DNA of 64,000 bases, from NCBI RefSeq assembly GCF_006874425.1, contig NZ_VIJZ01000004.1:248001-312000 (forward strand). Reading direction: 5' to 3'. Positions 1 to 64,000 of this stretch are shown here, piece after piece. Below the pieces are notes generated by a model, which saw only the letters and a list, made by a program, of their open reading frames with translations, had not been told where the DNA came from and did no database searches. The translations under genes were made by a program, and so were the position numbers. Numbering within the stretch: the first letter of the stretch is position 1; each line of letters begins with the position of its first letter. The stretch comes from Paenibacillus ottowii. GTDB taxonomy: Bacteria > Bacillota > Bacilli > Paenibacillales > Paenibacillaceae.

Positions 1-813
1 CAGTGTCTTGAGGCGTACTCTTTCGTCAGCATTGATTTTTTTACTATCCAGGAACTCCAGCACGTCCCATCCAAAAATATTGTAATAGGCTGCGCCAGAG
101 CCTTTGCGTTGCCCCATTTGGTCCGCATAGGAGAATCCGTCTTCCATCAGCTTGAGCACAGGCATAATGCCTTTGGCTGCCCCTTCTACACCTTTAATCG
201 CTTCGCCGCGCGACCGCAGCTTCGACAGGTTAACCGCTACACCGCCGCCGATTTTGGATAATTGCATGCAAGTGTTCAGTACATAGTTGATCGAGTTCAG
301 AGAGTCGTCCATTTCAAGCAGGAAGCAGGATACCAATTCTCCCCGGCGGCTTTTGCCTGCGTTCAGGAAGGTTGGTGTTGCTGGCTGGAGACGTTGCTCC
401 ATCATCGAACGGGCCAACAGGCGTGCCGTATCTGCATTGCCGCGTCCCAGATGCAGGGCGACAGCAGCCACCCGGTCAGGATAGTGCTCCAGATAGACTT
501 TACGGTCATTACTCTTCATTGCATAGTCAGTATAGAACTTGGATGCTGCCATATAGGAAGGAAATTTAAAATTATAGCTATGAGTGATATGGAAAATATC
601 ATTAATTTCATCAGCCGTATAGCTGTTATAGAAATTCTCGTAATAATCATTTTCAATCATATACAGCACTTGAGCAGCTGTGTCAGCAAACTTCAAGCTC
701 CGTTCTTGAACTTCCTTCATAAATTCTGCTACAGCCTCTTGGTCCTTTTCCAATTGGAAAAAGCCGTCAGTATCGCGTTTCATCAACATGTTGTTCAATT
801 CAATATGCCGCAA
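1..813 (-). CDS. nrdE: Class Ib ribonucleotide reductase alpha subunit NrdE (3' part outside window)
   Basis: Reduces ribonucleoside diphosphates to deoxyribonucleotides together with the NrdF radical subunit. Translating the minus strand gives about 271 N-terminal residues containing LNNMLMKRD near the start, then RLQPATPTFLNAGK, SCFLLEMDDSLNSI (with the active-site cysteine) and KIGGGVAVNLSKLR, all typical of NrdE. The likely start is a TTG at 813, nine bases after a GGAGG and overlapping the end of nrdI by 14 bases, so the two are translationally coupled. An ATG lies further in, at the NNM position. The gene runs off the left edge, so nrdF and the C-terminal redox cysteines are not visible. 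The order nrdI-nrdE is the usual Firmicutes operon order. Confidence 0.95.
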   Translation of the reverse strand, partial: MRHIELNNMLMKRDTDGFFQLEKDQEAVAEFMKEVQERSLKFADTAAQVLYMIENDYYENFYNSYTADEINDIFHITHSYNFKFPSYMAASKFYTDYAMKSNDRKVYLEHYPDRVAAVALHLGRGNADTARLLARSMMEQRLQPATPTFLNAGKSRRGELVSCFLLEMDDSLNSINYVLNTCMQLSKIGGGVAVNLSKLRSRGEAIKGVEGAAKGIMPVLKLMEDGFSYADQMGQRKGSGAAYYNIFGWDVLEFLDSKKINADERVRLKTL

Positions 814-1159
814 CTCGGCTCACCTCCTGCTTAAAACGCTCTACATCTCCGAACGTTCCAGATAATTCAAATTTGCTAATCACCGGGACATTATAATGGT
901 CGGCAATCAAATCCGCACTTTTGGCAAATTTCTCACCCCAGTTACGGTTGCCGCTTGCAGCTACACCAACAAGGTTTTGTGCATTTTTTTTCAAAAAGGA
1001 AGATACCTTCTCAGGTATCTGCCCAAACCCGGTAGTATATGTAATGAGTACGTAAGGTTCTTCTATAGTCATTTGCTCCTCAATCTGAACCGCCGGAAGC
1101 TTGAGCTTGTTTATAAATCTTTTTACATTGCCAGTCTTGGAATCATAAGCAATCAGCAT
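800..1159 (-). CDS. nrdI: Flavodoxin-like NrdI, activator of class Ib ribonucleotide reductase
   Basis: NrdI is an FMN flavoprotein that supplies oxidant for assembly of the dimanganese-tyrosyl radical cofactor of NrdF. The 119-residue product begins MLIAYDSKTGNVKRF, the phosphate-binding loop of NrdI, and continues with TYTTGFGQIP and GVAASGNRNWGEKFAKSAD, which are family signatures. The ATG at 1159 follows AAGGAGG by nine bases. A start at 1180 would add seven residues not typical of the family. It is the first gene of the nrdI-nrdE operon and has a long (about 185-base) predicted leader after the promoter at 1352-1379. Confidence 0.96.
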   Translation of the reverse strand: MLIAYDSKTGNVKRFINKLKLPAVQIEEQMTIEEPYVLITYTTGFGQIPEKVSSFLKKNAQNLVGVAASGNRNWGEKFAKSADLIADHYNVPVISKFELSGTFGDVERFKQEVSRVAAY

Positions 1160-1326
1160 GGTGTGCAACCTCCTTAACAATTAACGAAAAAAAGAAAACG
1201 GCATTGCCAAGAGACCCGTCATACCTGTAATCCCTTGCTGGCTGCGCCATTTAAGATTTTTGACTCTATATTTACATGTATTTTCATACCTGTATCTTCA
1301 AGATATCGGGCATAAATACGTTTTTT

Positions 1327-1373
1327 ACACTATATTTAGAGTACATTTTCTATTTTATATCTATATATAGTTT
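1327..1373. promoter_or_regulatory. Tandem NrdR-like boxes
   Basis: Two 16-bp AT-rich imperfect palindromes, ACACTATATTTAGAGT at 1327-1342 and TATCTATATATAGTTT at 1358-1373, resemble the NrdR consensus acaCwAtATaTwGtgt. Their centres are 31 bp apart, the three-helical-turn spacing known for NrdR pairs. The distal box exactly fills the -35/-10 spacer of the nrdI promoter and the proximal box covers the expected transcription start, so repression when dATP is abundant is the expected outcome. NrdR itself is not in the window. Confidence 0.7.
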
Positions 1374-1379
1374 TGTCAA
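1352..1379 (-). promoter_or_regulatory. Sigma-A type promoter of nrdI-nrdE
   Basis: On the minus strand TTGACA (1379-1374) is followed after 16 bp by TAAAAT (1357-1352). This is the only good promoter-like pair upstream of nrdI, and it is interleaved with the NrdR-like boxes. Confidence 0.6.
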
Positions 1380-1567
1380 TCGGTCTAGAGAGGCTCAGAG
1401 GACCCAGATCCGGTGTAAGTCCAAGCAGGGTGCGGAAAAGAGCGAAAGAACTTTTTTTTCGTAAGTATGTTAAAAAAGTATTGGAGTTTTTGAGGCTTAG
1501 GATGTACGATTTGTCAATGGGCAATAGATTGGAAAATTTACATTTTACTGTAGAAAGGATGGAGTGG

Positions 1568-1933
1568 ATGGGAAGTAGTTTTTTTATGGAATTTCAATCG
1601 TTTAATATGATCTTTTTTATCGTGTTTGGACTTATTGCTATTGTAATCATTACGGGGATTGTGAAAACGATCGGAGCAGGCCTTTCCAATCATGCAGCCG
1701 AACAGGTACAACGTTCATGCAAGGTTGTGGATAAGCGAACGAGAGTGCGTGGGGGATCGGGCGATTTTTCAGCTTCGACCGACTACTATATCACCTTTGA
1801 GTTTGAAGGAGGTGAACGTAAGGAGCTGAAGGTAAAGAGTACGGACTTCGGAATGATTGTGATCGGGGATCGCGGGGAGGTTCATTATAAAGGGACACGA
1901 TTTTTGGAGTTTGTCAGAGTAGTGGAAGCGTAA
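1568..1933 (+). CDS. DUF2500 family membrane-anchored protein
   Basis: A small protein of unknown function with one N-terminal membrane helix (IFFIVFGLIAIVIITGIVKTI) and a C-terminal beta-rich domain. The pattern VVDKRTRVRG...TDYYITFEFEGGERKELKVKSTDFGMIVIGDRGEVHYKGTRF is the DUF2500 fold signature (KRT, YYVTF, Y/FGM..GD.G, GTRFL). The start is uncertain: ATGs at 1559, 1568 and 1589 are in frame and the Shine-Dalgarno match is weak. An upstream extension to 1373 is AT-poor and unlike the family, so I reject it. It stands alone between the divergent nrd operon and an acetyltransferase gene. Confidence 0.8.
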   Translation: MGSSFFMEFQSFNMIFFIVFGLIAIVIITGIVKTIGAGLSNHAAEQVQRSCKVVDKRTRVRGGSGDFSASTDYYITFEFEGGERKELKVKSTDFGMIVIGDRGEVHYKGTRFLEFVRVVEA

Positions 1934-1990
1934 AGTTGACCGGAAAGCTAGTGTACTATTTGAAAATACATATTAGGGAGGAAGCTGACG

Positions 1991-2551
1991 ATGCCACATA
2001 TCATTGGAGCACGAATTGTATTAAGAGAGTACCGCCAGGAGGATATACCTGATATCCGAAGATGGGTTAATGACCCGGCAATCACACATGGTTTAAGCGA
2101 CGTATTTATCTATCCGCATTCACAGGCTAATAGTGAATCGTTTGTACAGATGATGATTGACGGCAACTCTGAAACCAAAGGTTTTGTTATTGCACATAAA
2201 GACACATTGGACTATATTGGACAACTTGATTTATTCAAAATCAACTGGATGAATCGCCACGCCACGTTTGGGATTGTGATCGGACGCGACAGTGACCTCG
2301 GCAAGGGCTATGGGCGGGAAGCGATCCGGCTGATACAAAAGTTTGCGTTTCATGCGCTGAACCTGCATCGGCTGGAACTGGAGGTGTATGCGTTCAATGA
2401 ACGTGCACATCGTTGTTATCTGGCATGTGGCTTTAAGGAGGAAGGGCGGCTACGGGAAAAGCTATTCAGGGAAGGACAGTACTATGACATCATTCAGATG
2501 GGGATGTTGCGAAGTGAATATGAGGCTGTAGAGCAAGCGAAGGAATCCTGA
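1991..2551 (+). CDS. GNAT family N-acetyltransferase (RimJ/RimL type)
   Basis: Predicted acetyl-CoA dependent N-acetyltransferase of 186 residues. It opens with ARIVLREYRQEDIPDIRRWVND, the RimJ/RimL-type beginning. The acetyl-CoA pyrophosphate loop is GRDSDLGKGYGREAIRLI (Q/RxxGxG/A type) at about residues 98-115, followed by LNLHRLELEVYAFNERAHRCYLACGFKEEGRLRE, the usual C-terminal half. GGGAGG lies ten bases before the ATG. The substrate cannot be told. The following transporter begins two bases after this stop, so the two are probably co-transcribed. Confidence 0.88.
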   Translation: MPHIIGARIVLREYRQEDIPDIRRWVNDPAITHGLSDVFIYPHSQANSESFVQMMIDGNSETKGFVIAHKDTLDYIGQLDLFKINWMNRHATFGIVIGRDSDLGKGYGREAIRLIQKFAFHALNLHRLELEVYAFNERAHRCYLACGFKEEGRLREKLFREGQYYDIIQMGMLRSEYEAVEQAKES

Positions 2552-2553
2552 AA

Positions 2554-3777
2554 GTGAGTGCGCATAAGCTATTTTACTCTGTCAGCTTTCTTCAATTTTT
2601 TATGAGTGAAATTACAGGGACTACGCTCATCTTATTTCTATTAGCTAAAGGACTTTCTCTGCAAAGTGCGAATTTCTTGCTAGTTGTATTTTTTGTAAGT
2701 ATTTTTTTGTTTGAAATACCGACAGGAGCTATTGCAGACAAGTATGGAAGAAAAATTTCTGTTGTTCTGGGGCTTTGTTGTTTTCTAGTCTACAGTGTTT
2801 TGTTCGTTTGGACAGACCACATATGGCTGCTTATGTTCGCGCAAGTCTTTGGGGGGCTGGCAATATGCTTACAATCAGGTTCATTGGAATCCTGGGTTGT
2901 GGAAAACAGCGATAAGCCGATGGAAGTTCTTTTTACAACCTCTAATAGTATACAGTATATTTCGGGATTTATTTGCGGTCTGTTGGGGGCCTTCCTCGCA
3001 ACTTTTAACTATTCACTTCCCTGGGTGGCCAGCATTGTATCTATTATCCTGTGTATTTTTCTATGCTGCTTTTATATGAAAGAGAAGAATATTACCCATC
3101 GAAAAACATCTGCTACTCGTATTAAAACGATTATCGGAGAAAGTGTCCGTATCGGTTTTGAAAATAAGTCGATCTGGATTGTGTTTATCATTGGTTTATT
3201 TATCAGCTTTTCGAATTCGGCGGGGAATACCTTTCAACAGCCACGTCTGGTCGGTCTTTCTGAACAAGGGATTTGGATTATGGGGCTGATTAAGGCAGGC
3301 TATTCACTATGTATGACTTTAGGAAGTTATCTGGTTCGAAAGCTAAACGCACGTTATAGTGATGTACATATACTTATGTATGCTTGCGGAATGATTGGGA
3401 TATGGCTCATCTTAGCGGGTGCTTTCAACACCTTTTATCCTGTACTGCTTACCTTTTTAATTTATGAAATTGGGCGAGGGATGTACCCGGTTGCCAAACA
3501 AATATTTCTGAACAAAAGAATATCTAATGAGTATCGTTCAACTTTGCTATCTATGGATTCTGCCATTTCCCAACTAGGCATGTGCATTGGTTTAATCGTG
3601 ACAGGCATCGTAAGCCGTAATTTTACCAATCTAGCTTCGGATCAAACACCTATTCAGATATCTTGGGTGCTGTGTGGCGGGATTGCATTGATTCCAATCT
3701 TTTTATTGTTTTATGTCCACCGGGTATCCAGGAAAAATAATAGCTGGAAAGAAAAGGCGACAAAGCAGAATATTTAA
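2554..3777 (+). CDS. Major facilitator superfamily transporter
   Basis: A 407-residue polytopic membrane protein with about 12 hydrophobic segments. The MFS motif A region IADKYGRK follows the second segment. The start is a GTG two bases after the acetyltransferase stop, with a purine-rich GAAGGAA upstream inside that gene, which implies translational coupling. An acetyltransferase plus efflux pump pair could mean detoxification of one compound, but that is inference only. A hairpin at 3783-3822 lies between it and the convergent binding-protein gene. Confidence 0.88.
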   Translation: MSAHKLFYSVSFLQFFMSEITGTTLILFLLAKGLSLQSANFLLVVFFVSIFLFEIPTGAIADKYGRKISVVLGLCCFLVYSVLFVWTDHIWLLMFAQVFGGLAICLQSGSLESWVVENSDKPMEVLFTTSNSIQYISGFICGLLGAFLATFNYSLPWVASIVSIILCIFLCCFYMKEKNITHRKTSATRIKTIIGESVRIGFENKSIWIVFIIGLFISFSNSAGNTFQQPRLVGLSEQGIWIMGLIKAGYSLCMTLGSYLVRKLNARYSDVHILMYACGMIGIWLILAGAFNTFYPVLLTFLIYEIGRGMYPVAKQIFLNKRISNEYRSTLLSMDSAISQLGMCIGLIVTGIVSRNFTNLASDQTPIQISWVLCGGIALIPIFLLFYVHRVSRKNNSWKEKATKQNI

Positions 3778-3782
3778 TGGAA

Positions 3783-3822
3783 AAGGGGCTAAACAGGTTC
3801 TGGCTGTCAGCCCTTATCTATT
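3783..3822. terminator. Terminator hairpin between convergent genes
   Basis: AGGGGCT pairs with AGCCCTT around a roughly 21-base loop, followed by TATCTATTTTTAG on the plus strand. It lies between the convergent MFS and binding-protein genes. Confidence 0.5.
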
Positions 3823-3840
3823 TTTAGTAGCAATCGATTT

Positions 3841-5532
3841 CTACTTCTCCCCGTACCATAGCTTCAACCGATTTTGGATCAAGCCAGTGAAGATTTCTTC
3901 AGCCTTTGGCACGCCCGCCTGATCCAGCTCTTGGAGCATGCGATCATACACAGCATCGAATTGATCTGGTTTGGCGAGTACGGCCTCAGGAATCCGTTTG
4001 CGCACAATGTCCTGTGACTTCTGATAAATCACATTGTAGTTCGTAGTGGTCGGAACAGGCATGTTGTAGGCAGCTCCCCACTCTTTTACTGGAAAATCCT
4101 TTTCATTTGGGAACAGGTCTTTCCATGTCCGGGCATTATATGCCTGAAGAGACTCTTTTTCCGCTTTGCTATAATTTTCGGTAATCATCTCTGGATAATT
4201 GGTTGTATAGTAGTTGCCAGTTGGGTCCTTTACGCTATCGCCGTAATGTGGTCCCCATATCCAATACAAACCGATACCGGATTCTCTGCTAAAAGAAGCA
4301 TTATCCTTGTTTTTACGTTCTTGCACAGCTGCAGGAATGACTCGTTTGCCGTTCTCTACATTGTAATGTTGGCCTTCAATTCCCCAATTACGTAAAATTT
4401 GTCCTTCGTCCGAGGCCAGAAAGTCCAGAAACTTGATAGCTCGCACTGGATTTTTGCATGAAGTTGTAATGCCAATCCCGGACGCAGTATCAAAACCAAT
4501 GGGCTGGAGAGAATGATCTTCGTATTGCTCATTTAAAGTGACCGGAAAGTGAGCGTAAGTGTATTCATCCTTGCCTGCTGCCTTGAGCGCATTTTCGGCA
4601 TCCTGGTAGTTCCATTCCTGATCAATCAATCCGATAACACGTCCTGCGGCGATTTTGGATTTGTACTGATCACTTTTTTGTACAAAAGTGTCCTTATCCA
4701 AGAGCCCTTCATTGTACATATGGTTTAACCAACGGAAATACTCCCGTTCTTCCGGACGTTTGTAGTGAAGAATGGCTTTGTGTGTTTTAGGATCAATATA
4801 ATATTCGCCATCGTCTGGTCCGCCTGTAGCCGTAACTGCCGGGTTTGTCACAGTAATTTGCATTTTCCAGTCCTCGGCGTCGAGTGATAAGGGAATGGTA
4901 GGCTGGCCATTGGTAGTAGGATATTTGACTACATACTCTTTAAGTGCTTTTTCAAAATCTTGAACGGTGCGAATTTTGGGGTAACCGAGCTTCTTAAGGG
5001 CCTGATGCTGGATTTCGAAGCCGGCTTGTGCATCAAACGCGATGTGATCTACGCCCAAATTGGTCGGGATGGTATAAATGGCGGGATCTTCATTACTATA
5101 TTTAATACGGTTAAAATAATCTCCATACACTTTCTTAATATTAGGACCGTATTTATCAATCAGGTCGGTTAAGTCAATGAGTGCGCCGGCATCGACCAGT
5201 TTTCCGATGTCTCCTTTGGGGTACACGAGATCAGGGTACTCTCCGCTAGCAGCCATTAAAGCAAACTTTTCCTCGCCTCGACCATTGACAGCATGCTCGG
5301 CATTTAGAGTAACACCTGTTTTCTTGGTAATTTCCTGCCCGACAGCGTCCTTCATGTTGTTCCAGTTGGAGCTTGCGTCACCGCCAAAGAACGTAAATGT
5401 AATGGGACTGGTGTCGTTGGGGTCTTCCTTTTCTGCCGTACCACCTGTTCCATTCGCGCAGCCCGTTGTAACGAGCAGCAACAAAGCCAGGAGCAGAATG
5501 GAGCTTTGTCGTACCGACCTGTTCGTGAACAT
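3841..5532 (-). CDS. Extracellular solute-binding lipoprotein (LplA/family-1 type)
   Basis: A 563-residue substrate-binding protein, probably for an oligosaccharide. It has a lipoprotein signal peptide ending in LVTTGC with the acylated cysteine at about residue 25. The mature part has the long binding-protein architecture (KFALMAASGEYPDLVY, DKYGPNIKK, ASDEGQILRNWGIEG) of the LplA/YtcQ group. The ATG at 5532 follows AAGGGGG by eight bases; a TTG at 5538 is too close to it. Such proteins normally sit beside two LplB/LplC-type permease genes, and none is present here. It is divergent from a LacI regulator and near a beta-mannosidase gene, so a mannoside-derived ligand is plausible but unproven. 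Confidence 0.9.
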   Translation of the reverse strand: MFTNRSVRQSSILLLALLLLVTTGCANGTGGTAEKEDPNDTSPITFTFFGGDASSNWNNMKDAVGQEITKKTGVTLNAEHAVNGRGEEKFALMAASGEYPDLVYPKGDIGKLVDAGALIDLTDLIDKYGPNIKKVYGDYFNRIKYSNEDPAIYTIPTNLGVDHIAFDAQAGFEIQHQALKKLGYPKIRTVQDFEKALKEYVVKYPTTNGQPTIPLSLDAEDWKMQITVTNPAVTATGGPDDGEYYIDPKTHKAILHYKRPEEREYFRWLNHMYNEGLLDKDTFVQKSDQYKSKIAAGRVIGLIDQEWNYQDAENALKAAGKDEYTYAHFPVTLNEQYEDHSLQPIGFDTASGIGITTSCKNPVRAIKFLDFLASDEGQILRNWGIEGQHYNVENGKRVIPAAVQERKNKDNASFSRESGIGLYWIWGPHYGDSVKDPTGNYYTTNYPEMITENYSKAEKESLQAYNARTWKDLFPNEKDFPVKEWGAAYNMPVPTTTNYNVIYQKSQDIVRKRIPEAVLAKPDQFDAVYDRMLQELDQAGVPKAEEIFTGLIQNRLKLWYGEK

Positions 5533-5567
5533 CTGCAAATCCCCCTTAATAAGTATGATTTACACAA

Positions 5568-5581
5568 TGTAAGTGCTTTCA
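5568..5581. promoter_or_regulatory. Candidate CcpA cre site
   Basis: TGTAAGTGCTTTCA matches the cre consensus TGWAARCGNTWNCA with one mismatch (T for C in the centre). It lies 36 bp upstream of the binding-protein start, where CcpA binding would repress that gene in rich sugar. Confidence 0.5.
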
Positions 5582-5811
5582 ATAGTAAATTGTAGGAAAT
5601 AAATAACCTTACGTCAAGTCATTTATGCTGGTTTGTTATGTGTTTTGTTTTCTATTAAGCAAACATATTTAAATAAAAGGTGTGGATTTGTGCAAATCCA
5701 TCGTTTGATGATCTAAAACAAAGTATGCTACGATGGTACCAGTTTATAGGCATACCTGAATATTTAGAAGACTAAGGTAGAAAAAGATTTCGAATAGGGT
5801 TGGGTGAGGAG

Positions 5812-6879
5812 ATGCGTGGAAAAGTAACATTGCAGGAAATTGCGGATGCGGCGGGTGTTTCAAAGTTCGCTGTTTCGCGTGCATTGTCAGGCAAACCCGG
5901 TGTAAGTGAAGAGACGAGGGCATTGCTGGTTAAGCTGGCCGCCCAGATGGGTTATTTTCGCAGTCATCCCAAAATGACTGGGGTAGAGCCTCGGGACACG
6001 GATGCCAGAGAATGGTCAGGCACTGTGTTGGTGTTATTTCCGAATATCCGGCACCAGAACCGGGAGTCCAGGTACTGGGGACCTGTATTTGAAGGAATCT
6101 CCGAGCGTCTGAACCGTAAAGGATTGGATATGATTACGTTAACAGAGCCTTCAACAGACGATATGTTTTCTTTGCTGAATCCGGAGGCCATTAAAGGGAT
6201 TATCACTGTAGGAACAATTTCAACTACATTATTACTGAACATTTATCGAATGGGGATTCCGGTCGTCATGGTGGATCATTGGGACTCTGCATTTTTAAGT
6301 GATGCGGTGTTTACGGATAATCGCACATGCATGAATGAATTAATGAAGGATTTGCTATGCAAGGGGTATGCCCACTTTCAATTTGTGGGTCATGTAGACG
6401 ACGCTCACAGTTTCTATGAACGTTGGGAAGCTTTTCGGTCCGCACTGGAAATGAGCGGAGTAGAATTACGGCAAAACAAAGCTCTTATTTATGGGGGAGC
6501 GCAGGCGCTTGCTGAGGAAATGGACAAGTTGCCTGAGGATGAGCTGCCAGAGGTTTTTGTTTGTGCTAACGATGTGACTGCTTCGCAAGTCGTGGAAGTA
6601 CTAAAAGGAAAAGGGATTGACGTTCCGAAGCGGTGCGGGGTGACCGGGTTTGACGATACGAATGATCAAATTCCAATTTATGCCACGGTGAGAGTGGATA
6701 AGGAACTGCTGGGGATGCGAGCGGTGGACCAGTTATTATGGCGCATCATGAATCCAAGCTCGCCTGTGGAAAAAAAGCTGCTGCACGCGGATCTACTCGT
6801 ACGGGAAGTTCACGCGCCACGGATCAGCCGGGAAAATGATGATCGTGATCGTTCCTTTAGCACAATTAAATATAGTTGA
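5812..6879 (+). CDS. LacI family transcriptional regulator
   Basis: A 355-residue sugar-responsive repressor. The N-terminal helix-turn-helix KVTLQEIADAAGVSKFAVSRALSGKPGVS is a classic LacI headpiece, followed by a hinge and a periplasmic-binding-protein-like sensor domain (VFVCANDVTASQVVEVLKGKGIDVPKRCGVTGFDD). The start is taken at the ATG in GAGGAGATGCG because LacI headpieces start this close to the helix. A TTG at 5800 is an alternative with weaker context. It is divergent from the binding lipoprotein and upstream of a beta-mannosidase in the same direction, so control of mannoside use is likely. A terminator-like hairpin separates it from the mannosidase gene. Confidence 0.93.
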   Translation: MRGKVTLQEIADAAGVSKFAVSRALSGKPGVSEETRALLVKLAAQMGYFRSHPKMTGVEPRDTDAREWSGTVLVLFPNIRHQNRESRYWGPVFEGISERLNRKGLDMITLTEPSTDDMFSLLNPEAIKGIITVGTISTTLLLNIYRMGIPVVMVDHWDSAFLSDAVFTDNRTCMNELMKDLLCKGYAHFQFVGHVDDAHSFYERWEAFRSALEMSGVELRQNKALIYGGAQALAEEMDKLPEDELPEVFVCANDVTASQVVEVLKGKGIDVPKRCGVTGFDDTNDQIPIYATVRVDKELLGMRAVDQLLWRIMNPSSPVEKKLLHADLLVREVHAPRISRENDDRDRSFSTIKYS

Positions 6880-6924
6880 TGTCTGGATACGTGGATAAAT
6901 TCGATCCGCAGTGAAGACGAAGAT

Positions 6925-6967
6925 AGTCGCTTTTAACCTGTTTAGGGGTAGAGGGCGACTTTTATTT
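6925..6967 (+). terminator. Rho-independent terminator after lacI-type gene
   Basis: AGTCGC pairs with GCGACT around a loop of about 24 bases, followed by TTTATTTT. Confidence 0.55.
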
Positions 6968-6995
6968 TGCATTTCACCGATTGCCAAAAAAACAA

Positions 6996-7025
6996 TTGAC
7001 TAATTTGTTAGCTTGATGTTATTTT
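6996..7025 (+). promoter_or_regulatory. Promoter of beta-mannosidase gene
   Basis: TTGACT (6996-7001) and TATTTT (7020-7025) are separated by 18 bp, just after the upstream terminator and about 60 bp before the mannosidase start. Confidence 0.45.
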
Positions 7026-7084
7026 TGTTATGTTAATGAATGATCCAGATGTTCCCAATCATCCTTATAGGGAGGCTTGCGACG

Positions 7085-9637
7085 ATGATTAATGTGATAG
7101 GATTGGATGGCTGGAGGTTTAGGGCAGCACAAAGTGATGAGTGGCTCAGTGCGAAAGTCCCGGGCTGTGTGCATACTGATCTTTTGCGACATGGCAAAAT
7201 TCCTGATCCTTTTATCGGTATGAACGAGATGGAGGTACAGTGGATTGACAAGCAGGATTGGATATACGCAGCCTATTTTGAGATAGATGCCAATCAGTTC
7301 CAATGTCAGTGTGTTGAATTGGTGCTGGAAGGTTTAGACACATACGCAGATGTGAAAGTGAATGATCAGGCTGTCTTGTCGGCCGATAATATGTTTCGGA
7401 TTTGGAGACAGGATGTAAAGGCATTTGTTCAGCAAGGAAAAAATCGACTTGAAATCCGTTTTCGTTCTCCGATTATTGAAGATGTACCCAAGCTGGAAAG
7501 GTTGGGCTATGGACTTCCCGCACCGAATGATCAGTCCGAAATAGGTGGTTTGTCTGATAAAAAGGTAAGCGTTTTCGCTCGTAAGGCTCCCTATCACTAT
7601 GGTTGGGATTGGGGACCACGGCTGGTGACGAGCGGTATATGGAGAGAAGTTCGGATTGAAGCTTGGTCTGGTCTGAACGTGAGAGATTTATTTATTCGAC
7701 AGGATAAAGTGAGTACCGAGAGGGCTGAACTCACGGCAGTGGTAGAGATTGAAAATGCAGCTGAGGTTAGAGATGCCGAGTTGTGTATTTCTGCTGACGG
7801 CAGGGTGTGGTCCAAACCCGTTCGTCTGCGGAAGGGAAAGCAAACAGTGGAGCTGGGGCTAGTGATGAAGGAGCCGAAGCTGTGGTGGTGCCGTGGACTG
7901 GGGGACCCGCATCAGTATAGGTTTGCAGCTAAATTGAAGGAGCAAGCACAGGGAACTGTAATTGCGGAAAAATCAGTGAAAACGGGGCTGCGATCGATTC
8001 GCCTAATACGTGAGCGGGATACGGCAGGGGAGAGCTTCTATTTTGAGCTGAATGGAATCCCTGTATTTGCAAAGGGAGCGAACCATATTCCAAATGACAG
8101 CTTTGCTGCCGAAGTTACGTTGGAGCGATATCGGCATGAAATTGCCAGTGCGGCCGTCTCACATATGAATATGTTGCGGGTGTGGGGTGGTGGTATTTAT
8201 GAAGAAGACGTATTTTATGACCTTTGTGATGAATACGGCTTGCTCGTGTGGCAAGATTTTATGTTCGCATGCAGCATGTATCCGGGGGACCAGGCTTTTT
8301 TGGACAATGTAGCCCAGGAAGCCGAAGATAACATCAAGCGATTGCGCCGTCATCCTTGCATTGCGTTATGGTGCGGTAATAATGAGATTGATTCCGCATG
8401 GGCGCATTATGAAGAGAATGCGGGCTGGGGCTGGAAAAAGGCCTACACGCCTGAGCAGCGGGAGCGCCTATGGGAAGATTATGAAACCCTCTTCCACCGG
8501 ATTTTACCGGAGGCGGTAAATGCCTGGGCTCCGCAGACGGCATATTGGCCCTCCTCACCGCTAACTGATCTGACCGGAGATCGCAACCAGCATGCTCATC
8601 CATCTTCCACAGCCGGAGACATCCATTATTGGGGAGTATGGCATGCGTCTGAGCCGTTTGAAAATTATCACGTACATGTGGGCCGTTTTATGAGTGAGTA
8701 TGGCTTTCAGTCCTTTCCTGAATACAAGTCTGTTCGCGCTTATGCGGAAGAGAAGGATTTGGAACTGGAGTCTGCGGTGATGCTGGCACATCAGAAGAAC
8801 GGTTCGGGCAATCGCCTGATTCAAGAATACATGGAACGGTACATGCGGCAACCCAAGGATTTTCCATGTTTTCTGCTCATGAGCCAGGTTTTACAGGCAG
8901 AGGCAATGAAAATGGCTATTGAGGCCCATCGTCGCCACAAGCCCTATTGCATGGGGACATTATACTGGCAAATGAATGACTGCTGGCCCGTTGCCTCCTG
9001 GTCGAGCATGGACTATTTTGGTCGTTGGAAGGCGTTTCAATATACTGCAAAACGTAGTTTTGCTGATGTGCTGTTGAGTGCAGTGGATACAGAACAGGGA
9101 AGTAAGGAGCTGCATCTGGTTAACGATACGCTAGAGCCGATAGCAGGTACGCTGCATCTGACGCTTTTGCATATCCGTAGCAGTCAGGCTATCCGTGAAG
9201 AGAACGTTAAGGTAGAACAGCAAGCTGGCGGCGCGGGGATCGTACATGTACTGCCTGCCGATAAATGGCTGAATGGTCTGGACCGTACCGAGCACATGCT
9301 GGTCGCACGTCTGATACAGAACGATGAACAGGTGGCCGCCAGCGAAATTTATTTTGCAGCCACAAAAGAGATGGATTTACCACAGGCGAAAATTGAAGTG
9401 ACAGAGATACAGGGAAGTGAGGGCAGCAGGTTTACGCTTTGTTCGGATGTACTTGCCAGACATGTGTGGCTGAGCGCAGAGCAGGAAGGAATTTTCAGTG
9501 ACAACCATCTGGACCTGGCCCCTGGTGTTCCCAAAACCGTGGAGTTTCTGGCCTTGCGTAACGGCTCCACCACATTTGAGGCAGCTGCGCCAGGTACATT
9601 GACGGTACAATCATTGGTCAATTGGGTACAAGGTTAG
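7085..9637 (+). CDS. Beta-mannosidase, glycoside hydrolase family 2
   Basis: An 850-residue cytosolic exo-beta-mannosidase that releases mannose from the non-reducing end of beta-mannosides. The sequence has the GH2 order: sugar-binding jelly roll (GLDGWRF...PGCVHTDLL), PYHYGWDWGPRL, immunoglobulin-like domain, then the TIM barrel. The acid/base glutamate is in WCGNNEIDSAW (about E434) and the nucleophile in MSEYGFQSFPE (about E538). ALWCGNNE and GTLYWQMNDCWP are mannosidase-type. No signal peptide is seen. The start is the ATG at 7085, nine bases after GGGAGG; the longer reading frame from 7040 lacks a binding site. Regulation by the upstream LacI protein is likely. Confidence 0.94.
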   Translation: MINVIGLDGWRFRAAQSDEWLSAKVPGCVHTDLLRHGKIPDPFIGMNEMEVQWIDKQDWIYAAYFEIDANQFQCQCVELVLEGLDTYADVKVNDQAVLSADNMFRIWRQDVKAFVQQGKNRLEIRFRSPIIEDVPKLERLGYGLPAPNDQSEIGGLSDKKVSVFARKAPYHYGWDWGPRLVTSGIWREVRIEAWSGLNVRDLFIRQDKVSTERAELTAVVEIENAAEVRDAELCISADGRVWSKPVRLRKGKQTVELGLVMKEPKLWWCRGLGDPHQYRFAAKLKEQAQGTVIAEKSVKTGLRSIRLIRERDTAGESFYFELNGIPVFAKGANHIPNDSFAAEVTLERYRHEIASAAVSHMNMLRVWGGGIYEEDVFYDLCDEYGLLVWQDFMFACSMYPGDQAFLDNVAQEAEDNIKRLRRHPCIALWCGNNEIDSAWAHYEENAGWGWKKAYTPEQRERLWEDYETLFHRILPEAVNAWAPQTAYWPSSPLTDLTGDRNQHAHPSSTAGDIHYWGVWHASEPFENYHVHVGRFMSEYGFQSFPEYKSVRAYAEEKDLELESAVMLAHQKNGSGNRLIQEYMERYMRQPKDFPCFLLMSQVLQAEAMKMAIEAHRRHKPYCMGTLYWQMNDCWPVASWSSMDYFGRWKAFQYTAKRSFADVLLSAVDTEQGSKELHLVNDTLEPIAGTLHLTLLHIRSSQAIREENVKVEQQAGGAGIVHVLPADKWLNGLDRTEHMLVARLIQNDEQVAASEIYFAATKEMDLPQAKIEVTEIQGSEGSRFTLCSDVLARHVWLSAEQEGIFSDNHLDLAPGVPKTVEFLALRNGSTTFEAAAPGTLTVQSLVNWVQG

Positions 9638-10077
9638 AGAACAGTAGAACCTTATCCACGTTGAAGCAGATGATGGACAATGAAAATCCTTTTCAACTGG
9701 CTGAAATATTCAAAAAACATACGATTGGTAGAAGGCTTGTAGGGAAATCGGTGAGAAGTGTTTCAGCAGGGGGAAGCTGGATTGCGACATTACCCGGGAA
9801 ATGCTGCCTAAGATTTAGTCTAATAGATGGTTCTGTTTGATCAGACAGTCTGCATTCGTATGTCGCCTACCTGTAAGTGAAGTCTGAAATATAGTAAGCA
9901 TCTGTTTTCCGGGGATACGAGGTCAATTCCGGGAGAACAGATGCTTTTTTAATCGTCATGTTATGCAGAGTGGAGCGCTTCCATTGAGCTTGAGGCCATT
10001 GTGGTGTACACTGACCAGAACAGGTGTAAATTGGAACGTCAGGAAGGCTGAACAGTTACAAGGAGGAAAAGAAACAG
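9638..10077 (+). other. Intergenic region, 440 bp
   Basis: I see no convincing gene. An open frame at 9622-9840 overlaps the mannosidase end, has no ribosome binding site and resembles nothing I know. The region holds the terminator at 9897-9950 and, at its right end, AAGGAGG before the DUF1361 gene. Confidence 0.5.
9897..9950 (+). terminator. Terminator downstream of beta-mannosidase gene
   Basis: AGCATCTGTT pairs with AACAGATGCT, with an inner CCGG/CCGG element in the loop, followed by six T. Confidence 0.8.
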
Positions 10078-10788
10078 ATGTATGCCCGTTTAAGATCGCT
10101 AAATTACCCAGTTAAACTTTACATTTTTTTGGCACTGGCCGTATGCTCCGTAATCAGTACTTTGTGGATCATTAACGTGAGACTGCCCTCAGGGGACCGC
10201 CCTTATTTTTTTATTTGGTGGAATATGATGCTGGCCTGGATTCCTATGCTGCTGACGCTTCTGCTTGATGTCATTCATTGCTCTTGGAGACGGGGAACGA
10301 GGACATTTTTGCTCTGGGTCATAGGGGCAGATTTGATCACAGATTTGCTGCATGTATTTGCTAGGTATCCATTTCTAGGTGAGCATCATTTTTGGGGCAA
10401 TCCGTACTTTTGGAATCATACATTAGGGATGCTGCTGGTAGCTGTCCTTGGTCTTACAATGGGGTTTGTATCGCTCGAATCCGTACGACAGTTGGTACAG
10501 CGTGCACGGGGCGGGATTGTCAGCTGGTTGTTTATGCTGGCGGTACTCCTGCTAAGTAGCCTGGGGATTTATATTGGCCGTTTCTTTCGAGGAAACACAT
10601 GGGATATTGTTTCTGCACCGTCCCAGTTGTACACACAAGTATCCTCCATATGGGCGGATTCCTTGCAACGCACTCATTTTGTGGAGTTTAGCGGGATGGT
10701 ATTCGTTATTTTACTCGTTAGCTATATATCCACGATGTGCGTGATTTGGATGGGGAACAGCCGCCGGAACGACCGATATTACTGGTGA
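10078..10788 (+). CDS. DUF1361 family membrane protein
   Basis: A 236-residue integral membrane protein of unknown function with about six hydrophobic segments. The stretch IWWNMMLAWIPMLLTLLLD followed by LITDLLHV, a position that in many family members reads LITDLFHL, and the final VFVILLVSYIS helix fit DUF1361. AAGGAGG precedes the ATG. It begins a rightward set with ywbE and a DUF2238 gene, with a 70-base gap to ywbE. Confidence 0.78.
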   Translation: MYARLRSLNYPVKLYIFLALAVCSVISTLWIINVRLPSGDRPYFFIWWNMMLAWIPMLLTLLLDVIHCSWRRGTRTFLLWVIGADLITDLLHVFARYPFLGEHHFWGNPYFWNHTLGMLLVAVLGLTMGFVSLESVRQLVQRARGGIVSWLFMLAVLLLSSLGIYIGRFFRGNTWDIVSAPSQLYTQVSSIWADSLQRTHFVEFSGMVFVILLVSYISTMCVIWMGNSRRNDRYYW

Positions 10789-10858
10789 TTACGATGGGGC
10801 TGAGTGGTTGAATATCATCATAAGATAATAATGTAAACACGAAGGAGGAATAGCCACA

Positions 10859-11062
10859 ATGAATGGACAGAATCGATCGGATATTCGCGCTGGTCTTCAG
10901 GTGGATATTGTGCTTAAAAAGGATCAGCTTACGGGGAAGCTGACGCGAGGAACGGTGAAGGATATTTTGACCAACTCCCCGCGTCATCCACATGGAATCA
11001 AAGTGCGTTTGACAGACGGACAGGTTGGGCGGGTCAAACATATTGTATTGGATAAAGGATAG
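10859..11062 (+). CDS. ywbE: YwbE family small protein (DUF2196)
   Basis: A 67-residue protein of unknown function that is conserved across Bacilli and other bacteria. Its sequence MNGQNRSDIRAGLQVDIV...LTRGTVKDILTNSPRHPHGIKVRL...GQVGRV is nearly the whole of the YwbE signature, a small SH3-like beta fold. GAAGGAGGAA precedes the ATG by about nine bases. A DUF2238 gene follows after 26 bases and probably shares its transcript. Confidence 0.93.
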   Translation: MNGQNRSDIRAGLQVDIVLKKDQLTGKLTRGTVKDILTNSPRHPHGIKVRLTDGQVGRVKHIVLDKG

Positions 11063-11088
11063 AGCTTTGGGCTCAGGAGGAATGATGT

Positions 11089-11721
11089 ATGAACCAGACA
11101 ACGGCATGGTCTAAAAATGATCGCTATCCGCTTGTTTTACTTGTACTGATGGTGCTTGCCCTCGTTTGGTCCTTGATTCGCCCAGCGGATTATTTTACAT
11201 GGGTACTGGAAGTTCTCCCGGCGGTTTTGGGGGCTGTATTACTGACAACTTTTTACCGACGATTTCGTTTTACCAATCTGGTATACACCCTGATCTGGCT
11301 ACATGCACTGATCCTGATTGTCGGTGGGCACTACACCTATGCCGAAATGCCGCTGTTTAACTGGATTCGGGATACGTTTGGGCTGGAGCGCAATTATTAT
11401 GATCGACTTGGGCATTTTGTCCAAGGTTTTGTGCCTGCACTCATTGTTAGGGAAGTACTGCTGCGTAAGACAGCTCTGGGAAGCGGGAGCTGGCTCACTT
11501 TTCTAACGGTTAGCGTGTGTCTTGCGATCAGTGCTGGATACGAACTGATTGAGTTTGCTGTAGCCAAAGCAACCGGTACGGCAGCAGAAGCCTTTTTGGG
11601 GACACAGGGAGATGTATGGGATACTCAATGGGATATGCTCCTTGCGTTCATCGGTGCCCTGACAGCGGTGATTTTGTTAAGCGGGGTACATAACAAGCTG
11701 CTCAAACAGCTAAAAGTGTAG
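11089..11721 (+). CDS. DUF2238 family membrane protein (YjdF-like)
   Basis: A 210-residue protein with about six membrane helices. The motifs GGHYTYAEMPLFNWIRD, YDRLGHFVQGFVPALIVREVLLR, YELIEFAVAKATG and FLGTQGDVWDTQWDMLLAFIGA are those of DUF2238/YjdF proteins. These carry conserved polar residues (H, E, D) inside helices; no function is established. AGGAGG lies nine bases before the ATG. It is the last gene of the DUF1361-ywbE-DUF2238 set. Confidence 0.9.
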   Translation: MNQTTAWSKNDRYPLVLLVLMVLALVWSLIRPADYFTWVLEVLPAVLGAVLLTTFYRRFRFTNLVYTLIWLHALILIVGGHYTYAEMPLFNWIRDTFGLERNYYDRLGHFVQGFVPALIVREVLLRKTALGSGSWLTFLTVSVCLAISAGYELIEFAVAKATGTAAEAFLGTQGDVWDTQWDMLLAFIGALTAVILLSGVHNKLLKQLKV

Positions 11722-11776
11722 CAGGGTTTCTTTTTTAGACGCTTTTTATTACCGTAGTTTTGAATTTTGTTGAGGA

Positions 11777-12946
11777 TTATATTCGCGTCACCGGTCGACT
11801 GTCGAGATGCAGAGTCGCTGCCTCCATGTAGCTGTCCAGCAGCCGCTCAAAAATACGATCCCATGTCTGCTCCAGGCAGTATGCTCTACCGGTTCTGGAC
11901 AGAAAGTTGCAAAGTGAGGCATCCTCGTACAACAGATGTACAGCTTTGGCAAAGGCAGCGGCGTCCCCAGCTGGACACAGTAACCCCGTTTTCCCATGGA
12001 TTACATTATCTTTCACCCCGCCTTCATTTGCGCCGATCACGGGTGTGCCGCTGGCCATAGCCTCCAAAACGACATTACCAAAGGTTTCTGTAGTGGAGGG
12101 AAATAGAAATACATCGGCTGCAGCGTACAATTCTGCTAATTCCGGTCCTTTCACAAAACCAAGCCAATGGACGGCGTGCTCTGGCACCCCGATGTCTGTT
12201 GCAGTTCTGAACTCAAATAATGGGCCGTCTCCTGCAATGACCAGCACAGCGCCTGCGCGGACATCGTCGGGTAACTGGAGATAGGAGTCCAGCAACGTGT
12301 CGATCCCCTTTTCCGGTGCAAGTCTGCCAACATACAAAATAACAAATGCGTCTGCGCGAACGCCCCATTTTTCCCATATCGCTTCGCGATTCACTGTGGG
12401 CTGGAAGCGGTCGGTATCAATGCCTCTACCCCAGATTTCGAGCTGTCCCATTCCTTTATTGCGCAACAATTCCAGGGTTGACCGGGAGGGGACATACATC
12501 CTTTCACAATGTCTATGAAACCAGAGCATGTATTTCCATAGCGCGGGTTCAAGCCAGCGAAGCTTGTAATATTCGAGGTACTTATCAAAGTGGGTGTGAT
12601 AGGAGGCGACGAGTGGAATATGATGTTTGGCAGCGTAGCTTGTTCCGTACAAGCCCAGGTTAAACGGAGTAGCAACATGAATTAAATGCGGGGAAAAGGC
12701 TGACAGGCGCTCGTTAATTTGTTTGGCATTAGGGATCGCGAGTCTGCATTCCCGGTACAATAAAAAGGGAATACTTCGAAATCGCTCCACGCCCGGTCCA
12801 GAAGACAGATGATGGTCTGCCTCCGGGGCAAAGACAAGTGTAGATACCCCATGCGTCTCCAAATAGCCAATCCATCGTTCCAGTGTCAGAGCAGCGCCAT
12901 TGACATCAGGCGTATATGTGTCTGTAAATAATGCCACTCGAAGCAT
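11777..12946 (-). CDS. Family 4 glycosyltransferase
   Basis: A 389-residue GT-B fold retaining glycosyltransferase. The N-terminal half opens MLRVALFTDTYTPDVNGAA, the pattern of GT4 enzymes that glycosylate diacylglycerol or phosphatidylinositol-type lipids. The C-terminal donor half has VGRLAPEKGIDTLL, then the EX7E-type segment FPSTTETFGNVVLEAMASGTPVI. No membrane helix is obvious, so it would act on the inner face of the membrane. Start at 12946, nine bases after GGAGG. Neighbours give no pathway context, and donor and acceptor are unknown. Confidence 0.88.
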   Translation of the reverse strand: MLRVALFTDTYTPDVNGAALTLERWIGYLETHGVSTLVFAPEADHHLSSGPGVERFRSIPFLLYRECRLAIPNAKQINERLSAFSPHLIHVATPFNLGLYGTSYAAKHHIPLVASYHTHFDKYLEYYKLRWLEPALWKYMLWFHRHCERMYVPSRSTLELLRNKGMGQLEIWGRGIDTDRFQPTVNREAIWEKWGVRADAFVILYVGRLAPEKGIDTLLDSYLQLPDDVRAGAVLVIAGDGPLFEFRTATDIGVPEHAVHWLGFVKGPELAELYAAADVFLFPSTTETFGNVVLEAMASGTPVIGANEGGVKDNVIHGKTGLLCPAGDAAAFAKAVHLLYEDASLCNFLSRTGRAYCLEQTWDRIFERLLDSYMEAATLHLDSRPVTRI

Positions 12947-13122
12947 GCCTTCATTCCTCCTCCGCCATTCTCATTTATCCTATGACGTTCCAGGGGAGTC
13001 CGCTTGGAGGCTCCGGCTTTTATTGTGTCATGATTTTGTTTACGGGCTTGCCGGGTTTTGTAAAAGTTGCCCATGGGACGGGCCCTTTCAGGTTTATTCC
13101 AGTATTTTCTAATCCATAGCAT
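12886..13122 (-). CDS. Possible small basic protein (doubtful)
   Basis: A 78-codon frame starting with the ATG at 13122, eight bases after AGGAAG, encodes a lysine- and arginine-rich peptide. It overlaps the glycosyltransferase start by 61 bases in another frame, which argues against it. I do not recognise it. It may instead be untranslated leader of the glycosyltransferase gene. Confidence 0.22.
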   Translation of the reverse strand: MLWIRKYWNKPERARPMGNFYKTRQARKQNHDTIKAGASKRTPLERHRINENGGGGMKACFEWHYLQTHIRLMSMALL

Positions 13123-13315
13123 GATGAGTTCTTCCTGTGATGCTGATGCATATAGAGGAATTCTGTTGATATGTATTCTAGCAGGCACTATACATTTCAT
13201 AATTATTCCTGATCTTTGATGGTTTGGGGTAATAATAAAACATGGACTTTGTCTTGAAATTTCATTATAGTAATTCGGTATGAATAAATTTGAAGGGTAA
13301 GCAGGAGGGATGGCT
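13123..13315 (+). other. Divergent intergenic segment
   Basis: Between the glycosyltransferase and the exporter gene there are 369 bases without a firm gene. The right part is AT-rich with promoter-like elements such as TTGAAA near 13252, and ends in GCAGGAGGG before the exporter start. No repeat or terminator is evident. Confidence 0.4.
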
Positions 13316-14341
13316 TTGGCTTTTGGAGCACGGGTGTTAAAAACGGGAATCGCAGTGACGCTCGCCCTTTTTCTGAGCACGCTTTTGAACACCCATTCGC
13401 CTGTGGGGGCAGCGATAGCCGCTATTTTTGCCATGCAACCGTCGATATATAGGTCGTGGCGTTATTTTCTGGATCAACTCCAAACAAGCACATTAGGTGC
13501 GATTATGGCGTTGCTGGGCGGAATGGTATTTTCAAATGAGCCGATTGCGGTCGGATTGGTATGTGTATTGGTACTTATGATATGTCTGAAAATAAACATG
13601 GCGGATACGGTGGGATTGACACTTGTGACTGTGGTTTCTGTCATGGAAGCTTCAGGAGACTGGAAATTTGCGGTTACCCGCTTTGCGCTGACTCTGATCG
13701 GGATTGTGTCTGCTTTTGTCATCAACATTACCGTTTTTCCTCCCAAACCGAAGAGGCAGTTTAACAACCAGATTCAAAATGTATTTAACAGCATGTCGTT
13801 GCTGCTGCGAACTGCCATTTCCGACGAGATTAAGGAGTCTGTCTTTAGAGAGGAAAAAGGAAATTTAGAGGGAGCCATTAAATCACTGTCGGACAAATAT
13901 CATTTGTTCGAGGAGGAGCAGAAAAAGCTCAAGCGCAACAAGTTTAGCCAGACGAGACAAATGGTCGTATACAAACAAATGCTTGAAAGTTTGCATAAAG
14001 GATACGAGGTGTTGGACGCGGTGGAAAGGCACTACTTCCAGTCTTTACGTCCAAAGGGAACAGATGCATTTTTTGACGACCATCTGGAGCGGCTGATTCG
14101 TTTCCACGAGCACGCTCTGCTGAAATTTGAAAATAAGCTCAAACCCAATGAGGAAGAAAGTGAATTGTTTGAGCAGGCCAACGGTGAATTTATGAAGCAG
14201 GCCATTACACGTTTTGACCATTGTCAGGAGGGAATGCTGCGGCTTTCCATTGTAGCTGCGACGATGTATGACTATGGTCATCAGCTGGAGCGATTGAGCA
14301 GACTGGCCGATCATATTCATCCTGTGGAAGAGAGTCGATAG
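13316..14341 (+). CDS. Aromatic acid exporter family membrane protein (ArAE/FUSC type)
   Basis: A 341-residue protein with an N-terminal membrane half and a cytosolic helical half. The start GARVLKTGIAVTLALFLSTLL...PVGAAIAAIFAMQPSIYRSWRYFLDQLQTSTLGAIMA is the ArAE_1 (DUF939) pattern: six helices with the conserved QPS..S.....R..GT motif. The C-terminal part (residues about 150-340) is charged and coiled-coil-like. An ATG at 13310 directly abuts AGGAGGG, leaving no room for initiation, so I prefer the TTG at 13316, seven bases from GGAGG. The substrate is unknown. Confidence 0.85.
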   Translation: MAFGARVLKTGIAVTLALFLSTLLNTHSPVGAAIAAIFAMQPSIYRSWRYFLDQLQTSTLGAIMALLGGMVFSNEPIAVGLVCVLVLMICLKINMADTVGLTLVTVVSVMEASGDWKFAVTRFALTLIGIVSAFVINITVFPPKPKRQFNNQIQNVFNSMSLLLRTAISDEIKESVFREEKGNLEGAIKSLSDKYHLFEEEQKKLKRNKFSQTRQMVVYKQMLESLHKGYEVLDAVERHYFQSLRPKGTDAFFDDHLERLIRFHEHALLKFENKLKPNEEESELFEQANGEFMKQAITRFDHCQEGMLRLSIVAATMYDYGHQLERLSRLADHIHPVEESR

Positions 14342-14360
14342 GCCAATTTTGAAAAAAAGA

Positions 14361-14403
14361 GAGCGACCGCATTCATCAATCCGATGGACGGTCGCTTTTT
14401 TAT
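14361..14403 (+). terminator. Terminator after the ArAE-type gene
   Basis: GAGCGACCG pairs with CGGTCGCT across a 19-base loop, followed by a run of T. Confidence 0.85.
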
Positions 14404-14701
14404 GTAATGAATTTAAGGATATAGGAACAGGCTAATGGAAGGTTGCCAGAAAACACAAAAAAAGCCCGCTGGTTGCGAACAGGGACTGAACTTGCTACAA
14501 TAGAGGATGCTATGTTTTACATAGTAAAGCCGTGTTGCATAAGTTGTTAACACACTTACTATTATATTATAGCATGCTTCAAAGGAATAGTCAATTTTCA
14601 CGGATCAGGGGGATGTGAAGAGTATGCCCGGGTCCATAATAGAGCCATAGTTTGTACACAAGGGAGCCCTGCACGGAGCAGGAGGAAACGGAACAGGAGC
14701 G
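14404..14701 (+). other. Upstream region of helD
   Basis: About 300 bases without a gene. An AT-rich stretch at 14544-14572 (TTGTTA ... TATTAT) may be the helD promoter but its spacing is poor. Two purine-rich blocks, GCAGGAGGAA and ACAGGAGCG, precede the helD ATG; the second is at initiating distance. Confidence 0.35.
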
Positions 14702-17062
14702 ATGTCAGTGACTACTGAGCAGCAATGGAATGAGGAACAACGAAGAGTAGAAGATGTGACTACAGTCATTAGCGGCCGAATTCGGAAGCTGGAGACAGAG
14801 GTTGGTTCTGTGCGCGGCGATGTCGTCGATATGCGTAAAGACTTCTGGGATGAGGTAACGATCAATTTCAGTGAGGCGGATGATGTGGGCGAGACGTCCA
14901 CCAGTTTGCGGCAGCAGTCTGAGATTTTGTCTGAACGGGAACGAAGACACAAGCATTCCACTGAGGCGTTAGGCCGTTTGAAAAAGTTGCTGGACTCACC
15001 CTATTTTGCACGCATTGATTTTGCAGAGGAAGGGCAGGCTGCGGAGCGTATTTATCTGGGGATTGCCTCGCTGCTGGATAATCAGGATGAGGAATTTCTA
15101 ATCTACGACTGGCGCGCGCCTATTTCGAATCTGTATTACGATAATATGCCAGGCCCCGCTTCTTATAAGACCCCAGCAGGGGAGATGGAAGGAGAACTGA
15201 CGCTCAAACGTCAATTCTCGATCCGTGATGGACAGATCCGCTTTATGTTTGATACAGGGGTGACTATTGGAGACGAACTCCTTCAAGCCGTATTAAGCCG
15301 GAGCTCGGATGCTCAAATGAAAAGCATTGTCGCTACCATTCAAAAGGAGCAGAATCGCATTATCCGTGATGATCGAAGTCGTATGCTTATTGTTCAGGGG
15401 GCAGCGGGAAGCGGTAAAACCTCTGCTGCGCTTCAGAGAGTAGCGTATTTGCTATATAAGTATCGGGATCGCTTGCGTGCGGATCAGGTCGTGTTATTTT
15501 CGCCCAACCCCATGTTCAACAGTTATGTTTCGACAGTATTGCCTGAATTGGGTGAGGAAAATATGCTTCAGGCTACGTTTCAGGAATATTTGGAGCGGCG
15601 TTTGGGCCGGGAGTTTCAGCTAGAAGATCCATTTGAGCAGCTGGAGTATGTGCTATCTGCATCGTCCCAGCCTGGGTATGAAGCTAGGATGGAAGGTATT
15701 CGCTTTAAGTCATCCAAGACGTTTTTGCATGTGATTACAGGCTATAAGGCACACCTAGAACAGGAGGGGATGCATTTTAAACCTGTTCGTTTTCAGGGAC
15801 GTGAGGTGATTTCAGTCGAGCAAATGGCAGGTAAGTTCTATGAATTCGACTCGGCTGTGCGGCTGGCAAACCGATTGGAACTGCTGCGCGATTGGATGCT
15901 CAAAGAGCTGGCTCGCTTTGGCAAGGAAGAATGCGCCGCTCCTTGGGTAGACCAGCAGATGGATCTGATGGAGCCAGAGGATTATCAGCGGGCATATAAC
16001 CGCATGCGCCGTAAATCCAAGAATAAAGGCGATACCTTCGATGATTTTAAGCGTGAAAGAGAAATATTGGCACGGATGGTAGTCAGTGACCGCTTAAAGC
16101 CCCTGCGCAAGTGGATTAAGGCACTTCGCTTCGTAGACACAACTCGCCTATACAGCGAACTGTTTATGAACGAGACCCTATTAAGCCAACTGTCCAATCA
16201 TGCAGAGCTACCTGTCCACTGGAGTGAAATTAGTCGGCAAACTCTGAAACGCATTCAAGCTGGAGAATTAGCGTATGAGGATGTGACGCCCTTTTTATAT
16301 TTGCGTGAGCTGATGCTAGGCTTCCGTTCCAATAGCAACATTCGTCATGTGTTTATTGACGAAGCACAGGACTATTCACCATTTCAGCTGGCTTTCTTCA
16401 AACGATTATTTCCTCAGGCTAAAATGACGGCACTGGGCGATTTTAATCAGGCCATCTACGCCCATGCTTCGGTGCTTCAGGATGCAGAACCATTGTATGA
16501 CCTGTATGGAGCAGAACAGACCGAGATGATTTCCCTGACACGCAGCTATCGTTCGACACAGGAGATTGTAGAGTTTACCCGAGGGATGGTAGCAGGAGGG
16601 GAGCATATTGTTCCGTTTAACCGTAAGGGGGAGAAGCCGTTAGTCACCGAGGTGAACTCGCGTGAGAAGCTGCATCAACTGATTGCTGGGAAGGTTACCA
16701 AATTGCTGGCAGAGGGCTATGAATCCATTGCGGTGATCTGTAAAAATGCTGATGAAAGCGCAGCGACCTACGAAGCACTGGAAGGACAACTGCCAGTAAA
16801 GCCAAAATTAATTAAGAAAACAACTCCTGCTTTTGAAAAGGGGATTCACATCATCCCGGCTTATCTGGCGAAAGGTGTGGAGTTTGATGCAGTCCTTATT
16901 TATGACGGATCGGCCCAAGAATATCAGCGTGAAAGTGAGCGTAAATTGTTCTACACGGCTTGTACGCGAGCGATGCATTTGCTGCACATATATAGCATAG
17001 GGGAAATTACGCCATTTGTAAGCTCACAGAAATCGGACACGTATATCCGTAAAGTGGAATAA
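14702..17062 (+). CDS. helD: HelD, RNA polymerase-recycling UvrD-like ATPase
   Basis: A 786-residue superfamily 1 motor that removes stalled RNA polymerase from nucleic acid. Domains in order: N-terminal coiled-coil arm (residues about 1-100, ending RERRHKHSTEALGRLKKLL), the DWRAPISNLYYD motif shared by HelD proteins (about 140), Walker A GAAGSGKTS (about 233-241), Walker B FIDEAQDYSP (about 550), LTRSYRST motif and C-terminal ATPase motifs FYTACTRAMHLL. The N-terminal arm that enters the secondary channel of the polymerase identifies HelD rather than PcrA/UvrD. Length fits the Bacillus type (about 770). The gene stands alone. Confidence 0.94.
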   Translation: MSVTTEQQWNEEQRRVEDVTTVISGRIRKLETEVGSVRGDVVDMRKDFWDEVTINFSEADDVGETSTSLRQQSEILSERERRHKHSTEALGRLKKLLDSPYFARIDFAEEGQAAERIYLGIASLLDNQDEEFLIYDWRAPISNLYYDNMPGPASYKTPAGEMEGELTLKRQFSIRDGQIRFMFDTGVTIGDELLQAVLSRSSDAQMKSIVATIQKEQNRIIRDDRSRMLIVQGAAGSGKTSAALQRVAYLLYKYRDRLRADQVVLFSPNPMFNSYVSTVLPELGEENMLQATFQEYLERRLGREFQLEDPFEQLEYVLSASSQPGYEARMEGIRFKSSKTFLHVITGYKAHLEQEGMHFKPVRFQGREVISVEQMAGKFYEFDSAVRLANRLELLRDWMLKELARFGKEECAAPWVDQQMDLMEPEDYQRAYNRMRRKSKNKGDTFDDFKREREILARMVVSDRLKPLRKWIKALRFVDTTRLYSELFMNETLLSQLSNHAELPVHWSEISRQTLKRIQAGELAYEDVTPFLYLRELMLGFRSNSNIRHVFIDEAQDYSPFQLAFFKRLFPQAKMTALGDFNQAIYAHASVLQDAEPLYDLYGAEQTEMISLTRSYRSTQEIVEFTRGMVAGGEHIVPFNRKGEKPLVTEVNSREKLHQLIAGKVTKLLAEGYESIAVICKNADESAATYEALEGQLPVKPKLIKKTTPAFEKGIHIIPAYLAKGVEFDAVLIYDGSAQEYQRESERKLFYTACTRAMHLLHIYSIGEITPFVSSQKSDTYIRKVE

Positions 17063-17166
17063 AGTGACCGTGTTTTCTAACGGCGGCTGGCATTATTGAG
17101 CGTATTCCAGTAACATAAGCAAATAAGCCAAACAGGTTAGAAGCATAAACGGAGGTTACAAACGTA

Positions 17167-19008
17167 ATGGACATGAAGAGAGTATTTCAACGCCCGCCGC
17201 TGGCGGACTGTGTACCCGAGTTGATAGCTACAGCTAGAGGGGAGCGCAAGGCATCGCTGGTGATCCGCGGAGGAACGCTGGTCAATGTGGTATCGGGCGA
17301 ATTGTTACCGGGCATGTCTATTGCTGTGCAAGGTTCTCGTATTGCCTACGTCGGTAGAGACGTTAGCCATACGATTGGAGAAGACACCGTAATTATTGAA
17401 GCGGAAGGTCGTTATATGGCACCGGGTCTGCTGGATGGACATTGTCATATTGAAAGTACACAGCTCACCGTGACTGAATTCGCGAAGGCTGTACTGCCGC
17501 TGGGTGTGACGGGCGGTTTTTTTGACCCACATGAAATTTCCAATGTGCTGGGTCTAAAAGGGCTTCGCCTGATGCTGGACGAAGCACGCACGACACCGCT
17601 GGCTGCTTACATGCAGGTAGCTTCCTGCGTGCCTTCCACAGGCCCGGAGCTGGAAACGACAGGTGCCTCTTTTGGTCCGGCGGAAGTGGCAGAGGCTCTA
17701 AGCTGGGGCCCGGATATGATCGGGCTGGGCGAAGTTATGAATTTCCCTGGCGTCGTCTATGGGGACGATGTGATGATCGGGGAAATTCAGGCTACGCTGC
17801 GCGCCGGCAAGGTGGCGGATGGCCATTTTACATGGGCATCCGATGATTGGCGGCTGCCAGTCTATGCAGCCGCGGGAATTACGGGCGATCACGAATGTGT
17901 CACGCCCGAGGATGTAGCCGAGCGTATCCGGCTCGGCATGTATGCCAAGATGCGGCAAGGCTCCGCATGGCATGATGTGGCCGAGACGATCCGTGCCAGC
18001 ACGGAAATGGGGCTCGATACGCGCCGCATGATGCTGGTGACGGATGATCGCAGCGCGGAATCCCTGCTCCATGAAGGGCAGATGGACTTCGTGGTGCGTC
18101 ATGCGATTGCGCAGGGTGTTAAGCCTGTAACGGCCTTTCAGATGGCAACGCTGAATACGGCAGAGCGCTTTGGCGTGGCACGGGACATTGGCTCGATTAT
18201 TCCCGGTGCGATTGCCGATATTATATTGCTGGATGGCCGCTTGGCCGAAGTGAATGTGACGGCTACCATCGCGGCGGGCCAACTGGTAGCCGAGTACGGA
18301 CAAATGGTCGCTGATTGGGAAGGCTTTGTTTATCCTGCGGAAGTGATGGACACGGTCCATTTGGGTCGAGAGCTGAGTACCGCTGATTTTCGTATTGCGG
18401 CTCCAGTACAGGAGGGGAATGTACCTGTACGAGTAATTCGTGTCACGGAAAATCATGTGGATACGAAGGAAGTACGGATGACCGTTCCGGTGCGTCATGG
18501 CGAAGTTGCATCAGATCCTGCACAGGATTTGTGCAAAATCGCTGTTTTCGAGCGACATCATGCCAGTGGCAGCCACGCGGTGGCACTTGTGACAGGCGTA
18601 GGGTTCACTGAGCCGGCCGCAATTGCCATGACCGTAGCGCATGATAGCCACAACCTGCTCGTCATCGGCAATGATGATGAGCTCATGACTCAGGCGGCAA
18701 AGCAAGCCGTTGCACTACGTGGCGGCGTGGTGGTCGTATCCGCCTCGGGTGAGACGCGCTTCCCGCTTCCGATTGCCGGATTGATGTCCCCAGCTCCGTT
18801 TGCAGAGGTGGCTGCGCAGTCCGAAAGCATCAGCCGGGCACTTCAGCAAGCCGGCTGCATGCTGAACAACGCGCTGATGACACTGTCGCTGCTCGCATTG
18901 GTCGTTATCCCTGAAATTCGCTTGTCGGATCAGGGACTTGTCGTGATCGGAGCCGACGGTATACGGAAGGTGTCTCTTTTCGTGGAAGAGGATGCTACGG
19001 AAGCCTGA
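17167..19008 (+). CDS. ade: Adenine deaminase
   Basis: Converts adenine to hypoxanthine and ammonia in purine salvage; cytosolic metal-dependent amidohydrolase. The 613-residue protein has the composite-domain start SLVIRGGTLVNVVSGELLPG, metal ligands in GLLDGHCHIEST, GFFDPHEISNV, GLGEVMNFPGV, and the catalytic-region LVTDDRSAESLL with the downstream IPGAIADIILLDG. It ends with the adenine deaminase C-terminal domain (LPIAGLMSP...NNALMTLSLLALVVIPEIRLSDQGL). The ATG at 17167 follows GGAGG. Its GC content is visibly higher than the neighbours, which also explains long antisense frames here. A strong terminator follows. Confidence 0.94.
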   Translation: MDMKRVFQRPPLADCVPELIATARGERKASLVIRGGTLVNVVSGELLPGMSIAVQGSRIAYVGRDVSHTIGEDTVIIEAEGRYMAPGLLDGHCHIESTQLTVTEFAKAVLPLGVTGGFFDPHEISNVLGLKGLRLMLDEARTTPLAAYMQVASCVPSTGPELETTGASFGPAEVAEALSWGPDMIGLGEVMNFPGVVYGDDVMIGEIQATLRAGKVADGHFTWASDDWRLPVYAAAGITGDHECVTPEDVAERIRLGMYAKMRQGSAWHDVAETIRASTEMGLDTRRMMLVTDDRSAESLLHEGQMDFVVRHAIAQGVKPVTAFQMATLNTAERFGVARDIGSIIPGAIADIILLDGRLAEVNVTATIAAGQLVAEYGQMVADWEGFVYPAEVMDTVHLGRELSTADFRIAAPVQEGNVPVRVIRVTENHVDTKEVRMTVPVRHGEVASDPAQDLCKIAVFERHHASGSHAVALVTGVGFTEPAAIAMTVAHDSHNLLVIGNDDELMTQAAKQAVALRGGVVVVSASGETRFPLPIAGLMSPAPFAEVAAQSESISRALQQAGCMLNNALMTLSLLALVVIPEIRLSDQGLVVIGADGIRKVSLFVEEDATEA

Positions 19009-19022
19009 TAGAACACATCGCT

Positions 19023-19074
19023 GGGGGTTGTCCTGCAGGTCTACTCAGACCTGAGGGATAACCCCTGTTTTCTT
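19023..19074 (+). terminator. Terminator after ade
   Basis: GGGGGTTGTCC pairs with GGGATAACCCC; an inner CAGGTCT/AGACCTG stem extends it. TGTTTTCTT follows. Confidence 0.8.
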
Positions 19075-19114
19075 ATATAGTCCAGAAGATATCTTTGATT
19101 TCACAGCGTTTTGT

Positions 19115-19127
19115 GGGGGGGGGGGGG
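19115..19127 (+). repeat. Homopolymer of 13 G at a ribosome binding site
   Basis: An uninterrupted run of 13 G lies 5 bases before the ATG of the Crp/Fnr gene, where it must serve as or flank the Shine-Dalgarno sequence. Runs of this length are slippage-prone. See findings. Confidence 0.95.
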
Positions 19128-19132
19128 AAGTG

Positions 19133-19714
19133 ATGCAATTACATTATCGTTCATTAGAAAAAATGGCTCATCAAGCCTCAATTATAGATCAGGATTGGAA
19201 CAGGTTTGTAGAGCAAACCCGTGTGAGGCATGTTCAGCAGGGGACATATCTTATTGAAACAGGGGAACCTGTGAAACATGCTTATTTTTGTTCGGAGGGA
19301 TTATTCCGTTTGTTCTATACTTTGGCAGATGGCAGAGAATATAATGTTGGTTTTTCACCGGAAGATGATTATGTAACCTCTTATGGCGCTATGGTTCAAG
19401 GTAAACCATCCACCTTTACGATTGAGGCCATGGAAGATTCGGTTGTTATTGAAATTCCACATCATGTACTGAAGGAGCTTATGGATACAAGCCATATGTG
19501 GGAGAGATTCGTGCGTAAAAGCGTAGAAAGACTGTACATTCGCAAAGAGGAACGGGAACGCGAATTGTTATATCTTTCTGCCAGGGAGCGTTATGATGCC
19601 TTTCTTCTCAAGTATCCCGGGTTGGACAAACGAGTTGCACAATACCATATAGCTTCTTACATAGGTGTATCTCCCGTTTCACTTAGTCGTTTGCTGCGCA
19701 GCGATTTGCATTAA
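19133..19714 (+). CDS. Crp/Fnr family transcriptional regulator
   Basis: A 193-residue regulator with an N-terminal cyclic-nucleotide-binding-like beta barrel (GTYLIETGEPVKHAYFCSEGLFRLFYTLADGREYNVGF, then FTIEAMEDSVVIEIP) and a C-terminal winged helix (RVAQYHIASYIGVSPVSLSRLLRS). It lacks the FNR cysteines and the usual cAMP-phosphate arginine pattern, so its effector is unknown; this shape is common in small single-target regulators. A GTG at 19130 is an alternative start. It lies directly upstream of a darcynin-family gene, its likely target, and its translation start sits behind a run of 13 G. Confidence 0.88.
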   Translation: MQLHYRSLEKMAHQASIIDQDWNRFVEQTRVRHVQQGTYLIETGEPVKHAYFCSEGLFRLFYTLADGREYNVGFSPEDDYVTSYGAMVQGKPSTFTIEAMEDSVVIEIPHHVLKELMDTSHMWERFVRKSVERLYIRKEERERELLYLSARERYDAFLLKYPGLDKRVAQYHIASYIGVSPVSLSRLLRSDLH

Positions 19715-19752
19715 CCTATGTTAATGTGGCTTAGCGACAAGCAGCGTACAAT
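19709..19752 (+). promoter_or_regulatory. Perfect palindrome and -10 element upstream of darcynin-family gene
   Basis: CATTAAC-CTAT-GTTAATG (19709-19726) is a perfect inverted repeat with 7-bp arms, overlapping the Crp/Fnr gene stop codon. A -10 like TACAAT lies at 19747-19752 with no good -35. The predicted start near 19759 puts the palindrome centre at about -41.5, the class II activation position of Crp/Fnr proteins. Confidence 0.6.
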
Positions 19753-19795
19753 AACGATAAATCCATTCAAGTTTCACTAAAAAGGAGATAGGCAT

Positions 19796-20137
19796 ATGCG
19801 TTATATGATGATTGTATTACTGGAATTCTACCCTTCTTGGTTGGCTCTTCCTCGGGAAGAACGCCGTAAACATGCGGGGGCCTTGCAGGCTCGTATTCAG
19901 AAGTACAGCAAACATGTTCAGGTTCGTTTTTTCGATGCAGAAGCACTGCCCGGAAAGGACTATACGGATTTCGTTGTATGTGAAACAGAGGATATGAAGC
20001 AATATCACTATATGTGGGAAGAAATTCGTGATTCGGAGCCGTATACCAAGGGATATATGAAGATTAAAGATGTAGTAATGGGGATGGAAAATGCATTTCA
20101 GTCCTATGAGTCCGAAATGCTACAGATGGACAAATAA
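19796..20137 (+). CDS. Darcynin-family small protein
   Basis: A 113-residue soluble protein, likely a ferredoxin-like alpha-beta fold. The pattern (I)VLLEFYPSWLALPREERRK...VQVRFFDAEALPGKDYTDFVVCETEDMKQYHYMWEEIRDSEPY fits the darcynin family (WL.L...ER, RFFDAEA, TD..V.ET.D...Y). The molecular function of the family is not established. GGAGA precedes the ATG by nine bases. It is the gene after the Crp/Fnr regulator and carries a palindrome in its promoter. Confidence 0.72.
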   Translation: MRYMMIVLLEFYPSWLALPREERRKHAGALQARIQKYSKHVQVRFFDAEALPGKDYTDFVVCETEDMKQYHYMWEEIRDSEPYTKGYMKIKDVVMGMENAFQSYESEMLQMDK

Positions 20138-20193
20138 CTCCCCGTACCTCTTATTATGTAAAAGTAGGAGTTGAGCTTGTACAGGTTTCAAAC

Positions 20194-20245
20194 AAGGCGA
20201 GTTCCCATGCTGTTTTATTCAGCTGGGAATTCGCCTTTTATCTTT
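20194..20245. terminator. Bidirectional terminator
   Basis: AAGGCGAGTTCCCA pairs with TGGGAATTCGCCTTTT, between the convergent darcynin-family and stalk-domain genes. Confidence 0.75.
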
Positions 20246-20270
20246 TGAAAATGATAATCAGAAAACCAAT

Positions 20271-21119
20271 TTATGCAACTGTATTACTTATAACCTTCAG
20301 AAATCCATTATTTGTTGCATTATTAATTAACTGATCAATAGATTTTGCTGCGCTATCGCTAAACAAGTACCACTCATTTTTGGATACGTCATGAATCAAA
20401 AACTTGGGATACCCGATTAAAAGTTCGGAAGGAAAGGACTGGATTAAAGAATACACATCAAAACGAGTTAAGCTTTTCCCCTTTTGATCTAAAAAATCGT
20501 ATTGTGCATTTTTATAATAAGACCCAGGTGTGTCAATAGTGAAGCTCCAAGAATAGTTTTCAGGTGCTTCGACCTTTTCACCTTTGTTTTTTGTGAAAAT
20601 ATTATAAATGGTTTCATTATATGCATTGCCATGAATTTGCTGAACTACGCCGCCCAATATCATATGGTATTCCTGTTGAAGTGCTTTTACTTGAACACCG
20701 TTGATGAGCAATGGTTTAGTATCCACCGTCACTGTAAAGTTGCTGTAATTGACATTGCAGCCAAATGCCTCTGCAATAAAACGAAGTGGAACATATGTGC
20801 GATTATTTTTCGTATATGGTTTTACATCAAGCGGTATCTTTTTACCGTTTTTCTCCGCTGTGCTTTTGTTTATTGCTAATTTTACTTTCATCTCGCTTTT
20901 AACGAGGATCACCTCGGAATCGGACCATTCGACGTTAGCCCCCAAACTTTCGCTCATAACACGTAGAGGCACCATGACGCGCTTATTTTTCATTTCGGGC
21001 TTCACATCAGATGTAATCGTTACACCGTCAACTTTGATTTGATTTTGTGCTGCATAAACAGTGGACGATGAAATACATAAAAAGATAGCAAGAAAAGCTC
21101 CAAAGAATGCCTTGTTCAT
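20271..21119 (-). CDS. Secreted protein with copper amine oxidase-type N-terminal (stalk) domain
   Basis: A 282-residue exported protein. A signal peptide (residues 1-23, ending VYA) is followed by the stalk domain: two repeats of the form ...VKPEMKNKRVMVPLRVMSESLGANVEWSD and ...VKPYTKNNRTYVPLRFIAEAFGCNVNYSN. This domain is very abundant in Paenibacillus secreted proteins and probably binds cell wall polymers. The remaining 140 residues have no motif I recognise. It stands alone, with its terminator shared with the convergent gene. Confidence 0.85.
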   Translation of the reverse strand: MNKAFFGAFLAIFLCISSSTVYAAQNQIKVDGVTITSDVKPEMKNKRVMVPLRVMSESLGANVEWSDSEVILVKSEMKVKLAINKSTAEKNGKKIPLDVKPYTKNNRTYVPLRFIAEAFGCNVNYSNFTVTVDTKPLLINGVQVKALQQEYHMILGGVVQQIHGNAYNETIYNIFTKNKGEKVEAPENYSWSFTIDTPGSYYKNAQYDFLDQKGKSLTRFDVYSLIQSFPSELLIGYPKFLIHDVSKNEWYLFSDSAAKSIDQLINNATNNGFLKVISNTVA

Positions 21120-21360
21120 AAAAGATTTCTCCTTTTTTGATAAATTTGTTACCTAGTAATTTTCCACCATATTAAGACGCGAATGGATAAAGTTTGTTGC
21201 GCTTGCCTGTTTATCAACTTAACGTAACAACCAGTTTGTACTATTTAATTGAATTCCGATATTTACCAACCAAAAAATTCTAATCTTCCTGGGGAATTAT
21301 GTCGATAACATTGAATATTGTTCATAAAATTTACAAAGTACATCCTTAGGGGGAAAGTTA

Positions 21361-22638
21361 ATGAGAAAACAGCTAAAAGTTGCGATTTCTCTAGTATGTT
21401 TAATGATGTTTATAGGTTGTTCGGCTTCACCAGTATCACAGCAGACGACTAAGATTACACTTTTGAATTCCAAATCTGAAATAAAAACCCAACTAGAAGA
21501 ATTAGCAAAACAATACAATCAAGAGCATCCTGAAGCATCTTTAGAGATTATAACTGCTCCTGAGGGGACATCTGCATATCAAAAGTTGATGTCGATGTAC
21601 GGTTCAGGAAGCCCAGCTACCATGTCAATGCTTGATCCGGGCGACACGCAGACATTCCTGGATAAAGCTGTTGATTTAAGCAAAGAAAAGTGGGTAGCCG
21701 ATACGATAGAACATGGACTCGATACTGTCAAGAAAAATGATACTGTGTTGGGGTTCCCATTTGCAGTTGAAGGCTACGGATTAATTTACAATAAGAAAGT
21801 GTTGGACAAAGCAGCAGGGGGGACCTTTGATGCTTCCTCGGTCAACAGTAGAAGCAGCCTGAATTCATTAATGGCTAAAATTCAGAAGTCGGGAGTAGCA
21901 CCGGTCATGCTTTCACCAATGGACTGGTCTCTTGGTTCTCATCTTCTGGCTCTGGCTTATTCTGTTCAACCTGGGGGGGTTCCAGAGTTTGTTAAAGGTA
22001 TGCAGAACAACTCCATCGATTTGTCCCAAAACAATATAATGTCTGGATGGGTACAAACTTTAGATCTGCTCAAGGATAACAACATCAATAAGCACGCGCC
22101 TTTGGACAGTACGTATGAGGATGGATCCAAAGCTTTGGGAGAGGGCAAGGTAGGGCTTTGGTTTATGGGCAACTGGGCTTGGAATGGAATAAAGAGCAAT
22201 GATACAGCAAATGAGGAATACGGTTTCTTGCCTCTTCCGCTAAATGATAATACAGATGATCCTATCAATTCCAAGATCACAGTCGGTGTGACAAAATATA
22301 TATTCATCGACTCCACAACTACCACACCTCAGCAGCAAGAGGAAGCAAAGAAGTTTTTAAACTGGCTAGTATACGAAAAGTCCGGACAGGAACTTTTGGT
22401 AAACAAGGTCAATGTTATACCGGCGTTCAAGAATATTGACCTGGTGCCTTCCGATCCCTTGAGTAAATCGATCAAGTCATATATGTCGAGCGGAAAGACG
22501 CTGCCGTTTATGGCAACCCTTCCACCTGATCATGGAGGCATCACAGGAGCGTCTATCCAAAGCTATATCAGTGGAAAGATAGATAAGGCAGAGTTGTTGC
22601 GCCAAATACGCATATACTGGAAAGCTCAGCAGGGATGA
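21361..22638 (+). CDS. Family 1 extracellular solute-binding lipoprotein, partner of a chemoreceptor
   Basis: A 425-residue sugar-type ABC binding protein. The lipobox MFIGC puts the acylated cysteine at residue 20. The mature protein has the family 1 layout: [72 protein letters not shown] and [20 protein letters not shown]. No permease or ATPase gene is near. The next gene, 30 bases on, is a methyl-accepting chemotaxis protein, so this lipoprotein probably acts as a ligand-sensing subunit for chemotaxis. TCCGATAT at 21255-21262 resembles a sigma-D -10 element, though no matching -35 is clear. Confidence 0.9.
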
Positions 22639-22667
22639 TACCAGACAGTTACGGGAGGAAGATAAGG

Positions 22668-24371
22668 GTGTTTAAATTAACGTTAAAGAAAAAGATAATT
22701 AGTGCAGCGCTCATACTGGTAATCGTACTGTCCCTTTCAAGTGTTATAGGCGTCATCAAGATGTCGGAAATGGGGGAGGCTTCTGATAAGGTAAATAACA
22801 GGTCTTTACCTGCGGTTATCCTTCTTCAAGGTATGGACAAGCAGATTACAGAAATCGATAGACTGACCGTTCGCATGATCATCGAAGAGGATGCAGCCGT
22901 TCGCAGTACTTATCAAGAAGAACTAACCAAAGCTACAGCTTCAATGGATAAGAGTGTAAATAAATACCAAAGTTTAGCCTCGACGGCAGCGGAAAAAGAA
23001 TTGTTCACCGACTTTTATGGTCAGTGGGCAATGTATCTTCGCCATCTAAAGGTGGTTTCTGCGGCCATGGAAGAAAACGACAAGGTGATGGCCTACATGA
23101 TCATCCATGGAAATTCCTCAGTTTATAAGGCAGCTTTAGATGATGTAAATAAACTGAAGCTACTTAATGAGCAGTATGCTACGGATGCCGCTAATCAATC
23201 GAGCCAATCTTACCATTCAGGCAGACTTTTAATGATTTCCTTGACTATCATATGTACGATCCTTGGAATTATCGGTTCTTTTTTACTGGCTCAATCGTTT
23301 ACTAAGCCCATATTAAAAATAGCGGAACAGATCAAGCTGGTAACGAGAGGGAACCTGCAAGTGGAACCCCTTAAGGTCCGATCAAAAGATGAGGTCGGGG
23401 AGCTGGCTTCCGATTTTAATGAAATGTGCGATTCGCTGCGCAACCTTTTAAAGGAAGTTGTGGATAATTCCTTACTGGTTGCCTCTACGGCAGAACAGTT
23501 AACGGCCAGCGCGGAACAGACAAGCATTGCTACTGAGCAGATAGCTATAAGTGCCACTCAAGTCGCAGAGGGGTCTCAAACACAGCTTGCAGATATTGCT
23601 GAAACGCTGAATTATTCGGTAGGCGTTTCTAAAAGTGTAGAGAACATCACCAATCGCTTTGTGAATGTGGCGAATCTTACAACCCAAGCACAAGAAAAAG
23701 CAACCAACGGGAAAACCCAAATGTCTTCCACTGTTTCTCAAATAAGAGATGTGCACACCAAGGTGACTCAATCCGCTGAAGTCGTAAATATTCTAGGCGA
23801 AAAATCTGCGGAGATTAGACAGATCACAGCTATGATCAGTGATATAGCAGCCCGCACCAACTTGCTCTCACTCAATGCGAGTATAGAAGCTGCAAGAGCG
23901 GGAGAACATGGAAAAGGGTTTGCAGTTGTCGCTTATGAAGTACGCAATTTGTCGGCACAAGCAAGTGAAGCAACGGGTAAGATCTCTTCTCTGGTCAACG
24001 AAATCGCATTAAGAACAGATGAAGTTGTAGTTTCAATGAATGAAGGTGTTCAGTCTCTAAATGAAGGCATGATGCTTGTTGAAGGTGTCGGTAACGTCTT
24101 TTCTGAAATTGTCGGTGCCGTTGAAGAGGTGAGCGGTGAGGTGGACACTGCGGCCGTAGAAGCAAGATCCGTAAATGAAGGAACCGTTTCTATGGTGGAA
24201 TCGATGAAGAAGATTGCTGAAATCTCCGAACAGGCCGCAGATGCTACTCAAACTGTCGCAAGTGTAGTCGAGGAAACTACCGCCTCCATGGAGGAAGTGT
24301 CAGCAGGTGCTAATATGCTTGCCAAGCGGGCGGAAGAGATGAATCAAACGGTGTCTGTATTCAAAATATAA
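22668..24371 (+). CDS. Methyl-accepting chemotaxis protein with 4-helix-bundle sensor
   Basis: A membrane chemoreceptor of about 567 residues. Order: membrane helix at residues about 10-30, a helical extracellular domain of about 150 residues of the 4HB_MCP kind, second membrane helix ([21 protein letters not shown]), HAMP, and the signalling coiled coil with tip [24 protein letters not shown]. The tip has R where most receptors have Q. The GTG at 22668 is preceded nine bases away by GGGAGG, better than the ATG at 22635 that overlaps the previous stop. It shares an operon with a solute-binding lipoprotein that likely presents a ligand to it. Confidence 0.92.
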
Positions 24372-24378
24372 AATAATT

Positions 24379-24424
24379 AGCGGTAGCCCTGGACGAGGAA
24401 AATAAGTCCTAGACTACCGCTATT
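24379..24424. terminator. Terminator hairpin between convergent genes
   Basis: AGCGGTAG pairs with CTACCGCT, with an inner GGAC/GTCC stem. The T tail is weak on both strands. Confidence 0.6.
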
Positions 24425-24436
24425 GTTGCCATTAGA

Positions 24437-25708
24437 TTATGAGTGAACGGCTTCAGCTTTTTTAGCTGCTCTTTTCAGATCCTGTTTACGGCGTTCTTCT
24501 AAATACCGCTCTCCATTCTTCTTGTCAGCTGTCAGTGTGAAGCAGGAGATGATGGTGAATAGACCTGCAATAGAACCCAAAATAACATAAGTCATCGGGA
24601 AATTCAGAACTTCATACATATGTCCGACAATAGGTGAGAAAATGGATACTACCAGTGAGCCCATAAACAAATACAAGAGATACATGGTGGACGATAACCG
24701 CTGGTCAAAATTAACGATTATGTACTTGAAGATGGCTACCAGAATAAGCGGTTTCTCCAGGGAGTGAATCATTTTCATCGCAGCCACCCATATGGAACCG
24801 AATGGCAGTGAAGAACCAATAATACGTAACGACATGATCGTCCCGGCAATAATCAATGCCCACTTGGCAGTCGTTTTGTTTACAAACCATGGGGTAACAA
24901 ACAGGAACACAAATTCCAGAAATACCTGCACAGCGCTCAAATCACCAAGGAATTGATTGCCCTCTGCTTTGGAACTGAACTGAGATACGAAATAGGTGGC
25001 AAATTGCTGGTCATATACCTCATAAATTTGGGTCACGCCAACCATGAATAGCATCAAAAACCAGAACTTAGTGGTGCGTACGAGATGCAGTACATCAATG
25101 AGCTTCAACGATTCTGTTTTCTGCTGCTCCTGTCCGGAAATTTCGACTTTGGTTAGAAAAATGCAAATCATGGCAACAATGGCAGATACGGAGGCAATCC
25201 AGAAGGTCAGATTTACATTGATATTGATGACCCGTCCGGCAACAAAAGTAGCGGCCGCCCACCCGAGTGAGCCCCACATACGGACCCGTCCGTATTCAAA
25301 ACCGTATTTGCGCGATACCTTGTCCATATAAGAATCGACAACACCATTACCGGCATTAAACACCAGGCCGATAAATAGTGCACCGACAATGGCACCAATG
25401 ACGAACTGTGTTTGAAGCAATGGACCGTACACATAGATAAAAAAGGGCCCGACGAGCAAAAGGATTGTAAAGAGTATGTACAGCAAATGTTTTCTCAAGC
25501 CCAGCTTGTCAGATAAGTAACCAAACAGGGGCTGCATGATCAAGGCGACGATAGAGTTCGCCGCATATAGAAATCCTGTGTAGGTTTCTGAAATTCCCAG
25601 GCTTTGTCCCAGCCAAATGACAAAAAAAGACATGGCGGCAGACCATGTAAACAGATAAGCGAAATTAAAAACACTTAGAGACCAGTAGTTGCGTTTTGCT
25701 AAATTCAT
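24437..25708 (-). CDS. LacY-type oligosaccharide:proton symporter (MFS)
   Basis: A 423-residue 12-helix transporter. The start NYWSLSVFNFAYLFTWSAAMSFFVIWLGQSLGISETYTGFLYAANS and the segments PLFGYLSDKLGLRKHLLY, GNGVVDSYMDKVSRKYGFEYGRVRMWGSLGWA and DQQFATYFVSQF match the oligosaccharide:H+ symporter (LacY/RafB) family. The start is the ATG at 25708 after AAGGGG; the frame extends upstream to 25765 without a binding site. The closest sugar genes are the binding-protein/chemoreceptor pair to the left. The substrate is unknown. Confidence 0.88.
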   Translation of the reverse strand: MNLAKRNYWSLSVFNFAYLFTWSAAMSFFVIWLGQSLGISETYTGFLYAANSIVALIMQPLFGYLSDKLGLRKHLLYILFTILLLVGPFFIYVYGPLLQTQFVIGAIVGALFIGLVFNAGNGVVDSYMDKVSRKYGFEYGRVRMWGSLGWAAATFVAGRVININVNLTFWIASVSAIVAMICIFLTKVEISGQEQQKTESLKLIDVLHLVRTTKFWFLMLFMVGVTQIYEVYDQQFATYFVSQFSSKAEGNQFLGDLSAVQVFLEFVFLFVTPWFVNKTTAKWALIIAGTIMSLRIIGSSLPFGSIWVAAMKMIHSLEKPLILVAIFKYIIVNFDQRLSSTMYLLYLFMGSLVVSIFSPIVGHMYEVLNFPMTYVILGSIAGLFTIISCFTLTADKKNGERYLEERRKQDLKRAAKKAEAVHS

Positions 25709-26192
25709 GTTTAAGCACCCCTTCAAATTGTAGCCGCTCAATGGATTGCATACGTCTTTAAACATTGTCTGTACTATTCATTGTAAGGATGACTCTATTG
25801 AATCCATAGGGTATTTTCCCAAGATTTCCTGTGCTTATTGCAATCAATTGCTAGATGGGGTATACAGAGCTTTTATTATCTTGTAAGAATTAAGTCCTAC
25901 GTGTAAAATTATTCATAGTCCATTGGGCTCATTTAGTAGGAGGAGAAACATGATAAGAAGTAGAGTGGTTCCTTCGCAAGTACAAAGTTACTTGAAATCG
26001 TGAACGTATATAGAGTATTGTGTAATGACGAGTTGTCGCAGCCAACTTCTTGAATTACGTTCCTACACCGATCGGGGAGGGGCAGATAGCTAACCCTACC
26101 TGGTGCTGCTATGCCCTATTAAGATGTACTACACAAAAAAATGAAAATGAATGATAACAAAATGTTGTGATTTCATGGTTGGAGGATTTATT
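25709..26192 (+). other. Intergenic region upstream of brnQ, 484 bp
   Basis: A divergent control region for the symporter and brnQ. It contains the tiny frame at 25950-26003 and, after it, a GC-richer patch (about 26064-26122) that might fold, but I find no T-box motif or recognisable riboswitch core. Confidence 0.4.
25950..26003 (+). CDS. 17-residue open frame with strong ribosome binding site
   Basis: ATG at 25950 preceded by AGTAGGAGGAGAAAC encodes MIRSRVVPSQVQSYLKS and stops at 26003, 189 bases before the brnQ start. Four of 17 residues are Val or Leu. It could be a leader peptide for the branched-chain amino acid transporter or the remnant of a decayed gene. Confidence 0.3.
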   Translation: MIRSRVVPSQVQSYLKS

Positions 26193-27545
26193 ATGTCAAA
26201 AAGTGTTTCTTCGTCCTTTATTATTATTATAGGGTCGATGCTATTTGCCTTATTTTTTGGTGCAGGGAATCTCATCTTTCCACCTATGCTGGGTCAAATG
26301 GCTGGCCAGAATGTATGGATAGCCAATGCGGGTTTTTTGGTTACCGGAGTTGGTTTACCGTTACTAGCCGTTACAGCCTTTGTCTTTTCGGGCAAAAGCA
26401 ACTTGCAAACTTTAGCGAGTCGTGTACATCCCGTATTTGGTATTGTTTTTACAACGGTTCTTTATCTAGCCATTGGTCCTTTGTATGCAATTCCGAGAAC
26501 CGGTAGCGTGTCTTTTGAAATTGGAGTAAAACCTTTTTTTTCTAACCATACAGATCATCCTGTCGCACTTTTTGTATTTACTATTGTCTTTTTTGGAATT
26601 GCATGCTTGTTATCACTTAACCCTACAAAAATTATCGATGTCATCGGGAAATTTTTAACACCTATTAAATTGACATTCATTGGAATACTTGTGGTTGTAG
26701 CTCTTATTCACCCCATAGGAGCATTCCAAGCACCTGCCGAAGGTTATACTTCGCACGTCTTTTTCAAAGGCTTTCAAGAAGGGTATTTAACATTGGATGC
26801 TCTTGTAGCCTTTATTTTTGGGATTATCATTGTGAATGCCATTAAGGAAAGAGGAGTTACTAGCAAAAAAGAGCTGATGATTATTTGTGCCAAATCGATA
26901 ACCATTGCAGTTATCCTCTTAGCCTTTATCTATACGTCTCTTGCCTATATGGGAGCTTCCAGCGTTGAAAAACTGGGTGTTTTAGAAAATGGTGCTGAAG
27001 TGTTAGCCAAGGTTTCCTCCTATTATTTTGGATCTTACGGTTCAATTCTATTAGGCTTAATGATTACAGTAGCGTGTTTAACGACAAGTGTAGGGCTTAT
27101 TACGTCCTGTTCCTCCTTTTTTCATACATTTTTCCCTAATGTTTCTTATAAAAAAATTGCACTCCTGCTATCTATATTTAGTATCATTGTAGCCAATATA
27201 GGTTTAACACAGCTCATTAAGGTTTCAACGCCAGTGTTAATCGCAATATATCCTATTGCTATTTCTCTAATATTTTTAACATTTTTGCATTCCGTATTTA
27301 AAGGAAAGTCAGAAGTATATCAAGGCAGTTTGATTTTAACCTTTATTATTAGTCTATTTGATGGTTTGAATGCTGCGGGAATAAAAATCAAAGTAATTAA
27401 TGACTTTTTCACTGAGTTTCTTCCATTATATGATGTGGGATTAGGCTGGTTAATTCCCTCTGTTGTAGGTGGAATAGCAGGCTATATACTTTACTATATT
27501 AAGCGAAGAAAAATTGTCCTCATACTTATGAAGCCAAAAAAATAA
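26193..27545 (+). CDS. brnQ: Branched-chain amino acid transporter, LIVCS family
   Basis: Sodium or proton coupled uptake of leucine, isoleucine and valine across the membrane. The 450-residue protein opens with SMLFALFFGAGNLIFPPMLGQMAGQN, the LIVCS signature, then GPLYAIPRTGSVSFEIGVKPF, IVNAIKERG and 12 hydrophobic segments. Start at 26193, seven bases after TTGGAGG; the upstream ATG at 26151 has none. Codon use is AT-rich compared with neighbours. It is followed by a strong terminator. Confidence 0.95.
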   Translation: MSKSVSSSFIIIIGSMLFALFFGAGNLIFPPMLGQMAGQNVWIANAGFLVTGVGLPLLAVTAFVFSGKSNLQTLASRVHPVFGIVFTTVLYLAIGPLYAIPRTGSVSFEIGVKPFFSNHTDHPVALFVFTIVFFGIACLLSLNPTKIIDVIGKFLTPIKLTFIGILVVVALIHPIGAFQAPAEGYTSHVFFKGFQEGYLTLDALVAFIFGIIIVNAIKERGVTSKKELMIICAKSITIAVILLAFIYTSLAYMGASSVEKLGVLENGAEVLAKVSSYYFGSYGSILLGLMITVACLTTSVGLITSCSSFFHTFFPNVSYKKIALLLSIFSIIVANIGLTQLIKVSTPVLIAIYPIAISLIFLTFLHSVFKGKSEVYQGSLILTFIISLFDGLNAAGIKIKVINDFFTEFLPLYDVGLGWLIPSVVGGIAGYILYYIKRRKIVLILMKPKK

Positions 27546-27550
27546 AACAA

Positions 27551-27593
27551 AAAGAACGGACGGAGAACTTGATTTTCCGTTCGTTCTTTTTTG
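27551..27593. terminator. Terminator after brnQ
   Basis: AAAGAACGGACGGA pairs with TCCGTTCGTTCTTT, followed by TTTTT. It may also serve the convergent araC-type gene. Confidence 0.85.
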
Positions 27594-27635
27594 TAACTTC
27601 TTTACTGACTGTTATACTCATCAAAAACTTATATT

Positions 27636-28556
27636 TCAGACTGTTATATAAGGGACAGAAAGCGCCTGATCTGCTTCATATTGCTTGCGGTATTGTGAAG
27701 GCGTCAGGCTGTTCCATTTTTTAAAGGTTGCAATAAAATAGCTTAGATTCTCAAAGCCAACATCCAGCGCAATATCAACTACTTTGCGGTCACTTTGCTC
27801 CAGCAGCCTGCAAGCCTTCTGAATCCGCTGATAATTGATATATTCAATGGGACTCTTCTGCACCATCTGCTTGAAAAAACGGCAAAAATGCCCTTCACTC
27901 ATCCCGATCTCATCTGAGATTTCTCGCAAACGAATGGGTTCATGCGCATGACTGTTGATGTACGCTAGTGCTTTTTTGATCCGTTCGACCTTGTTGCGTT
28001 GACTGGCCATAATCACGTCCTCCCCGTTAGCTGGAGTCATGTGCGGAAATAGGCAGGCGATTATGTTATAAAGCTGCGCTTTGGTCGCTAGTTCACGGGC
28101 AGGCGCATTCTGTTCATGACTGGTGATAATGCATTTCAACGCCTTCAGTAGCTCCTGCTCCCAAGGGTGCGCACCGCGAATGTGAGGGGGAGGGATGAGC
28201 TTTTTATTGATAAATGGTTCAATGAACTGTGTCTGCACTGTATCTTGCGTGCGGCTGTGCAGCATGTCGGGGTGAAATACCACCGCAGAAAATACACAGC
28301 GTGGGCTTTTTTGTAAATAACCGGCGTGGAGCTCGCCGCTGTTTACAAAAAGGGCTTCACCTTCGCTAACCTCTGTATAGACCATATCCGTCTGAAATAT
28401 GGCGCTCCCCTGTTCCACGACAATAAACTCCATTTCTTCATGCCAATGGGACTCCAATATACTATTACCGTTCAACTGTTCTACGCTAGGATATACGCTG
28501 ACCGGATACATGGGATTGCCGTGAATGCGGTTTTCTCGTAACATTTCCCTTTGCAT
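27636..28556 (-). CDS. AraC family transcriptional regulator
   Basis: A 306-residue activator. The N-terminal cupin (SHWHEEMEFIVVEQGSAIFQTD, EGEALFVNSGELHAGY) binds the effector. The C-terminal double helix-turn-helix is IRLREISDEIGMSEGHFCRFFKQMVQKSPIEYINYQRIQKACRLL and VVDIALDVGFENLSYFIATFKKWNSLTPSQYRK. It is divergent from the alpha-xylosidase gene, with 187 bp between them containing two identical 13-bp repeats, and is almost surely its regulator. Xyloglucan-derived isoprimeverose or xylose is a possible inducer, by inference. Confidence 0.93.
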   Translation of the reverse strand: MQREMLRENRIHGNPMYPVSVYPSVEQLNGNSILESHWHEEMEFIVVEQGSAIFQTDMVYTEVSEGEALFVNSGELHAGYLQKSPRCVFSAVVFHPDMLHSRTQDTVQTQFIEPFINKKLIPPPHIRGAHPWEQELLKALKCIITSHEQNAPARELATKAQLYNIIACLFPHMTPANGEDVIMASQRNKVERIKKALAYINSHAHEPIRLREISDEIGMSEGHFCRFFKQMVQKSPIEYINYQRIQKACRLLEQSDRKVVDIALDVGFENLSYFIATFKKWNSLTPSQYRKQYEADQALSVPYITV

Positions 28557-28592
28557 TTCAATGATCCCTCTCTACAAACTGGTTTATATAGA

Positions 28593-28665
28593 AAACATCA
28601 AAATATTGATACTAAACATCAAAATAACGGAAGTAAACCCTTACATAAATCAATATTATTATAGT
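28593..28665 (+). promoter_or_regulatory. AraC-type direct-repeat operator and yicI promoter
   Basis: AAACATCAAAATA occurs twice, at 28593-28605 and 28614-28626, exactly 21 bp apart. TATAGT at 28660-28665 is a likely -10 with no good -35, so activation is needed. With a start near 28672 the repeats are centred at about -73 and -52, typical of AraC activators. Confidence 0.7.
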
Positions 28666-28743
28666 AAGGATTTCGAAAAAATCCAATAAGCAATATGAAT
28701 ATGGGATCAAGAAATATAAAAGTCGAGATGGAGGAAGCGACAG

Positions 28744-31068
28744 ATGAAATTTACTGATGGCTATTGGTTGGTTCGCAAAGGCTATGAAATACAAAATCCT
28801 GCAGATGTCCGTGATATTGTTACGGACGATGCTTCCATGACGGTATATGCAGCAACCCACCGGATCGAGCACAAAGGGGATACGCTGAACGGAGCGTTAC
28901 TGAAAGCGACCTACAGCTCTCCCATGCCGAATGTTATTCGGGTGCGTCTGAACCACCACAAAGGACGCGTGCAGCATGGGCCGGATTTTGAAATTCACAC
29001 CTTGCCGACAGAGGTGGATATTACGGTAGGCGAGGACGTAGCGGTGCTGAAAAGCGGCGATCTAAGTGTGCGAGTAGGTCGTGGAAAGGGCTGGGACGTA
29101 GGTTTTTATGTCAAGGATCGTAAAGTTACAGGTAGTGGACATCGGGGACCCGGCTACATTACAGACCCACAGGACCGGCCTTTTTTCCGGGAACAGCTGG
29201 AGCTGGGTATCGGGGAGTATGTATACGGTCTCGGAGAGCGTTTCACTCCGTTTGTGAAAAATGGTCAGGTCGTTGATATCTGGAATGAAGATGGCGGGAC
29301 TAGCAGCGAACAGGCATACAAAAACATTCCATTTTATTTATCCAATAAAGGGTACGGTGTATTCGTCAATCATCCGGAAAAGGTGTCCTATGAGATTGCC
29401 TCGGAAAATGTTTCAAAGGTACAGTTTAGCGTTGCTGGCGAATCGTTGGAGTATTTTATTATCGGGGGGGCCAATCCTAAGGAGGTATTGGACAATTATA
29501 CCAAGCTGACAGGCAAGCCTGCATTGCCACCGGCCTGGACCTTTGGTTTGTGGCTGACTACTTCGTTCACGACCGATTATGATGAAGCGACAGTAAATCA
29601 TTTTGTGGACGGGATGGCTGAGCGAGATCTGCCACTCTCGGTATTCCATTTTGACTGCTTCTGGATGAAGGAATACCAATGGTGCGATTTCCAGTGGGAT
29701 CAAGAAATGTTCCCAGACCCGGAAGGGATGTTGCAAAGATTGAAAGCTAAAGGGCTCAAAATTTGTGCCTGGATTAATCCGTATATTGCAGAAAAGTCCA
29801 TATTGTTCGATGAAGGCATGGAGAATGGCTACCTGGTCAAAACAGCCGATGGCAGTGTGTGGCAATGGGACATGTGGCAGGCGGGAATGGGGCTGGTTGA
29901 CTTCACGAACCCGGCTGCTGTCAAGTGGTACCAGGATAAGCTGAAGGTGCTGATCGATCAAGGCGTGGACTGTTTTAAAACTGACTTCGGTGAACGTATT
30001 CCAACAGATGTAGTTTATTATGATGGCTCTGATCCCATGAAAATGCATAATTACTATACGCATCTGTACAACAAAGCTGTGTTTGATGTGCTGGAGGAAA
30101 AGCTGGGCAAAAATGAAGCCGCATTATTTGCACGTTCTGCCACAGCCGGGGGACAACAGTTCCCGGTTCACTGGGGCGGAGACTGCTCGTCCACGTATGA
30201 GTCGATGGCAGAATCATTGCGAGGCGGGTTATCGCTTGGCTTGAGCGGTTTTGGCTTTTGGAGCCATGATATTAGCGGCTTTGAACTAACGGCTGCGCCG
30301 GACTTGTACAAACGGTGGGTACAGTTTGGACTGCTATCCTCCCATAGCCGGCTACACGGAAATGTATCGTACCGTGTTCCGTGGCTGTTTGACGAGGAGT
30401 CAGTCGATGTAGTGCGCAGCTTTACCAAACTCAAGTGCTCGCTGATGCCACACCTGTATGCTTCCGCTGTGGAATCCTCAGTGAAGGGACTGCCAATGAT
30501 GCGGGCTATGGTACTGGAATTTCCGCAGGAACCTACCTGCGCCACGCTGGATTTACAATATATGCTGGGGGATTCCATTTTGGTAGCCCCGATCTTTAAT
30601 AAAGAAGGCAATGTACAGTATTATGTGCCAGAGGGTCAGTGGACGAATTTGTTAACGAATGAAACTGTTGCTGGCGGCCGTTGGGTCAACGAGCATCACG
30701 ATTTTACAACCTTGCCTGTGCTCGTAAAGCCAAACACATTACTGGCAATCGGTCATGAGGATCGTCGTCCGGATTATGATTATGCTGATCAAGTGGCACT
30801 TCATTTGTTTGAGCTAGGTGAGGTACAGCAGGCTCGCACGGTCATCGTGAATACGTCAGGCGAAGAAGAGCTAGCAGTTACTGCCAGCCGGAAGGATTCT
30901 GTCATAACGGTGAAAGCAGAAGGGGCTACCAAACCGTGGTCGTTAGTATTGCGTGGTATCCACGAGGTTGTTCAGGTGGAGGAAGGCAGCATTTTGGCCG
31001 GAGAACAGGGTGTAGTCATTACACCAGCCTCCAGCGGACAGCAAGTGCTCACTATTCATTTGAGCTAG
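28744..31068 (+). CDS. yicI: Alpha-xylosidase, glycoside hydrolase family 31 (YicI type)
   Basis: Cleaves alpha-xylosyl residues from the non-reducing end of xyloglucan oligosaccharides such as isoprimeverose; cytosolic, no signal peptide. The 774-residue protein starts MKFTDGYWLVRKGYEI as YicI does. The nucleophile is in CFKTDFGERIPTDV (D414, matching D416 of E. coli YicI) and the acid/base aspartate in WGGDCSSTYESMAESLRGG (about D480). The YGLGERFTPFVKNGQ and GFGFWSHDISGFE segments are also typical. Length matches the family (772 in E. coli). It is divergent from, and probably activated by, the AraC regulator. No dedicated transporter adjoins. Confidence 0.95.
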   Translation: MKFTDGYWLVRKGYEIQNPADVRDIVTDDASMTVYAATHRIEHKGDTLNGALLKATYSSPMPNVIRVRLNHHKGRVQHGPDFEIHTLPTEVDITVGEDVAVLKSGDLSVRVGRGKGWDVGFYVKDRKVTGSGHRGPGYITDPQDRPFFREQLELGIGEYVYGLGERFTPFVKNGQVVDIWNEDGGTSSEQAYKNIPFYLSNKGYGVFVNHPEKVSYEIASENVSKVQFSVAGESLEYFIIGGANPKEVLDNYTKLTGKPALPPAWTFGLWLTTSFTTDYDEATVNHFVDGMAERDLPLSVFHFDCFWMKEYQWCDFQWDQEMFPDPEGMLQRLKAKGLKICAWINPYIAEKSILFDEGMENGYLVKTADGSVWQWDMWQAGMGLVDFTNPAAVKWYQDKLKVLIDQGVDCFKTDFGERIPTDVVYYDGSDPMKMHNYYTHLYNKAVFDVLEEKLGKNEAALFARSATAGGQQFPVHWGGDCSSTYESMAESLRGGLSLGLSGFGFWSHDISGFELTAAPDLYKRWVQFGLLSSHSRLHGNVSYRVPWLFDEESVDVVRSFTKLKCSLMPHLYASAVESSVKGLPMMRAMVLEFPQEPTCATLDLQYMLGDSILVAPIFNKEGNVQYYVPEGQWTNLLTNETVAGGRWVNEHHDFTTLPVLVKPNTLLAIGHEDRRPDYDYADQVALHLFELGEVQQARTVIVNTSGEEELAVTASRKDSVITVKAEGATKPWSLVLRGIHEVVQVEEGSILAGEQGVVITPASSGQQVLTIHLS

Positions 31069-31126
31069 GCTAGACGTTCATCTGTGAATGGATAGATTAT
31101 AGTGTGGTGATTATATTGCGAAAAAA

Positions 31127-31162
31127 AGGGCTTGTCTGATACACATCAGGCTAGTCCTTTTT
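31127..31162. terminator. Terminator after yicI
   Basis: AGGGCTTGTCTGAT pairs imperfectly with ATCAGGCTAGTCCT and is followed by TTTT; an A-run on the other side makes it potentially bidirectional. Confidence 0.75.
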
Positions 31163-31211
31163 GATGTTGCCTCTGTATAGAATGTCCTCAATTTTAGCTT
31201 GATGTCATACC

Positions 31212-32165
31212 CTATGCATTCTCTTGAAGTAGTAGTGGTACAAGGTACTGCCGGAAAATATCCACAGGAGTTCGTTTCTTTTTAAATTTATCAGCTGTGA
31301 GGACAACGACCATGTCATAAGCCGGAACGACAATAATATATTGCCCACCAAAGCCGAGTGCATAAAAATAGTCTATTTTCGTTCCTGCTTTTCTCTCATC
31401 AGAAAAGGAAGAAGTCCACCAATGACAGCCGTAGTAAGCTTTTTGTGGTTTGGAGGCCGGAAGGAATGGACGGGTCGAATATCGGACTGTCTCTATCTGG
31501 ATGATCTGCCGTCCTTCCCAGCTTCCTTGGTTCAGATAAAGTCGTCCGAATTTGAGCATATCCAGCGGTCTGAGATGCAGTCCAAATCCTCCGGTATGTG
31601 TACCTTGTGGATCGGTTTCCCAATGATATTTATAGATCCCGAGTGGTTGGAATAAGTGCTTCTCGGCAAATTCAGCAACTGCTTGTCCAGAGGCAGAGCG
31701 CAGCAAGGTGGCCAAAAGTTGAGAACAGCCAGAGCTATACTCCATTCGCGTACCTGGTATATCCGATAAGGGCTGTGAAAGCACAAATTGTACCCAATCG
31801 GACGTTTTGCTCATGGTAGGAAATGAATTTTGTCCCCCGAATTCTGTCCAGTTAAAGCCAGCAGACATCGTCAACAGGTGTTCAATCGTAATATCACGCT
31901 TTCGAGCGTCATTGTCTTTACCCAATTGGGGGAAAAATTCAAAGATCGGTGTCTCGGGTTGGGGTACCAGTTGTTGATCCATAGCAATACTGATTAATGC
32001 GGAAATCACGCTTTTAGTACAGGAATTTATTTTATAGAGTTCATTGGCGATCTGAGGCTCACGGTAGTAATCCATGATCCTATGCCCTTGCTGCTCAATA
32101 AGGCAGCTACGGGTTTCCAACTCGTTAAGCACGCGAATAAGTGGTTTGAGCTCCAGACTTTTCAT
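31212..32165 (-). CDS. Serine hydrolase of the beta-lactamase/class C penicillin-binding family
   Basis: A 317-residue cytosolic-looking (no signal peptide) serine hydrolase. The catalytic SxxK is SCTKS (about residue 48), the second motif is YSS in MEYSSGCSQ, and HTGGFG may be the third (HxG). ITIEHLLTMSAGF is the hallmark loop of PF00144. Such enzymes are esterases, peptidases or of unknown role; nothing here points to antibiotic resistance. AAGGAGG is placed well before the ATG at 32165. It stands alone. Confidence 0.87.
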   Translation of the reverse strand: MKSLELKPLIRVLNELETRSCLIEQQGHRIMDYYREPQIANELYKINSCTKSVISALISIAMDQQLVPQPETPIFEFFPQLGKDNDARKRDITIEHLLTMSAGFNWTEFGGQNSFPTMSKTSDWVQFVLSQPLSDIPGTRMEYSSGCSQLLATLLRSASGQAVAEFAEKHLFQPLGIYKYHWETDPQGTHTGGFGLHLRPLDMLKFGRLYLNQGSWEGRQIIQIETVRYSTRPFLPASKPQKAYYGCHWWTSSFSDERKAGTKIDYFYALGFGGQYIIVVPAYDMVVVLTADKFKKKRTPVDIFRQYLVPLLLQENA

Positions 32166-32367
32166 GCAGATCCTCCTTGAGGCTTATAGCATACCATTAC
32201 TTAGTATATCATTTTTAACCATCCGAATCTGACATGTACAAACGGAACTTAGTTCTTATTATTTCCCTAATTTGAATTTTTTTTGTTTTGATATTAAACA
32301 ACATATATATGTTCACGAAATAGACATAAATATATTTAAAAATCTATACACTTTTTTCAGTTTCATT

Positions 32368-32394
32368 TAACAAAACAGAAAAATAAAACGATAT
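32368..32394 (+). promoter_or_regulatory. Candidate sigma-D (motility) promoter
   Basis: TAAC, 15 bp, AACGATAT approximates the sigma-D pattern TAAA-N15-GCCGATAT and lies 46 bp before the chemoreceptor start, as expected for a motility gene. The rest of the region 32166-32367 is AT-rich with no gene. Confidence 0.4.
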
Positions 32395-32439
32395 ATAGTA
32401 AGTTGGACATTTTATTCGAGACAACTGGGGGACCAATTC

Positions 32440-34158
32440 ATGAACTTAACAATTAAGGCCAAAATGATTCTCAGCGCGATACTGATCCCAAGTGTGATTG
32501 CCGCTATGCTGCTGACCAATTACATTTTAAGTGTACATAGTGAGAACGAGTACAAAGATATTATGAATCGTGAAGAGACGATTGCGTATAACTCCAAGAC
32601 ACTTCAATTTTTGTTAAATGGGATATCCAATGATGAGCGGGCATATTTGCTGACTCGTGACGAACAGTATGGGAACGAGATCGGGAACAAGCAAAGTGAG
32701 GTTGCAAAGCTGTTACAGGAGACAGAAGCTCTGCTCAATACGGGTAATGAGGATACGAAAAAGAAGATGACTGAGCTCAAAACAGGTATTAGTACCTATA
32801 TGAATCAAGTTCATAGTCTACTAACTACAGCAGGGTATAAGAGCACGAGAGATGATGGCTTCCCGCCATTTTCTGAATTGCTCGATGATTTTGAAAACGA
32901 AAGGGTTTTGCGTAAGCAACTGGATACCAAGGTCCTCGCATTTGTCAAAGCTCAAGAAGATATGGTAACGGTAAAAGTACAGCAGGCGCACCAAACGATG
33001 ACGAATACGACCTTGATTACGAGCATAGTAGGGCTATTAGTTATAATGTACAGTATTGCTCAATCTGTCGTTTTAATTCGTTCCATTCGTCCATTACACC
33101 ATATGAATGAGCAGTTGTTGCAAATGTCTCAAGGTGGAGGAGATTTGCGTAGTAGACTGGATATTACGTCCAAGGACGAAATTGGTATGATTGCGAGCTC
33201 CTACAACAAGCTTATTGAAGGATTCCGCCGTATCATTGTCGATGCTCAGGATACGGCTCGTACATTAACTATAACCGCAGAGCGTGTTAACGTCAGTACT
33301 GAGGAAATGAATCAGGCCAATCGTCATACTTCCGGTGTCATGGAAGAGCTTGCGACGGGTATGGAGCATCAGGTCGATGATATTACACAAACTACAGCTA
33401 CCATAAAAGAACTTGCCAACGAGCTTGAACGGATTGCTGCCACAAGTGAGCAGGTATATGAATTGTCTGATACAGCCGCTAAAGATGCAGCAGCAGGGGA
33501 ACAATCTATAGGTCAGGCTATGCGTCAGATGGAGAAGGTAAGCGAAAGTGTAGACAGCTCTGCACGTGCTGTGCGTTCACTTAGTGAACAGGCAGAGCAG
33601 ATTGGCATGATCGGATCTGTGATTACCGGAATTGCCAAACAGACTGGAATGCTGGCGCTTAACGCATCCATTGAAGCAGCCAGAGCGGGGGAACAGGGCA
33701 AAGGATTTGCGGTTGTGGCCTCTGAGGTAAGAAGATTGGCCGAGCAAGTATCGGTTTCAGCCGCAGAAATCACACAGTTTGTGCAAAATATTCAAGAGCA
33801 TGTTGGAAATGTTGCTTCCACCATGCAGTCTGGGACCACTGAAGTGCAATCTGGCGTAAAGGTCATGCAATCCGCTGAAACTGCATTTCGTCAGATTGGA
33901 AGTTCCATTCAACAAGTCAGCGAGCAGATTCACAATGTAAACCAGTCTGTAGAACAAATGTCCGGTGGATCTGAGCGGATGGTCAAGGCGGCGGAACGCA
34001 TACGTGAAGTAGCGGAGCAGACGGCCGGAGGAACCCAAAGTGTCAGTGCGGCGGCTGAAGAGCAATTGGCTTCTATGGAGGAAATTGCATCGTCCATTCA
34101 TACTGTGGCGGATATGTCGCAAATGCTGAATGCAAGGGTCGGTGGATTTAAAGTATAG
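32440..34158 (+). CDS. Methyl-accepting chemotaxis protein
   Basis: A 572-residue membrane chemoreceptor. Membrane helices at about residues 9-30 and 185-208 ([22 protein letters not shown]) enclose a helical sensor with the CHASE3-like pattern [28 protein letters not shown] linker and a long signalling coiled coil follow, with tip [42 protein letters not shown]. The tip carries G-M in place of the usual N-L. GGGGG precedes the ATG. It is transcribed alone. Confidence 0.92.
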
Positions 34159-34248
34159 CCGTATAAATTCCCACCATTGTAAACACAATAACATCTGTTG
34201 AACCAATCTGAACAGCTGTGTTATTACTTTTGCAAAGGTGGTAACGGG

Positions 34249-35559
34249 ATGCAACAAAATAAAGGGAATCTGGTTGCATTAGGTTCCATCCCACTGATGA
34301 TGACGCTGGGTAATTCCATGCTGATTCCTGTTTTACCGGAAATCGGACGTAAGCTACATGTAAGCTCCTTTCAGATTAGCATGTTGATTACAGTCTATGC
34401 GGTGGTGGCCATTTTACTGATACCGATTGCGGGCTATCTTTCCGACCGATTTGGCCGTAAAGCGGTGATTGTTCCCTGTCTAATTCTGACTGTGATTGGA
34501 GGGGGAATTTCTGCGGTGGGAGCATGGCTGCTTCATGACCTGGCAGCATATTGGACCATTATTGCAGGTCGTCTACTCCAGGGCGCGGGAGCGGCGGGAG
34601 CCTTTCCTATCGTCATTCCGCTTGTGGGTGATCTGTATGAGAACGAGGATGAAGCCAGCAAGAACCTGGGAGTAGTCGAAACCTATAATACATTTGGTAA
34701 AGTATTAAGTCCGATTCTCGGTGCTGCGTTGGGAGCAGTATTATGGTTTTTGCCGTTGGCAGTGATTCCGGGTCTCTGTTTGATTTCACTTATTTTAGTC
34801 ATTTGGCTCATCCATGTGCCCAAGCGTAAAAACCAACCGATTATGTTCCGAGAATTTGTGGGAAATGTGAAGCAAGTGCTTGCCGAAAAAGGACGCTGGC
34901 TCTATGCTATTTTTGCTATGGGCGGTATTTGTATGTTTGTCATTTTTGGCGTCTTGTTCTACTTATCTGACATACTGGAAAGTCGATACCACCTTCATGG
35001 TGTCTGGAAAGGCTTTGTGCTTGCCATACCGCTTATTTCCCTCTGTCTGTGTTCTTATTTAGGTGGCAAGGTTATTGGTAAGCACAAAAAGCGCATGAAA
35101 TGGATCGGTTTTGCCGGTTTGGTCATTTTGACGATCAGCTTTGCCATTCTCGGATTTTTTCAACATATTTATGCAGTGGTTGGTCTGTTTACGTTAGGAG
35201 GCGGCGGTATTGGGCTCGCACTCCCTTGTTTGGATGCCCTGATTACCAAGGGGATTGAAAAAGAGGAGCGCGGAACCATCACATCCTTGTATAGCAGCAT
35301 GCGCTTTGTCGGAGTATCTTTAGGTCCTCCAGTGGTATCCTTGCTGATTGGCCGCAGTGGGCATAGTCTGCTTTTTGGTGCCATGGCCGCAGTGGGGGGA
35401 ATTGCGGCTTTGCTGATGCTGCTTGCGGTTAAGCCTAAGCAGGATGAACCAGCAGGGGACAAATCCAGTGATCGTAGCAACAAGAGGGAGAAAATGACAT
35501 ACATGTCGCGAGAAAAGCCTCCAGCTTCTAAGCTTAGACACAAAACTCCTGCGAAATAA
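34249..35559 (+). CDS. MFS drug-efflux type transporter (DHA1)
   Basis: A 436-residue 12-helix transporter. It has motif A LSDRFGRKAVIV after helix 2, the motif-C-like LGAALGAVLWF in helix 5, and RLLQGAGAAGAFPIVIPLVGDLY, typical of DHA1 multidrug proteins. The start at 34249 follows AAAGGTGG; the frame from 34198 has no binding site. The C-terminal 40 residues are hydrophilic and basic. The substrate is unknown. Its terminator is shared with a convergent second transporter. Confidence 0.88.
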   Translation: MQQNKGNLVALGSIPLMMTLGNSMLIPVLPEIGRKLHVSSFQISMLITVYAVVAILLIPIAGYLSDRFGRKAVIVPCLILTVIGGGISAVGAWLLHDLAAYWTIIAGRLLQGAGAAGAFPIVIPLVGDLYENEDEASKNLGVVETYNTFGKVLSPILGAALGAVLWFLPLAVIPGLCLISLILVIWLIHVPKRKNQPIMFREFVGNVKQVLAEKGRWLYAIFAMGGICMFVIFGVLFYLSDILESRYHLHGVWKGFVLAIPLISLCLCSYLGGKVIGKHKKRMKWIGFAGLVILTISFAILGFFQHIYAVVGLFTLGGGGIGLALPCLDALITKGIEKEERGTITSLYSSMRFVGVSLGPPVVSLLIGRSGHSLLFGAMAAVGGIAALLMLLAVKPKQDEPAGDKSSDRSNKREKMTYMSREKPPASKLRHKTPAK

Positions 35560-35590
35560 ATAAACTTGCAATTGAAAATGCTCTAAAATC

Positions 35591-35633
35591 AAAAGCACCC
35601 ATTGTCCATGAAACCATGGTAATGGGTGCTTTT
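35591..35633. terminator. Strong bidirectional terminator
   Basis: AAAAGCACCCATT pairs with AATGGGTGCTTTT and an inner CCATG/CATGG stem, between convergent transporter genes. Confidence 0.9.
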
Positions 35634-35679
35634 AATATTTATGCAAGTGTAGATGCATGCTCATTTCAAGGGAAGAATC

Positions 35680-36879
35680 TTATCCCTCCAGCGGGATCTG
35701 TGTTTTTGGCTTGCGTTTTGCAATGATCTGAATGACATAAATCAGCAAGAACAGCACAATAAACAGCGACGAAAGACGGTACATCCACGCATAATCACTG
35801 GCTTTGGCGATAATGCCAAGGATAAGTGCTCCGGCTGCGACCCCAAAATCAAGGGAATTGAGAAACATGCCGTTTGCCATGCCCCTCTGTTTAGGTGACA
35901 CGACCTGAATCATCCAGGTTTGCAACGTTGGCTGCATAACACCAAATCCGATACCGTAGCAAAGAGCAGACAGATACATAAAGACGTCGCTGTGTGCGTA
36001 GGAAAGCAGGATCAGACCGCCAATGAGAAACAGGGAACCGGGGATAAGCAGTGCCTTTGCCCCTTTTTTATCATATATACGGCCTGAGAAGGGACGCACG
36101 ATCAGTACAGATACCGCATTAAACAGGAAAAAGTAAGCCGGATGGGCAAGATTAGCCTCATCCCCGTAAAGTGCCATAAAACCAAGCAACCCGCCATATG
36201 TGATAGACATCAACATGTTCAGCAAGGCGGGAATCCACAATTTACGGTTAAATGCCGGTTTGCGCCCTTCTTCCAAAGGAACCATAGGTGGCTCGATGTG
36301 CCCCTTAGGCAGTGTACGAATGAGCCAATAAGCTAGAGGGAAAATTACAACGATGACAGCGGATGTCGAATAAGCAAGCAGGTTAAAACTGCCATATTGC
36401 AGCATCGAAATACCAATGGTCGGCCCAATAGACATTGCTAAACTAGTGGACAAACTAAAAAATCCCATTCCTTCACCGAGACGTTTGGGTGGGATGACGT
36501 CAGTGACCATCGTTGGAAAGGCGGTGCTGCTCATGCCAAAGCCAATCCCGAACAGCATACGCATGAGCAGGAGTACCGCAATTGTCGGTGAAACACTGTA
36601 TCCCAACGTTCCTGCTAATGCAAACAGCAGTCCAACGAAGATCAAGGCGCTACGATGTCCTTTTTCCAGCATACGGGCAGAAAAAAGCCTTGCCACAATT
36701 GCGCTTAGCGCGAACAAAGTCGTCACGAGACTGACCTGGACGGAGGTGGCATGAAATGCATTTTTCACATAGGAAGGAATGGAAGATACAATCATCTGTA
36801 GTTCCAGAAACAAAAATAAATTGGAAACCGTAAGAACGATAAATTCCTTGGTCCAAAGAGGTTGCTTGCCTTGTTGCAT
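35680..36879 (-). CDS. MFS transporter under MarR control
   Basis: A 399-residue 12-helix transporter with LRMLFGIGFGMSSTAFPTMVTDVIPPKRLGEGMGFFSLSTSLAMSIGP (helices 4-5) typical of DHA1 efflux proteins related to YwoG/YfkF. Motif A is degenerate (ARMLEKGHRS). The start is one base after the marR stop (TAATATG), so the two genes are one operon with coupled translation. Export of a toxic compound sensed by the MarR protein is the likely role. Confidence 0.89.
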   Translation of the reverse strand: MQQGKQPLWTKEFIVLTVSNLFLFLELQMIVSSIPSYVKNAFHATSVQVSLVTTLFALSAIVARLFSARMLEKGHRSALIFVGLLFALAGTLGYSVSPTIAVLLLMRMLFGIGFGMSSTAFPTMVTDVIPPKRLGEGMGFFSLSTSLAMSIGPTIGISMLQYGSFNLLAYSTSAVIVVIFPLAYWLIRTLPKGHIEPPMVPLEEGRKPAFNRKLWIPALLNMLMSITYGGLLGFMALYGDEANLAHPAYFFLFNAVSVLIVRPFSGRIYDKKGAKALLIPGSLFLIGGLILLSYAHSDVFMYLSALCYGIGFGVMQPTLQTWMIQVVSPKQRGMANGMFLNSLDFGVAAGALILGIIAKASDYAWMYRLSSLFIVLFLLIYVIQIIAKRKPKTQIPLEG

Positions 36880-36880
36880 A

Positions 36881-37336
36881 TTAATCGTTCTCTCCTTGTT
36901 GTTCTGATTCAGTCATGTTGGTATGAATTTGTAAAAGAATATGGCGGAATTGCTTCAGATCGGCAGAGGAAATTCCTTTTACAAAATCGTGGTTGGCATC
37001 CCGTTCGATGGGAAGAGTCTCCTCCACAAGCTGTCGGCCTGCTTCAGTCAAATGCAGCAAATAGGCCCGGCGATCCTGTGGACTATTCACACGCCGTACC
37101 CAGCCCTTCTTGTCCAACAAATCAATAATACGAGTCGTGGTGGGCTGATCCTTTACAGCTTTAGCTGCAATTTCTTTCTGATTTAGGCCTTCGGCCTGAT
37201 AGATTTGGTACAGAACCGACCATTGCTCTGGGGAAATATCATAAGGTTTAAGACGATGCAAGAGCTGTTGACTCATTTTACGATGAGTAATCCCGAGCAA
37301 CATCCCAATAGAACAATCGGGAGGCAAATTGTTCAT
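36881..37336 (-). CDS. MarR family repressor
   Basis: A 151-residue winged-helix dimeric regulator. The DNA-binding core is LNQKEIAAKAVKDQPTTTRIIDLLDKKGWVRRVNSPQDRRAYLLHLTEAGRQL, including the wing D-x-R-A motif. It is first in an operon with an MFS exporter. Its promoter contains two inverted repeats overlapping the -10 and the spacer, so autorepression relieved by a ligand is expected. No conserved redox cysteine is seen in the N-terminal region of the OhrR type (one Cys at residue 8). Confidence 0.92.
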   Translation of the reverse strand: MNNLPPDCSIGMLLGITHRKMSQQLLHRLKPYDISPEQWSVLYQIYQAEGLNQKEIAAKAVKDQPTTTRIIDLLDKKGWVRRVNSPQDRRAYLLHLTEAGRQLVEETLPIERDANHDFVKGISSADLKQFRHILLQIHTNMTESEQQGEND

Positions 37337-37385
37337 AAGGCACTCCTTTCTATTTTCCGTACATAGTTACTTTGAATTTAATTAG

Positions 37386-37425
37386 TTGTTATAACAATTA
37401 TATGAACAACAAGTTGTTTTGTCAA
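37386..37425 (-). promoter_or_regulatory. Consensus promoter with two MarR-type operators
   Basis: On the minus strand TTGACA (37425-37420), 17 bp, TATAAT (37402-37397) is a perfect sigma-A promoter. AACAACAAGTTGTT (37405-37418) fills its spacer and TTGTTATAACAA (37386-37397) covers the transcription start. Both are perfect or near-perfect inverted repeats built on TTGTT/AACAA. Confidence 0.8.
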
Positions 37426-37490
37426 AAGAAGTTGTTCAGTATGCTGTAAACAGACATTTCTTATTCCATTTCACGCGCATACGCAGAAAA

Positions 37491-37518
37491 TAAAAAAACA
37501 GCCCGAAAACGGGCTGTT
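37491..37518 (-). terminator. Terminator of fsa-type gene
   Basis: On the minus strand AACAGCCCG pairs with CGGGCTGTT around a 4-base loop, followed by seven T. Confidence 0.9.
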
Positions 37519-37555
37519 GGAGTTTAGTACAATATAGTTTGCCATGACTGGCGAA

Positions 37556-38203
37556 TTAAGCTTTAGGTACAGTTTCCCAATCTTTAAGGAAGCGTTCGAT
37601 ACCGCTATCTGTCAGCGGATGTTTCCACAGGGAAGGAAGCAAGGAACCTGGAATGGTGGCGATATGTGCACCAGACAGGGCAGCGTCTTCTACATGCTTA
37701 ATGTTGCGGATGGAAGCAGCGATGATTTCGGATTTCAGACCATGAATGTCCAAAATTTGTCTCAGATCGCGGATCAGCTTCATACCGTCAACAGCGATAT
37801 CATCCAGACGTCCTACGAACGGGCTGATAAAAGTAGCGCCAGCTTTGGCTGCCATCAAACCTTGAGCTGCGGAGAAAATCAGTGTTACATTCGTTTTGAT
37901 TCCGTTCTTGGTCAGCTCGTTACAAGCGTACAAACCGTCCTCAGTCATAGGAAGCTTGATCACCACGTTAGGTGCCCATTTTGCGATGTCATAAGCTTCT
38001 GTAAGCATATCCTCAGCCTTGAGGCCGATTACTTCAGCACTTACGGGACCTTCAACGATACTGCAAATCTCCTGAATGACTTCCTTGAACACTCGACCTT
38101 CCTTAGCGATCAGGGAAGGGTTGGTTGTTACACCATCAACCAGACCCAAACGTTCAATACGTTTGATTTCTTCAATGTTACCAGTATCCAAGAAAAATTT
38201 CAT
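37556..38203 (-). CDS. fsa: Transaldolase-like fructose-6-phosphate aldolase
   Basis: A 215-residue small transaldolase (TalC/Fsa group) that forms or splits C-C bonds of sugar phosphates in the pentose phosphate area. Motifs: [28 protein letters not shown], the Schiff-base lysine in [12 protein letters not shown] (about residue 83), [38 protein letters not shown] precedes the ATG at 38203; the frame from 38242 is not needed. Whether it acts as aldolase or transaldolase cannot be told from sequence; Bacillus relatives are transaldolases. It is divergent from a CcpN-like regulator. Confidence 0.93.
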
Positions 38204-38457
38204 TTGATTTTCCTCCTCAGGTTTATATAGTACATAATACATATCATATGGTGTACATTATGTTCATTTAAATGTAGCATATTGCACACGTTAAACTTAT
38301 AATTAGTATGTATTACATCCTTAATTGTGACACATTTTAAATTTGAAAACAAGCGGTCTTTAATTAAAATTTGATGAATTGTCGAAGCATGCTGAAATTT
38401 ACTGATCTCTGCTCCTTTATAATTTATACTACCCCATTCCATAAGGAGGTAATCATT

Positions 38458-39099
38458 ATTCAACTGTCAGATAGACAGCGGGAAATTGTTGATATTGTTC
38501 AGCGTCTGGCACCTGTTACAGGAGATAAAATTGCTGAAGAGCTGGGACTATCGCGGCCGACTTTGCGTTCTGACCTTGCGTTGCTGGTTATGCTCGGGCT
38601 AGTAGATGCCAAACCAAAGGTGGGCTACTTGCCAGGACGTGATCCAAAATATGATAGCCATATCGGCAGTATGCTCAAAAAGCTGACGGTGGCAGATATA
38701 CTTAGTGAGCCGATTTTGATTTCAAGTGGTGCTACGGCCTATGATGCAGTATTAATGCTGTTTCAGCAAAATACAGGCACGCTGATGGTCACAGGGGAGG
38801 ATCAGGAGCTCATCGGTATTGTTACCCGCAAGGATTTGCTGAAGGTCATGCTAGGTCATACTGATCTTCACACTGTCCCAGTGACCATGGCCATGACTCG
38901 CCGGGCCCAAATGACCACACTAGTCCCAGGAGATTCTTTGCTGGAAGCAATATCAAGACTGGTTCGACATCAGGTAAATTGTCTTCCTGTATTGGACGAG
39001 CAATGGACTTCCACGGTTCCAATTCAAGGGTTAGTAGGGCGGGTTACGAAAACGGATATTATGAACGCCATTCTGAGTTTGACAGAAGAAAAGACGTAA
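38458..39099 (+). CDS. CcpN-like regulator: helix-turn-helix plus paired CBS domains
   Basis: A 213-residue regulator resembling CcpN of Bacillus, which represses gluconeogenic genes. The N-terminal HTH is LSDRQREIVDIVQRLAPVTGDKIAEELGLSRPTLRSDLALLVMLGLVDAKPKVGY, followed by two CBS domains (about 80-135 and 145-205) for nucleotide or metabolite binding (LIGIVTRKDLLKVML, GRVTKTDIMNAIL). AAGGAGG at 38443-38449 is followed, eight bases later, by ATT; no ATG, GTG or TTG exists at that place. The codon before Gln-Leu-Ser, where relatives have Met, is this ATT. The frame upstream (from 38371) is not CcpN-like. Start probably AUU. Confidence 0.85.
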   Translation: MQLSDRQREIVDIVQRLAPVTGDKIAEELGLSRPTLRSDLALLVMLGLVDAKPKVGYLPGRDPKYDSHIGSMLKKLTVADILSEPILISSGATAYDAVLMLFQQNTGTLMVTGEDQELIGIVTRKDLLKVMLGHTDLHTVPVTMAMTRRAQMTTLVPGDSLLEAISRLVRHQVNCLPVLDEQWTSTVPIQGLVGRVTKTDIMNAILSLTEEKT

Positions 39100-39121
39100 A
39101 ACTTGAATAAGGGGGCCTTAT

Positions 39122-39742
39122 ATGTACTGGTTGGCCATGCTGACGATGCTGATTGACCATGTCGGACTGGTTTTTTTTCCGACAGATCCGGCTTGGAGAA
39201 TTGCCGGCAGGCTTGCTTTTCCAATCTACGCTTACGCACTCTATATGGGATATACCCGTACCCGAAATATGCGGAGCTACATGCTTCGCCTGCTCGGACT
39301 GGCCTTGATCTCTCAGGTGCCCTACATGCTGGCCTTTGATGTGCACAGACCCAATGTGATCTGGACGCTACTGACGTCGTTGCTCGCGCTGGCTGCTGCA
39401 TCTCGCATGAAACATTGGGCGGCTATAACGGGTCTGTACGTCCTCATAGCTCTGTTCATGGAGCTCAGCCAGATGGATTACGGAGCCTATGGTCTGCTGC
39501 TTGTTCTCATTTATCGATACACCCGTTCCTATATGATAATTGCTGCTCATTTTGTTTTGAATGTTGTGTACGATATGGTACACCATGCGAATATTCAGCA
39601 CTTTAGTCTGCTGTCCAGTATTCTGATCGTATGTTTTGCTACTGAGGAAAGTGGATTTTATAACCGGGTACCGCGTTGGTTGTGGCGCAGCTTTTATCCG
39701 GTACATCTGGCCGTTATTGCGCTAATTCGTATCTGGCCCTAA
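39122..39742 (+). CDS. TraX family membrane protein
   Basis: A 206-residue polytopic membrane protein. MLIDHVGLVFFP, RIAGRLAFPIYAYALYMGYTRTRN and YMLRLLGLALISQVPYMLAF are the TraX (PF05857) signature, also seen in plasmid F pilin acetylase. In Bacilli the gene is chromosomal and of unknown function; no conjugation genes are near. GGGGG precedes the ATG. It starts 22 bases after the CcpN-like gene, so co-transcription is likely. Confidence 0.9.
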   Translation: MYWLAMLTMLIDHVGLVFFPTDPAWRIAGRLAFPIYAYALYMGYTRTRNMRSYMLRLLGLALISQVPYMLAFDVHRPNVIWTLLTSLLALAAASRMKHWAAITGLYVLIALFMELSQMDYGAYGLLLVLIYRYTRSYMIIAAHFVLNVVYDMVHHANIQHFSLLSSILIVCFATEESGFYNRVPRWLWRSFYPVHLAVIALIRIWP

Positions 39743-39760
39743 ACTCGAATCCATACAACA

Positions 39761-39804
39761 AAAGAACCTTTCCAATCCCAAAATGATTGTAAAGGTTCTT
39801 TTTG
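39761..39804. terminator. Bidirectional terminator
   Basis: AAGAACCTTT pairs with AAAGGTTCTT and an inner CAATC/GATTG stem, followed by TTTTG. Confidence 0.9.
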
Positions 39805-39825
39805 TCCTTAAATTAACTATTGTGT

Positions 39826-40824
39826 TCACGATGCCTCATTGGGACCTTGAGCAAAAGGAAGTGGGCGAAGGGGAGCCCCTTCTTTCATATATTGCACCAA
39901 TACTTCTGGAATATTGTGTATTCCACCTGCATTGACGCGATAGCCGTTCGTTTGCCCTGGTGAGTTAATTCCTCGTTTCACCGTGAACGTAACGTCAATT
40001 CCCAAGGAACGGCAAATTTCCAACGTCTCCTTGGTATAGCCCCCATAAGGAAAGGCCAGTACATTTTGATCATTGTGCAGATGTTTGAATAGCTTTTTGT
40101 TAGCCATGTCCAAATCGCTATAAATCCGCTGTTTGAACTCATCCTCAGTTTCCATTCGCCCCAGCTTTTTCGAATACACCGGACCCATCAGAAGCGGTTT
40201 TTGTTTGGTGCGCGTGGTGTTGGAGTATCCGTACGAATGCTCATCATTGGTATGACTGTAAAAATCAATGCCCTCTGCATGCATCTGATGAATTTGATCC
40301 CATGTCAGCTTGGGTATACCAATATGTTTAGGATTGCTGATTGTGGATGTAATGAGAAAATTGGTAGCCGGAACATGATACTTCTTCAACACGGGAAAAG
40401 TGTCCGTATAAAAAGATTCATAGCCATCGTCAAATGTCATAAGAACGGCATTATCGGGAACCTTGGCTTTATGTAAAATAAAGTCCGTATACTCCTTCAT
40501 TGTGATCCAATGGAAGCCATTTGCTCTCATTTCGTCCAACTGTCTCGTTAAATTACTAAGCTTGAGGGCACCAGGATCAGGTGGAATCTTGGTCACTTCA
40601 TGATACATCAGGACAATTACTTTGTTTTGGTAATATACCTTATCTGGTGTAGGCGTCAGTGAGAATAAGTGACGTACCAGTCGATCTGCATTCGCAGTGC
40701 GTGTACGATGAGTTCCTTTGACTATAGGTGTGTGATATATGGTACGTGCTTCATACACCAAAATCCCTAAGATAGCTAGCAAGCTCATGATTAACAGTGT
40801 TCTTTTAAAAAAAGTGTGTTTCAT
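39826..40824 (-). CDS. Membrane-anchored polysaccharide deacetylase (NodB domain)
   Basis: A 332-residue extracellular carbohydrate esterase family 4 protein. An N-terminal membrane anchor (residues about 8-26) is followed by the NodB fold: VIVLMYHEV, TFDDGYES (catalytic base and metal Asp), DFYSHTNDEHS (H-x-x-x-H metal ligands, S-H-T-x-x-E-H) and AFPYGGYTKET. Probably removes N-acetyl groups from peptidoglycan or an exopolysaccharide, similar to PgaB/YxkH-type proteins. The C-terminal TVKRGINSPGQ..YRVNAGGIH is typical of PgaB/IcaB relatives. The gene stands alone. Confidence 0.92.
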   Translation of the reverse strand: MKHTFFKRTLLIMSLLAILGILVYEARTIYHTPIVKGTHRTRTANADRLVRHLFSLTPTPDKVYYQNKVIVLMYHEVTKIPPDPGALKLSNLTRQLDEMRANGFHWITMKEYTDFILHKAKVPDNAVLMTFDDGYESFYTDTFPVLKKYHVPATNFLITSTISNPKHIGIPKLTWDQIHQMHAEGIDFYSHTNDEHSYGYSNTTRTKQKPLLMGPVYSKKLGRMETEDEFKQRIYSDLDMANKKLFKHLHNDQNVLAFPYGGYTKETLEICRSLGIDVTFTVKRGINSPGQTNGYRVNAGGIHNIPEVLVQYMKEGAPLRPLPFAQGPNEAS

Positions 40825-40943
40825 TGAATGACATCCCCCGCATGCAAAAAAATTCTGAAAGTATAGAGGTTTATACTAAATATGAAACTAGCAAAATCTA
40901 GTTTATCATACCGAAAACATGCGGGGGAAATATCACAACTTTG

Positions 40944-43900
40944 TTACCTCTGTGTTGCTTTTGCAGATACCGAAGATGAGGCCGGGAAGTAACCGATCTC
41001 GACGGCATGCTGGATCATATTGCGAATAAACTCCAGGTTGGTTACCGGACACTGAACGCCAGCTTGTTCCAGCAGAGCTTTGGTTACAGAGCAGCCGTAA
41101 CGGTAAGCCGAATCCTTGGCACCATCACCTTCGAGTTGTCCCATCGCAAGGTGGAGTGCATCTTCCTGAATGCCGGAAGACGGATTCAGCAGCCAAGCGC
41201 TGTAATCGTCAAAAGGCAGGGTTTCTACTGCGTAACCGAGCTGGTTTACCATAGCGATCAGTTCATCATATGGCAGTGGGTTCGGATTACAGATGTGGAA
41301 AATGCGGTTCGCACTTTTTTGCTTGACGGACAGTTCTACGATAGCACGGCTAGCGTAATCAATCGGTGTGAAGTCCGTATGCCAATCGGCTTGTGGAGCT
41401 TTGCCCAGCAGCAGCATTGCCTTCATCATACGATAATAAGCATTGCTGTCGATATTACGCTGGAAGCGTCCGTTGGCCGAATGGGCTGTCAAATTGCCCG
41501 CACGGTAGATCGAGACAGGCGTACCTGCTTGAGCTGCCTGGAACAATAGCTTCTCCGCTGCGAGTTTACTGTTCGTGTACAGATTGTCCACGTTCAGTTC
41601 ATCTGGGAAGGCAGAGAGTTCCAATGTCGATTCCCATTTTCCTTCGTTTGCAAGATCCTCCGGTATTCCCATAGTGGAAACATGGTGGAAGGAGACTCCT
41701 GGCTTGGCTTGAGCGATTTTTAGCAGTTCCAATGTTCCGGTCACATTCGTGCGATCGAAGGTTGCCGAATCACCAAAATGGCGAACGTCAGCAGCGCTGT
41801 GAATGATACCATCGATATGTTGCTCCAGCATATGGCGATCGACAGAGGAGAGACCCAGATCTGCTTGTTCCAGATCTCCATAGACAGCCTTCACACGTCC
41901 TTCCATCAAGCTGGAGATATTTTGACCAAAATATCCTGTCAATACGGATTGAATACGCTCTAAGCCAGACGGACCGCTCTGAGAAGGACGGACCATGGCG
42001 TATACTTTGGCTTTTGTCCGGTGGAGCAGGTCATACAGAATGTGTGAACCCAGATATCCTGTGGCTCCGGTCAACAAAATTACGCGCAAGTCGCGGATTT
42101 CAGCTAAATCTGAAGCACCAGGCAGCTCAATAGGATGTTCATTCAAATCCGTTTTTTCCTTAGAAAACGCGAGTGACTTGCGCTGCGGTGCTTGTTCTGT
42201 TCCTAATTGCTCTACATATTCAGCAAGCTCACGAACGGTCTTGTAACGGAAGAAGTCTCCAATACGCAGCGCGCCATAACGCGGCTTCAGAATAGCTAGT
42301 ACATGAATGACACGAAGCGAATCGCCTCCGATCAGGAAGAAATCATCGGTGGCGCCAATGTTATGTTTACCAAGCACTTGTGTCCATGCTTCGGCAATGA
42401 GTGTTTCAGTTCCTTCGCGGAGAGGTTCCCCGCCGGACGTAAGATCAGACACTTCAGGAAGTGGCCGCAGGGCCAACTTTTTACGATCAATCTTGCCTGT
42501 TGGTGAAATAGGCATGGCTTCCAGATGGATGACATGGGTCGGTACAAAGTAGGAAGGCAGCTTGCCTCCAATATAAGACTGAATAACGTCCTGTGGAATG
42601 GACTGTCCATCCGAAGTGGTGAAATAGCCAACTAGCATGTTCTGATCTGTGTGATCTTTAACGGCGACAACTGCTACGTCTTGAACACCTGGATGTTTGG
42701 AGAAATGATCTTCAATTTCCCCTATTTCAATCCGGTTCCCCCGAATTTTGAGCTGCGAATCCTTCCGGCTTACGTATTCAATCGTACCGTCTGGCAGCAG
42801 CTTGGCAATATCACCTGAACGGTACATTTTCTCACCTGGGACAAAAGGATTGTCCACGAATGATTGGGCTGTACGCTCCGGCTGATGGAGATAGCCATGG
42901 GCTAACGCAGGCGTGGCAATGCATACCTCGCCCGGAATATTGACAGGGCAGAGCTTATTATCGTCGTTAACGATATACACTTTATAATTGTAAATCGGCT
43001 TGCCGATCGGGATATTAACGACATGTTCAGGTACGGCACCACGGACTCGATGGGTCGTTGTAGCTACGGTGCATTCAGTTGGTCCGTATACGTTTACGAT
43101 GTCTGTATCTGTACCAAATTTGCTTTGGAACGCTCGAACTTGTGAGCCATACAGCGCTTCGCCTGCCACAGTCACAATTCGAACATTTGCGAGTTTGCGA
43201 TAACCTTCGTCTGACAAGTACGTAGATAGCTGATTAAAAAATACGGTTGGCAAAATAGTGATAATCGTCGTGCCTGTACGTTCGATGGCTTCGGCGAATT
43301 CTTCGACAGATACGCGCTCTTCGGAAGACAGCAGGTACAATTTTGCGCCATAAAACAAGGCTCCAATCGTATCCCACACCGAGGCATCGAAGCTATAGGT
43401 GGCGAATTGGGTCAATACATCCTGAGGTGTAATGTCACAATCGCGTTGCACGACAGCTCCTAAGTTAACAACACCGCGGTGAGCGATCAGGGCACCTTTT
43501 GGTTTGCCTGTAGAACCGGACGTATAGATAACATAAGCTAGATCATCCGGACTTACATCAACGTTTGGATTGCTGGCTGCATAACCCGCCAGTGGCCCAT
43601 CAATAGCTAATATTTCTTTTACGGTTTCAATGGAACCGCATAGTTCAGCCGCTTGTTGGGTGAGTGCGGAAGTTGTTAAGACAAAAGGAGAACGCGTGTC
43701 CTCGACAATGTAGCTGCTCCGATCAGCGGGGTGAGCGGGATCAACAGGAACGTACACGCCTCCGGCTTTCAGGATGCCGAGCAGCGAAATAACGGTCTCC
43801 AAGCTTCGTTCCATAAAGATGGTCACGAATTCACCTTTGGCAAGACCTTTGGATAACAAAACACGTGCGACTTGGTTAGCGCGCTCGTTCAGTTCACGGT

Positions 43901-44639
43901 ACGTGTATTCCCCAGTATGGGATGCAATAGCTGGACGATCAGGATATTGGGAAGCCGCTTCTTCAAACATTCCGTGAATCGTCTGATGCTCAGGATATTT
44001 TACCACTGTATTATTTAAAGCTTCGTGAGCAGCACGATCCGCGTCCGATAATATGTCAATGGAATTCACAAGTGCATGGCTGTTGTTTAGCGCACCACGC
44101 AGAAGGGTTACAAAGTATTCTGTGTATCGAACAACCGTTGTTTCCAGCAAGAGTGATTGATCATACCGAATCTGGATTTGATAAGTGCCATTGTTCTCAT
44201 TGACAGCCCAGTCCATAATACGGGATTCTACACCATTGTTTGAAGGTAGTGTTGATGAAAATGAAGTATCAGCTTGTGGTTCTGCCAGGAACGCATTAGA
44301 CTCACGCAGCATCCCCTGAAATAAGCTTGCCAGATCATGAAAAGTGGTTTCTTTTTCAACTGTCAGCGATGCTGTAAGCAGACCTGATCGAGGCACAAAA
44401 GTAGAGAAAGAAACTTCTTCCTCCGCAGATAGACGATATAACCATGCAGTATATGCTGATAAGAGCACCGCTTGTCTGTTCTCCGCAGATGCTTGCTGAT
44501 TCAATTGTTCCGAGATGGACGCTTCTAAATCTACCTGATAAGTAGAGAATGTATGCTTGCGCTGTATGCGTGCAAAATCCAAGGGAACTAGGAATGGGGA
44601 TGGAGCTGTCTGTGTGCTGTTTTGTAGTAATGATGCCAT
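40944..44639 (-). CDS. Stand-alone NRPS module ending in a thioester reductase
   Basis: A 1231-residue enzyme that should activate one amino (or aryl) acid, load it on its own carrier domain and release it reductively as aldehyde or alcohol using NAD(P)H. Domains: truncated condensation-like segment without the HHxxxDG motif (residues 1-200); adenylation (about 225-720) with YTSGSTGKPKG (372-382) and K716 in SPTGKIDRKKL; carrier with GGDS, phosphopantetheine serine 774; reductase with GATGYLG (858-864) and YTNSK (1021-1025). The eight-residue pocket code reads D418 A419 W422 T461 T490 A492 V517 V525 A526; the DAWT beginning recalls aromatic-specific domains, the rest does not. AGGAGG stands nine bases before the ATG, so the truncated N-terminus is the real one. 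It follows a chemoreceptor gene; no phosphopantetheinyl transferase is in the window. Confidence 0.93.
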   Translation of the reverse strand: MASLLQNSTQTAPSPFLVPLDFARIQRKHTFSTYQVDLEASISEQLNQQASAENRQAVLLSAYTAWLYRLSAEEEVSFSTFVPRSGLLTASLTVEKETTFHDLASLFQGMLRESNAFLAEPQADTSFSSTLPSNNGVESRIMDWAVNENNGTYQIQIRYDQSLLLETTVVRYTEYFVTLLRGALNNSHALVNSIDILSDADRAAHEALNNTVVKYPEHQTIHGMFEEAASQYPDRPAIASHTGEYTYRELNERANQVARVLLSKGLAKGEFVTIFMERSLETVISLLGILKAGGVYVPVDPAHPADRSSYIVEDTRSPFVLTTSALTQQAAELCGSIETVKEILAIDGPLAGYAASNPNVDVSPDDLAYVIYTSGSTGKPKGALIAHRGVVNLGAVVQRDCDITPQDVLTQFATYSFDASVWDTIGALFYGAKLYLLSSEERVSVEEFAEAIERTGTTIITILPTVFFNQLSTYLSDEGYRKLANVRIVTVAGEALYGSQVRAFQSKFGTDTDIVNVYGPTECTVATTTHRVRGAVPEHVVNIPIGKPIYNYKVYIVNDDNKLCPVNIPGEVCIATPALAHGYLHQPERTAQSFVDNPFVPGEKMYRSGDIAKLLPDGTIEYVSRKDSQLKIRGNRIEIGEIEDHFSKHPGVQDVAVVAVKDHTDQNMLVGYFTTSDGQSIPQDVIQSYIGGKLPSYFVPTHVIHLEAMPISPTGKIDRKKLALRPLPEVSDLTSGGEPLREGTETLIAEAWTQVLGKHNIGATDDFFLIGGDSLRVIHVLAILKPRYGALRIGDFFRYKTVRELAEYVEQLGTEQAPQRKSLAFSKEKTDLNEHPIELPGASDLAEIRDLRVILLTGATGYLGSHILYDLLHRTKAKVYAMVRPSQSGPSGLERIQSVLTGYFGQNISSLMEGRVKAVYGDLEQADLGLSSVDRHMLEQHIDGIIHSAADVRHFGDSATFDRTNVTGTLELLKIAQAKPGVSFHHVSTMGIPEDLANEGKWESTLELSAFPDELNVDNLYTNSKLAAEKLLFQAAQAGTPVSIYRAGNLTAHSANGRFQRNIDSNAYYRMMKAMLLLGKAPQADWHTDFTPIDYASRAIVELSVKQKSANRIFHICNPNPLPYDELIAMVNQLGYAVETLPFDDYSAWLLNPSSGIQEDALHLAMGQLEGDGAKDSAYRYGCSVTKALLEQAGVQCPVTNLEFIRNMIQHAVEIGYFPASSSVSAKATQR

Positions 44640-44690
44640 TACGCTAACCTCCTGAATGTCTGGGTATCTAAATTACATGGGAATTTAGTA

Positions 44691-44734
44691 AATGCCTCCG
44701 TTCCCTTCAAATGGATGAACAGGAGGGAGGCATT
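44691..44734 (-). terminator. Hairpin between chemoreceptor and NRPS genes
   Basis: AATGCCTCC pairs with GGAGGCATT. On the minus strand only TTTACT follows, so it may be a weak terminator or mRNA-processing hairpin. Confidence 0.45.
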
Positions 44735-44778
44735 ACCGAACGGCCTATAAAATAAGCATTAAAATCGATAAATGGATA

Positions 44779-46548
44779 TTATGATTTGGTACGGTTGGTG
44801 TCTGCAATTTTGAAATAAGAAGTGATCTCTTGAAGCTCTTCAGACATGGTTGTCAGCTTATGGGATGATTCAATAATAGAATCCAAAGAAGCTTTTTGTT
44901 CCTCAACTGTTTGCATAATGTGAACACTGTTGTTGGCTGTTTTGGTTACAGTAGAGGAAAGATCGTCTGCTGTCGCGGTCATTTCCTGTGTCCCAGCAGA
45001 AATTTCCTCCGTAGCACTGGATACTTCTTGGATTTGCCATGCTACATTTTTAGTGGCTTGAAGAATATCATTGAACAACGCGCCTGCTTGTCCAGCAACG
45101 ACGATCCCGTTTTGAACTTCAACGTTTCCTTGCTCCATCGACTTCACAGCTTGTCCGATCTCACTTTGAATTTCTTCAATCAGAGACGTAATTTGTTTCG
45201 TTGCCTCCGCAGATTGTTCTGCCAGCTTGCGTACTTCACTGGCTACAACGGCAAAGCCTTTACCTTCCTCACCGACACGCGCAGCTTCAATAGAAGCGTT
45301 CAGAGCGAGCAGGTTCGTCTGACTAGAAATACCTGAGATGGTGCTAATAATATTGCCAATTTCCTGTGAACGGCTGTCCAGCAACTTGATGATACGGGAA
45401 GTATTGGTTACTGAATCGGTAATCAAATGCATTTGGGATGATACCTTGCTTACAATCTCGTTACCTTCATTCGAACGCTTCTCTACCGAATTGGCTTCTT
45501 CAGCCACATTGGAAGAACTGGCTGCAATATTTTGGATGACCGACGCCATTTCAGCCATAGCTCGTGCACTGTCGCCTGTGGCTTTTTCCTGTGAACGGAT
45601 ATTATCCGTAATTTCGTTGATATTCTGGTTGATGATGTTGGAATTGATTCCGTTTTGCTCGCAGATTGCGAGTAATTCCTTCGCAGATTCATTGACTTCA
45701 TCCGTTGTCTGCTTCACTTTGGTCATGATGCTGTTAACATGGCTTACCATATCGTTGAAGTTCTGATTCACGCGCCCCAAATCATCCTGGCCAGCATGAA
45801 TTTGCACATCCAGATTCCCTCTGCTGACTTCACTGATACCGTACATCAGTTGCTTAATCGGAGACAGCGTGCGTTTCACTACCCAATATTGAAGTGCCAG
45901 GCAGATCAGTAGGAAAATCACCAAAATAGTAGCCCCGCTAATAAGCAGCTTGGTCAATCCGGCAGGAACAGCACCAGCATCAGCATCGACAGCAAAATAA
46001 GCAAAGATTTTGCCGCTAGGATCTTTAATCGGTGTCATCAAAGTTGTCCATGTGCCAAAAGAGTCATCATAGAAGCTGGTGAATGTAGGTTTGCCGGAAT
46101 CCAGCATACTCGTTACACCTACAGCCACAACATTGGGTTGCTCGTACATAGCGCCGACACCCATCTTTTCTTTTTCAAATGATTCTCTCAGGTCTGTTGG
46201 CATGGCAATAATGGATGTCTGATTCCCATTTTCCAGCTCTGTTCCGAAAATATAGGCGTGAGAGATATTCGGGTTCGTCGCCATGATGTTATCAAGATAG
46301 GTACGGAGCTTGGTTTGAATGGGTCCATCATAATTTTTTTCTTGAACTGCTTGGGATACTTCATCGGAATTAATGCCTTGTGCCCACTTCAATGTGATTT
46401 TTTCCACTTGCCCATGCAACTGGTCAATCAAAATCGTACGTTGGATCAAATAGCTAGATACAATAAGGACTAGCCCGATCAGTACGATATTGAAGAAGGA
46501 TAATAATAAGTTTTTGGTGAAGAATGATAAGCTACTCCACTTTTTCAA
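44779..46548 (-). CDS. Methyl-accepting chemotaxis protein with Cache-type sensor
   Basis: A chemoreceptor of about 589 residues. First membrane helix [23 protein letters not shown], then a 160-residue extracellular domain with Cache-like features ([46 protein letters not shown]), second helix [28 protein letters not shown] and signalling domain with tip [42 protein letters not shown]. The TTG at 46548 is nine bases after AAGGAG; a longer frame to 46614 starts with a TTG too close to its purine block. The NRPS gene follows in the same direction. Confidence 0.91.
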
Positions 46549-47015
46549 AATTTTCCACTCCTTGGTAGTATTTTTGTATATGGTGTTGAACCGCTTATCG
46601 AATGAGATAATCAAGTCCCCCTTACAAACATAATAAATAGAGATAATTGACCCTTGATTTTTTTGTAATAGGTCTTAAGTCTTTTGCGAACAAGTAATAT
46701 ATCCCTATATATATGTCGTACGAAAAGCTCTTGAAATGAATACCTAGCACAATAAAAAATTAATTTTTAATAGGTAAACGCTGTGTGTATTTCAGTATTT
46801 TCCAGTTTATACTCACGCTTGAAATTCGAGTTCATTTCAGTCCATAAGCAACTATTCAACAGAAACCATCATACTTTATAATAGAGTCAAATGCACTTAT
46901 GAATTTGGGACATTTTTCATATTCGATGCTGCAAATGCTTGATTTATCGCGGTTTTCGGGAATTGTTTGCGAAATGAGTCCATGTATCTATGCATAGAGA
47001 AGAGGGATGAGAAAA
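46549..47015 (+). other. Divergent intergenic region, 467 bp
   Basis: AT-rich control region between the chemoreceptor and the acetyltransferase gene. It contains an alternating AT patch near 46698-46716 but no gene, terminator or convincing promoter that I can support. Confidence 0.4.
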
Positions 47016-47486
47016 GTGTCCAAGCTTACAATTTTAAAGGTTGAGAGCGATCATGTGGATCTGCATGATTTGATTCATAGGCTGGATGAAGACCTGCTGG
47101 AAAGGTATCCTGCCGACCAAATTTACTTGGTGGATTTTTCCAATTCGAAAGTTAAAAATATGGTTTTCGCTGTTGTGTATGTAGATGAAAAGCCGGTTGC
47201 TTGCGGAGGGCTTAGGCCTATAGATGCGGAAGAGATGGAGCTTAAGCGATTTTATGTCGATTCCTCTTATCGCCGACAAGGAATTGCAATTAGTTTATTG
47301 TCTTTCCTGGAGGAGGAAGCCAGTAAACGGGGGATTATAAGGATTAAACTAGAGACCGGAGCGGCTCAACCTGAAGCGATCGCTTTGTATACCAAGCAGG
47401 GATACGAACCTATTGAACGCTTTGGGGAGTATGAACATGATGAAAATAGTCTTTGTTATGGTAAAAAGCTGTCTCTGTCTTTATAA
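47016..47486 (+). CDS. GNAT family N-acetyltransferase
   Basis: A 156-residue acetyltransferase. The acetyl-CoA loop is DSSYRRQGIAISLLSFLEEEA, preceded by the beta strand EEMELKRFYV and followed by IKLETGAAQPEAIALYTKQGYEPI, the typical GNAT C-terminal half. GTG at 47016 lies nine bases after AGAGGG; the ATG at 47007 directly abuts those purines and is less likely. The substrate is unknown. rpiA follows after 60 bases. Confidence 0.85.
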   Translation: MSKLTILKVESDHVDLHDLIHRLDEDLLERYPADQIYLVDFSNSKVKNMVFAVVYVDEKPVACGGLRPIDAEEMELKRFYVDSSYRRQGIAISLLSFLEEEASKRGIIRIKLETGAAQPEAIALYTKQGYEPIERFGEYEHDENSLCYGKKLSLSL

Positions 47487-47546
47487 AGCGTTCTCATATA
47501 AAATAGATGATGATCAACACTAGCCTATATAGCGGGAGAGATGATA

Positions 47547-48215
47547 ATGAATTTGAAGCAAAAAGCGGCTGAGAAAGCAGTGGAAGCGATTCAGGACGGT
47601 ATGAAAGTAGGACTTGGTACAGGCTCGACAGCCTATTGGGCTATCCGAAAAATTGGAGAGCGTGTGGCACAAGGATTACATATACAGGCTGTAGCTACAT
47701 CCCAAGCCTCGGAGGATCAGGCCAGGGAACTGGGTATTCCCATCATTCCATTTGATCAGATTGGAAGGCTTGACGTTACCATTGACGGTGCGGATGAGGT
47801 GAATGAGCAGCTGGTATTGGTAAAAGGTGGAGGCGGGGCTCTGCTGAGAGAGAAAATTGTGGAAAGCAATACCAACCGATTAATTATTATTGTGGATGAG
47901 TCCAAGGATGTGAAGGTACTGGGAGCATTCCCTTTGCCAGTCGAGGTGGTGCCTTTTGCTAGTGAATGGACGTTGGAGGCTTTGCGGCAGACAGGCTGTA
48001 GAGCGGAATGGCGTATGAAAGACGGTGAGCGTTATCTTACAGATAACGGTAATTATATCGCCGATTGTCGCTACGGCACGATCGAGAACCCGCACGAGCT
48101 GGAAATTCGCTTGAACCAAATTCCAGGTGTAGTCGATAATGGACTGTTCATTAACATGGCGGACCAAGTCATTATCGCGCGAGCGAATGGACAAATTGAT
48201 ATCCGGAACAAATAA
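47547..48215 (+). CDS. rpiA: Ribose-5-phosphate isomerase A
   Basis: Interconverts ribose 5-phosphate and ribulose 5-phosphate in the pentose phosphate pathway; cytosolic. The 222-residue protein carries GMKVGLGTGSTAYWAI (phosphate loop), TSQASEDQARELGIP, DVTIDGADEVNEQLVLVKGGGGALLREKIVE (catalytic Asp and Glu) and IIIVDESKDVKVLG. GGGAGAG supports the ATG at 47547 rather than the one at 47541. The stop overlaps the next ATG by one base (TAATG), coupling it to a VanZ-like gene. Confidence 0.96.
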   Translation: MNLKQKAAEKAVEAIQDGMKVGLGTGSTAYWAIRKIGERVAQGLHIQAVATSQASEDQARELGIPIIPFDQIGRLDVTIDGADEVNEQLVLVKGGGGALLREKIVESNTNRLIIIVDESKDVKVLGAFPLPVEVVPFASEWTLEALRQTGCRAEWRMKDGERYLTDNGNYIADCRYGTIENPHELEIRLNQIPGVVDNGLFINMADQVIIARANGQIDIRNK

Positions 48216-48649
48216 TGCCTGGTAATCGTTTGTTTTATAATGTGGCATTCGTGTTATTGATATTGTATACAGGGCTTCTATTATATTGGATGTTTCTCGG
48301 TTTTGGTCGTACGTTACGACCAGGCCCTCCGTATTCATATAATATGGTTCCATTGGAGACGATCGGCCGATACTGGCGGGCAATGCATTTTTCTCCTTTT
48401 CGGGTATGGGGTGTTAATTTGCTTGGGAATATTGGTGTGTTCATTCCCTTCGGTATTCTTCTGCCCATGATTTGGGTGCCTATGCGCAGGGTAGGCAGAA
48501 TGCTATTAGTAGTGCTGATCGCACTGGTCATTCTCGAAGTAACCCAGATGCTGCTGGGTGCAGGTACAGCGGATGTGGATGACATCATACTGAATGTCCT
48601 GGGAGTATTATGCGGACGTGTTGCCTACGTATTTTTACGTAAGAAATGA
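48215..48649 (+). CDS. VanZ-like membrane protein
   Basis: A 144-residue protein with four membrane helices. YNMVPLETIGRYW, NLLGNIGVFIPFGILLPM, LEVTQMLLGAGTADVDDIILNVLGVLCG are the VanZ signature (NLxGNxxxFxPxG; E.xQ; DxDDxxxNxxG). VanZ relatives lower teicoplanin susceptibility or mediate lipopeptide resistance in some species, but most are uncharacterised. Translation is coupled to rpiA through the TAATG overlap. Confidence 0.92.
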   Translation: MPGNRLFYNVAFVLLILYTGLLLYWMFLGFGRTLRPGPPYSYNMVPLETIGRYWRAMHFSPFRVWGVNLLGNIGVFIPFGILLPMIWVPMRRVGRMLLVVLIALVILEVTQMLLGAGTADVDDIILNVLGVLCGRVAYVFLRKK

Positions 48650-48666
48650 GGGAATGCATTATAATC

Positions 48667-48718
48667 GCCTTGCTCTCGCAATCAGTGCTTAATAACTGGT
48701 TGAGAGCAGGCCTTTTTT
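48667..48718 (+). terminator. Terminator after rpiA-vanZ
   Basis: GCCTTGCTCTC pairs with GAGAGCAGGC with an inner CAGT/ACTG stem and a T6 tail. Confidence 0.85.
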
Positions 48719-48799
48719 ACATAATCAACGGCAACTTTTGCATACTAGATGGTAATTCCTTCAACACCGACCGTAAGAGCGGGAAAAAAGTGCTCAAAC

Positions 48800-48840
48800 T
48801 TGACAAAAGCATGCAATTAAGATATCTTTGAATAAAGATA
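48800..48840 (+). promoter_or_regulatory. Promoter and MhqR-like operator
   Basis: TTGACA (48800-48805) is 17 bp from TATCTT (48823-48828). The inverted repeat TATCTTTGAATAAAGATA (48823-48840) overlaps the -10 and start site and resembles the MhqR box tATCTcgaAtTCgAgATa known from Bacillus subtilis. Confidence 0.65.
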
Positions 48841-48861
48841 TGAGTAACGGAGGCTGTTAAT

Positions 48862-49323
48862 ATGTCTGTAAAACCAGATGATCAGGACTTAGCGCTGAAC
48901 TTGTTTGTTGTTCTGGCTCGTGCTTATAATTCGGTCACTTCTCGCACGAATCGGGACATTCATAGTCATGGATTAAATACAACTGAATTTGGTGTGCTGG
49001 ACTTGTTGTATTATCGCGGACCCCAGCCATTGCAGAAAATCGGAGAAAAGGTACTGATCTCCAGTGGAAATATTACGTATGTGGTAGATAAGCTCCAGAA
49101 AAAAAACTTGCTTACCCGCCGTGCGTCACAAGATGATCGGCGTGTAATTTATGCAGAATTGACGGACGAAGGACGTCATTTTTTTGAACAAATATTCCCG
49201 CAGCATCATCGTGTTATTATGGAGACTGTGGATGGCTTATCTGTGGAAGAGAAGGAGCAGGCTATTCATCTGCTAAAAAAGCTTGGGCTAACAGCTGAGG
49301 GACAGAAGAGTAACGGATCATAA
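48862..49323 (+). CDS. MarR family repressor, MhqR-like
   Basis: A 153-residue winged-helix regulator. LALNLFVVLARAYNSVTSRTNRDIHSHGLNTTEFGVLDLLYYRGPQPLQKIGEKVLISSGNITYVVDKLQKKNLLTRRASQDDRRVIYAELTDEG closely follows the MhqR/YusO group, which senses quinones and related electrophiles. It probably represses itself through the inverted repeat over its own promoter. It is monocistronic, so other regulon members must be elsewhere. Confidence 0.9.
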   Translation: MSVKPDDQDLALNLFVVLARAYNSVTSRTNRDIHSHGLNTTEFGVLDLLYYRGPQPLQKIGEKVLISSGNITYVVDKLQKKNLLTRRASQDDRRVIYAELTDEGRHFFEQIFPQHHRVIMETVDGLSVEEKEQAIHLLKKLGLTAEGQKSNGS

Positions 49324-49355
49324 GGGTTGCATATCTGATTAAATCAGCTTTGAGA

Positions 49356-49387
49356 TAAAATACCGACTTTTCGGTATTTTATTTTTT
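49356..49387 (+). terminator. Terminator after MhqR-like gene
   Basis: AAAATACCGA pairs with TCGGTATTTT around a 4-base loop, then ATTTTTTT. Confidence 0.9.
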
Positions 49388-49505
49388 TGTCTTATTTTGG
49401 GCAGTAGGGACGCAAATCAGGTATAATTGTCTAATAGTCTCGATCTGAGGTCATCCCCCTAGAAGCTGTTCGAATACAAATACCTTGCCGGGGAAGGAGC
49501 TGTAC

Positions 49506-50564
49506 ATGAGTATACAGCAATACACCGCAGGTGAGTCGCTATTGATGCAAGCCGGAAATTTGGCTGAATTAGTTACCCATAAACAATACGAATTACAGCC
49601 GGATCTTTTGGAGCGCTTTGGGGACAACGGTAAAATAAAAACAAAACAGGACTCTATATATAGTTTAAACTATTTAGCTGAAAGTTTAATTATGAACAGT
49701 CCTATTTTATTTACGTATTATGTTGCCTGGTTAAAGAGACTTCTAGAAGGGTTCGGCATAACCCAAGAAGATTTAATCATCAATTTTCAATTAATTCGGG
49801 AGACAGTGGTAGAGCACTTCCATCACTCGGATAAAACGACAGTGCTGATGCATCTGGAATTGGGGATACAGCAAATTGGGAAGAGAGAGGAGTATGCCTC
49901 TTTTATTACAGATAATAATCCCTATGCTGCCGATGTGACTCAGTATTTGGAATATTTACTCTCAGGTAATCGCAGGCAAGCTTTGGATGGAATCGTCCGA
50001 TTGCTTGATGAAGGTACATCTATTCAACATACTTACAAATATATTTTTCAAATCTCGCAATACGAAATAGGACGCTTGTGGCATGAAGGCAAAATCACGG
50101 TTGGTCAGGAACATTTTTGTACTGCCGCGACTCAGTTTATTATTTCCAGCTTGTATCCCAGATGGATAGGTACTGGAAATAAGGGGCGCAGTCTCGTAGC
50201 AGCGTGTGTAGGCAGCGAGCAGCACGAAATAGGTCTGCGTATGCTAGCTGATATATTCGAGATGGATGGATGGGATACGTACTATTTAGGGGCTAATGTA
50301 CCTGACCGGAGTCTGCTTCAAGCTATTGTGAGTTACAAAGCAGAAGTGGTGGCTATCTCAGCCACCATGGCTTACCATGTCCATCTGGTGAAAAAGTTGA
50401 TTGCTGTTATTCGTAAAGATACAGCTACTAGGCATGTGAAAATTATGGTCGGTGGTCTGCCTTTTAATCTCGATCCACACTTATGGCAGGAAGTGGGAGC
50501 GGACGGATACGCACCGGGTGCAGAGGAAGCACTGGAGGTAGCAGAGGACCTACTTTTCACTTAA
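49506..50564 (+). CDS. Cobalamin-binding sensor with CarH-type photoreceptor signature
   Basis: A 352-residue soluble protein. Residues 1-165 are helical and not a MerR or other DNA-binding domain. Residues about 150-220 form the four-helix cap, with W192 and E202-H203 spaced as W-x9-EH, the signature of AdoCbl photoreceptors such as CarH and LitR. Residues about 228-352 form the B12-binding Rossmann domain with ExHxxG (E238, H240, G243; H240 is the lower cobalt ligand) and later VVAISATMAYH and MVGGLPF. AAGGAG precedes the ATG by about eight bases. The next gene, 56 bases on, is a hybrid histidine kinase lacking a sensor. Light or cobalamin sensing feeding that kinase is inferred. A corrinoid methyltransferase role is less likely because no methyltransferase gene is near. 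Confidence 0.88.
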   Translation: MSIQQYTAGESLLMQAGNLAELVTHKQYELQPDLLERFGDNGKIKTKQDSIYSLNYLAESLIMNSPILFTYYVAWLKRLLEGFGITQEDLIINFQLIRETVVEHFHHSDKTTVLMHLELGIQQIGKREEYASFITDNNPYAADVTQYLEYLLSGNRRQALDGIVRLLDEGTSIQHTYKYIFQISQYEIGRLWHEGKITVGQEHFCTAATQFIISSLYPRWIGTGNKGRSLVAACVGSEQHEIGLRMLADIFEMDGWDTYYLGANVPDRSLLQAIVSYKAEVVAISATMAYHVHLVKKLIAVIRKDTATRHVKIMVGGLPFNLDPHLWQEVGADGYAPGAEEALEVAEDLLFT

Positions 50565-50620
50565 GAGATAATGTTAGTGTTGGCAACCCGTAAGTCATTT
50601 TGTAAAGGGGGCCTTTTAAT

Positions 50621-52336
50621 ATGAAGGAACCGGCAGCAGAAATGGCTGTCCTGCGGAGAACGGTCGAACAATTAACGGACGAGGTTGTGAAAAGCAAAGC
50701 CGAGGAAGAAAAGCTGCTGAATGAATTTTCAGCGATGAACAACGAGCTGGTCAATCTGCAGCGTCAGCTTGCCAAAAGCAATGCGGAATTAAAGCGGACA
50801 AAGGAAGAAGCGATACGGGCTAATGATCTGAAGAGTACTTTTCTCGCCGTGGTTAGTCATGAATTCAGAACACCAATGAACGGAATCCTGGGGATGATCG
50901 AAATGTTAGGTTCATCCAAACTGTCTCCAGAGCAACGGCAGGCCATCAATGTAGTACGTGAGTCTGCTTCTCTGCTGTTAAACATGATTAATAATCTGCT
51001 CGATATATCCAAAGTAGAAGCAGGACAGATGGAACTAGAGATCGGAAATGTCAGAGTCCAGGCGATTATGAGCCATGTTGCTCAGCTGTTGGAGCCGCAA
51101 ATCTACCAGATGGGCAATCGTTTGAGTATAGAGATTGATCCTGGCGTGGCAGAGCATCTTGAAGGAGATTCGGCAAGGATTATGCAGATCTTGCTTAATT
51201 TCTTGAACAATGCCAATAAGTTTACGAGCGAAGGGATACTTGTTGTTCGAACAAAATTGGTTGAGGAAACAACAGATTCCCAACGTGTTCGTTTTGAAGT
51301 ACAAGATTCGGGCATTGGGATTTCACCGGAGGATCAGGACAAGCTGTTTCAGCCTTACGTGCAAGCCGGTGAAGGCAGCGCTTCCCAATATGGAGGAACG
51401 GGTCTGGGGCTGTGGATATGCAGTTCATTTGTGAAACTTATGCAGGGAGAGATTGGGGTCGTCAGCGAAGAAGGCCAAGGCTCCACGTTCTGGTTTGAAA
51501 TTCCCTTCAGGAAGGCTTCAGGACAGGCAGATGAAATAGAGGAACATGAAAATGGTGAATTGACGGCACATAGCGAGTTGCTTCGTGAGCATAGTCATTC
51601 TCAAGCGATCTTGGTGGCTGAGGATAATCGGGTGAATCGTCAAGTGGTGCAATCACAGCTCAACCATCTTGGGTTCCAACGTATTGACTTTGTGGAGGAT
51701 GGACAAGCCGCAGTTAGAGCGGCTGCCGAACGATCCTACGCCTGTATTCTAATGGATCATCACATGCCTCTGCTAAACGGTCACGATGCGGCGAAGACAA
51801 TTCGTCAGTGGGAAGCAGAAAATCAGCAGCCGCCTGTGCCGATCATTTCGTTGACCGGAAATGGGTTTGGGGAAGACCAGACCCGTGGGCGGGAAGCTGG
51901 AGTGAACGATTACTTGATAAAGCCAGTGACGATTGAAAATCTCGCAGAAAAGCTGGTCAAATGGCTCCCCACGCCGGAGTCCGAGCCTATTTTGAATGAG
52001 GATGTTATTCGTGAAATTATGCTGCTGGACGAGGATGGCAGCACGGGATTACTAGAGTCATTAGTCGAAATGTATACCAGTGATACACCTGCCAAAATCA
52101 ACAAGTTAATAGAACTGGTTGCTGCGGGCGAAACTACAAAAGTAGTAGAGGCTGCTCATGAGCTGAAATCAGGCAGCGTGAGTCTGGGGGTCGGATGTTT
52201 GTCCAAGTTGCTGTCTGATATTGAACAGCTTGCACGGGAGAACCGACTCGGGAATGCACATGTGAAGTTGTCTGTGCTCCAGTCCGTCTATCAGGCAACG
52301 TGTGTAGAACTAGAACGTTATATTCACCAGTGCTAG
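50621..52336 (+). CDS. Soluble hybrid histidine kinase (HisKA-HATPase-REC-Hpt)
   Basis: A 571-residue phosphorelay kinase with no membrane helix and no PAS, GAF or other sensor. Order: coiled coil 1-70; HisKA with H80 in VSHEFRTPMNGILGMIEM; HATPase with N-box near 193-200, DSGIGIS (229-235) and GGTGLGL (258-264); receiver about 328-447 with acceptor D379 in ILMDHHMP and K434; Hpt with H513 in AAHELKSGSVSLG. Input must come in trans, most simply from the cobalamin-binding protein upstream. GGGGG is nine bases before the ATG. No separate response regulator is encoded nearby, so the output target is unknown. Confidence 0.93.
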   Translation: MKEPAAEMAVLRRTVEQLTDEVVKSKAEEEKLLNEFSAMNNELVNLQRQLAKSNAELKRTKEEAIRANDLKSTFLAVVSHEFRTPMNGILGMIEMLGSSKLSPEQRQAINVVRESASLLLNMINNLLDISKVEAGQMELEIGNVRVQAIMSHVAQLLEPQIYQMGNRLSIEIDPGVAEHLEGDSARIMQILLNFLNNANKFTSEGILVVRTKLVEETTDSQRVRFEVQDSGIGISPEDQDKLFQPYVQAGEGSASQYGGTGLGLWICSSFVKLMQGEIGVVSEEGQGSTFWFEIPFRKASGQADEIEEHENGELTAHSELLREHSHSQAILVAEDNRVNRQVVQSQLNHLGFQRIDFVEDGQAAVRAAAERSYACILMDHHMPLLNGHDAAKTIRQWEAENQQPPVPIISLTGNGFGEDQTRGREAGVNDYLIKPVTIENLAEKLVKWLPTPESEPILNEDVIREIMLLDEDGSTGLLESLVEMYTSDTPAKINKLIELVAAGETTKVVEAAHELKSGSVSLGVGCLSKLLSDIEQLARENRLGNAHVKLSVLQSVYQATCVELERYIHQC

Positions 52337-52398
52337 ACTGATGCTTCCCCTTTGTTAGACTTGCACTTGCACCTAGAAGGAGGATCTAAGTTAAATAT

Positions 52399-53652
52399 AT
52401 GAAAGAACAGCTGCGTTCCATTCACCCGCTGGCCTGGACAATTATAGCGGGTACCATTTTTGGTCGGATGGCCACCTCTATGAGTATCCCGTTTTTATCT
52501 ATTTACCTGACCACTCATCTAGGGGTGTCCCCCTTTCATACAGGGGTGATCGTGTCGGTCAGCTCGCTGGTTGGCATTTTTGCCAGCTTTTACGGTGGAT
52601 ATATTTCAGACCGGATCGGACGGCGTAAGGTGATGCTGGTATCCATCGCGAGTTGGGCGCTTGTATTCGTCGCTTTTGCGTCGGCAGAAGTGGCATGGGC
52701 CTTTTTTGTCATTAATGCTCTGAATGGACTGTGCAGATCCTTATTTGAGCCAACTTCGCGGGCGCTATTATCAGATGTAACCCCCAAGGAGAAAAGATTG
52801 CTCGTCTACAACATGAGATACGCGGCAATTAATGTTGGTGTGGTAGCAGGGCCACTGCTTGGTTTGATGTTAGGATCGGCGTCTACAGGTACGCCGTTCA
52901 TGGTAGCCGCTGGTGTCTATGCTCTATACGGGGTACTGCTGTTGATCCAGTTTACTCGGTATGCATCGGATCTGCATGTCGGCACAACAGCGGGAGAGGC
53001 TCCGCTGCGGATGGGCGAAGCGTTCCGAACCGCTAGTCGAGATCCCATATTTATGCCGATTCTGCTGGGAACCGTATTCTGCGTAATGGGCTATGCCCAT
53101 TCCAATTCGACGATGCCTCAATTTTTATCATTGTCCTTTGAGGAAGGTACCCGGTGGTTTACATATATGCTAACGGTCAACGCGGTTTGCGTCTTGGCTT
53201 TTCAGTATCCGCTGGTGCGGTTGGCAAGCCGCTTTTCTCCAGTGAATTCCTTAATAGCAGGGAATATATGTATTGCAGTCAGCCTGCTGTTGTGCGGTAT
53301 GTTAAATTCAGGCTGGATGTTTATACTGGATATGGTGCTGTTTACAGTAGGTGAAGTGTTATTATTCACGATGCTAGACGTACTGATTGATCAAATTGCT
53401 GATGCTCAATATAAAGGGACCTACTTTGGTACGATCGGTTTTAATAATTTGGGCAGTGTACTGGCTCCTTTATTTGGTGGCTGGTTGCTGGATATTTACG
53501 GTCAAACGGCACCGCTTGCCGTTTTTGGTCCGGTTTCACTGTCGGTTGTGATTGGGATTCCGTTCCTGCTAGTCGCACGTCGCCGTCTGGCGCAACGTAC
53601 AGCTCGGTTTGCGGCCCAGGGAGGAGATTCCGTGCAGCAGCTGTCATCATAA
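52399..53652 (+). CDS. MFS transporter (MdtH/YttB-like)
   Basis: A 417-residue 12-helix transporter. Motif A GGYISDRIGRRKVM follows helix 2; NGLCRSLFEPTSRALLSDVTPKEKR and FNNLGSVLAPLFGGWLLDIYG are typical of DHA1-type proteins such as MdtH. The AAGGAGG upstream is about 15 bases from the ATG, unusually far, so initiation may be weak or aided by structure. It begins 62 bases after the kinase gene and might share its transcript. The substrate is unknown. Confidence 0.86.
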   Translation: MKEQLRSIHPLAWTIIAGTIFGRMATSMSIPFLSIYLTTHLGVSPFHTGVIVSVSSLVGIFASFYGGYISDRIGRRKVMLVSIASWALVFVAFASAEVAWAFFVINALNGLCRSLFEPTSRALLSDVTPKEKRLLVYNMRYAAINVGVVAGPLLGLMLGSASTGTPFMVAAGVYALYGVLLLIQFTRYASDLHVGTTAGEAPLRMGEAFRTASRDPIFMPILLGTVFCVMGYAHSNSTMPQFLSLSFEEGTRWFTYMLTVNAVCVLAFQYPLVRLASRFSPVNSLIAGNICIAVSLLLCGMLNSGWMFILDMVLFTVGEVLLFTMLDVLIDQIADAQYKGTYFGTIGFNNLGSVLAPLFGGWLLDIYGQTAPLAVFGPVSLSVVIGIPFLLVARRRLAQRTARFAAQGGDSVQQLSS

Positions 53653-53671
53653 AAAAGGGGCTGAGTACAGG

Positions 53672-54226
53672 ATGCAGTCGGAAGAAGATGTGCTACGAAT
53701 TATACAGTATATGAATGATCCACAGGTCTTGGAAGACTTGCGCTATGTGCGTGAGTTGAAGCTTCCGCAAGGCTGTATAGCCGCAGGCTATGTACGCAAT
53801 CGTGTGTGGGACAAGCTTCATGGCTATACAACGGCCACGCCTCTAAACGATATCGATGTTATTTATTTTGACCCCAAAAATACGCTAGAGGAACGAGATG
53901 AGTTTCTGGAGCACTCCTTGAATCGTAAACAGGCAGGACGCAACTGGTCTGTCAAAAATCAAGCGCGGATGCATATTCACAACGGGGAAGCTCCGTATTC
54001 TTCGATAGAGGATGCGATGAGCCGCTGGCCAGAGACGGCCACAGCGGTAGCCATTCGATTGAATGCCAAGGATCAAATGGAGGTCATTTGTCCGTATGGA
54101 TTGAAAGATTTGCTGGATATGCGGGTACGTCAAAGCCCCTTGTTCCGTCACACTACGGCTTTTCGCCAGCGTGTATTTGAGAAACAATGGTTAGATAACT
54201 GGCCATTGCTTATTATGGAGAATTAA
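53672..54226 (+). CDS. Nucleotidyltransferase family protein (DUF925/NTP_transf_6)
   Basis: A 184-residue protein. LKLPQGCIAAGYVRNRVWDKLHGY followed by PLNDIDVIYFDP (metal-binding DxD pair), WSVKNQARMHIHNGEAPYSSIEDAMSRWPETATAVAIRL and PYGLKDLLDMRVRQSP is the DUF925 signature, a minimal nucleotidyltransferase fold of unknown substrate. The ATG at 53672 begins 19 bases after the transporter stop; the longer frame overlapping that gene is not needed. Confidence 0.9.
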   Translation: MQSEEDVLRIIQYMNDPQVLEDLRYVRELKLPQGCIAAGYVRNRVWDKLHGYTTATPLNDIDVIYFDPKNTLEERDEFLEHSLNRKQAGRNWSVKNQARMHIHNGEAPYSSIEDAMSRWPETATAVAIRLNAKDQMEVICPYGLKDLLDMRVRQSPLFRHTTAFRQRVFEKQWLDNWPLLIMEN

Positions 54227-54267
54227 GGTGTAACCTCATTTTAGATGATAGGGAGAGACGAATAACG

Positions 54268-54690
54268 ATGTTTAAAAATATAAAACCAGATTCAGATCGG
54301 GAGGAGGTGCTTGAGCTGCTTACCTACGCCGTGCTAGATCATCCTGAACGCGGGGAGGCTGCTTTACGTGCTTATCAATCCTCGGATGAATGGAATTTGT
54401 TCGGTGTGGAAGATGAAGGACTTATTGTAGGTGTTGTCGGTTTTGAGGAGCGAGAGAATGAAACGATCGTGCTCCATCACCTGGCTGTATTGCCTGAAAA
54501 TCGTCATAGAGGCTACGGCAGAGGGATGTTGCTTACGCTTATTAAGGAACGTAGCCCGAAGCGCCTGACGGTGGATACGGATGCAGAGGGGGCAGATTTT
54601 TTCCGCAACGTGGGCTTTGCTGTCTATGGATCGGAGGATTTGCCAGATGGTGGGCAATTCCATTGTGTATATGAAATAGACGAAGAATAA
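54268..54690 (+). CDS. GNAT family N-acetyltransferase
   Basis: A 140-residue acetyltransferase: IVLHHLAVLPENRHRGYGRGMLLTLIKERSPKRLTVDTDAEGADFFRNVGFAVYG shows the acetyl-CoA loop (RxxGxG) and the FFRNVGF helix of GNAT enzymes. GGGAGAG precedes the ATG. Rightward with the nucleotidyltransferase and SGNH genes; substrate unknown. Confidence 0.87.
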   Translation: MFKNIKPDSDREEVLELLTYAVLDHPERGEAALRAYQSSDEWNLFGVEDEGLIVGVVGFEERENETIVLHHLAVLPENRHRGYGRGMLLTLIKERSPKRLTVDTDAEGADFFRNVGFAVYGSEDLPDGGQFHCVYEIDEE

Positions 54691-54758
54691 GCGAATCTCC
54701 GGGTCCCGCTTCCTTTTTTCTACATAATATATGTTATGTCGGAGGGAGGTGGGTTTCA

Positions 54759-55397
54759 TTGGCGTATCACTACACAGCGATTGGAGATTCTTTAACGACA
54801 GGTGCAGGGACGTTGCTGGGTGGCGGCTTTGTACCTGTCTATCAGCGAATGGCGGAAAGATATCTCCGCACACCCGTCAGTTACGAGAATTTGGGAATCA
54901 ACGGATTGACGTCGCAGGAACTGCTGTCCATGGTTCGCGACAATTCGTTTTTTCGGTCGGCGATCAGCCGGGCTGAACTCATAACGGTGACGATCGGCGG
55001 GAATGATCTGCGTCCATATATCAGTTCACTTGCTGGAAGCCGAGGCTTGTCGGGTTCTTCCATTCCACAAGCGCTGAATCACACCAAAGAACATGTGCGC
55101 CAAATTGTACATGCCCTGTATCAAATCAAGCTCGGTCAGCGTGAGCCATTTATCATCCGAATGGTAGGATTGTATAATCCTTTTCCAGGGGTGAGAGAGG
55201 CGGGAGTATACGTGCGTCAATACAACTCGTTTCTCTATACATTGGGCGGACCCAATTACCGGGTAGCAAATATTTACCCCGCATTTGAAGGCAATGAACG
55301 GGCACTGCTTTCGCTGGACCGGATACATCCGAACAGCCGTGGTTATCGTGTGATTGCGGAAGAGCTGAATCGGCTTGGTTATGCGCCGTTACGATGA
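54759..55397 (+). CDS. SGNH/GDSL-family hydrolase
   Basis: A 212-residue esterase-like protein. The four family blocks are visible: AIGDSLTTG (nucleophile serine), NLGINGLTSQEL (Gly block), VTIGGNDLRPY (Asn block) and SLDRIHPNSRGYRVIAEEL (Asp/His pair). TTG at 54759 is preceded by GGGAGGTGGG at proper distance and no ATG is available. No signal peptide, so likely intracellular. Substrate unknown. Confidence 0.92.
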   Translation: MAYHYTAIGDSLTTGAGTLLGGGFVPVYQRMAERYLRTPVSYENLGINGLTSQELLSMVRDNSFFRSAISRAELITVTIGGNDLRPYISSLAGSRGLSGSSIPQALNHTKEHVRQIVHALYQIKLGQREPFIIRMVGLYNPFPGVREAGVYVRQYNSFLYTLGGPNYRVANIYPAFEGNERALLSLDRIHPNSRGYRVIAEELNRLGYAPLR

Positions 55398-55440
55398 GCA
55401 AAAGAGGATGCTCTGGACCAGAAAAAAGTATAATAAAAAA

Positions 55441-55487
55441 AGAGGTTCATCATGGCAGATTAACTGTTCATGTTGAATCTCTTTTTT
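55441..55487. terminator. Bidirectional terminator
   Basis: AGAGGTTCA pairs with TGAATCTCT, with an A run on one side and TTTTTT on the other. Confidence 0.8.
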
Positions 55488-55504
55488 GCGTTTCAGCGTA
55501 CGGT

Positions 55505-56182
55505 TTAGCTGATTATTTTACGGTATAAACTGCGTGCAGCCCACTTGCGCTCACTTCGTTTGCGATATTTGGGCAGAGAACGATAGACAGCAATGGATTG
55601 GTTAAATGCAGCGATGGCCTCATCCTTGCGTCCCAGCATACGGTACATCAGGCCTGTCAGATAATAGCCTTCGCTGGAGGAAGACTGAATCTCCTGAAAT
55701 TGCTGTAGATAGTGTAGTGACTTATTTACGTCCCGTTCCTTGAAAGCTGCAGCTAAATGCAAATAGGGTTCACCGTATTGTACTCGCGGGTTAATGTCCA
55801 GTGCTTTGAGTAAATGTCGTTCTCCATCCTCCAGATGGTTTGTGTGTACTTCAGCCGTACCCCGCGCATTCCAATAGTCTGCTGAATCTTCATATCGGGA
55901 TTGAATTTCCGATAGCAGCTCCAAAGCCTGATGATATTTCTTGCTCTCGATCCAAATACGAGCCAACTCGAACTTGGCAGCCACATCGTTGATGTTTAAT
56001 ACAATCTGCTGACGCAATCGCGCTGCATTACGTCTTCTTTGCCATGGTTTGCTGATGCTGGGCAATACACCAACAAAGCTGCGATCCAATATATAGATCA
56101 CGATTAGGAGCACGAGCATTGCTAAAAACGGGTTGCCGAGCAAACTCCATAATAGAGAGAAAATCAAAAACTTCCCAATCAT
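55505..56182 (-). CDS. Membrane-anchored TPR-repeat protein
   Basis: A 225-residue protein with an N-terminal membrane helix (about 5-32, LLGNPFLAMLVLLIVIYIL), a basic juxtamembrane stretch (KPWQRRRNAARLRQQ), then tetratricopeptide-like repeats (FELARIWIESKKYHQALELLSEIQ, ADYWNARGTAEVHTNHLEDGERHLLKALDINP, GYYLTGLMYRMLGRKDEAIAAFNQSI). Likely a protein-interaction scaffold at the membrane; no partner can be named. A short 11-codon frame at 56294 upstream is not convincing. Confidence 0.85.
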   Translation of the reverse strand: MIGKFLIFSLLWSLLGNPFLAMLVLLIVIYILDRSFVGVLPSISKPWQRRRNAARLRQQIVLNINDVAAKFELARIWIESKKYHQALELLSEIQSRYEDSADYWNARGTAEVHTNHLEDGERHLLKALDINPRVQYGEPYLHLAAAFKERDVNKSLHYLQQFQEIQSSSSEGYYLTGLMYRMLGRKDEAIAAFNQSIAVYRSLPKYRKRSERKWAARSLYRKIIS

Positions 56183-56340
56183 TCTGCTACAATCCTCCTG
56201 TATATGTATCTATCCATACTTTCCACATTATAGCATACCTATTGAAGCAGATTTGATGGGAAAGATGCAAGATTTTGAGAGAAGGTATTAACGATGAGGA
56301 TTGAATTACGTGTTGAACAATGGGAATGAATCAATCAAAA

Positions 56341-56387
56341 CCTTTTGCCGCCAAGACGCAAACCACAAGGGAGCGTCCGGCAAAAGG
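56341..56387 (-). terminator. Long hairpin, terminator of the NlpC/P60 gene
   Basis: CCTTTTGCCG and GACGC pair with GCGTC and CGGCAAAAGG. On the minus strand TTTTGATT follows, in line with the gene ending at 56450. Confidence 0.7.
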
Positions 56388-56449
56388 CAATCAGAAGATG
56401 ATAGTTGTGGTAATGGAACAGTCTATAGTTATAGGTTATCCGGCTTGTC

Positions 56450-57487
56450 CTAAAACATCCTGCGCGCGGTTACAAAACGTTTCTTCCATTTATCGTCAAA
56501 CGTGTCAAAATGAACGCCACGTTCTTTGGAAAAAGTATGCAGCAATTTGTTGTCCCCTGCATAGATCGCCACATGGCCGATCTCTAGTCCACGCGCACTG
56601 AAGAACAGCAGGTCGCCTTTGCGCAGCTCGTCCAGCCCGACCTCCCGGCCTTCTTTAGCTTGATCGTAAGAGGCACGAGGGAGGTCAATGGAGAGGGTAT
56701 GCCGGAACACTTCCCCGACAAAAGAGGAACAATCAAAGGTCGATGTCTGTCCGGTTGCTGCGCCGAATTCATAAGGGGTGCCGAGAAATTTCTCCCCATA
56801 GGCGATCAGTTCATCTCCCTGCTGTTCCGCCAAGGCTGGGCTGGAATAGTCGCTGTATTTTGGTTTTGCCGATATGTATCCGGTCAGGTTGTCTTTCGTC
56901 CGCACTTCCAGCCAGAGAGCATTGACCTCGCGGATGACCTGAACCTTTTCACCAGTTGGAATAAGCCGTAGCGAAGGGGAGGCTTCTGATGAATCCGGTT
57001 TGCTGCGCAGGTTGACCCCGGAAAGAATCGTTGTGGAAAAATCCTCTTTTTTGGAGCCGATTCGGATCGTCCGGGTTAGGGCATCCCACTTCACTGTGCT
57101 TCCAAGTGCTTCACTTACAAAACGCAATGGAATCATTGTGTTGCCCTCAACAATCTTTCCGGGAACGCTCAGGGATATCATTTTACCGTTTAAGTTGGCG
57201 GTGACTTCCCCGATACGATAGGTCAGCGTCGTGCTGCTTTTAGTTGCTGTTACGGTTTTGCTGGGTCCGTTCCAGGAAAGCACAGCTCCTTGCGCCTCAA
57301 ACAACTGCCGCATGGGAACGAGTGTTGTCCCGTTTAGCATTAGTGGTGGCGCAGCAAGCTGGAGCGGATGGTCATCCACATAAACGCTTGTCACTGGAGT
57401 GAGCGGCACCGACTTGGCGTAAGACGGAGTTGCCTGGAGCAGTGTTCCTGCCAGCAGAGCCAGCAACATTTTCTTATTTATTGTCAT
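56450..57487 (-). CDS. Secreted NlpC/P60 peptidase with stalk and SH3 domains
   Basis: A 345-residue cell-wall endopeptidase (family C40) expected to cleave D-Glu-to-diamino-acid bonds in peptidoglycan. Signal peptide 1-24 (ending SYA); copper-amine-oxidase-type stalk domain about 35-145 (TTLVPMRQLFEAQGA, NTMIPLRFVSEALGS); bacterial SH3 about 155-205 (GVNLRSKPDSS); NlpC/P60 about 225-345 with catalytic Cys in TFDCSSFVGEVFRH, His in IGHVAIYAGD and the third polar residue in LLHTFSKERG. The gene is preceded by GAGGTGAT. The stalk-plus-C40 combination is common in Paenibacillus. Confidence 0.94.
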   Translation of the reverse strand: MTINKKMLLALLAGTLLQATPSYAKSVPLTPVTSVYVDDHPLQLAAPPLMLNGTTLVPMRQLFEAQGAVLSWNGPSKTVTATKSSTTLTYRIGEVTANLNGKMISLSVPGKIVEGNTMIPLRFVSEALGSTVKWDALTRTIRIGSKKEDFSTTILSGVNLRSKPDSSEASPSLRLIPTGEKVQVIREVNALWLEVRTKDNLTGYISAKPKYSDYSSPALAEQQGDELIAYGEKFLGTPYEFGAATGQTSTFDCSSFVGEVFRHTLSIDLPRASYDQAKEGREVGLDELRKGDLLFFSARGLEIGHVAIYAGDNKLLHTFSKERGVHFDTFDDKWKKRFVTARRMF

Positions 57488-57623
57488 GCTGTCATCACCT
57501 CGTTGTAAATGTGTTCATCTAAGTTGTACGAAGCTGCCTCCGATTAGTTGTGTACCAAATAATGGACTAATCAACAAACCAATATAAACAAAAATAAAAC
57601 AAAGTGATATCTGTGTTTTTATA

Positions 57624-57675
57624 TTGACATCAAAATTAAATAAAGATAAAATTACAAATGTGAAATGTTTCACTT
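57624..57675 (+). promoter_or_regulatory. Sigma-A promoter with Rex-like operator
   Basis: TTGACA (57624-57629), 17 bp, TAAAAT (57647-57652). ATGTGAAATGTTTCACTT at 57658-57675 matches the Rex consensus TTGTGAAnnnnTTCACAA at 15 of 18 positions, with a perfect GTGAAA/TTTCAC core, and covers the predicted start site. Confidence 0.7.
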
Positions 57676-57733
57676 TGGAATAGTTCTGTATTTAGCGAGG
57701 GATCAAAAGTGAATCCTTAGGAGGCAGATTTTT

Positions 57734-58885
57734 ATGAGCGCACATGTATTTTTTGTACCATCTATCAATCTGATGGGAAAAGGCTGTTTGCATGAAGTTG
57801 GACCCTATATAAAAGAACTACATTTAAACAAAGCGCTGGTTGTGACGGATAAGTTTCTGATGAAGAGCGGTATTGCAGGCAAGGTTACCTCCTTGCTGGA
57901 TGATATAGGTATGGACTATGCGGTATATGATGAGGTCAAGCCCAATCCGACCTGTAAAAATGTGCATGATGGCGTTCAATTTCTACAAGAAAATGGCTGT
58001 GACTTTTTAATTTCCATTGGCGGAGGGTCTCCACAGGATACGGCCAAGGGAATCGGCATTATTGCTACCAACGGGGGACATATAACGGAATATGAGGGCG
58101 TTCATAAATCCAAGCATAAATCGCTGCCGATTGTAGCTATTAATACAACAGCAGGAACTTCCGCTGAAATTACGATTAATTATGTCATTACGGATGAAGA
58201 GCGCAAGGTCAAAATGGTTATGGTTGACAAGAATAGCGTAGCTACGATTTCGGTCAACGATCCTGAATTAATGGTAGACAAACCCGCCGCATTAACGGCA
58301 GCTACAGGACTAGATGCGTTGACCCATGCCATTGAAGCTTTGGTTACTCCAGGTTCCTATCCTGTAACGGATGCAACTGCGCTAGCAGCGGTAGAGCTTA
58401 TTTTTAGCAATTTGGCCCGTACAGTGAGCGACGGTCATGATATAGAAGCGCGAGAACAGATGGTGTATGCTATTTTCTTGGGGGGACTTGCATTTAATAA
58501 TGCCGGATTGGGTTATGTTCATGCTATGGCGCATCAGCTTGGCGGGGTATATGATTTGCCTCATGGTGTTTGCAATGCCATGCTGCTACCCATTGTAGAA
58601 GAAGAGAATGCCAAGCATGTCCCAGAGAAGTTTCGTGCCATCGCGAAGGTGATCGGGTTTGAAGATAAGGGGAAAACGGATAAGGAATGTGCAGACTATG
58701 TAATTCAAAGGATCAGGAACCTGTCGAAGGAAGTGGGGATTCCTGCCAAACTTTCTGAACTGGGTGTAAATGAGGTGGATTTGGATCTGCTTGCCGAGAA
58801 TTCCATGAAGGATGCTTGCGCTCCAGGCAATCCGTTCATACCTAGTAAAGAACAAGTTATCGAGATGTTTAAGAAAATTCTTTAA
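57734..58885 (+). CDS. Iron-containing alcohol dehydrogenase
   Basis: A 383-residue group III NAD(P)-dependent, iron-activated dehydrogenase; it reduces aldehydes to alcohols during fermentation or oxidises alcohols. GGGSPQDTAKGIG is the dinucleotide-binding motif; iron ligands lie in the conserved D-x-x-x-H and H-x12-H type segments (GLDALTHAIEALVTPG, HAMAHQLGGVYDLPHGVCNAMLLP). It resembles 1,3-propanediol, butanol and NAD-methanol dehydrogenases. GGAGG precedes the ATG. The Rex-like site over its promoter predicts induction when NADH is high, fitting a fermentative role. Confidence 0.94.
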   Translation: MSAHVFFVPSINLMGKGCLHEVGPYIKELHLNKALVVTDKFLMKSGIAGKVTSLLDDIGMDYAVYDEVKPNPTCKNVHDGVQFLQENGCDFLISIGGGSPQDTAKGIGIIATNGGHITEYEGVHKSKHKSLPIVAINTTAGTSAEITINYVITDEERKVKMVMVDKNSVATISVNDPELMVDKPAALTAATGLDALTHAIEALVTPGSYPVTDATALAAVELIFSNLARTVSDGHDIEAREQMVYAIFLGGLAFNNAGLGYVHAMAHQLGGVYDLPHGVCNAMLLPIVEEENAKHVPEKFRAIAKVIGFEDKGKTDKECADYVIQRIRNLSKEVGIPAKLSELGVNEVDLDLLAENSMKDACAPGNPFIPSKEQVIEMFKKIL

Positions 58886-58918
58886 ATAATAGGTGCAATT
58901 ATTTGTTACATGCTAATA

Positions 58919-58965
58919 GGGCTGTCCCGGAAATGAGCGAAGAATACTGGGAGCAGCCCTTTCTT
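58919..58965 (+). terminator. Terminator after alcohol dehydrogenase gene
   Basis: GGGCTGTCCC pairs with GGGAGCAGCCC around a 20-base loop and is followed by TTTCTT. Confidence 0.8.
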
Positions 58966-59045
58966 CGAATTTTCTGCTAAGAGATAACTAGACCAGAGAT
59001 AGGACAACCCCATAGACGTAGCAAGGCTAATGGTGACCTTTTGGC

Positions 59046-59339
59046 TTAAGTCATTACAGATTCCCATTTGCTCACTTTTTTGCTTAAGAACTGTTGAAGC
59101 TCTTCTTCGTCGCTGCTTAGCTTATAAAATAAAGAAAGAGCGACCAGAATCACGTCTGCACATTCCTCTTTGACATCGGAAATATTCAATTGCTTGTATT
59201 CGCTTCCGTTTGCATTCATATAAGACAGCATGGCTTGAGAAGTTTCTCCTACTTCTTCGGATAATTTAAGAACCATCTGCTCTAATGTCTTCTTTTCTTG
59301 GCTGCTCAAGTACTGGATTTTCTTTAAAATTTGATCCAT
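59046..59339 (-). CDS. MazG-like nucleotide pyrophosphohydrolase family protein
   Basis: A 97-residue all-helical protein. KLSEEVGETSQAML and VKEECADVILVALSLFYKL provide the E-E-x-x-E and E-x-x-D metal-binding pattern of the MazG-like superfamily, which hydrolyses nucleoside triphosphates or related nucleotides to monophosphates. The short length matches stand-alone MazG-like proteins of Bacilli. AGGAGC lies before the ATG. It is convergent with the dehydrogenase gene and divergent from marR. Confidence 0.85.
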   Translation of the reverse strand: MDQILKKIQYLSSQEKKTLEQMVLKLSEEVGETSQAMLSYMNANGSEYKQLNISDVKEECADVILVALSLFYKLSSDEEELQQFLSKKVSKWESVMT

Positions 59340-59442
59340 TTAACAAGCTCCTAATTATTTTTTTAATCTTATTATAACAGACTAAAATCTAGTTCTTTGA
59401 AGTATTTCATACGTTAAAATCAGATCAGACTAAATAAACATC

Positions 59443-59470
59443 TTGATATATATAGATGTCTATGTAATAA
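59443..59470 (+). promoter_or_regulatory. Promoter with operator for a leaderless marR gene
   Basis: TTGATA (59443-59448), 16 bp, TAATAA (59465-59470); the expected start, about seven bases on, is the A of the ATG at 59478. TATAGATGTCTATG (59451-59464) fills the spacer and matches the perfect palindrome at 59918-59931 at 12 of 14 positions. Confidence 0.6.
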
Positions 59471-59477
59471 TGCTTGT

Positions 59478-59900
59478 ATGTTAAAAAATAATGCAGCCGC
59501 CCTTATAGGAACCATTAGAGACTCGATCAATAAATTGATTGTATCTGAGCTCGAATCCTATGGAGTTGAAGGGATTGTACCTACTCATGGTGGAATATTG
59601 ATGTTCCTGTATCAAACGGATGGACTTTCGATTAAGGAATTGACGCAAAAAATTGCTCGTCAGCAGCCCACAGTCACTGTTTTGATCGACAAGCTAGTGA
59701 AGTTGGGGTATGTAGAAAGAAAAAAAGAAAGGGAGGATAGCCGAGTTACTCTGATCTATCTTACCGAGAAGGGGAAAGAGCTGGAGCCTGTATTTGAGAC
59801 GATCTCTAATAAATTAAAAGAAACCATCTATGGTGGTCTCAAAGACGAGGAACAAAAACAACTGGAATATCTGCTGGAGCATGTAAAAAACAGGTTTTAA
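59478..59900 (+). CDS. MarR family regulator
   Basis: A 140-residue winged-helix regulator. Core: LSIKELTQKIARQQPTVTVLIDKLVKLGYVERKKEREDSRVTLIYLTEKGKEL, with the DSR wing. There is no Shine-Dalgarno sequence before the ATG, and the predicted transcription start coincides with it, so the mRNA may be leaderless. The next gene is an NAD(P)H:quinone-type flavoprotein, 74 bases downstream, behind a second copy of the same palindrome. Together they look like an electrophile-sensing detoxification pair. Confidence 0.9.
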   Translation: MLKNNAAALIGTIRDSINKLIVSELESYGVEGIVPTHGGILMFLYQTDGLSIKELTQKIARQQPTVTVLIDKLVKLGYVERKKEREDSRVTLIYLTEKGKELEPVFETISNKLKETIYGGLKDEEQKQLEYLLEHVKNRF

Positions 59901-59917
59901 ATTTTTTTAAGTAAATG

Positions 59918-59931
59918 TATAGATATCTATA
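59918..59931 (+). promoter_or_regulatory. Perfect 14-bp palindrome, likely MarR operator
   Basis: TATAGATATCTATA is its own reverse complement. It lies 44 bp before the oxidoreductase start, with a near-copy over the marR promoter. Confidence 0.65.
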
Positions 59932-59974
59932 TAAATGTCAACAAAATAACCATAAAACATCTGGAGGTCTGAAT

Positions 59975-60556
59975 ATGAAACATCTTATTATCTATGCTCA
60001 CTCTAATGCTGAAAGCTTTAATCACGCGATACTGGAAACGGTTGTATCTACCTTGAAGGAAAAAGGTGACGAAGTCGTTGTACGTGATCTATACGCTCTT
60101 GATTTTCAACCGGTATTAAAACCTGAGGATACTGCTGCAATGAGAGCTGGACAAACACCGGCTGATATCAAAGTAGAGCAGGAGTATATCACGCAGTCCG
60201 ATACGATTACGTTTATTTCGCCCATTTGGTGGACAGGTCTTCCTGCGATCCTGAAAGGATACGTAGATCGTGTATTTGCATACGGCTTTGCATATACGGC
60301 TGGTGTAGAAGGGATTAATAAGCTGCTTACAGGTAAAAAAGGGTTTATCGTGAATACACACGGCACGCCCAACGCGATCTACGATGAAATCGGTATGACT
60401 GCAGGATTGAAGCTCACATCAGATACAGGGATTTTTGACTTTGTTGGAATTGAGTCGGTCGGTCACCTGCTGCTGGGAAGTATCGGCTACCTTGATGAAG
60501 ATGGTTACAAAGGATTGTTGAAGCAAGTACGGGACACCGTTCAAACGGTGCTGTAA
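59975..60556 (+). CDS. NAD(P)H:quinone oxidoreductase / flavodoxin-like flavoprotein
   Basis: A 193-residue FMN/FAD flavoprotein of the MdaB/KefF/YwrO group, which makes two-electron reductions of quinones. HLIIYAHSNAESFNHAILETVV is the flavin phosphate site, VVRDLYALDFQPVLKPED the next block, SDTITFISPIWWTGLPAILKGYVDRVFAYGFAY the central signature. GGAGG sits at good distance from the ATG at 59975; the frame from 59915 spans the operator and is not coding. Probably repressed by the upstream MarR protein. Confidence 0.92.
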   Translation: MKHLIIYAHSNAESFNHAILETVVSTLKEKGDEVVVRDLYALDFQPVLKPEDTAAMRAGQTPADIKVEQEYITQSDTITFISPIWWTGLPAILKGYVDRVFAYGFAYTAGVEGINKLLTGKKGFIVNTHGTPNAIYDEIGMTAGLKLTSDTGIFDFVGIESVGHLLLGSIGYLDEDGYKGLLKQVRDTVQTVL

Positions 60557-60603
60557 AGTTAGTTCATACTCGTTCAGAAGCGTAGAAGATTCTTTAAAAG
60601 ATA

Positions 60604-60635
60604 AGGCCAACCAGTATTTACGGGTTGGCTTTTTC
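60604..60635 (+). terminator. Terminator after oxidoreductase gene
   Basis: AAGGCCAACC pairs with GGGTTGGCTTTTT around a short loop. Confidence 0.85.
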
Positions 60636-60644
60636 TTATAAAAG

Positions 60645-60877
60645 CTAGTACCTTTCCAATATAGTCCAGACAATGATCTGATCCTGCTTGTTATTAAGGG
60701 GATATACAAAACTAGCCTTTATATGGTTTATTTTGTCATAATACACTATGGCGTTTAGGCTTTGGGTGGAGTCGTAGCTTTGGTCCACGAAATGGTTACC
60801 CAATTTATTTTTCACATCATTTCAAAATATCTGTAATCTCTATCTTTCGTATGTTTATCGTTAGTTAGCTTAAGCAT
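60645..60877 (-). pseudogene. Small frameshifted hypothetical gene
   Basis: On the minus strand an ATG at 60877, ten bases after GAAGGAG, opens a 21-codon frame ending in EMM and stopping at 60812. The stop overlaps, in another frame, a GTG (60815) that opens 56 protein-like codons (NKLGNHFVDQSYDSTQSL ... IIVWTILERY) to 60645. One base change in length would join them into a 77-residue protein of ordinary composition. Either this is a recently frameshifted gene or two coupled mini-genes. I do not recognise a family. Confidence 0.4.
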
Positions 60878-61087
60878 AGCTTGAAGACTCCTTCACCATA
60901 ACAGAGATTAGCATAGTTCCAGTCGAGCATAATAATTCACAAATAATTCATTGTTAATATCATTGGCAATTCATTATAGTACATAGTATCATATTTAGCT
61001 CAACGTCGAGATAATGAAATTAACCTTTCCTTGAATATGATGAATGCGGATTCTAATGAAAAATAACATAATGTGAGGGTGTACTGG
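60878..61087 (+). other. AT-rich upstream region of degV-type gene
   Basis: About 210 bases without a gene; AT-rich and containing short runs such as AATTCAC/AATTCAT repeats near 60934-60975. No defined promoter. The total gene-poor gap from 60557 is about 530 bases, holding only the terminator and the broken gene. Confidence 0.35.
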
Positions 61088-61918
61088 GTGAGATATAAAA
61101 TCATAGCAGATAGTTGCTGCGACTTAACGACAGAGCTTAAAGAAAAGATGCAAGTAACTACGATTCCATTAAACATGACATTGGGTGAAAAATGCTTCAT
61201 AGATGATGACACATTGGACTTGCCTCAGTTTATGGAAGAGATGAAGGCCTGTACAACCAAGATTGGTTCCGCTTCCCCGTCACCTATGCTATATAAGGAA
61301 GCTTTTCAAGGTGTGCACACTTCATTTGCTATTACATTATCCAGCAACCTGTCCAGTTCGTATTCCAGTGCATTGGTAGCAAAGGATATGGCGGAAGAAG
61401 AGGGGGCGGATGTTCATGTATTCGATTCAAAAAGCGCGTCAGCCGGACAACTCCTGCTAGTTATAAAACTACGCAAGCTGATCGACGAAGGATATCATAA
61501 AAGCGAGATTATCTCCTCCCTGGAGAGCTTTATTAGCAAGATGAAAACCTATTTTGTTTTAGATAACCTGGATAATTTAGTCAAGAACGGACGGATGAAT
61601 AAAATCACTGGTAAGATACTCTCACTTTTGCATATCAGACCCATTTTAGGTTCGGATGGTGACGGAAACATCGCATTATTTACTCAAGCCCGTGGTCAAA
61701 ATCAAATCATTGAAAAGTTGGCAGATACCATTGAAAAAAGCGGTCGGAGTACCGAAGGAGAAAGCATCGTTATTACTCACTGCAATAATCCAGGACTGGC
61801 ACAAAAATTAATGAATACCTTGAAGAATCGCTATCAATTTAAAGATATTCATATTGTGTCCACCAGGGGAATTAGTTCAATGTATGCCAATGACAAAGGA
61901 ATCATTATCGCCTTTTAA
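61088..61918 (+). CDS. DegV family fatty acid-binding protein (FakB-like)
   Basis: A 276-residue cytosolic protein. KIIADSCCDLTTELKEK is the DegV opening (usual DSTADL), then IPLNMTLGEKCFIDDD, KIGSASPSP (usual T-S-x-P-S), ITLSSNLSSSYSSALVAKDMAEEEGADVHVFDSKSASAGQ and KTYFVLDNLDNLVKNGRMNKITGKILSLLHIRPIL, all family blocks. Such proteins hand fatty acids to the FakA kinase for phosphorylation. The GTG at 61088, nine bases after GAGGG, is preferred to that at 61073. Stands alone. Confidence 0.9.
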   Translation: MRYKIIADSCCDLTTELKEKMQVTTIPLNMTLGEKCFIDDDTLDLPQFMEEMKACTTKIGSASPSPMLYKEAFQGVHTSFAITLSSNLSSSYSSALVAKDMAEEEGADVHVFDSKSASAGQLLLVIKLRKLIDEGYHKSEIISSLESFISKMKTYFVLDNLDNLVKNGRMNKITGKILSLLHIRPILGSDGDGNIALFTQARGQNQIIEKLADTIEKSGRSTEGESIVITHCNNPGLAQKLMNTLKNRYQFKDIHIVSTRGISSMYANDKGIIIAF

Positions 61919-61926
61919 AAGTATTT

Positions 61927-61962
61927 TGGGTTTATCCTCGTACGATGGATAAACCCTTTTTT
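61927..61962. terminator. Terminator after degV-type gene
   Basis: GGGTTTATCC pairs with GGATAAACCC around a nine-base loop, followed by TTTTTT. Confidence 0.9.
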
Positions 61963-61992
61963 AGTATACGAGGTCTTTGCAGGAGCATAAGC

Positions 61993-62625
61993 CTATCCCA
62001 ATTTTCGAATAAGGACAGAGGCGTTTACGCTGGTGCGAGTTCCTCCTGCCTGGGTTTGCAAGGTAACAGCAGCAGTAGAGCTATGGTTACGCAGAGTAAG
62101 GACATCACCGCAAGCCAGGGCGAGGATGGCTTGCCCTGTGTTCTGCTGTGTCCCGGCTCCTGAGCCGTACACAGTTCCCTCGGCCAGTGCGCCATTAATA
62201 AAGATGGCGAATTGATTAGGTTCTACACCCGACACTGAAAAATGAATTTCATACTTCCCCGCATCGGCTACAGCAATCTGGGCAGTCCCTGGAAGGTGAG
62301 CAATTCCGGGCGTAAGTATGCCATTCGTATCGAAAGTGACCTCCCCTTCAATCGGAACGACTTGGGGTCTCACATTATAAATATACCCGAACTGCGCTAA
62401 ATCTCCTGCGGCTCTGGAATCCCTATCAGCATCATGATTAATATTCACATGAACCACTTGCTTTTTGACAATAATGTCTTTGTCTTTACCCAATGATTTC
62501 CGTTTCGGGCGGACTCTTTTTTTGGGGGGCATTTCCTCAAATTTCTTTTCTAGCTTATCAAACCAGGCACGGACAAAAACATCTTTTTTACGGCTTTTTT
62601 TTCGCTTCAACTCAGGACGACCCAA
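61993..62625 (-). CDS. BclA C-terminal-domain protein without collagen repeats
   Basis: A 210-residue protein, probably on the spore or cell surface. The N-terminal 65 residues are strongly basic (ELKRKKSRKK, PPKKRVRPKRKSLGKDKD). The C-terminal 110 residues are a BclA_C trimerisation domain: AGKYEIHFSVSG, FAIFINGALAEGTVYGSGAG, TGQAILALACGDVLTLRNHSS, VNASVLIRKLG. In exosporium protein BclA this domain follows a collagen-like region, which is absent here. TTG at 62625 is eight bases after GGAGG; an upstream ATG at 62664 has none. No signal peptide, as usual for spore-surface BclA proteins. Confidence 0.86.
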   Translation of the reverse strand: MGRPELKRKKSRKKDVFVRAWFDKLEKKFEEMPPKKRVRPKRKSLGKDKDIIVKKQVVHVNINHDADRDSRAAGDLAQFGYIYNVRPQVVPIEGEVTFDTNGILTPGIAHLPGTAQIAVADAGKYEIHFSVSGVEPNQFAIFINGALAEGTVYGSGAGTQQNTGQAILALACGDVLTLRNHSSTAAVTLQTQAGGTRTSVNASVLIRKLG

Positions 62626-62763
62626 TACAAACACCTCCAGATGGTTTGTTGTATAGTACTCCATTCATCTAGGGGAGGCATGGATATCTGTCCTGTGTTT
62701 CATAGGAAACCATCTATTTTGACCAAAAACAGGCTTCTGTACAAGGTACTTTCGTCTAGTATG

Positions 62764-62820
62764 TAAAAAAGCACCCCAAATGTATCCTTGGTTGTCATCT
62801 AAGGATACATTTGGGGTGCC
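62764..62820 (-). terminator. Strong terminator of the last transporter gene
   Basis: GCACCCCAAATGTATCCTT pairs perfectly with AAGGATACATTTGGGGTGC. On the minus strand TTTTTTACAT follows, so it ends the transporter transcript. Confidence 0.92.
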
Positions 62821-62835
62821 AATAGTGGGCTTATA

Positions 62836-64000
62836 TCATGATGAAATGGTCTGAAGCCGCTTTTTGCGCACATATAGGGCGTACAGAATGCCGCCAAGGA
62901 GGCACAGGATACAAGCGAAGCCCGCCAGTAACCATGCTGAAGCGACAGCTCCTACACGATCCATACTGTTTCCAAGCCATAAGGGAAGCAGAGCTCCTCC
63001 GACTCCGCCTGCACCGATAAGCAAGCTGGTGGTCGATTCTTCTGTACCTGGCATCATTTTACTGGCAAAAACAAGCGCGATAGAAAAGATGCCAGACATG
63101 CCGAGTCCCAGCAGTGCTATAAGGATAAAGGCGCCAGCAGTGCCTTGGATCAGCGGGAACACACACAGCAGCAGAGTAGCTGCCAGTGAGCTTAGAGCGA
63201 CAAAGATACCGTAGCCGTATCGATCGGCAATGTAGCCTGTAAATAACCGCCCGAAGGCCATTGCCAACCAAAAGCAGGTGACACTGAGTGCTGCTTCGGC
63301 TTGCGTGAGACCGAGTCGCTCGATGAACATGGAGGGCAGGAAATTGGCCAGGCTCATCTCTGTTCCTACGTAGATAAAGAAAAAAACAATAAATAATGCA
63401 AGGAGCTTCCAATTGCCTACAGGGCTGCTTTTAGGAGCCTCAACCCTAGGAGAATTCAGTGTATTAGTGGAACGCTTATGGTTGTCACCACGGTGTTCTT
63501 GTTCGTCCAAGAGAACGTTTAGTGTGCCGAAGGACCCGCGCAGCCAGGCTATAGTGGCTACGGCTGCAAACAAGGAGATGATGGGAAATGCCAGCCGCCA
63601 CCAACCGAGCGCAATAAACTGGCTGGCGATAGCCGGCATAGCCAAGGCGCCAATTCCGAAAAAAACTTCCAGACGGCTCATAGCTGCGCCCGTTCCTTGG
63701 GTAATACCCCCAATCACAATAGTTCCTATGACTGCTTCTACCATGCCAAAGCCAAATCCGGCAGCCGCCCCGACGGCATATAGCCAACCCCAAGGCGGCA
63801 GTATGGAATACAGCACTTCAGCCGCACACAGCAGGAGCAGGGAAAATACCAGACTTCGGCGTTTGCCGAAAGTCCGGGCAAGCCACGGTGACAGTAGGAC
63901 TCCAGCCAGAAAACCGGAAAATTGAGCGAAAATCAGGCTTCCGCCATCTGTATAGCTTCTACCATAATGCTCTAGCAACACGGGCAGTAGAGATCCTACA
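62836..64000 (-). CDS. MFS transporter (5' end outside window)
   Basis: At least 387 residues of a 12-helix transporter, with LARTFGKRRSLVF in the motif A position after helix 2, GFGFGMVEAVIGTIVIGG in helix 4 and GYIADRYGYGIF in the second half. It looks like the fucose-permease or fosmidomycin-resistance type groups, with an internal hydrophilic loop of about 40 residues. The frame stays open to the window edge, past the GTG at 63981, as GSLLPVLLEHYG, which is typical of helix 1, so the true start lies outside. Confidence 0.86.
   Translation of the reverse strand, partial: VGSLLPVLLEHYGRSYTDGGSLIFAQFSGFLAGVLLSPWLARTFGKRRSLVFSLLLLCAAEVLYSILPPWGWLYAVGAAAGFGFGMVEAVIGTIVIGGITQGTGAAMSRLEVFFGIGALAMPAIASQFIALGWWRLAFPIISLFAAVATIAWLRGSFGTLNVLLDEQEHRGDNHKRSTNTLNSPRVEAPKSSPVGNWKLLALFIVFFFIYVGTEMSLANFLPSMFIERLGLTQAEAALSVTCFWLAMAFGRLFTGYIADRYGYGIFVALSSLAATLLLCVFPLIQGTAGAFILIALLGLGMSGIFSIALVFASKMMPGTEESTTSLLIGAGGVGGALLPLWLGNSMDRVGAVASAWLLAGFACILCLLGGILYALYVRKKRLQTISS

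Follow-up and report, generated by a model that had tools for sequence, protein, structure and literature searches.

Within the window, the 64,000-nucleotide stretch of Paenibacillus ottowii DNA analysed here, a gene for a predicted cobalamin-binding protein (gene 1) is followed after 56 bp, on the same strand, by a gene for a histidine kinase lacking a sensor of its own (gene 2). This raises the question of what the first protein senses and whether it governs the second. An earlier note, made from the letters of the sequence, had described this gene pair with its motifs and kinase domains, and ORF coordinates, Pfam and a motif check place all of them where the note had put them. We consider it quite probable that the pair forms a two-gene light-to-phosphorelay switch, in which photoconversion of adenosylcobalamin (AdoCbl), possibly together with a bilin, would act on the kinase in trans through a short coil.

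Table 1. Features of the sensor-kinase locus (window positions; residue numbers refer to the respective protein)
Feature	Position	Strand	Basis or remark
Terminator-like hairpin, between the upstream MarR gene and the pair	49352..49385	+	15-pair stem, T run
Gene 1, photocobilin-type sensor, globin then B12 module	49506..50564	+	352 aa; ATG at 49506, stop ends at 50564
Predicted five-helix globin of bilin-binding type, residues 8-125	49527..49880	+	AlphaFold pLDDT 93.8
D49, aligns with SasPcob Asp270 (biliverdin ligand)	49650..49652	+	phmmer alignment, extended
W75, aligns with SasPcob Trp296 (biliverdin D-ring contact)	49728..49730	+	within phmmer alignment
B12 helical cap, residues 141-215	49926..50150	+	Pfam PF02607; G189-x-x-W192, E202-H203
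B12-binding Rossmann domain, residues 224-352	50175..50561	+	Pfam PF02310; E238-x-H240, G262-x3-P266
Gene 2, hybrid histidine kinase without own sensor	50621..52336	+	571 aa
Partner coil, residues 28-60, EEEKLLNEFSAMNNELVNLQRQLAKSNAELKRT	50702..50800	+	candidate docking/coupling element; helical by look
HisKA, residues 71-135, phospho-acceptor H80 by motif	50831..51025	+	Pfam
HATPase_c, residues 182-297	51164..51511	+	Pfam
Receiver domain (Response_reg), residues 330-445, phospho-acceptor D379 by motif	51608..51955	+	Pfam
Hpt, residues 481-555, phospho-acceptor H513 by motif	52061..52285	+	Pfam

The sensor and what it may read

Pfam detected B12-binding_2 (residues 146-215, E 1e-11) and B12-binding (229-343, E 2e-25) in gene 1. 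Translation and a motif check confirmed W192-x9-E202-H203 and E238-x-H240-x-x-G243, with H240, by motif, at the position of the lower axial ligand. W192, E202, H203, H240 and G243 are invariant in 106/106 distinct relatives (85 Paenibacillaceae, L167 and L186 counted there, and 21 from outside; sequences shorter than 320 aa dropped, identical proteins counted once). The signature of light-responsive B12 proteins given in the accessible part of PMC11796333 comprises GxxW, EH, GxxH and GxxxP; the window protein has GxxW, EH and GxxxP, and reads SEQH in place of GxxH, S237 replacing the glycine. All four motifs occur in 18 of the 106 relatives.

A sequence search against the PDB placed photocobilins closest (8j2x/8j2w, E 3e-24; 8j2y, 5e-16), with CarH (5c8a) at 2e-4, and the NCBIfam CarH model scored 43.7 bits against a cut-off of 400. 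Photocobilins also head the VIA ranking of the B12 module (Z 26.0 and 25.9), residues 138-352 matching SasPcob with Z 26.0 over 208 residues at 1.9 A. Foldseek put the MerR-type protein 8jbs (E 3e-11) above photocobilins (2e-9), and VIA gave Z 22.9 for a methylamine corrinoid protein, 22.3 for MetH and 20.1 for CarH; with such matches ranking high, the B12 fold by itself is therefore no proof of a photoreceptor. The light-sensor type assigned to this domain in the earlier note is supported.

The whole-protein fold search covered residues 137-352, and the N-terminal domain was therefore modelled separately; the AlphaFold models are of ligand-free sensor chains outside any complex. By its model, this domain is a phycobiliprotein-type globin. 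It matches residues 223-346 of SasPcob 8j2x (VIA Z 16.8, 122 residues, 3.3 A), the SasPcob structure 8j2w (Z 16.7, 120 residues, 2.5 A), allophycocyanin 9i1r (Z 16.8) and smURFP 7uqa (Z 16.6), and its top Foldseek match is allophycocyanin (E 5e-4). A Pfam match to MetOD1 (E 0.02, below cut-off) was superseded by this fold match. What the earlier note had taken for a 165-residue kinase-coupling domain thus turned out to be a globin of already known fold, spanning residues ~8-125.

D49, Y72 and W75 are invariant in 106/106 distinct relatives. D49 lies four residues ahead of the start of the SasPcob phmmer alignment, which was extended to it without gaps, and within the alignment to AbPcob, which has His opposite it. 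The portion of PMC10979010 available to us names Asp270 and Trp296 as the biliverdin contacts of SasPcob, reports the His of AbPcob at the Asp270 position, in agreement with our alignment, and describes biliverdin binding by SasPcob without a Cys. Where the CxQD motif has its Cys, the window protein carries Thr; a Cys is found there in 0/85 Paenibacillaceae and in 12 of the 21 members outside. The Pfam scan of gene 1 detected no HTH, so that the absence of a DNA-binding domain noticed earlier holds. With its bilin-type globin and photocobilins as its closest relatives, gene 1 is therefore, on sequence and models, a photocobilin-type protein with reversed domain order rather than a variant of CarH or LitR, the type to which it had first been assigned.

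The sensor might instead read AdoCbl, bilin or heme turnover, or oxygen, with ligand loading rather than light setting the state of the kinase. The family has members in lineages of doubtful light exposure (judged by record titles, some hosts are probably anaerobes or of doubtful light exposure), the window protein lacks the strict GxxH signature, and 22/45 distinct loci outside Paenibacillaceae have a gene for a heme oxygenase or a heme-monooxygenase-like protein at most 300 bp upstream of the sensor, which would also fit a sensor of bilin or heme turnover. We nevertheless regard ligand sensing as rather unlikely: the W, E and H of the adenosyl pocket do not vary, nor does the His ligand, and we know of no role for the juxtaposition of two chromophores besides optical coupling. 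These same pocket residues serve photolysis in CarH and photocobilins, according to the part of PMC10979010 at hand.

The genome encodes a cobalamin adenosyltransferase and a heme monooxygenase of the IsdG family, which scores 156.9 bits against 8avh, but no canonical heme oxygenase (Pfam PF01126). PF01126 is present in 42/54 genomes with an intact sensor and absent in 12, the window's genome included; it also occurs in 11 genomes without an intact sensor and in 2/20 genomes outside. Heme oxygenase as an obligate partner is ruled out by the 12 intact-sensor genomes that lack it. The host of the pair is a soil bacterium.

The kinase, its coil and the pairing across genomes

Gene 2 has the intact HisKA, HATPase_c, receiver and Hpt domains of a hybrid histidine kinase, acceptors included. 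Pfam found no sensor family above cut-off in it, and inspection by eye showed no transmembrane segment, in line with the earlier description of a kinase without sensor or membrane part. Both genes look to be under constraint: six comparisons for either gene gave dN/dS of 0.08-0.12, although in one of these relatives the sensor is interrupted by a stop. The hairpin separates the MarR gene from the pair, which may therefore be a transcription unit of its own; the region holds 4 terminator-like sites against 2.7 expected from shuffling, and a promoter scan gave 5 sites against 5.0 expected.

The co-occurrence proposed as a check in the earlier note was found in a survey of 119 whole genomes of one order: 63 hold both sensor and kinase, 1 has nothing but a sensor remnant, 2 have the kinase without the sensor, and 53 have neither. 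Of the 64 genomes that carry a sensor locus or a remnant of one, 63 thus have a kinase orthologue. The 64 sensor-locus genomes and ten degraded sensors among them were assigned by manual reading, the sensor counted as degraded in G103 carrying a single stop that may be a sequencing error. Eleven kinase candidates were scored per genome, of the 40-189 in the genomes listed, and a weak orthologue may therefore have escaped. Sensor-partner pairs recur in distant phyla, and because of this recurrence the kinase is probably what the sensor controls. A fused version, which had also been proposed for search, did not appear: no frame among 130 distinct full-length sensors holds both sensor and coil, and the two longest frames (L163, 635 codons; L157, 479 codons) are upstream read-through by eye.

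What the partners share is a coil of ~33 residues, NNELVNLQRQLAK, with the core NNELVxxQRxLAK. In an alignment of 18 partners (kinases, GGDEF proteins and one without recognised output) the invariant columns are confined to it. The coil lies 0-700 bp downstream on the same strand of 126/130 distinct full-length sensors (frames covering fewer than 280 model positions dropped, identical proteins counted once). Outside Paenibacillaceae the count is 41/45, or 27/31 after removal of the 14 loci whose partners had trained the profile. Across the 119 genomes the profile gave 64 matches (E <= 0.001), of which 62 adjoin a sensor locus and 2 lie in orphaned kinase orthologues; by protein, 63 are in orthologous kinases and 1 is beside a second sensor. 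Other partners have a ~110-aa N-terminal domain, PAS-like by eye, which matched no Pfam family in the five tested (L177, L172, L064, L176, L170). Judged from these sequences, the coil near the start of the kinase itself is a likelier coupling element than the globin of the sensor.

The two genes could also be adjacent and independent, the coil binding some other input such as redox, ATP or a membrane protein. Nine relatives with a broken, shortened or missing sensor retain a full-length kinase, which may therefore function alone. Independence is nonetheless improbable, given that the pairing persists in different flanks, both in other Paenibacillales and across phyla, that the paired genes overlap by 4 bp (-4 bp) in several loci and that the coil is restricted to these partners and their orthologues (64/64 matches). 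That gene 1 encodes the corrinoid component for a methyltransferase system is hardly credible: although the methylamine corrinoid protein and MetH outscore CarH in fold and NCBIfam detects weak similarity to MtgC (57.3 bits) and MtbC (55.7 bits), the cut-offs of 370 and 350 are far off, photocobilins are closest in sequence, W-x9-EH is invariant, the bilin-type globin is extra, and no methyltransferase gene, the linkage named in the earlier note as contrary evidence, was noticed by eye in the neighbourhoods viewed.

A proposed light-to-phosphorelay switch and its known relatives

In the light-driven switch that we favour, AdoCbl would sit in the CarH-type module with H240 beneath it and the W192/E202/H203 pocket over it, adjoining a linear tetrapyrrole possibly housed in the globin. 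Light, directly or via absorption by the bilin, would break the Co-C bond, upon which the helical cap and the sensor dimer would rearrange. The change would reach the coil of the separate kinase by protein-protein contact and reset the coiled coil running into HisKA. Autophosphorylation of H80 would thereby be altered, in either direction, and with it a relay from H80 to D379, to H513 and on to a response regulator. In vitro experiments described in the accessible part of PMC10979010 show free photocobilins acting in trans on a diguanylate cyclase.

Gene 1 shares the AdoCbl module and photolysis pocket with CarH and LitR; it differs from them in lacking the MerR DNA-binding domain and in carrying an additional globin, and they are further from it in sequence than photocobilins are. 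Its B12 module also matches the SCHIC domains of AerR and AppA (VIA Z 21.5 and 20.4), B12-fold regulators without a DNA-binding domain that act in trans on transcription factors; to our knowledge these have no globin domain of gene 1's type. In NosP-NahK and H-NOX-kinase pairs a separate soluble heme/NO sensor governs a soluble kinase in trans, a likeness in workings only, and we know of no relation to the gene 1 sensor. SasPcob and AbDPcob combine, as gene 1 does, a CarH-type AdoCbl domain (W-x9-EH, E/DxH) with a phycobiliprotein-like biliverdin globin with the Asp/Trp positions, and SasPcob is likewise a stand-alone protein. Unlike them, gene 1 has its globin N-terminal and its B12 module C-terminal, the G of GxxH is replaced, and a coil-bearing kinase partner is encoded beside it. 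Location of the AdoCbl domain distinguishes photocobilin groups in the part of PMC10979010 available. Photoglobins and BBAG-2 globins, as far as covered by the accessible part of PMC10151467, share the globin-B12 pairing and the Cys position of the CxQD type; here, by contrast, globin and B12 module are fused and accompanied by a separate coil-bearing kinase, and Paenibacillaceae lack the Cys.

Among the matches listed in a literature search we recognised no paper on the sensor-kinase pair; Schneider et al. 2022 (photoglobin) lay outside its scope. The term 'histidine kinase' does not occur in PMC10979010, PMC11796333 or PMC10151467, nor do 'B12', 'cobalamin' and 'CarH' in PMC6798134.

A possible light cassette with exchangeable outputs

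A monooxygenase-like gene, the sensor and a coil-bearing output occur together in Acidobacteriota, Bacteroidota, Desulfobacterota and Gammaproteobacteria, and in pared-down form in Paenibacillaceae. In Chloroflexota, Poribacteria and an archaeon the sensor is accompanied by a coil-bearing output, and no upstream monooxygenase was found. We lean towards the view that these loci are versions of a widespread plug-in light cassette, composed of a heme monooxygenase that makes bilin, a stand-alone photocobilin of globin-B12 order and an output bearing a portable docking coil. Evolution would exchange the output (histidine kinase, hybrid kinase, GGDEF protein or mini-protein) behind a constant coil serving as common address tag, and one free photoreceptor would therefore govern many enzymes in trans. 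In the Paenibacillus version in the window, the additional N-terminal domain of the kinase would have been lost along with the bilin Cys, and REC-Hpt gained.

What stand-alone photocobilins do 'is less clear', in the words of the portion of PMC10979010 available. This locus and its relatives point to a natural partner and a specific candidate contact element, so that the matter can be put to a direct test with two proteins and a coil. If the proposal is true, many non-phototrophic bacteria and at least one archaeal genome would have phosphorelays fed by B12/bilin light sensing, and optogenetics would gain a kinase switch that responds to green and red light, works in trans and carries a short address tag.

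The gene pair and the anatomy of the sensor

Both genes of the pair proved real and lie where the earlier note had placed them, and the motif positions it gave for gene 1 (here the sensor) are exact. Pfam detects B12-binding_2 and B12-binding in the sensor. In gene 2 (the kinase) it finds HisKA, HATPase_c, Response_reg and Hpt; no sensor family passes the cut-off, in line with the note's reading. Six comparisons with relatives, one of which (L039) has a stop-broken sensor, gave dN/dS of 0.08-0.12 for both genes and 0.00-0.05 for the neighbours MarR, MFS and RpiA, indicating that the pair is constrained, yet evolving faster than its neighbours. In the parts of the literature covered, which do not include the photoglobin survey, we found no description of the pair.

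Coordinates of the genes and open frames discussed
Feature	Record	Position	Strand	Length	Remark
Sensor gene	window	49506-50564	+	352 aa	N-terminal globin, C-terminal B12 module
Kinase gene	window	50621-52336	+	571 aa	coil at residues 28-60, upstream of HisKA
Separate ORF	window	40944-44639	-	1231 aa	by eye resembles an NRPS protein (adenylation-carrier-reductase)
Joined frame	L068 (G045)	5001-6044			sensor codons 172-238 fused to kinase codons 286-570
Partner	L176	9056-10093			GGDEF output
Partner	L185	9020-10765			GGDEF output
Mini-partner	L231	5061-5432		123 aa	coil, short tail
Mini-partner	L234	5050-5424		124 aa	coil, short tail
Stand-alone globin	L071	5630-6366		126 aa	no B12 domain in frame
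Stand-alone globin	L072	5612-6324		118 aa	no B12 domain in frame

By sequence (phmmer), the solved proteins closest to the sensor are the photocobilins SasPcob (8j2x/8j2w, E 3e-24) and AbPcob (8j2y, 5e-16), followed by a MerR-type B12 protein (8jbs, 4e-14) and CarH (2e-4). In a structure of the whole protein predicted from 38 sequences (pLDDT 93.5), residues 138-352 match SasPcob with a VIA Z of 26.0 (208 residues, 1.9 Å) and AbPcob with 25.9. The fold of the B12 half alone is not diagnostic, since Foldseek ranks 8jbs first (E 3e-11, vs 2e-9 for the photocobilins) and VIA scores are higher for a methylamine corrinoid protein (22.9) and for MetH (22.3) than for CarH (20.1). One of the four published light-signature motifs is absent from the window protein.

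phmmer also pairs sensor residues 46-109 with the biliverdin-binding globin at the C terminus of each of the three photocobilin chains displayed. This match, weak and not significant on its own, suggests a swapped domain order. Modelled alone, the N-terminal domain is a five-helix globin (pLDDT 93.8; best Foldseek E 5e-4). Its VIA Z is 16.8 against the globin of SasPcob (122 residues, 3.3 Å; for 8j2w 16.7, 120 residues, 2.5 Å), 16.8 against far-red allophycocyanin and 16.6 against smURFP, values above the caution level of ~13-14 for helical folds. By their titles, all 50 VIA matches listed belong to one of three groups: phycobiliproteins, photocobilins and engineered fluorescent proteins of the bilin type. 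According to PMC10979010, Asp270 and Trp296 of SasPcob contact biliverdin, and AbPcob has His for Asp270. Trp296 corresponds to W75 of the sensor in the phmmer alignment (offset fixed by W61 and H108), and Asp270 to D49 through a gapless four-residue extension; D49 stands opposite His in the AbPcob alignment, agreeing with that published substitution. Both D49 and W75 are invariant in 106/106 distinct full-length relatives. Position 46 corresponds to the Cys in the CxQD motif of photoglobins (PMC10151467) and is Cys in 12/21 relatives outside Paenibacillaceae vs 0/85 inside. We conclude that the sensor very probably has photocobilin-type anatomy and binds AdoCbl.

Stand-alone photoglobin-like proteins in L071 and L072, each with an ABM-type monooxygenase relative directly 5', are possibly a bilin-only relative; a third globin of the stand-alone kind, 137 aa long, occurs in L070.

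Cobalamin and bilin supply

The P. ottowii genome carries a PF01923 cobalamin adenosyltransferase. Its other two B12-binding matches are a radical-SAM protein by eye and a 1156-codon frame, perhaps MetH. PF01126 heme oxygenase has no match in this genome; its IsdG-family protein (L242) scores 156.9 bits to 8avh, a heme-degrading monooxygenase of solved structure. Of 45 distinct loci outside Paenibacillaceae, 20 carry an ABM-family gene at 6-230 bp upstream (two of these genes are fragmentary, and one has the opposite orientation to the sensor). In 2 more there is a heme oxygenase-like gene, and 23 have neither within 300 bp. More distant ABM relatives occur within 300 bp upstream in 4/85 Paenibacillaceae loci. 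Heme oxygenase does not strictly follow the sensor. In L160, a Paenibacillus, a heme oxygenase-like gene (64 bits to that of L175) lies ~3.9 kb upstream.

Pfam confirmed three of the upstream ABM proteins. The nearest PDB entry to that of L179 is the uncharacterised 1iuj (hypothetical protein TT1380), followed by HmoB, IsdI and mycobacterial heme monooxygenases. The heme monooxygenase family carries an Asn-Trp-His triad, of which the upstream proteins keep Trp and His, with Ser at the Asn position wherever the column is present, making heme cleavage plausible from sequence. We lean towards the sensor binding a bilin in this species.

Partner proteins and the coil

Outside Paenibacillaceae, the same-strand gene after the sensor usually begins -4 to ~130 bp downstream and mostly encodes a ~110-aa N-terminal domain, then a coil (LxELSRLNNELVNxQRELAKKNxxLExLN), then an output. 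The N-terminal domain has no Pfam match in five partners tested and is missing from L180, L228, L229, L231, L234 and L235. The output is a histidine kinase in most partners, a kinase plus receiver in L171 and GGDEF in two, with none recognised in L177. In the two mini-partners, the tail contains a Cys-containing LLPICASCK motif, and no enzyme domain was seen by eye.

In an 18-partner alignment all five invariant columns fall within the coil (N40, N41, L43, R48 and L50 of the window kinase). A coil profile matches 0-700 bp downstream of 126/130 distinct full-length sensors, including 41/45 outside Paenibacillaceae; 14 of these 45 loci had contributed to the profile, and of the remaining 31, 27 have the coil (by subtraction). 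Two of the four exceptions carry the coil elsewhere: 831 bp downstream in L165, and within the adjacent upstream gene in L224. The profile did not find it in L220 or L230. Across all the loci (2.45 Mb, with overlaps between records included in the total), a second match of at least 20 bits occurs only once. Among 119 whole genomes of one order (P. ottowii and relatives) there are 64 matches at E <= 0.001: 63 lie in orthologous kinases, two of them (G005, G058) without a sensor, and one adjoins the second sensor of G100. The 56 genomes with no match include G044, G045 and G054, whose loci are broken. This short coil recurs in partners whose outputs are unrelated, and within this order it is absent elsewhere; its most likely role is to dock the sensor or to transfer its signal.

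Distribution and probable coupling

The co-occurrence search proposed in the earlier note found sensor locus and kinase together in 63/119 genomes and neither in 53. The sensor locus occurs in 64 (10 degraded) and the orthologous kinase in 65 (E <= 1e-100). The single sensor-only genome, G054, holds a remnant. In G005 and G058 (L238, L239) the kinase follows the MarR gene with no sensor beside it; with G002, G004, G017, G026, G061, G065 and G103, nine relatives have a full-length kinase and a broken, shortened or lost sensor, so the kinase may have its own use or default state. The joined frame of L068, created by a natural deletion, is probably a remnant.

In the wider set (80 loci kept of 365 relatives), 21 lie outside Paenibacillaceae by record title, in hosts including Thiomargarita, Acidobacteriota, Anaerolineae, Cyclobacteriaceae, Poribacteria, Syntrophobacteraceae and Methanohalophilus. 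Whole-genome samples of four host phyla, each containing its defining genome, gave sensor matches in 19/296 genomes for the phylum of the Cyclobacteriaceae genome (E <= 1e-50; 13 include globin residues) and, at E <= 1e-70, in 7/247 for that of the Desulfoferrobacter genome, 4/251 for that of the Anaerolineae genome and 6/247 for that of the Acidobacteriota genome, one in each of the last two being the B12 part only. Several of the host organisms seem unlikely to see light. L123, recorded as Neobacillus mesonae MER 107, has the Paenibacillus gene order, and its deposited name looks wrong.

Light is the likely stimulus, and coupling of sensor to kinase we judge equally likely. In PMC10979010, free photocobilins exert a light-dependent effect in vitro on a separate diguanylate cyclase, whose oligomeric state changes, the sign of the effect depending on biliverdin. 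By analogy, the sensor would act on the kinase in trans, with the coil as receiver, which would account both for the retention of a sensorless kinase next to the sensor and for the occurrence of one coil with different outputs. The pair probably forms a light-sensor-to-kinase switch, whether or not a bilin is used.
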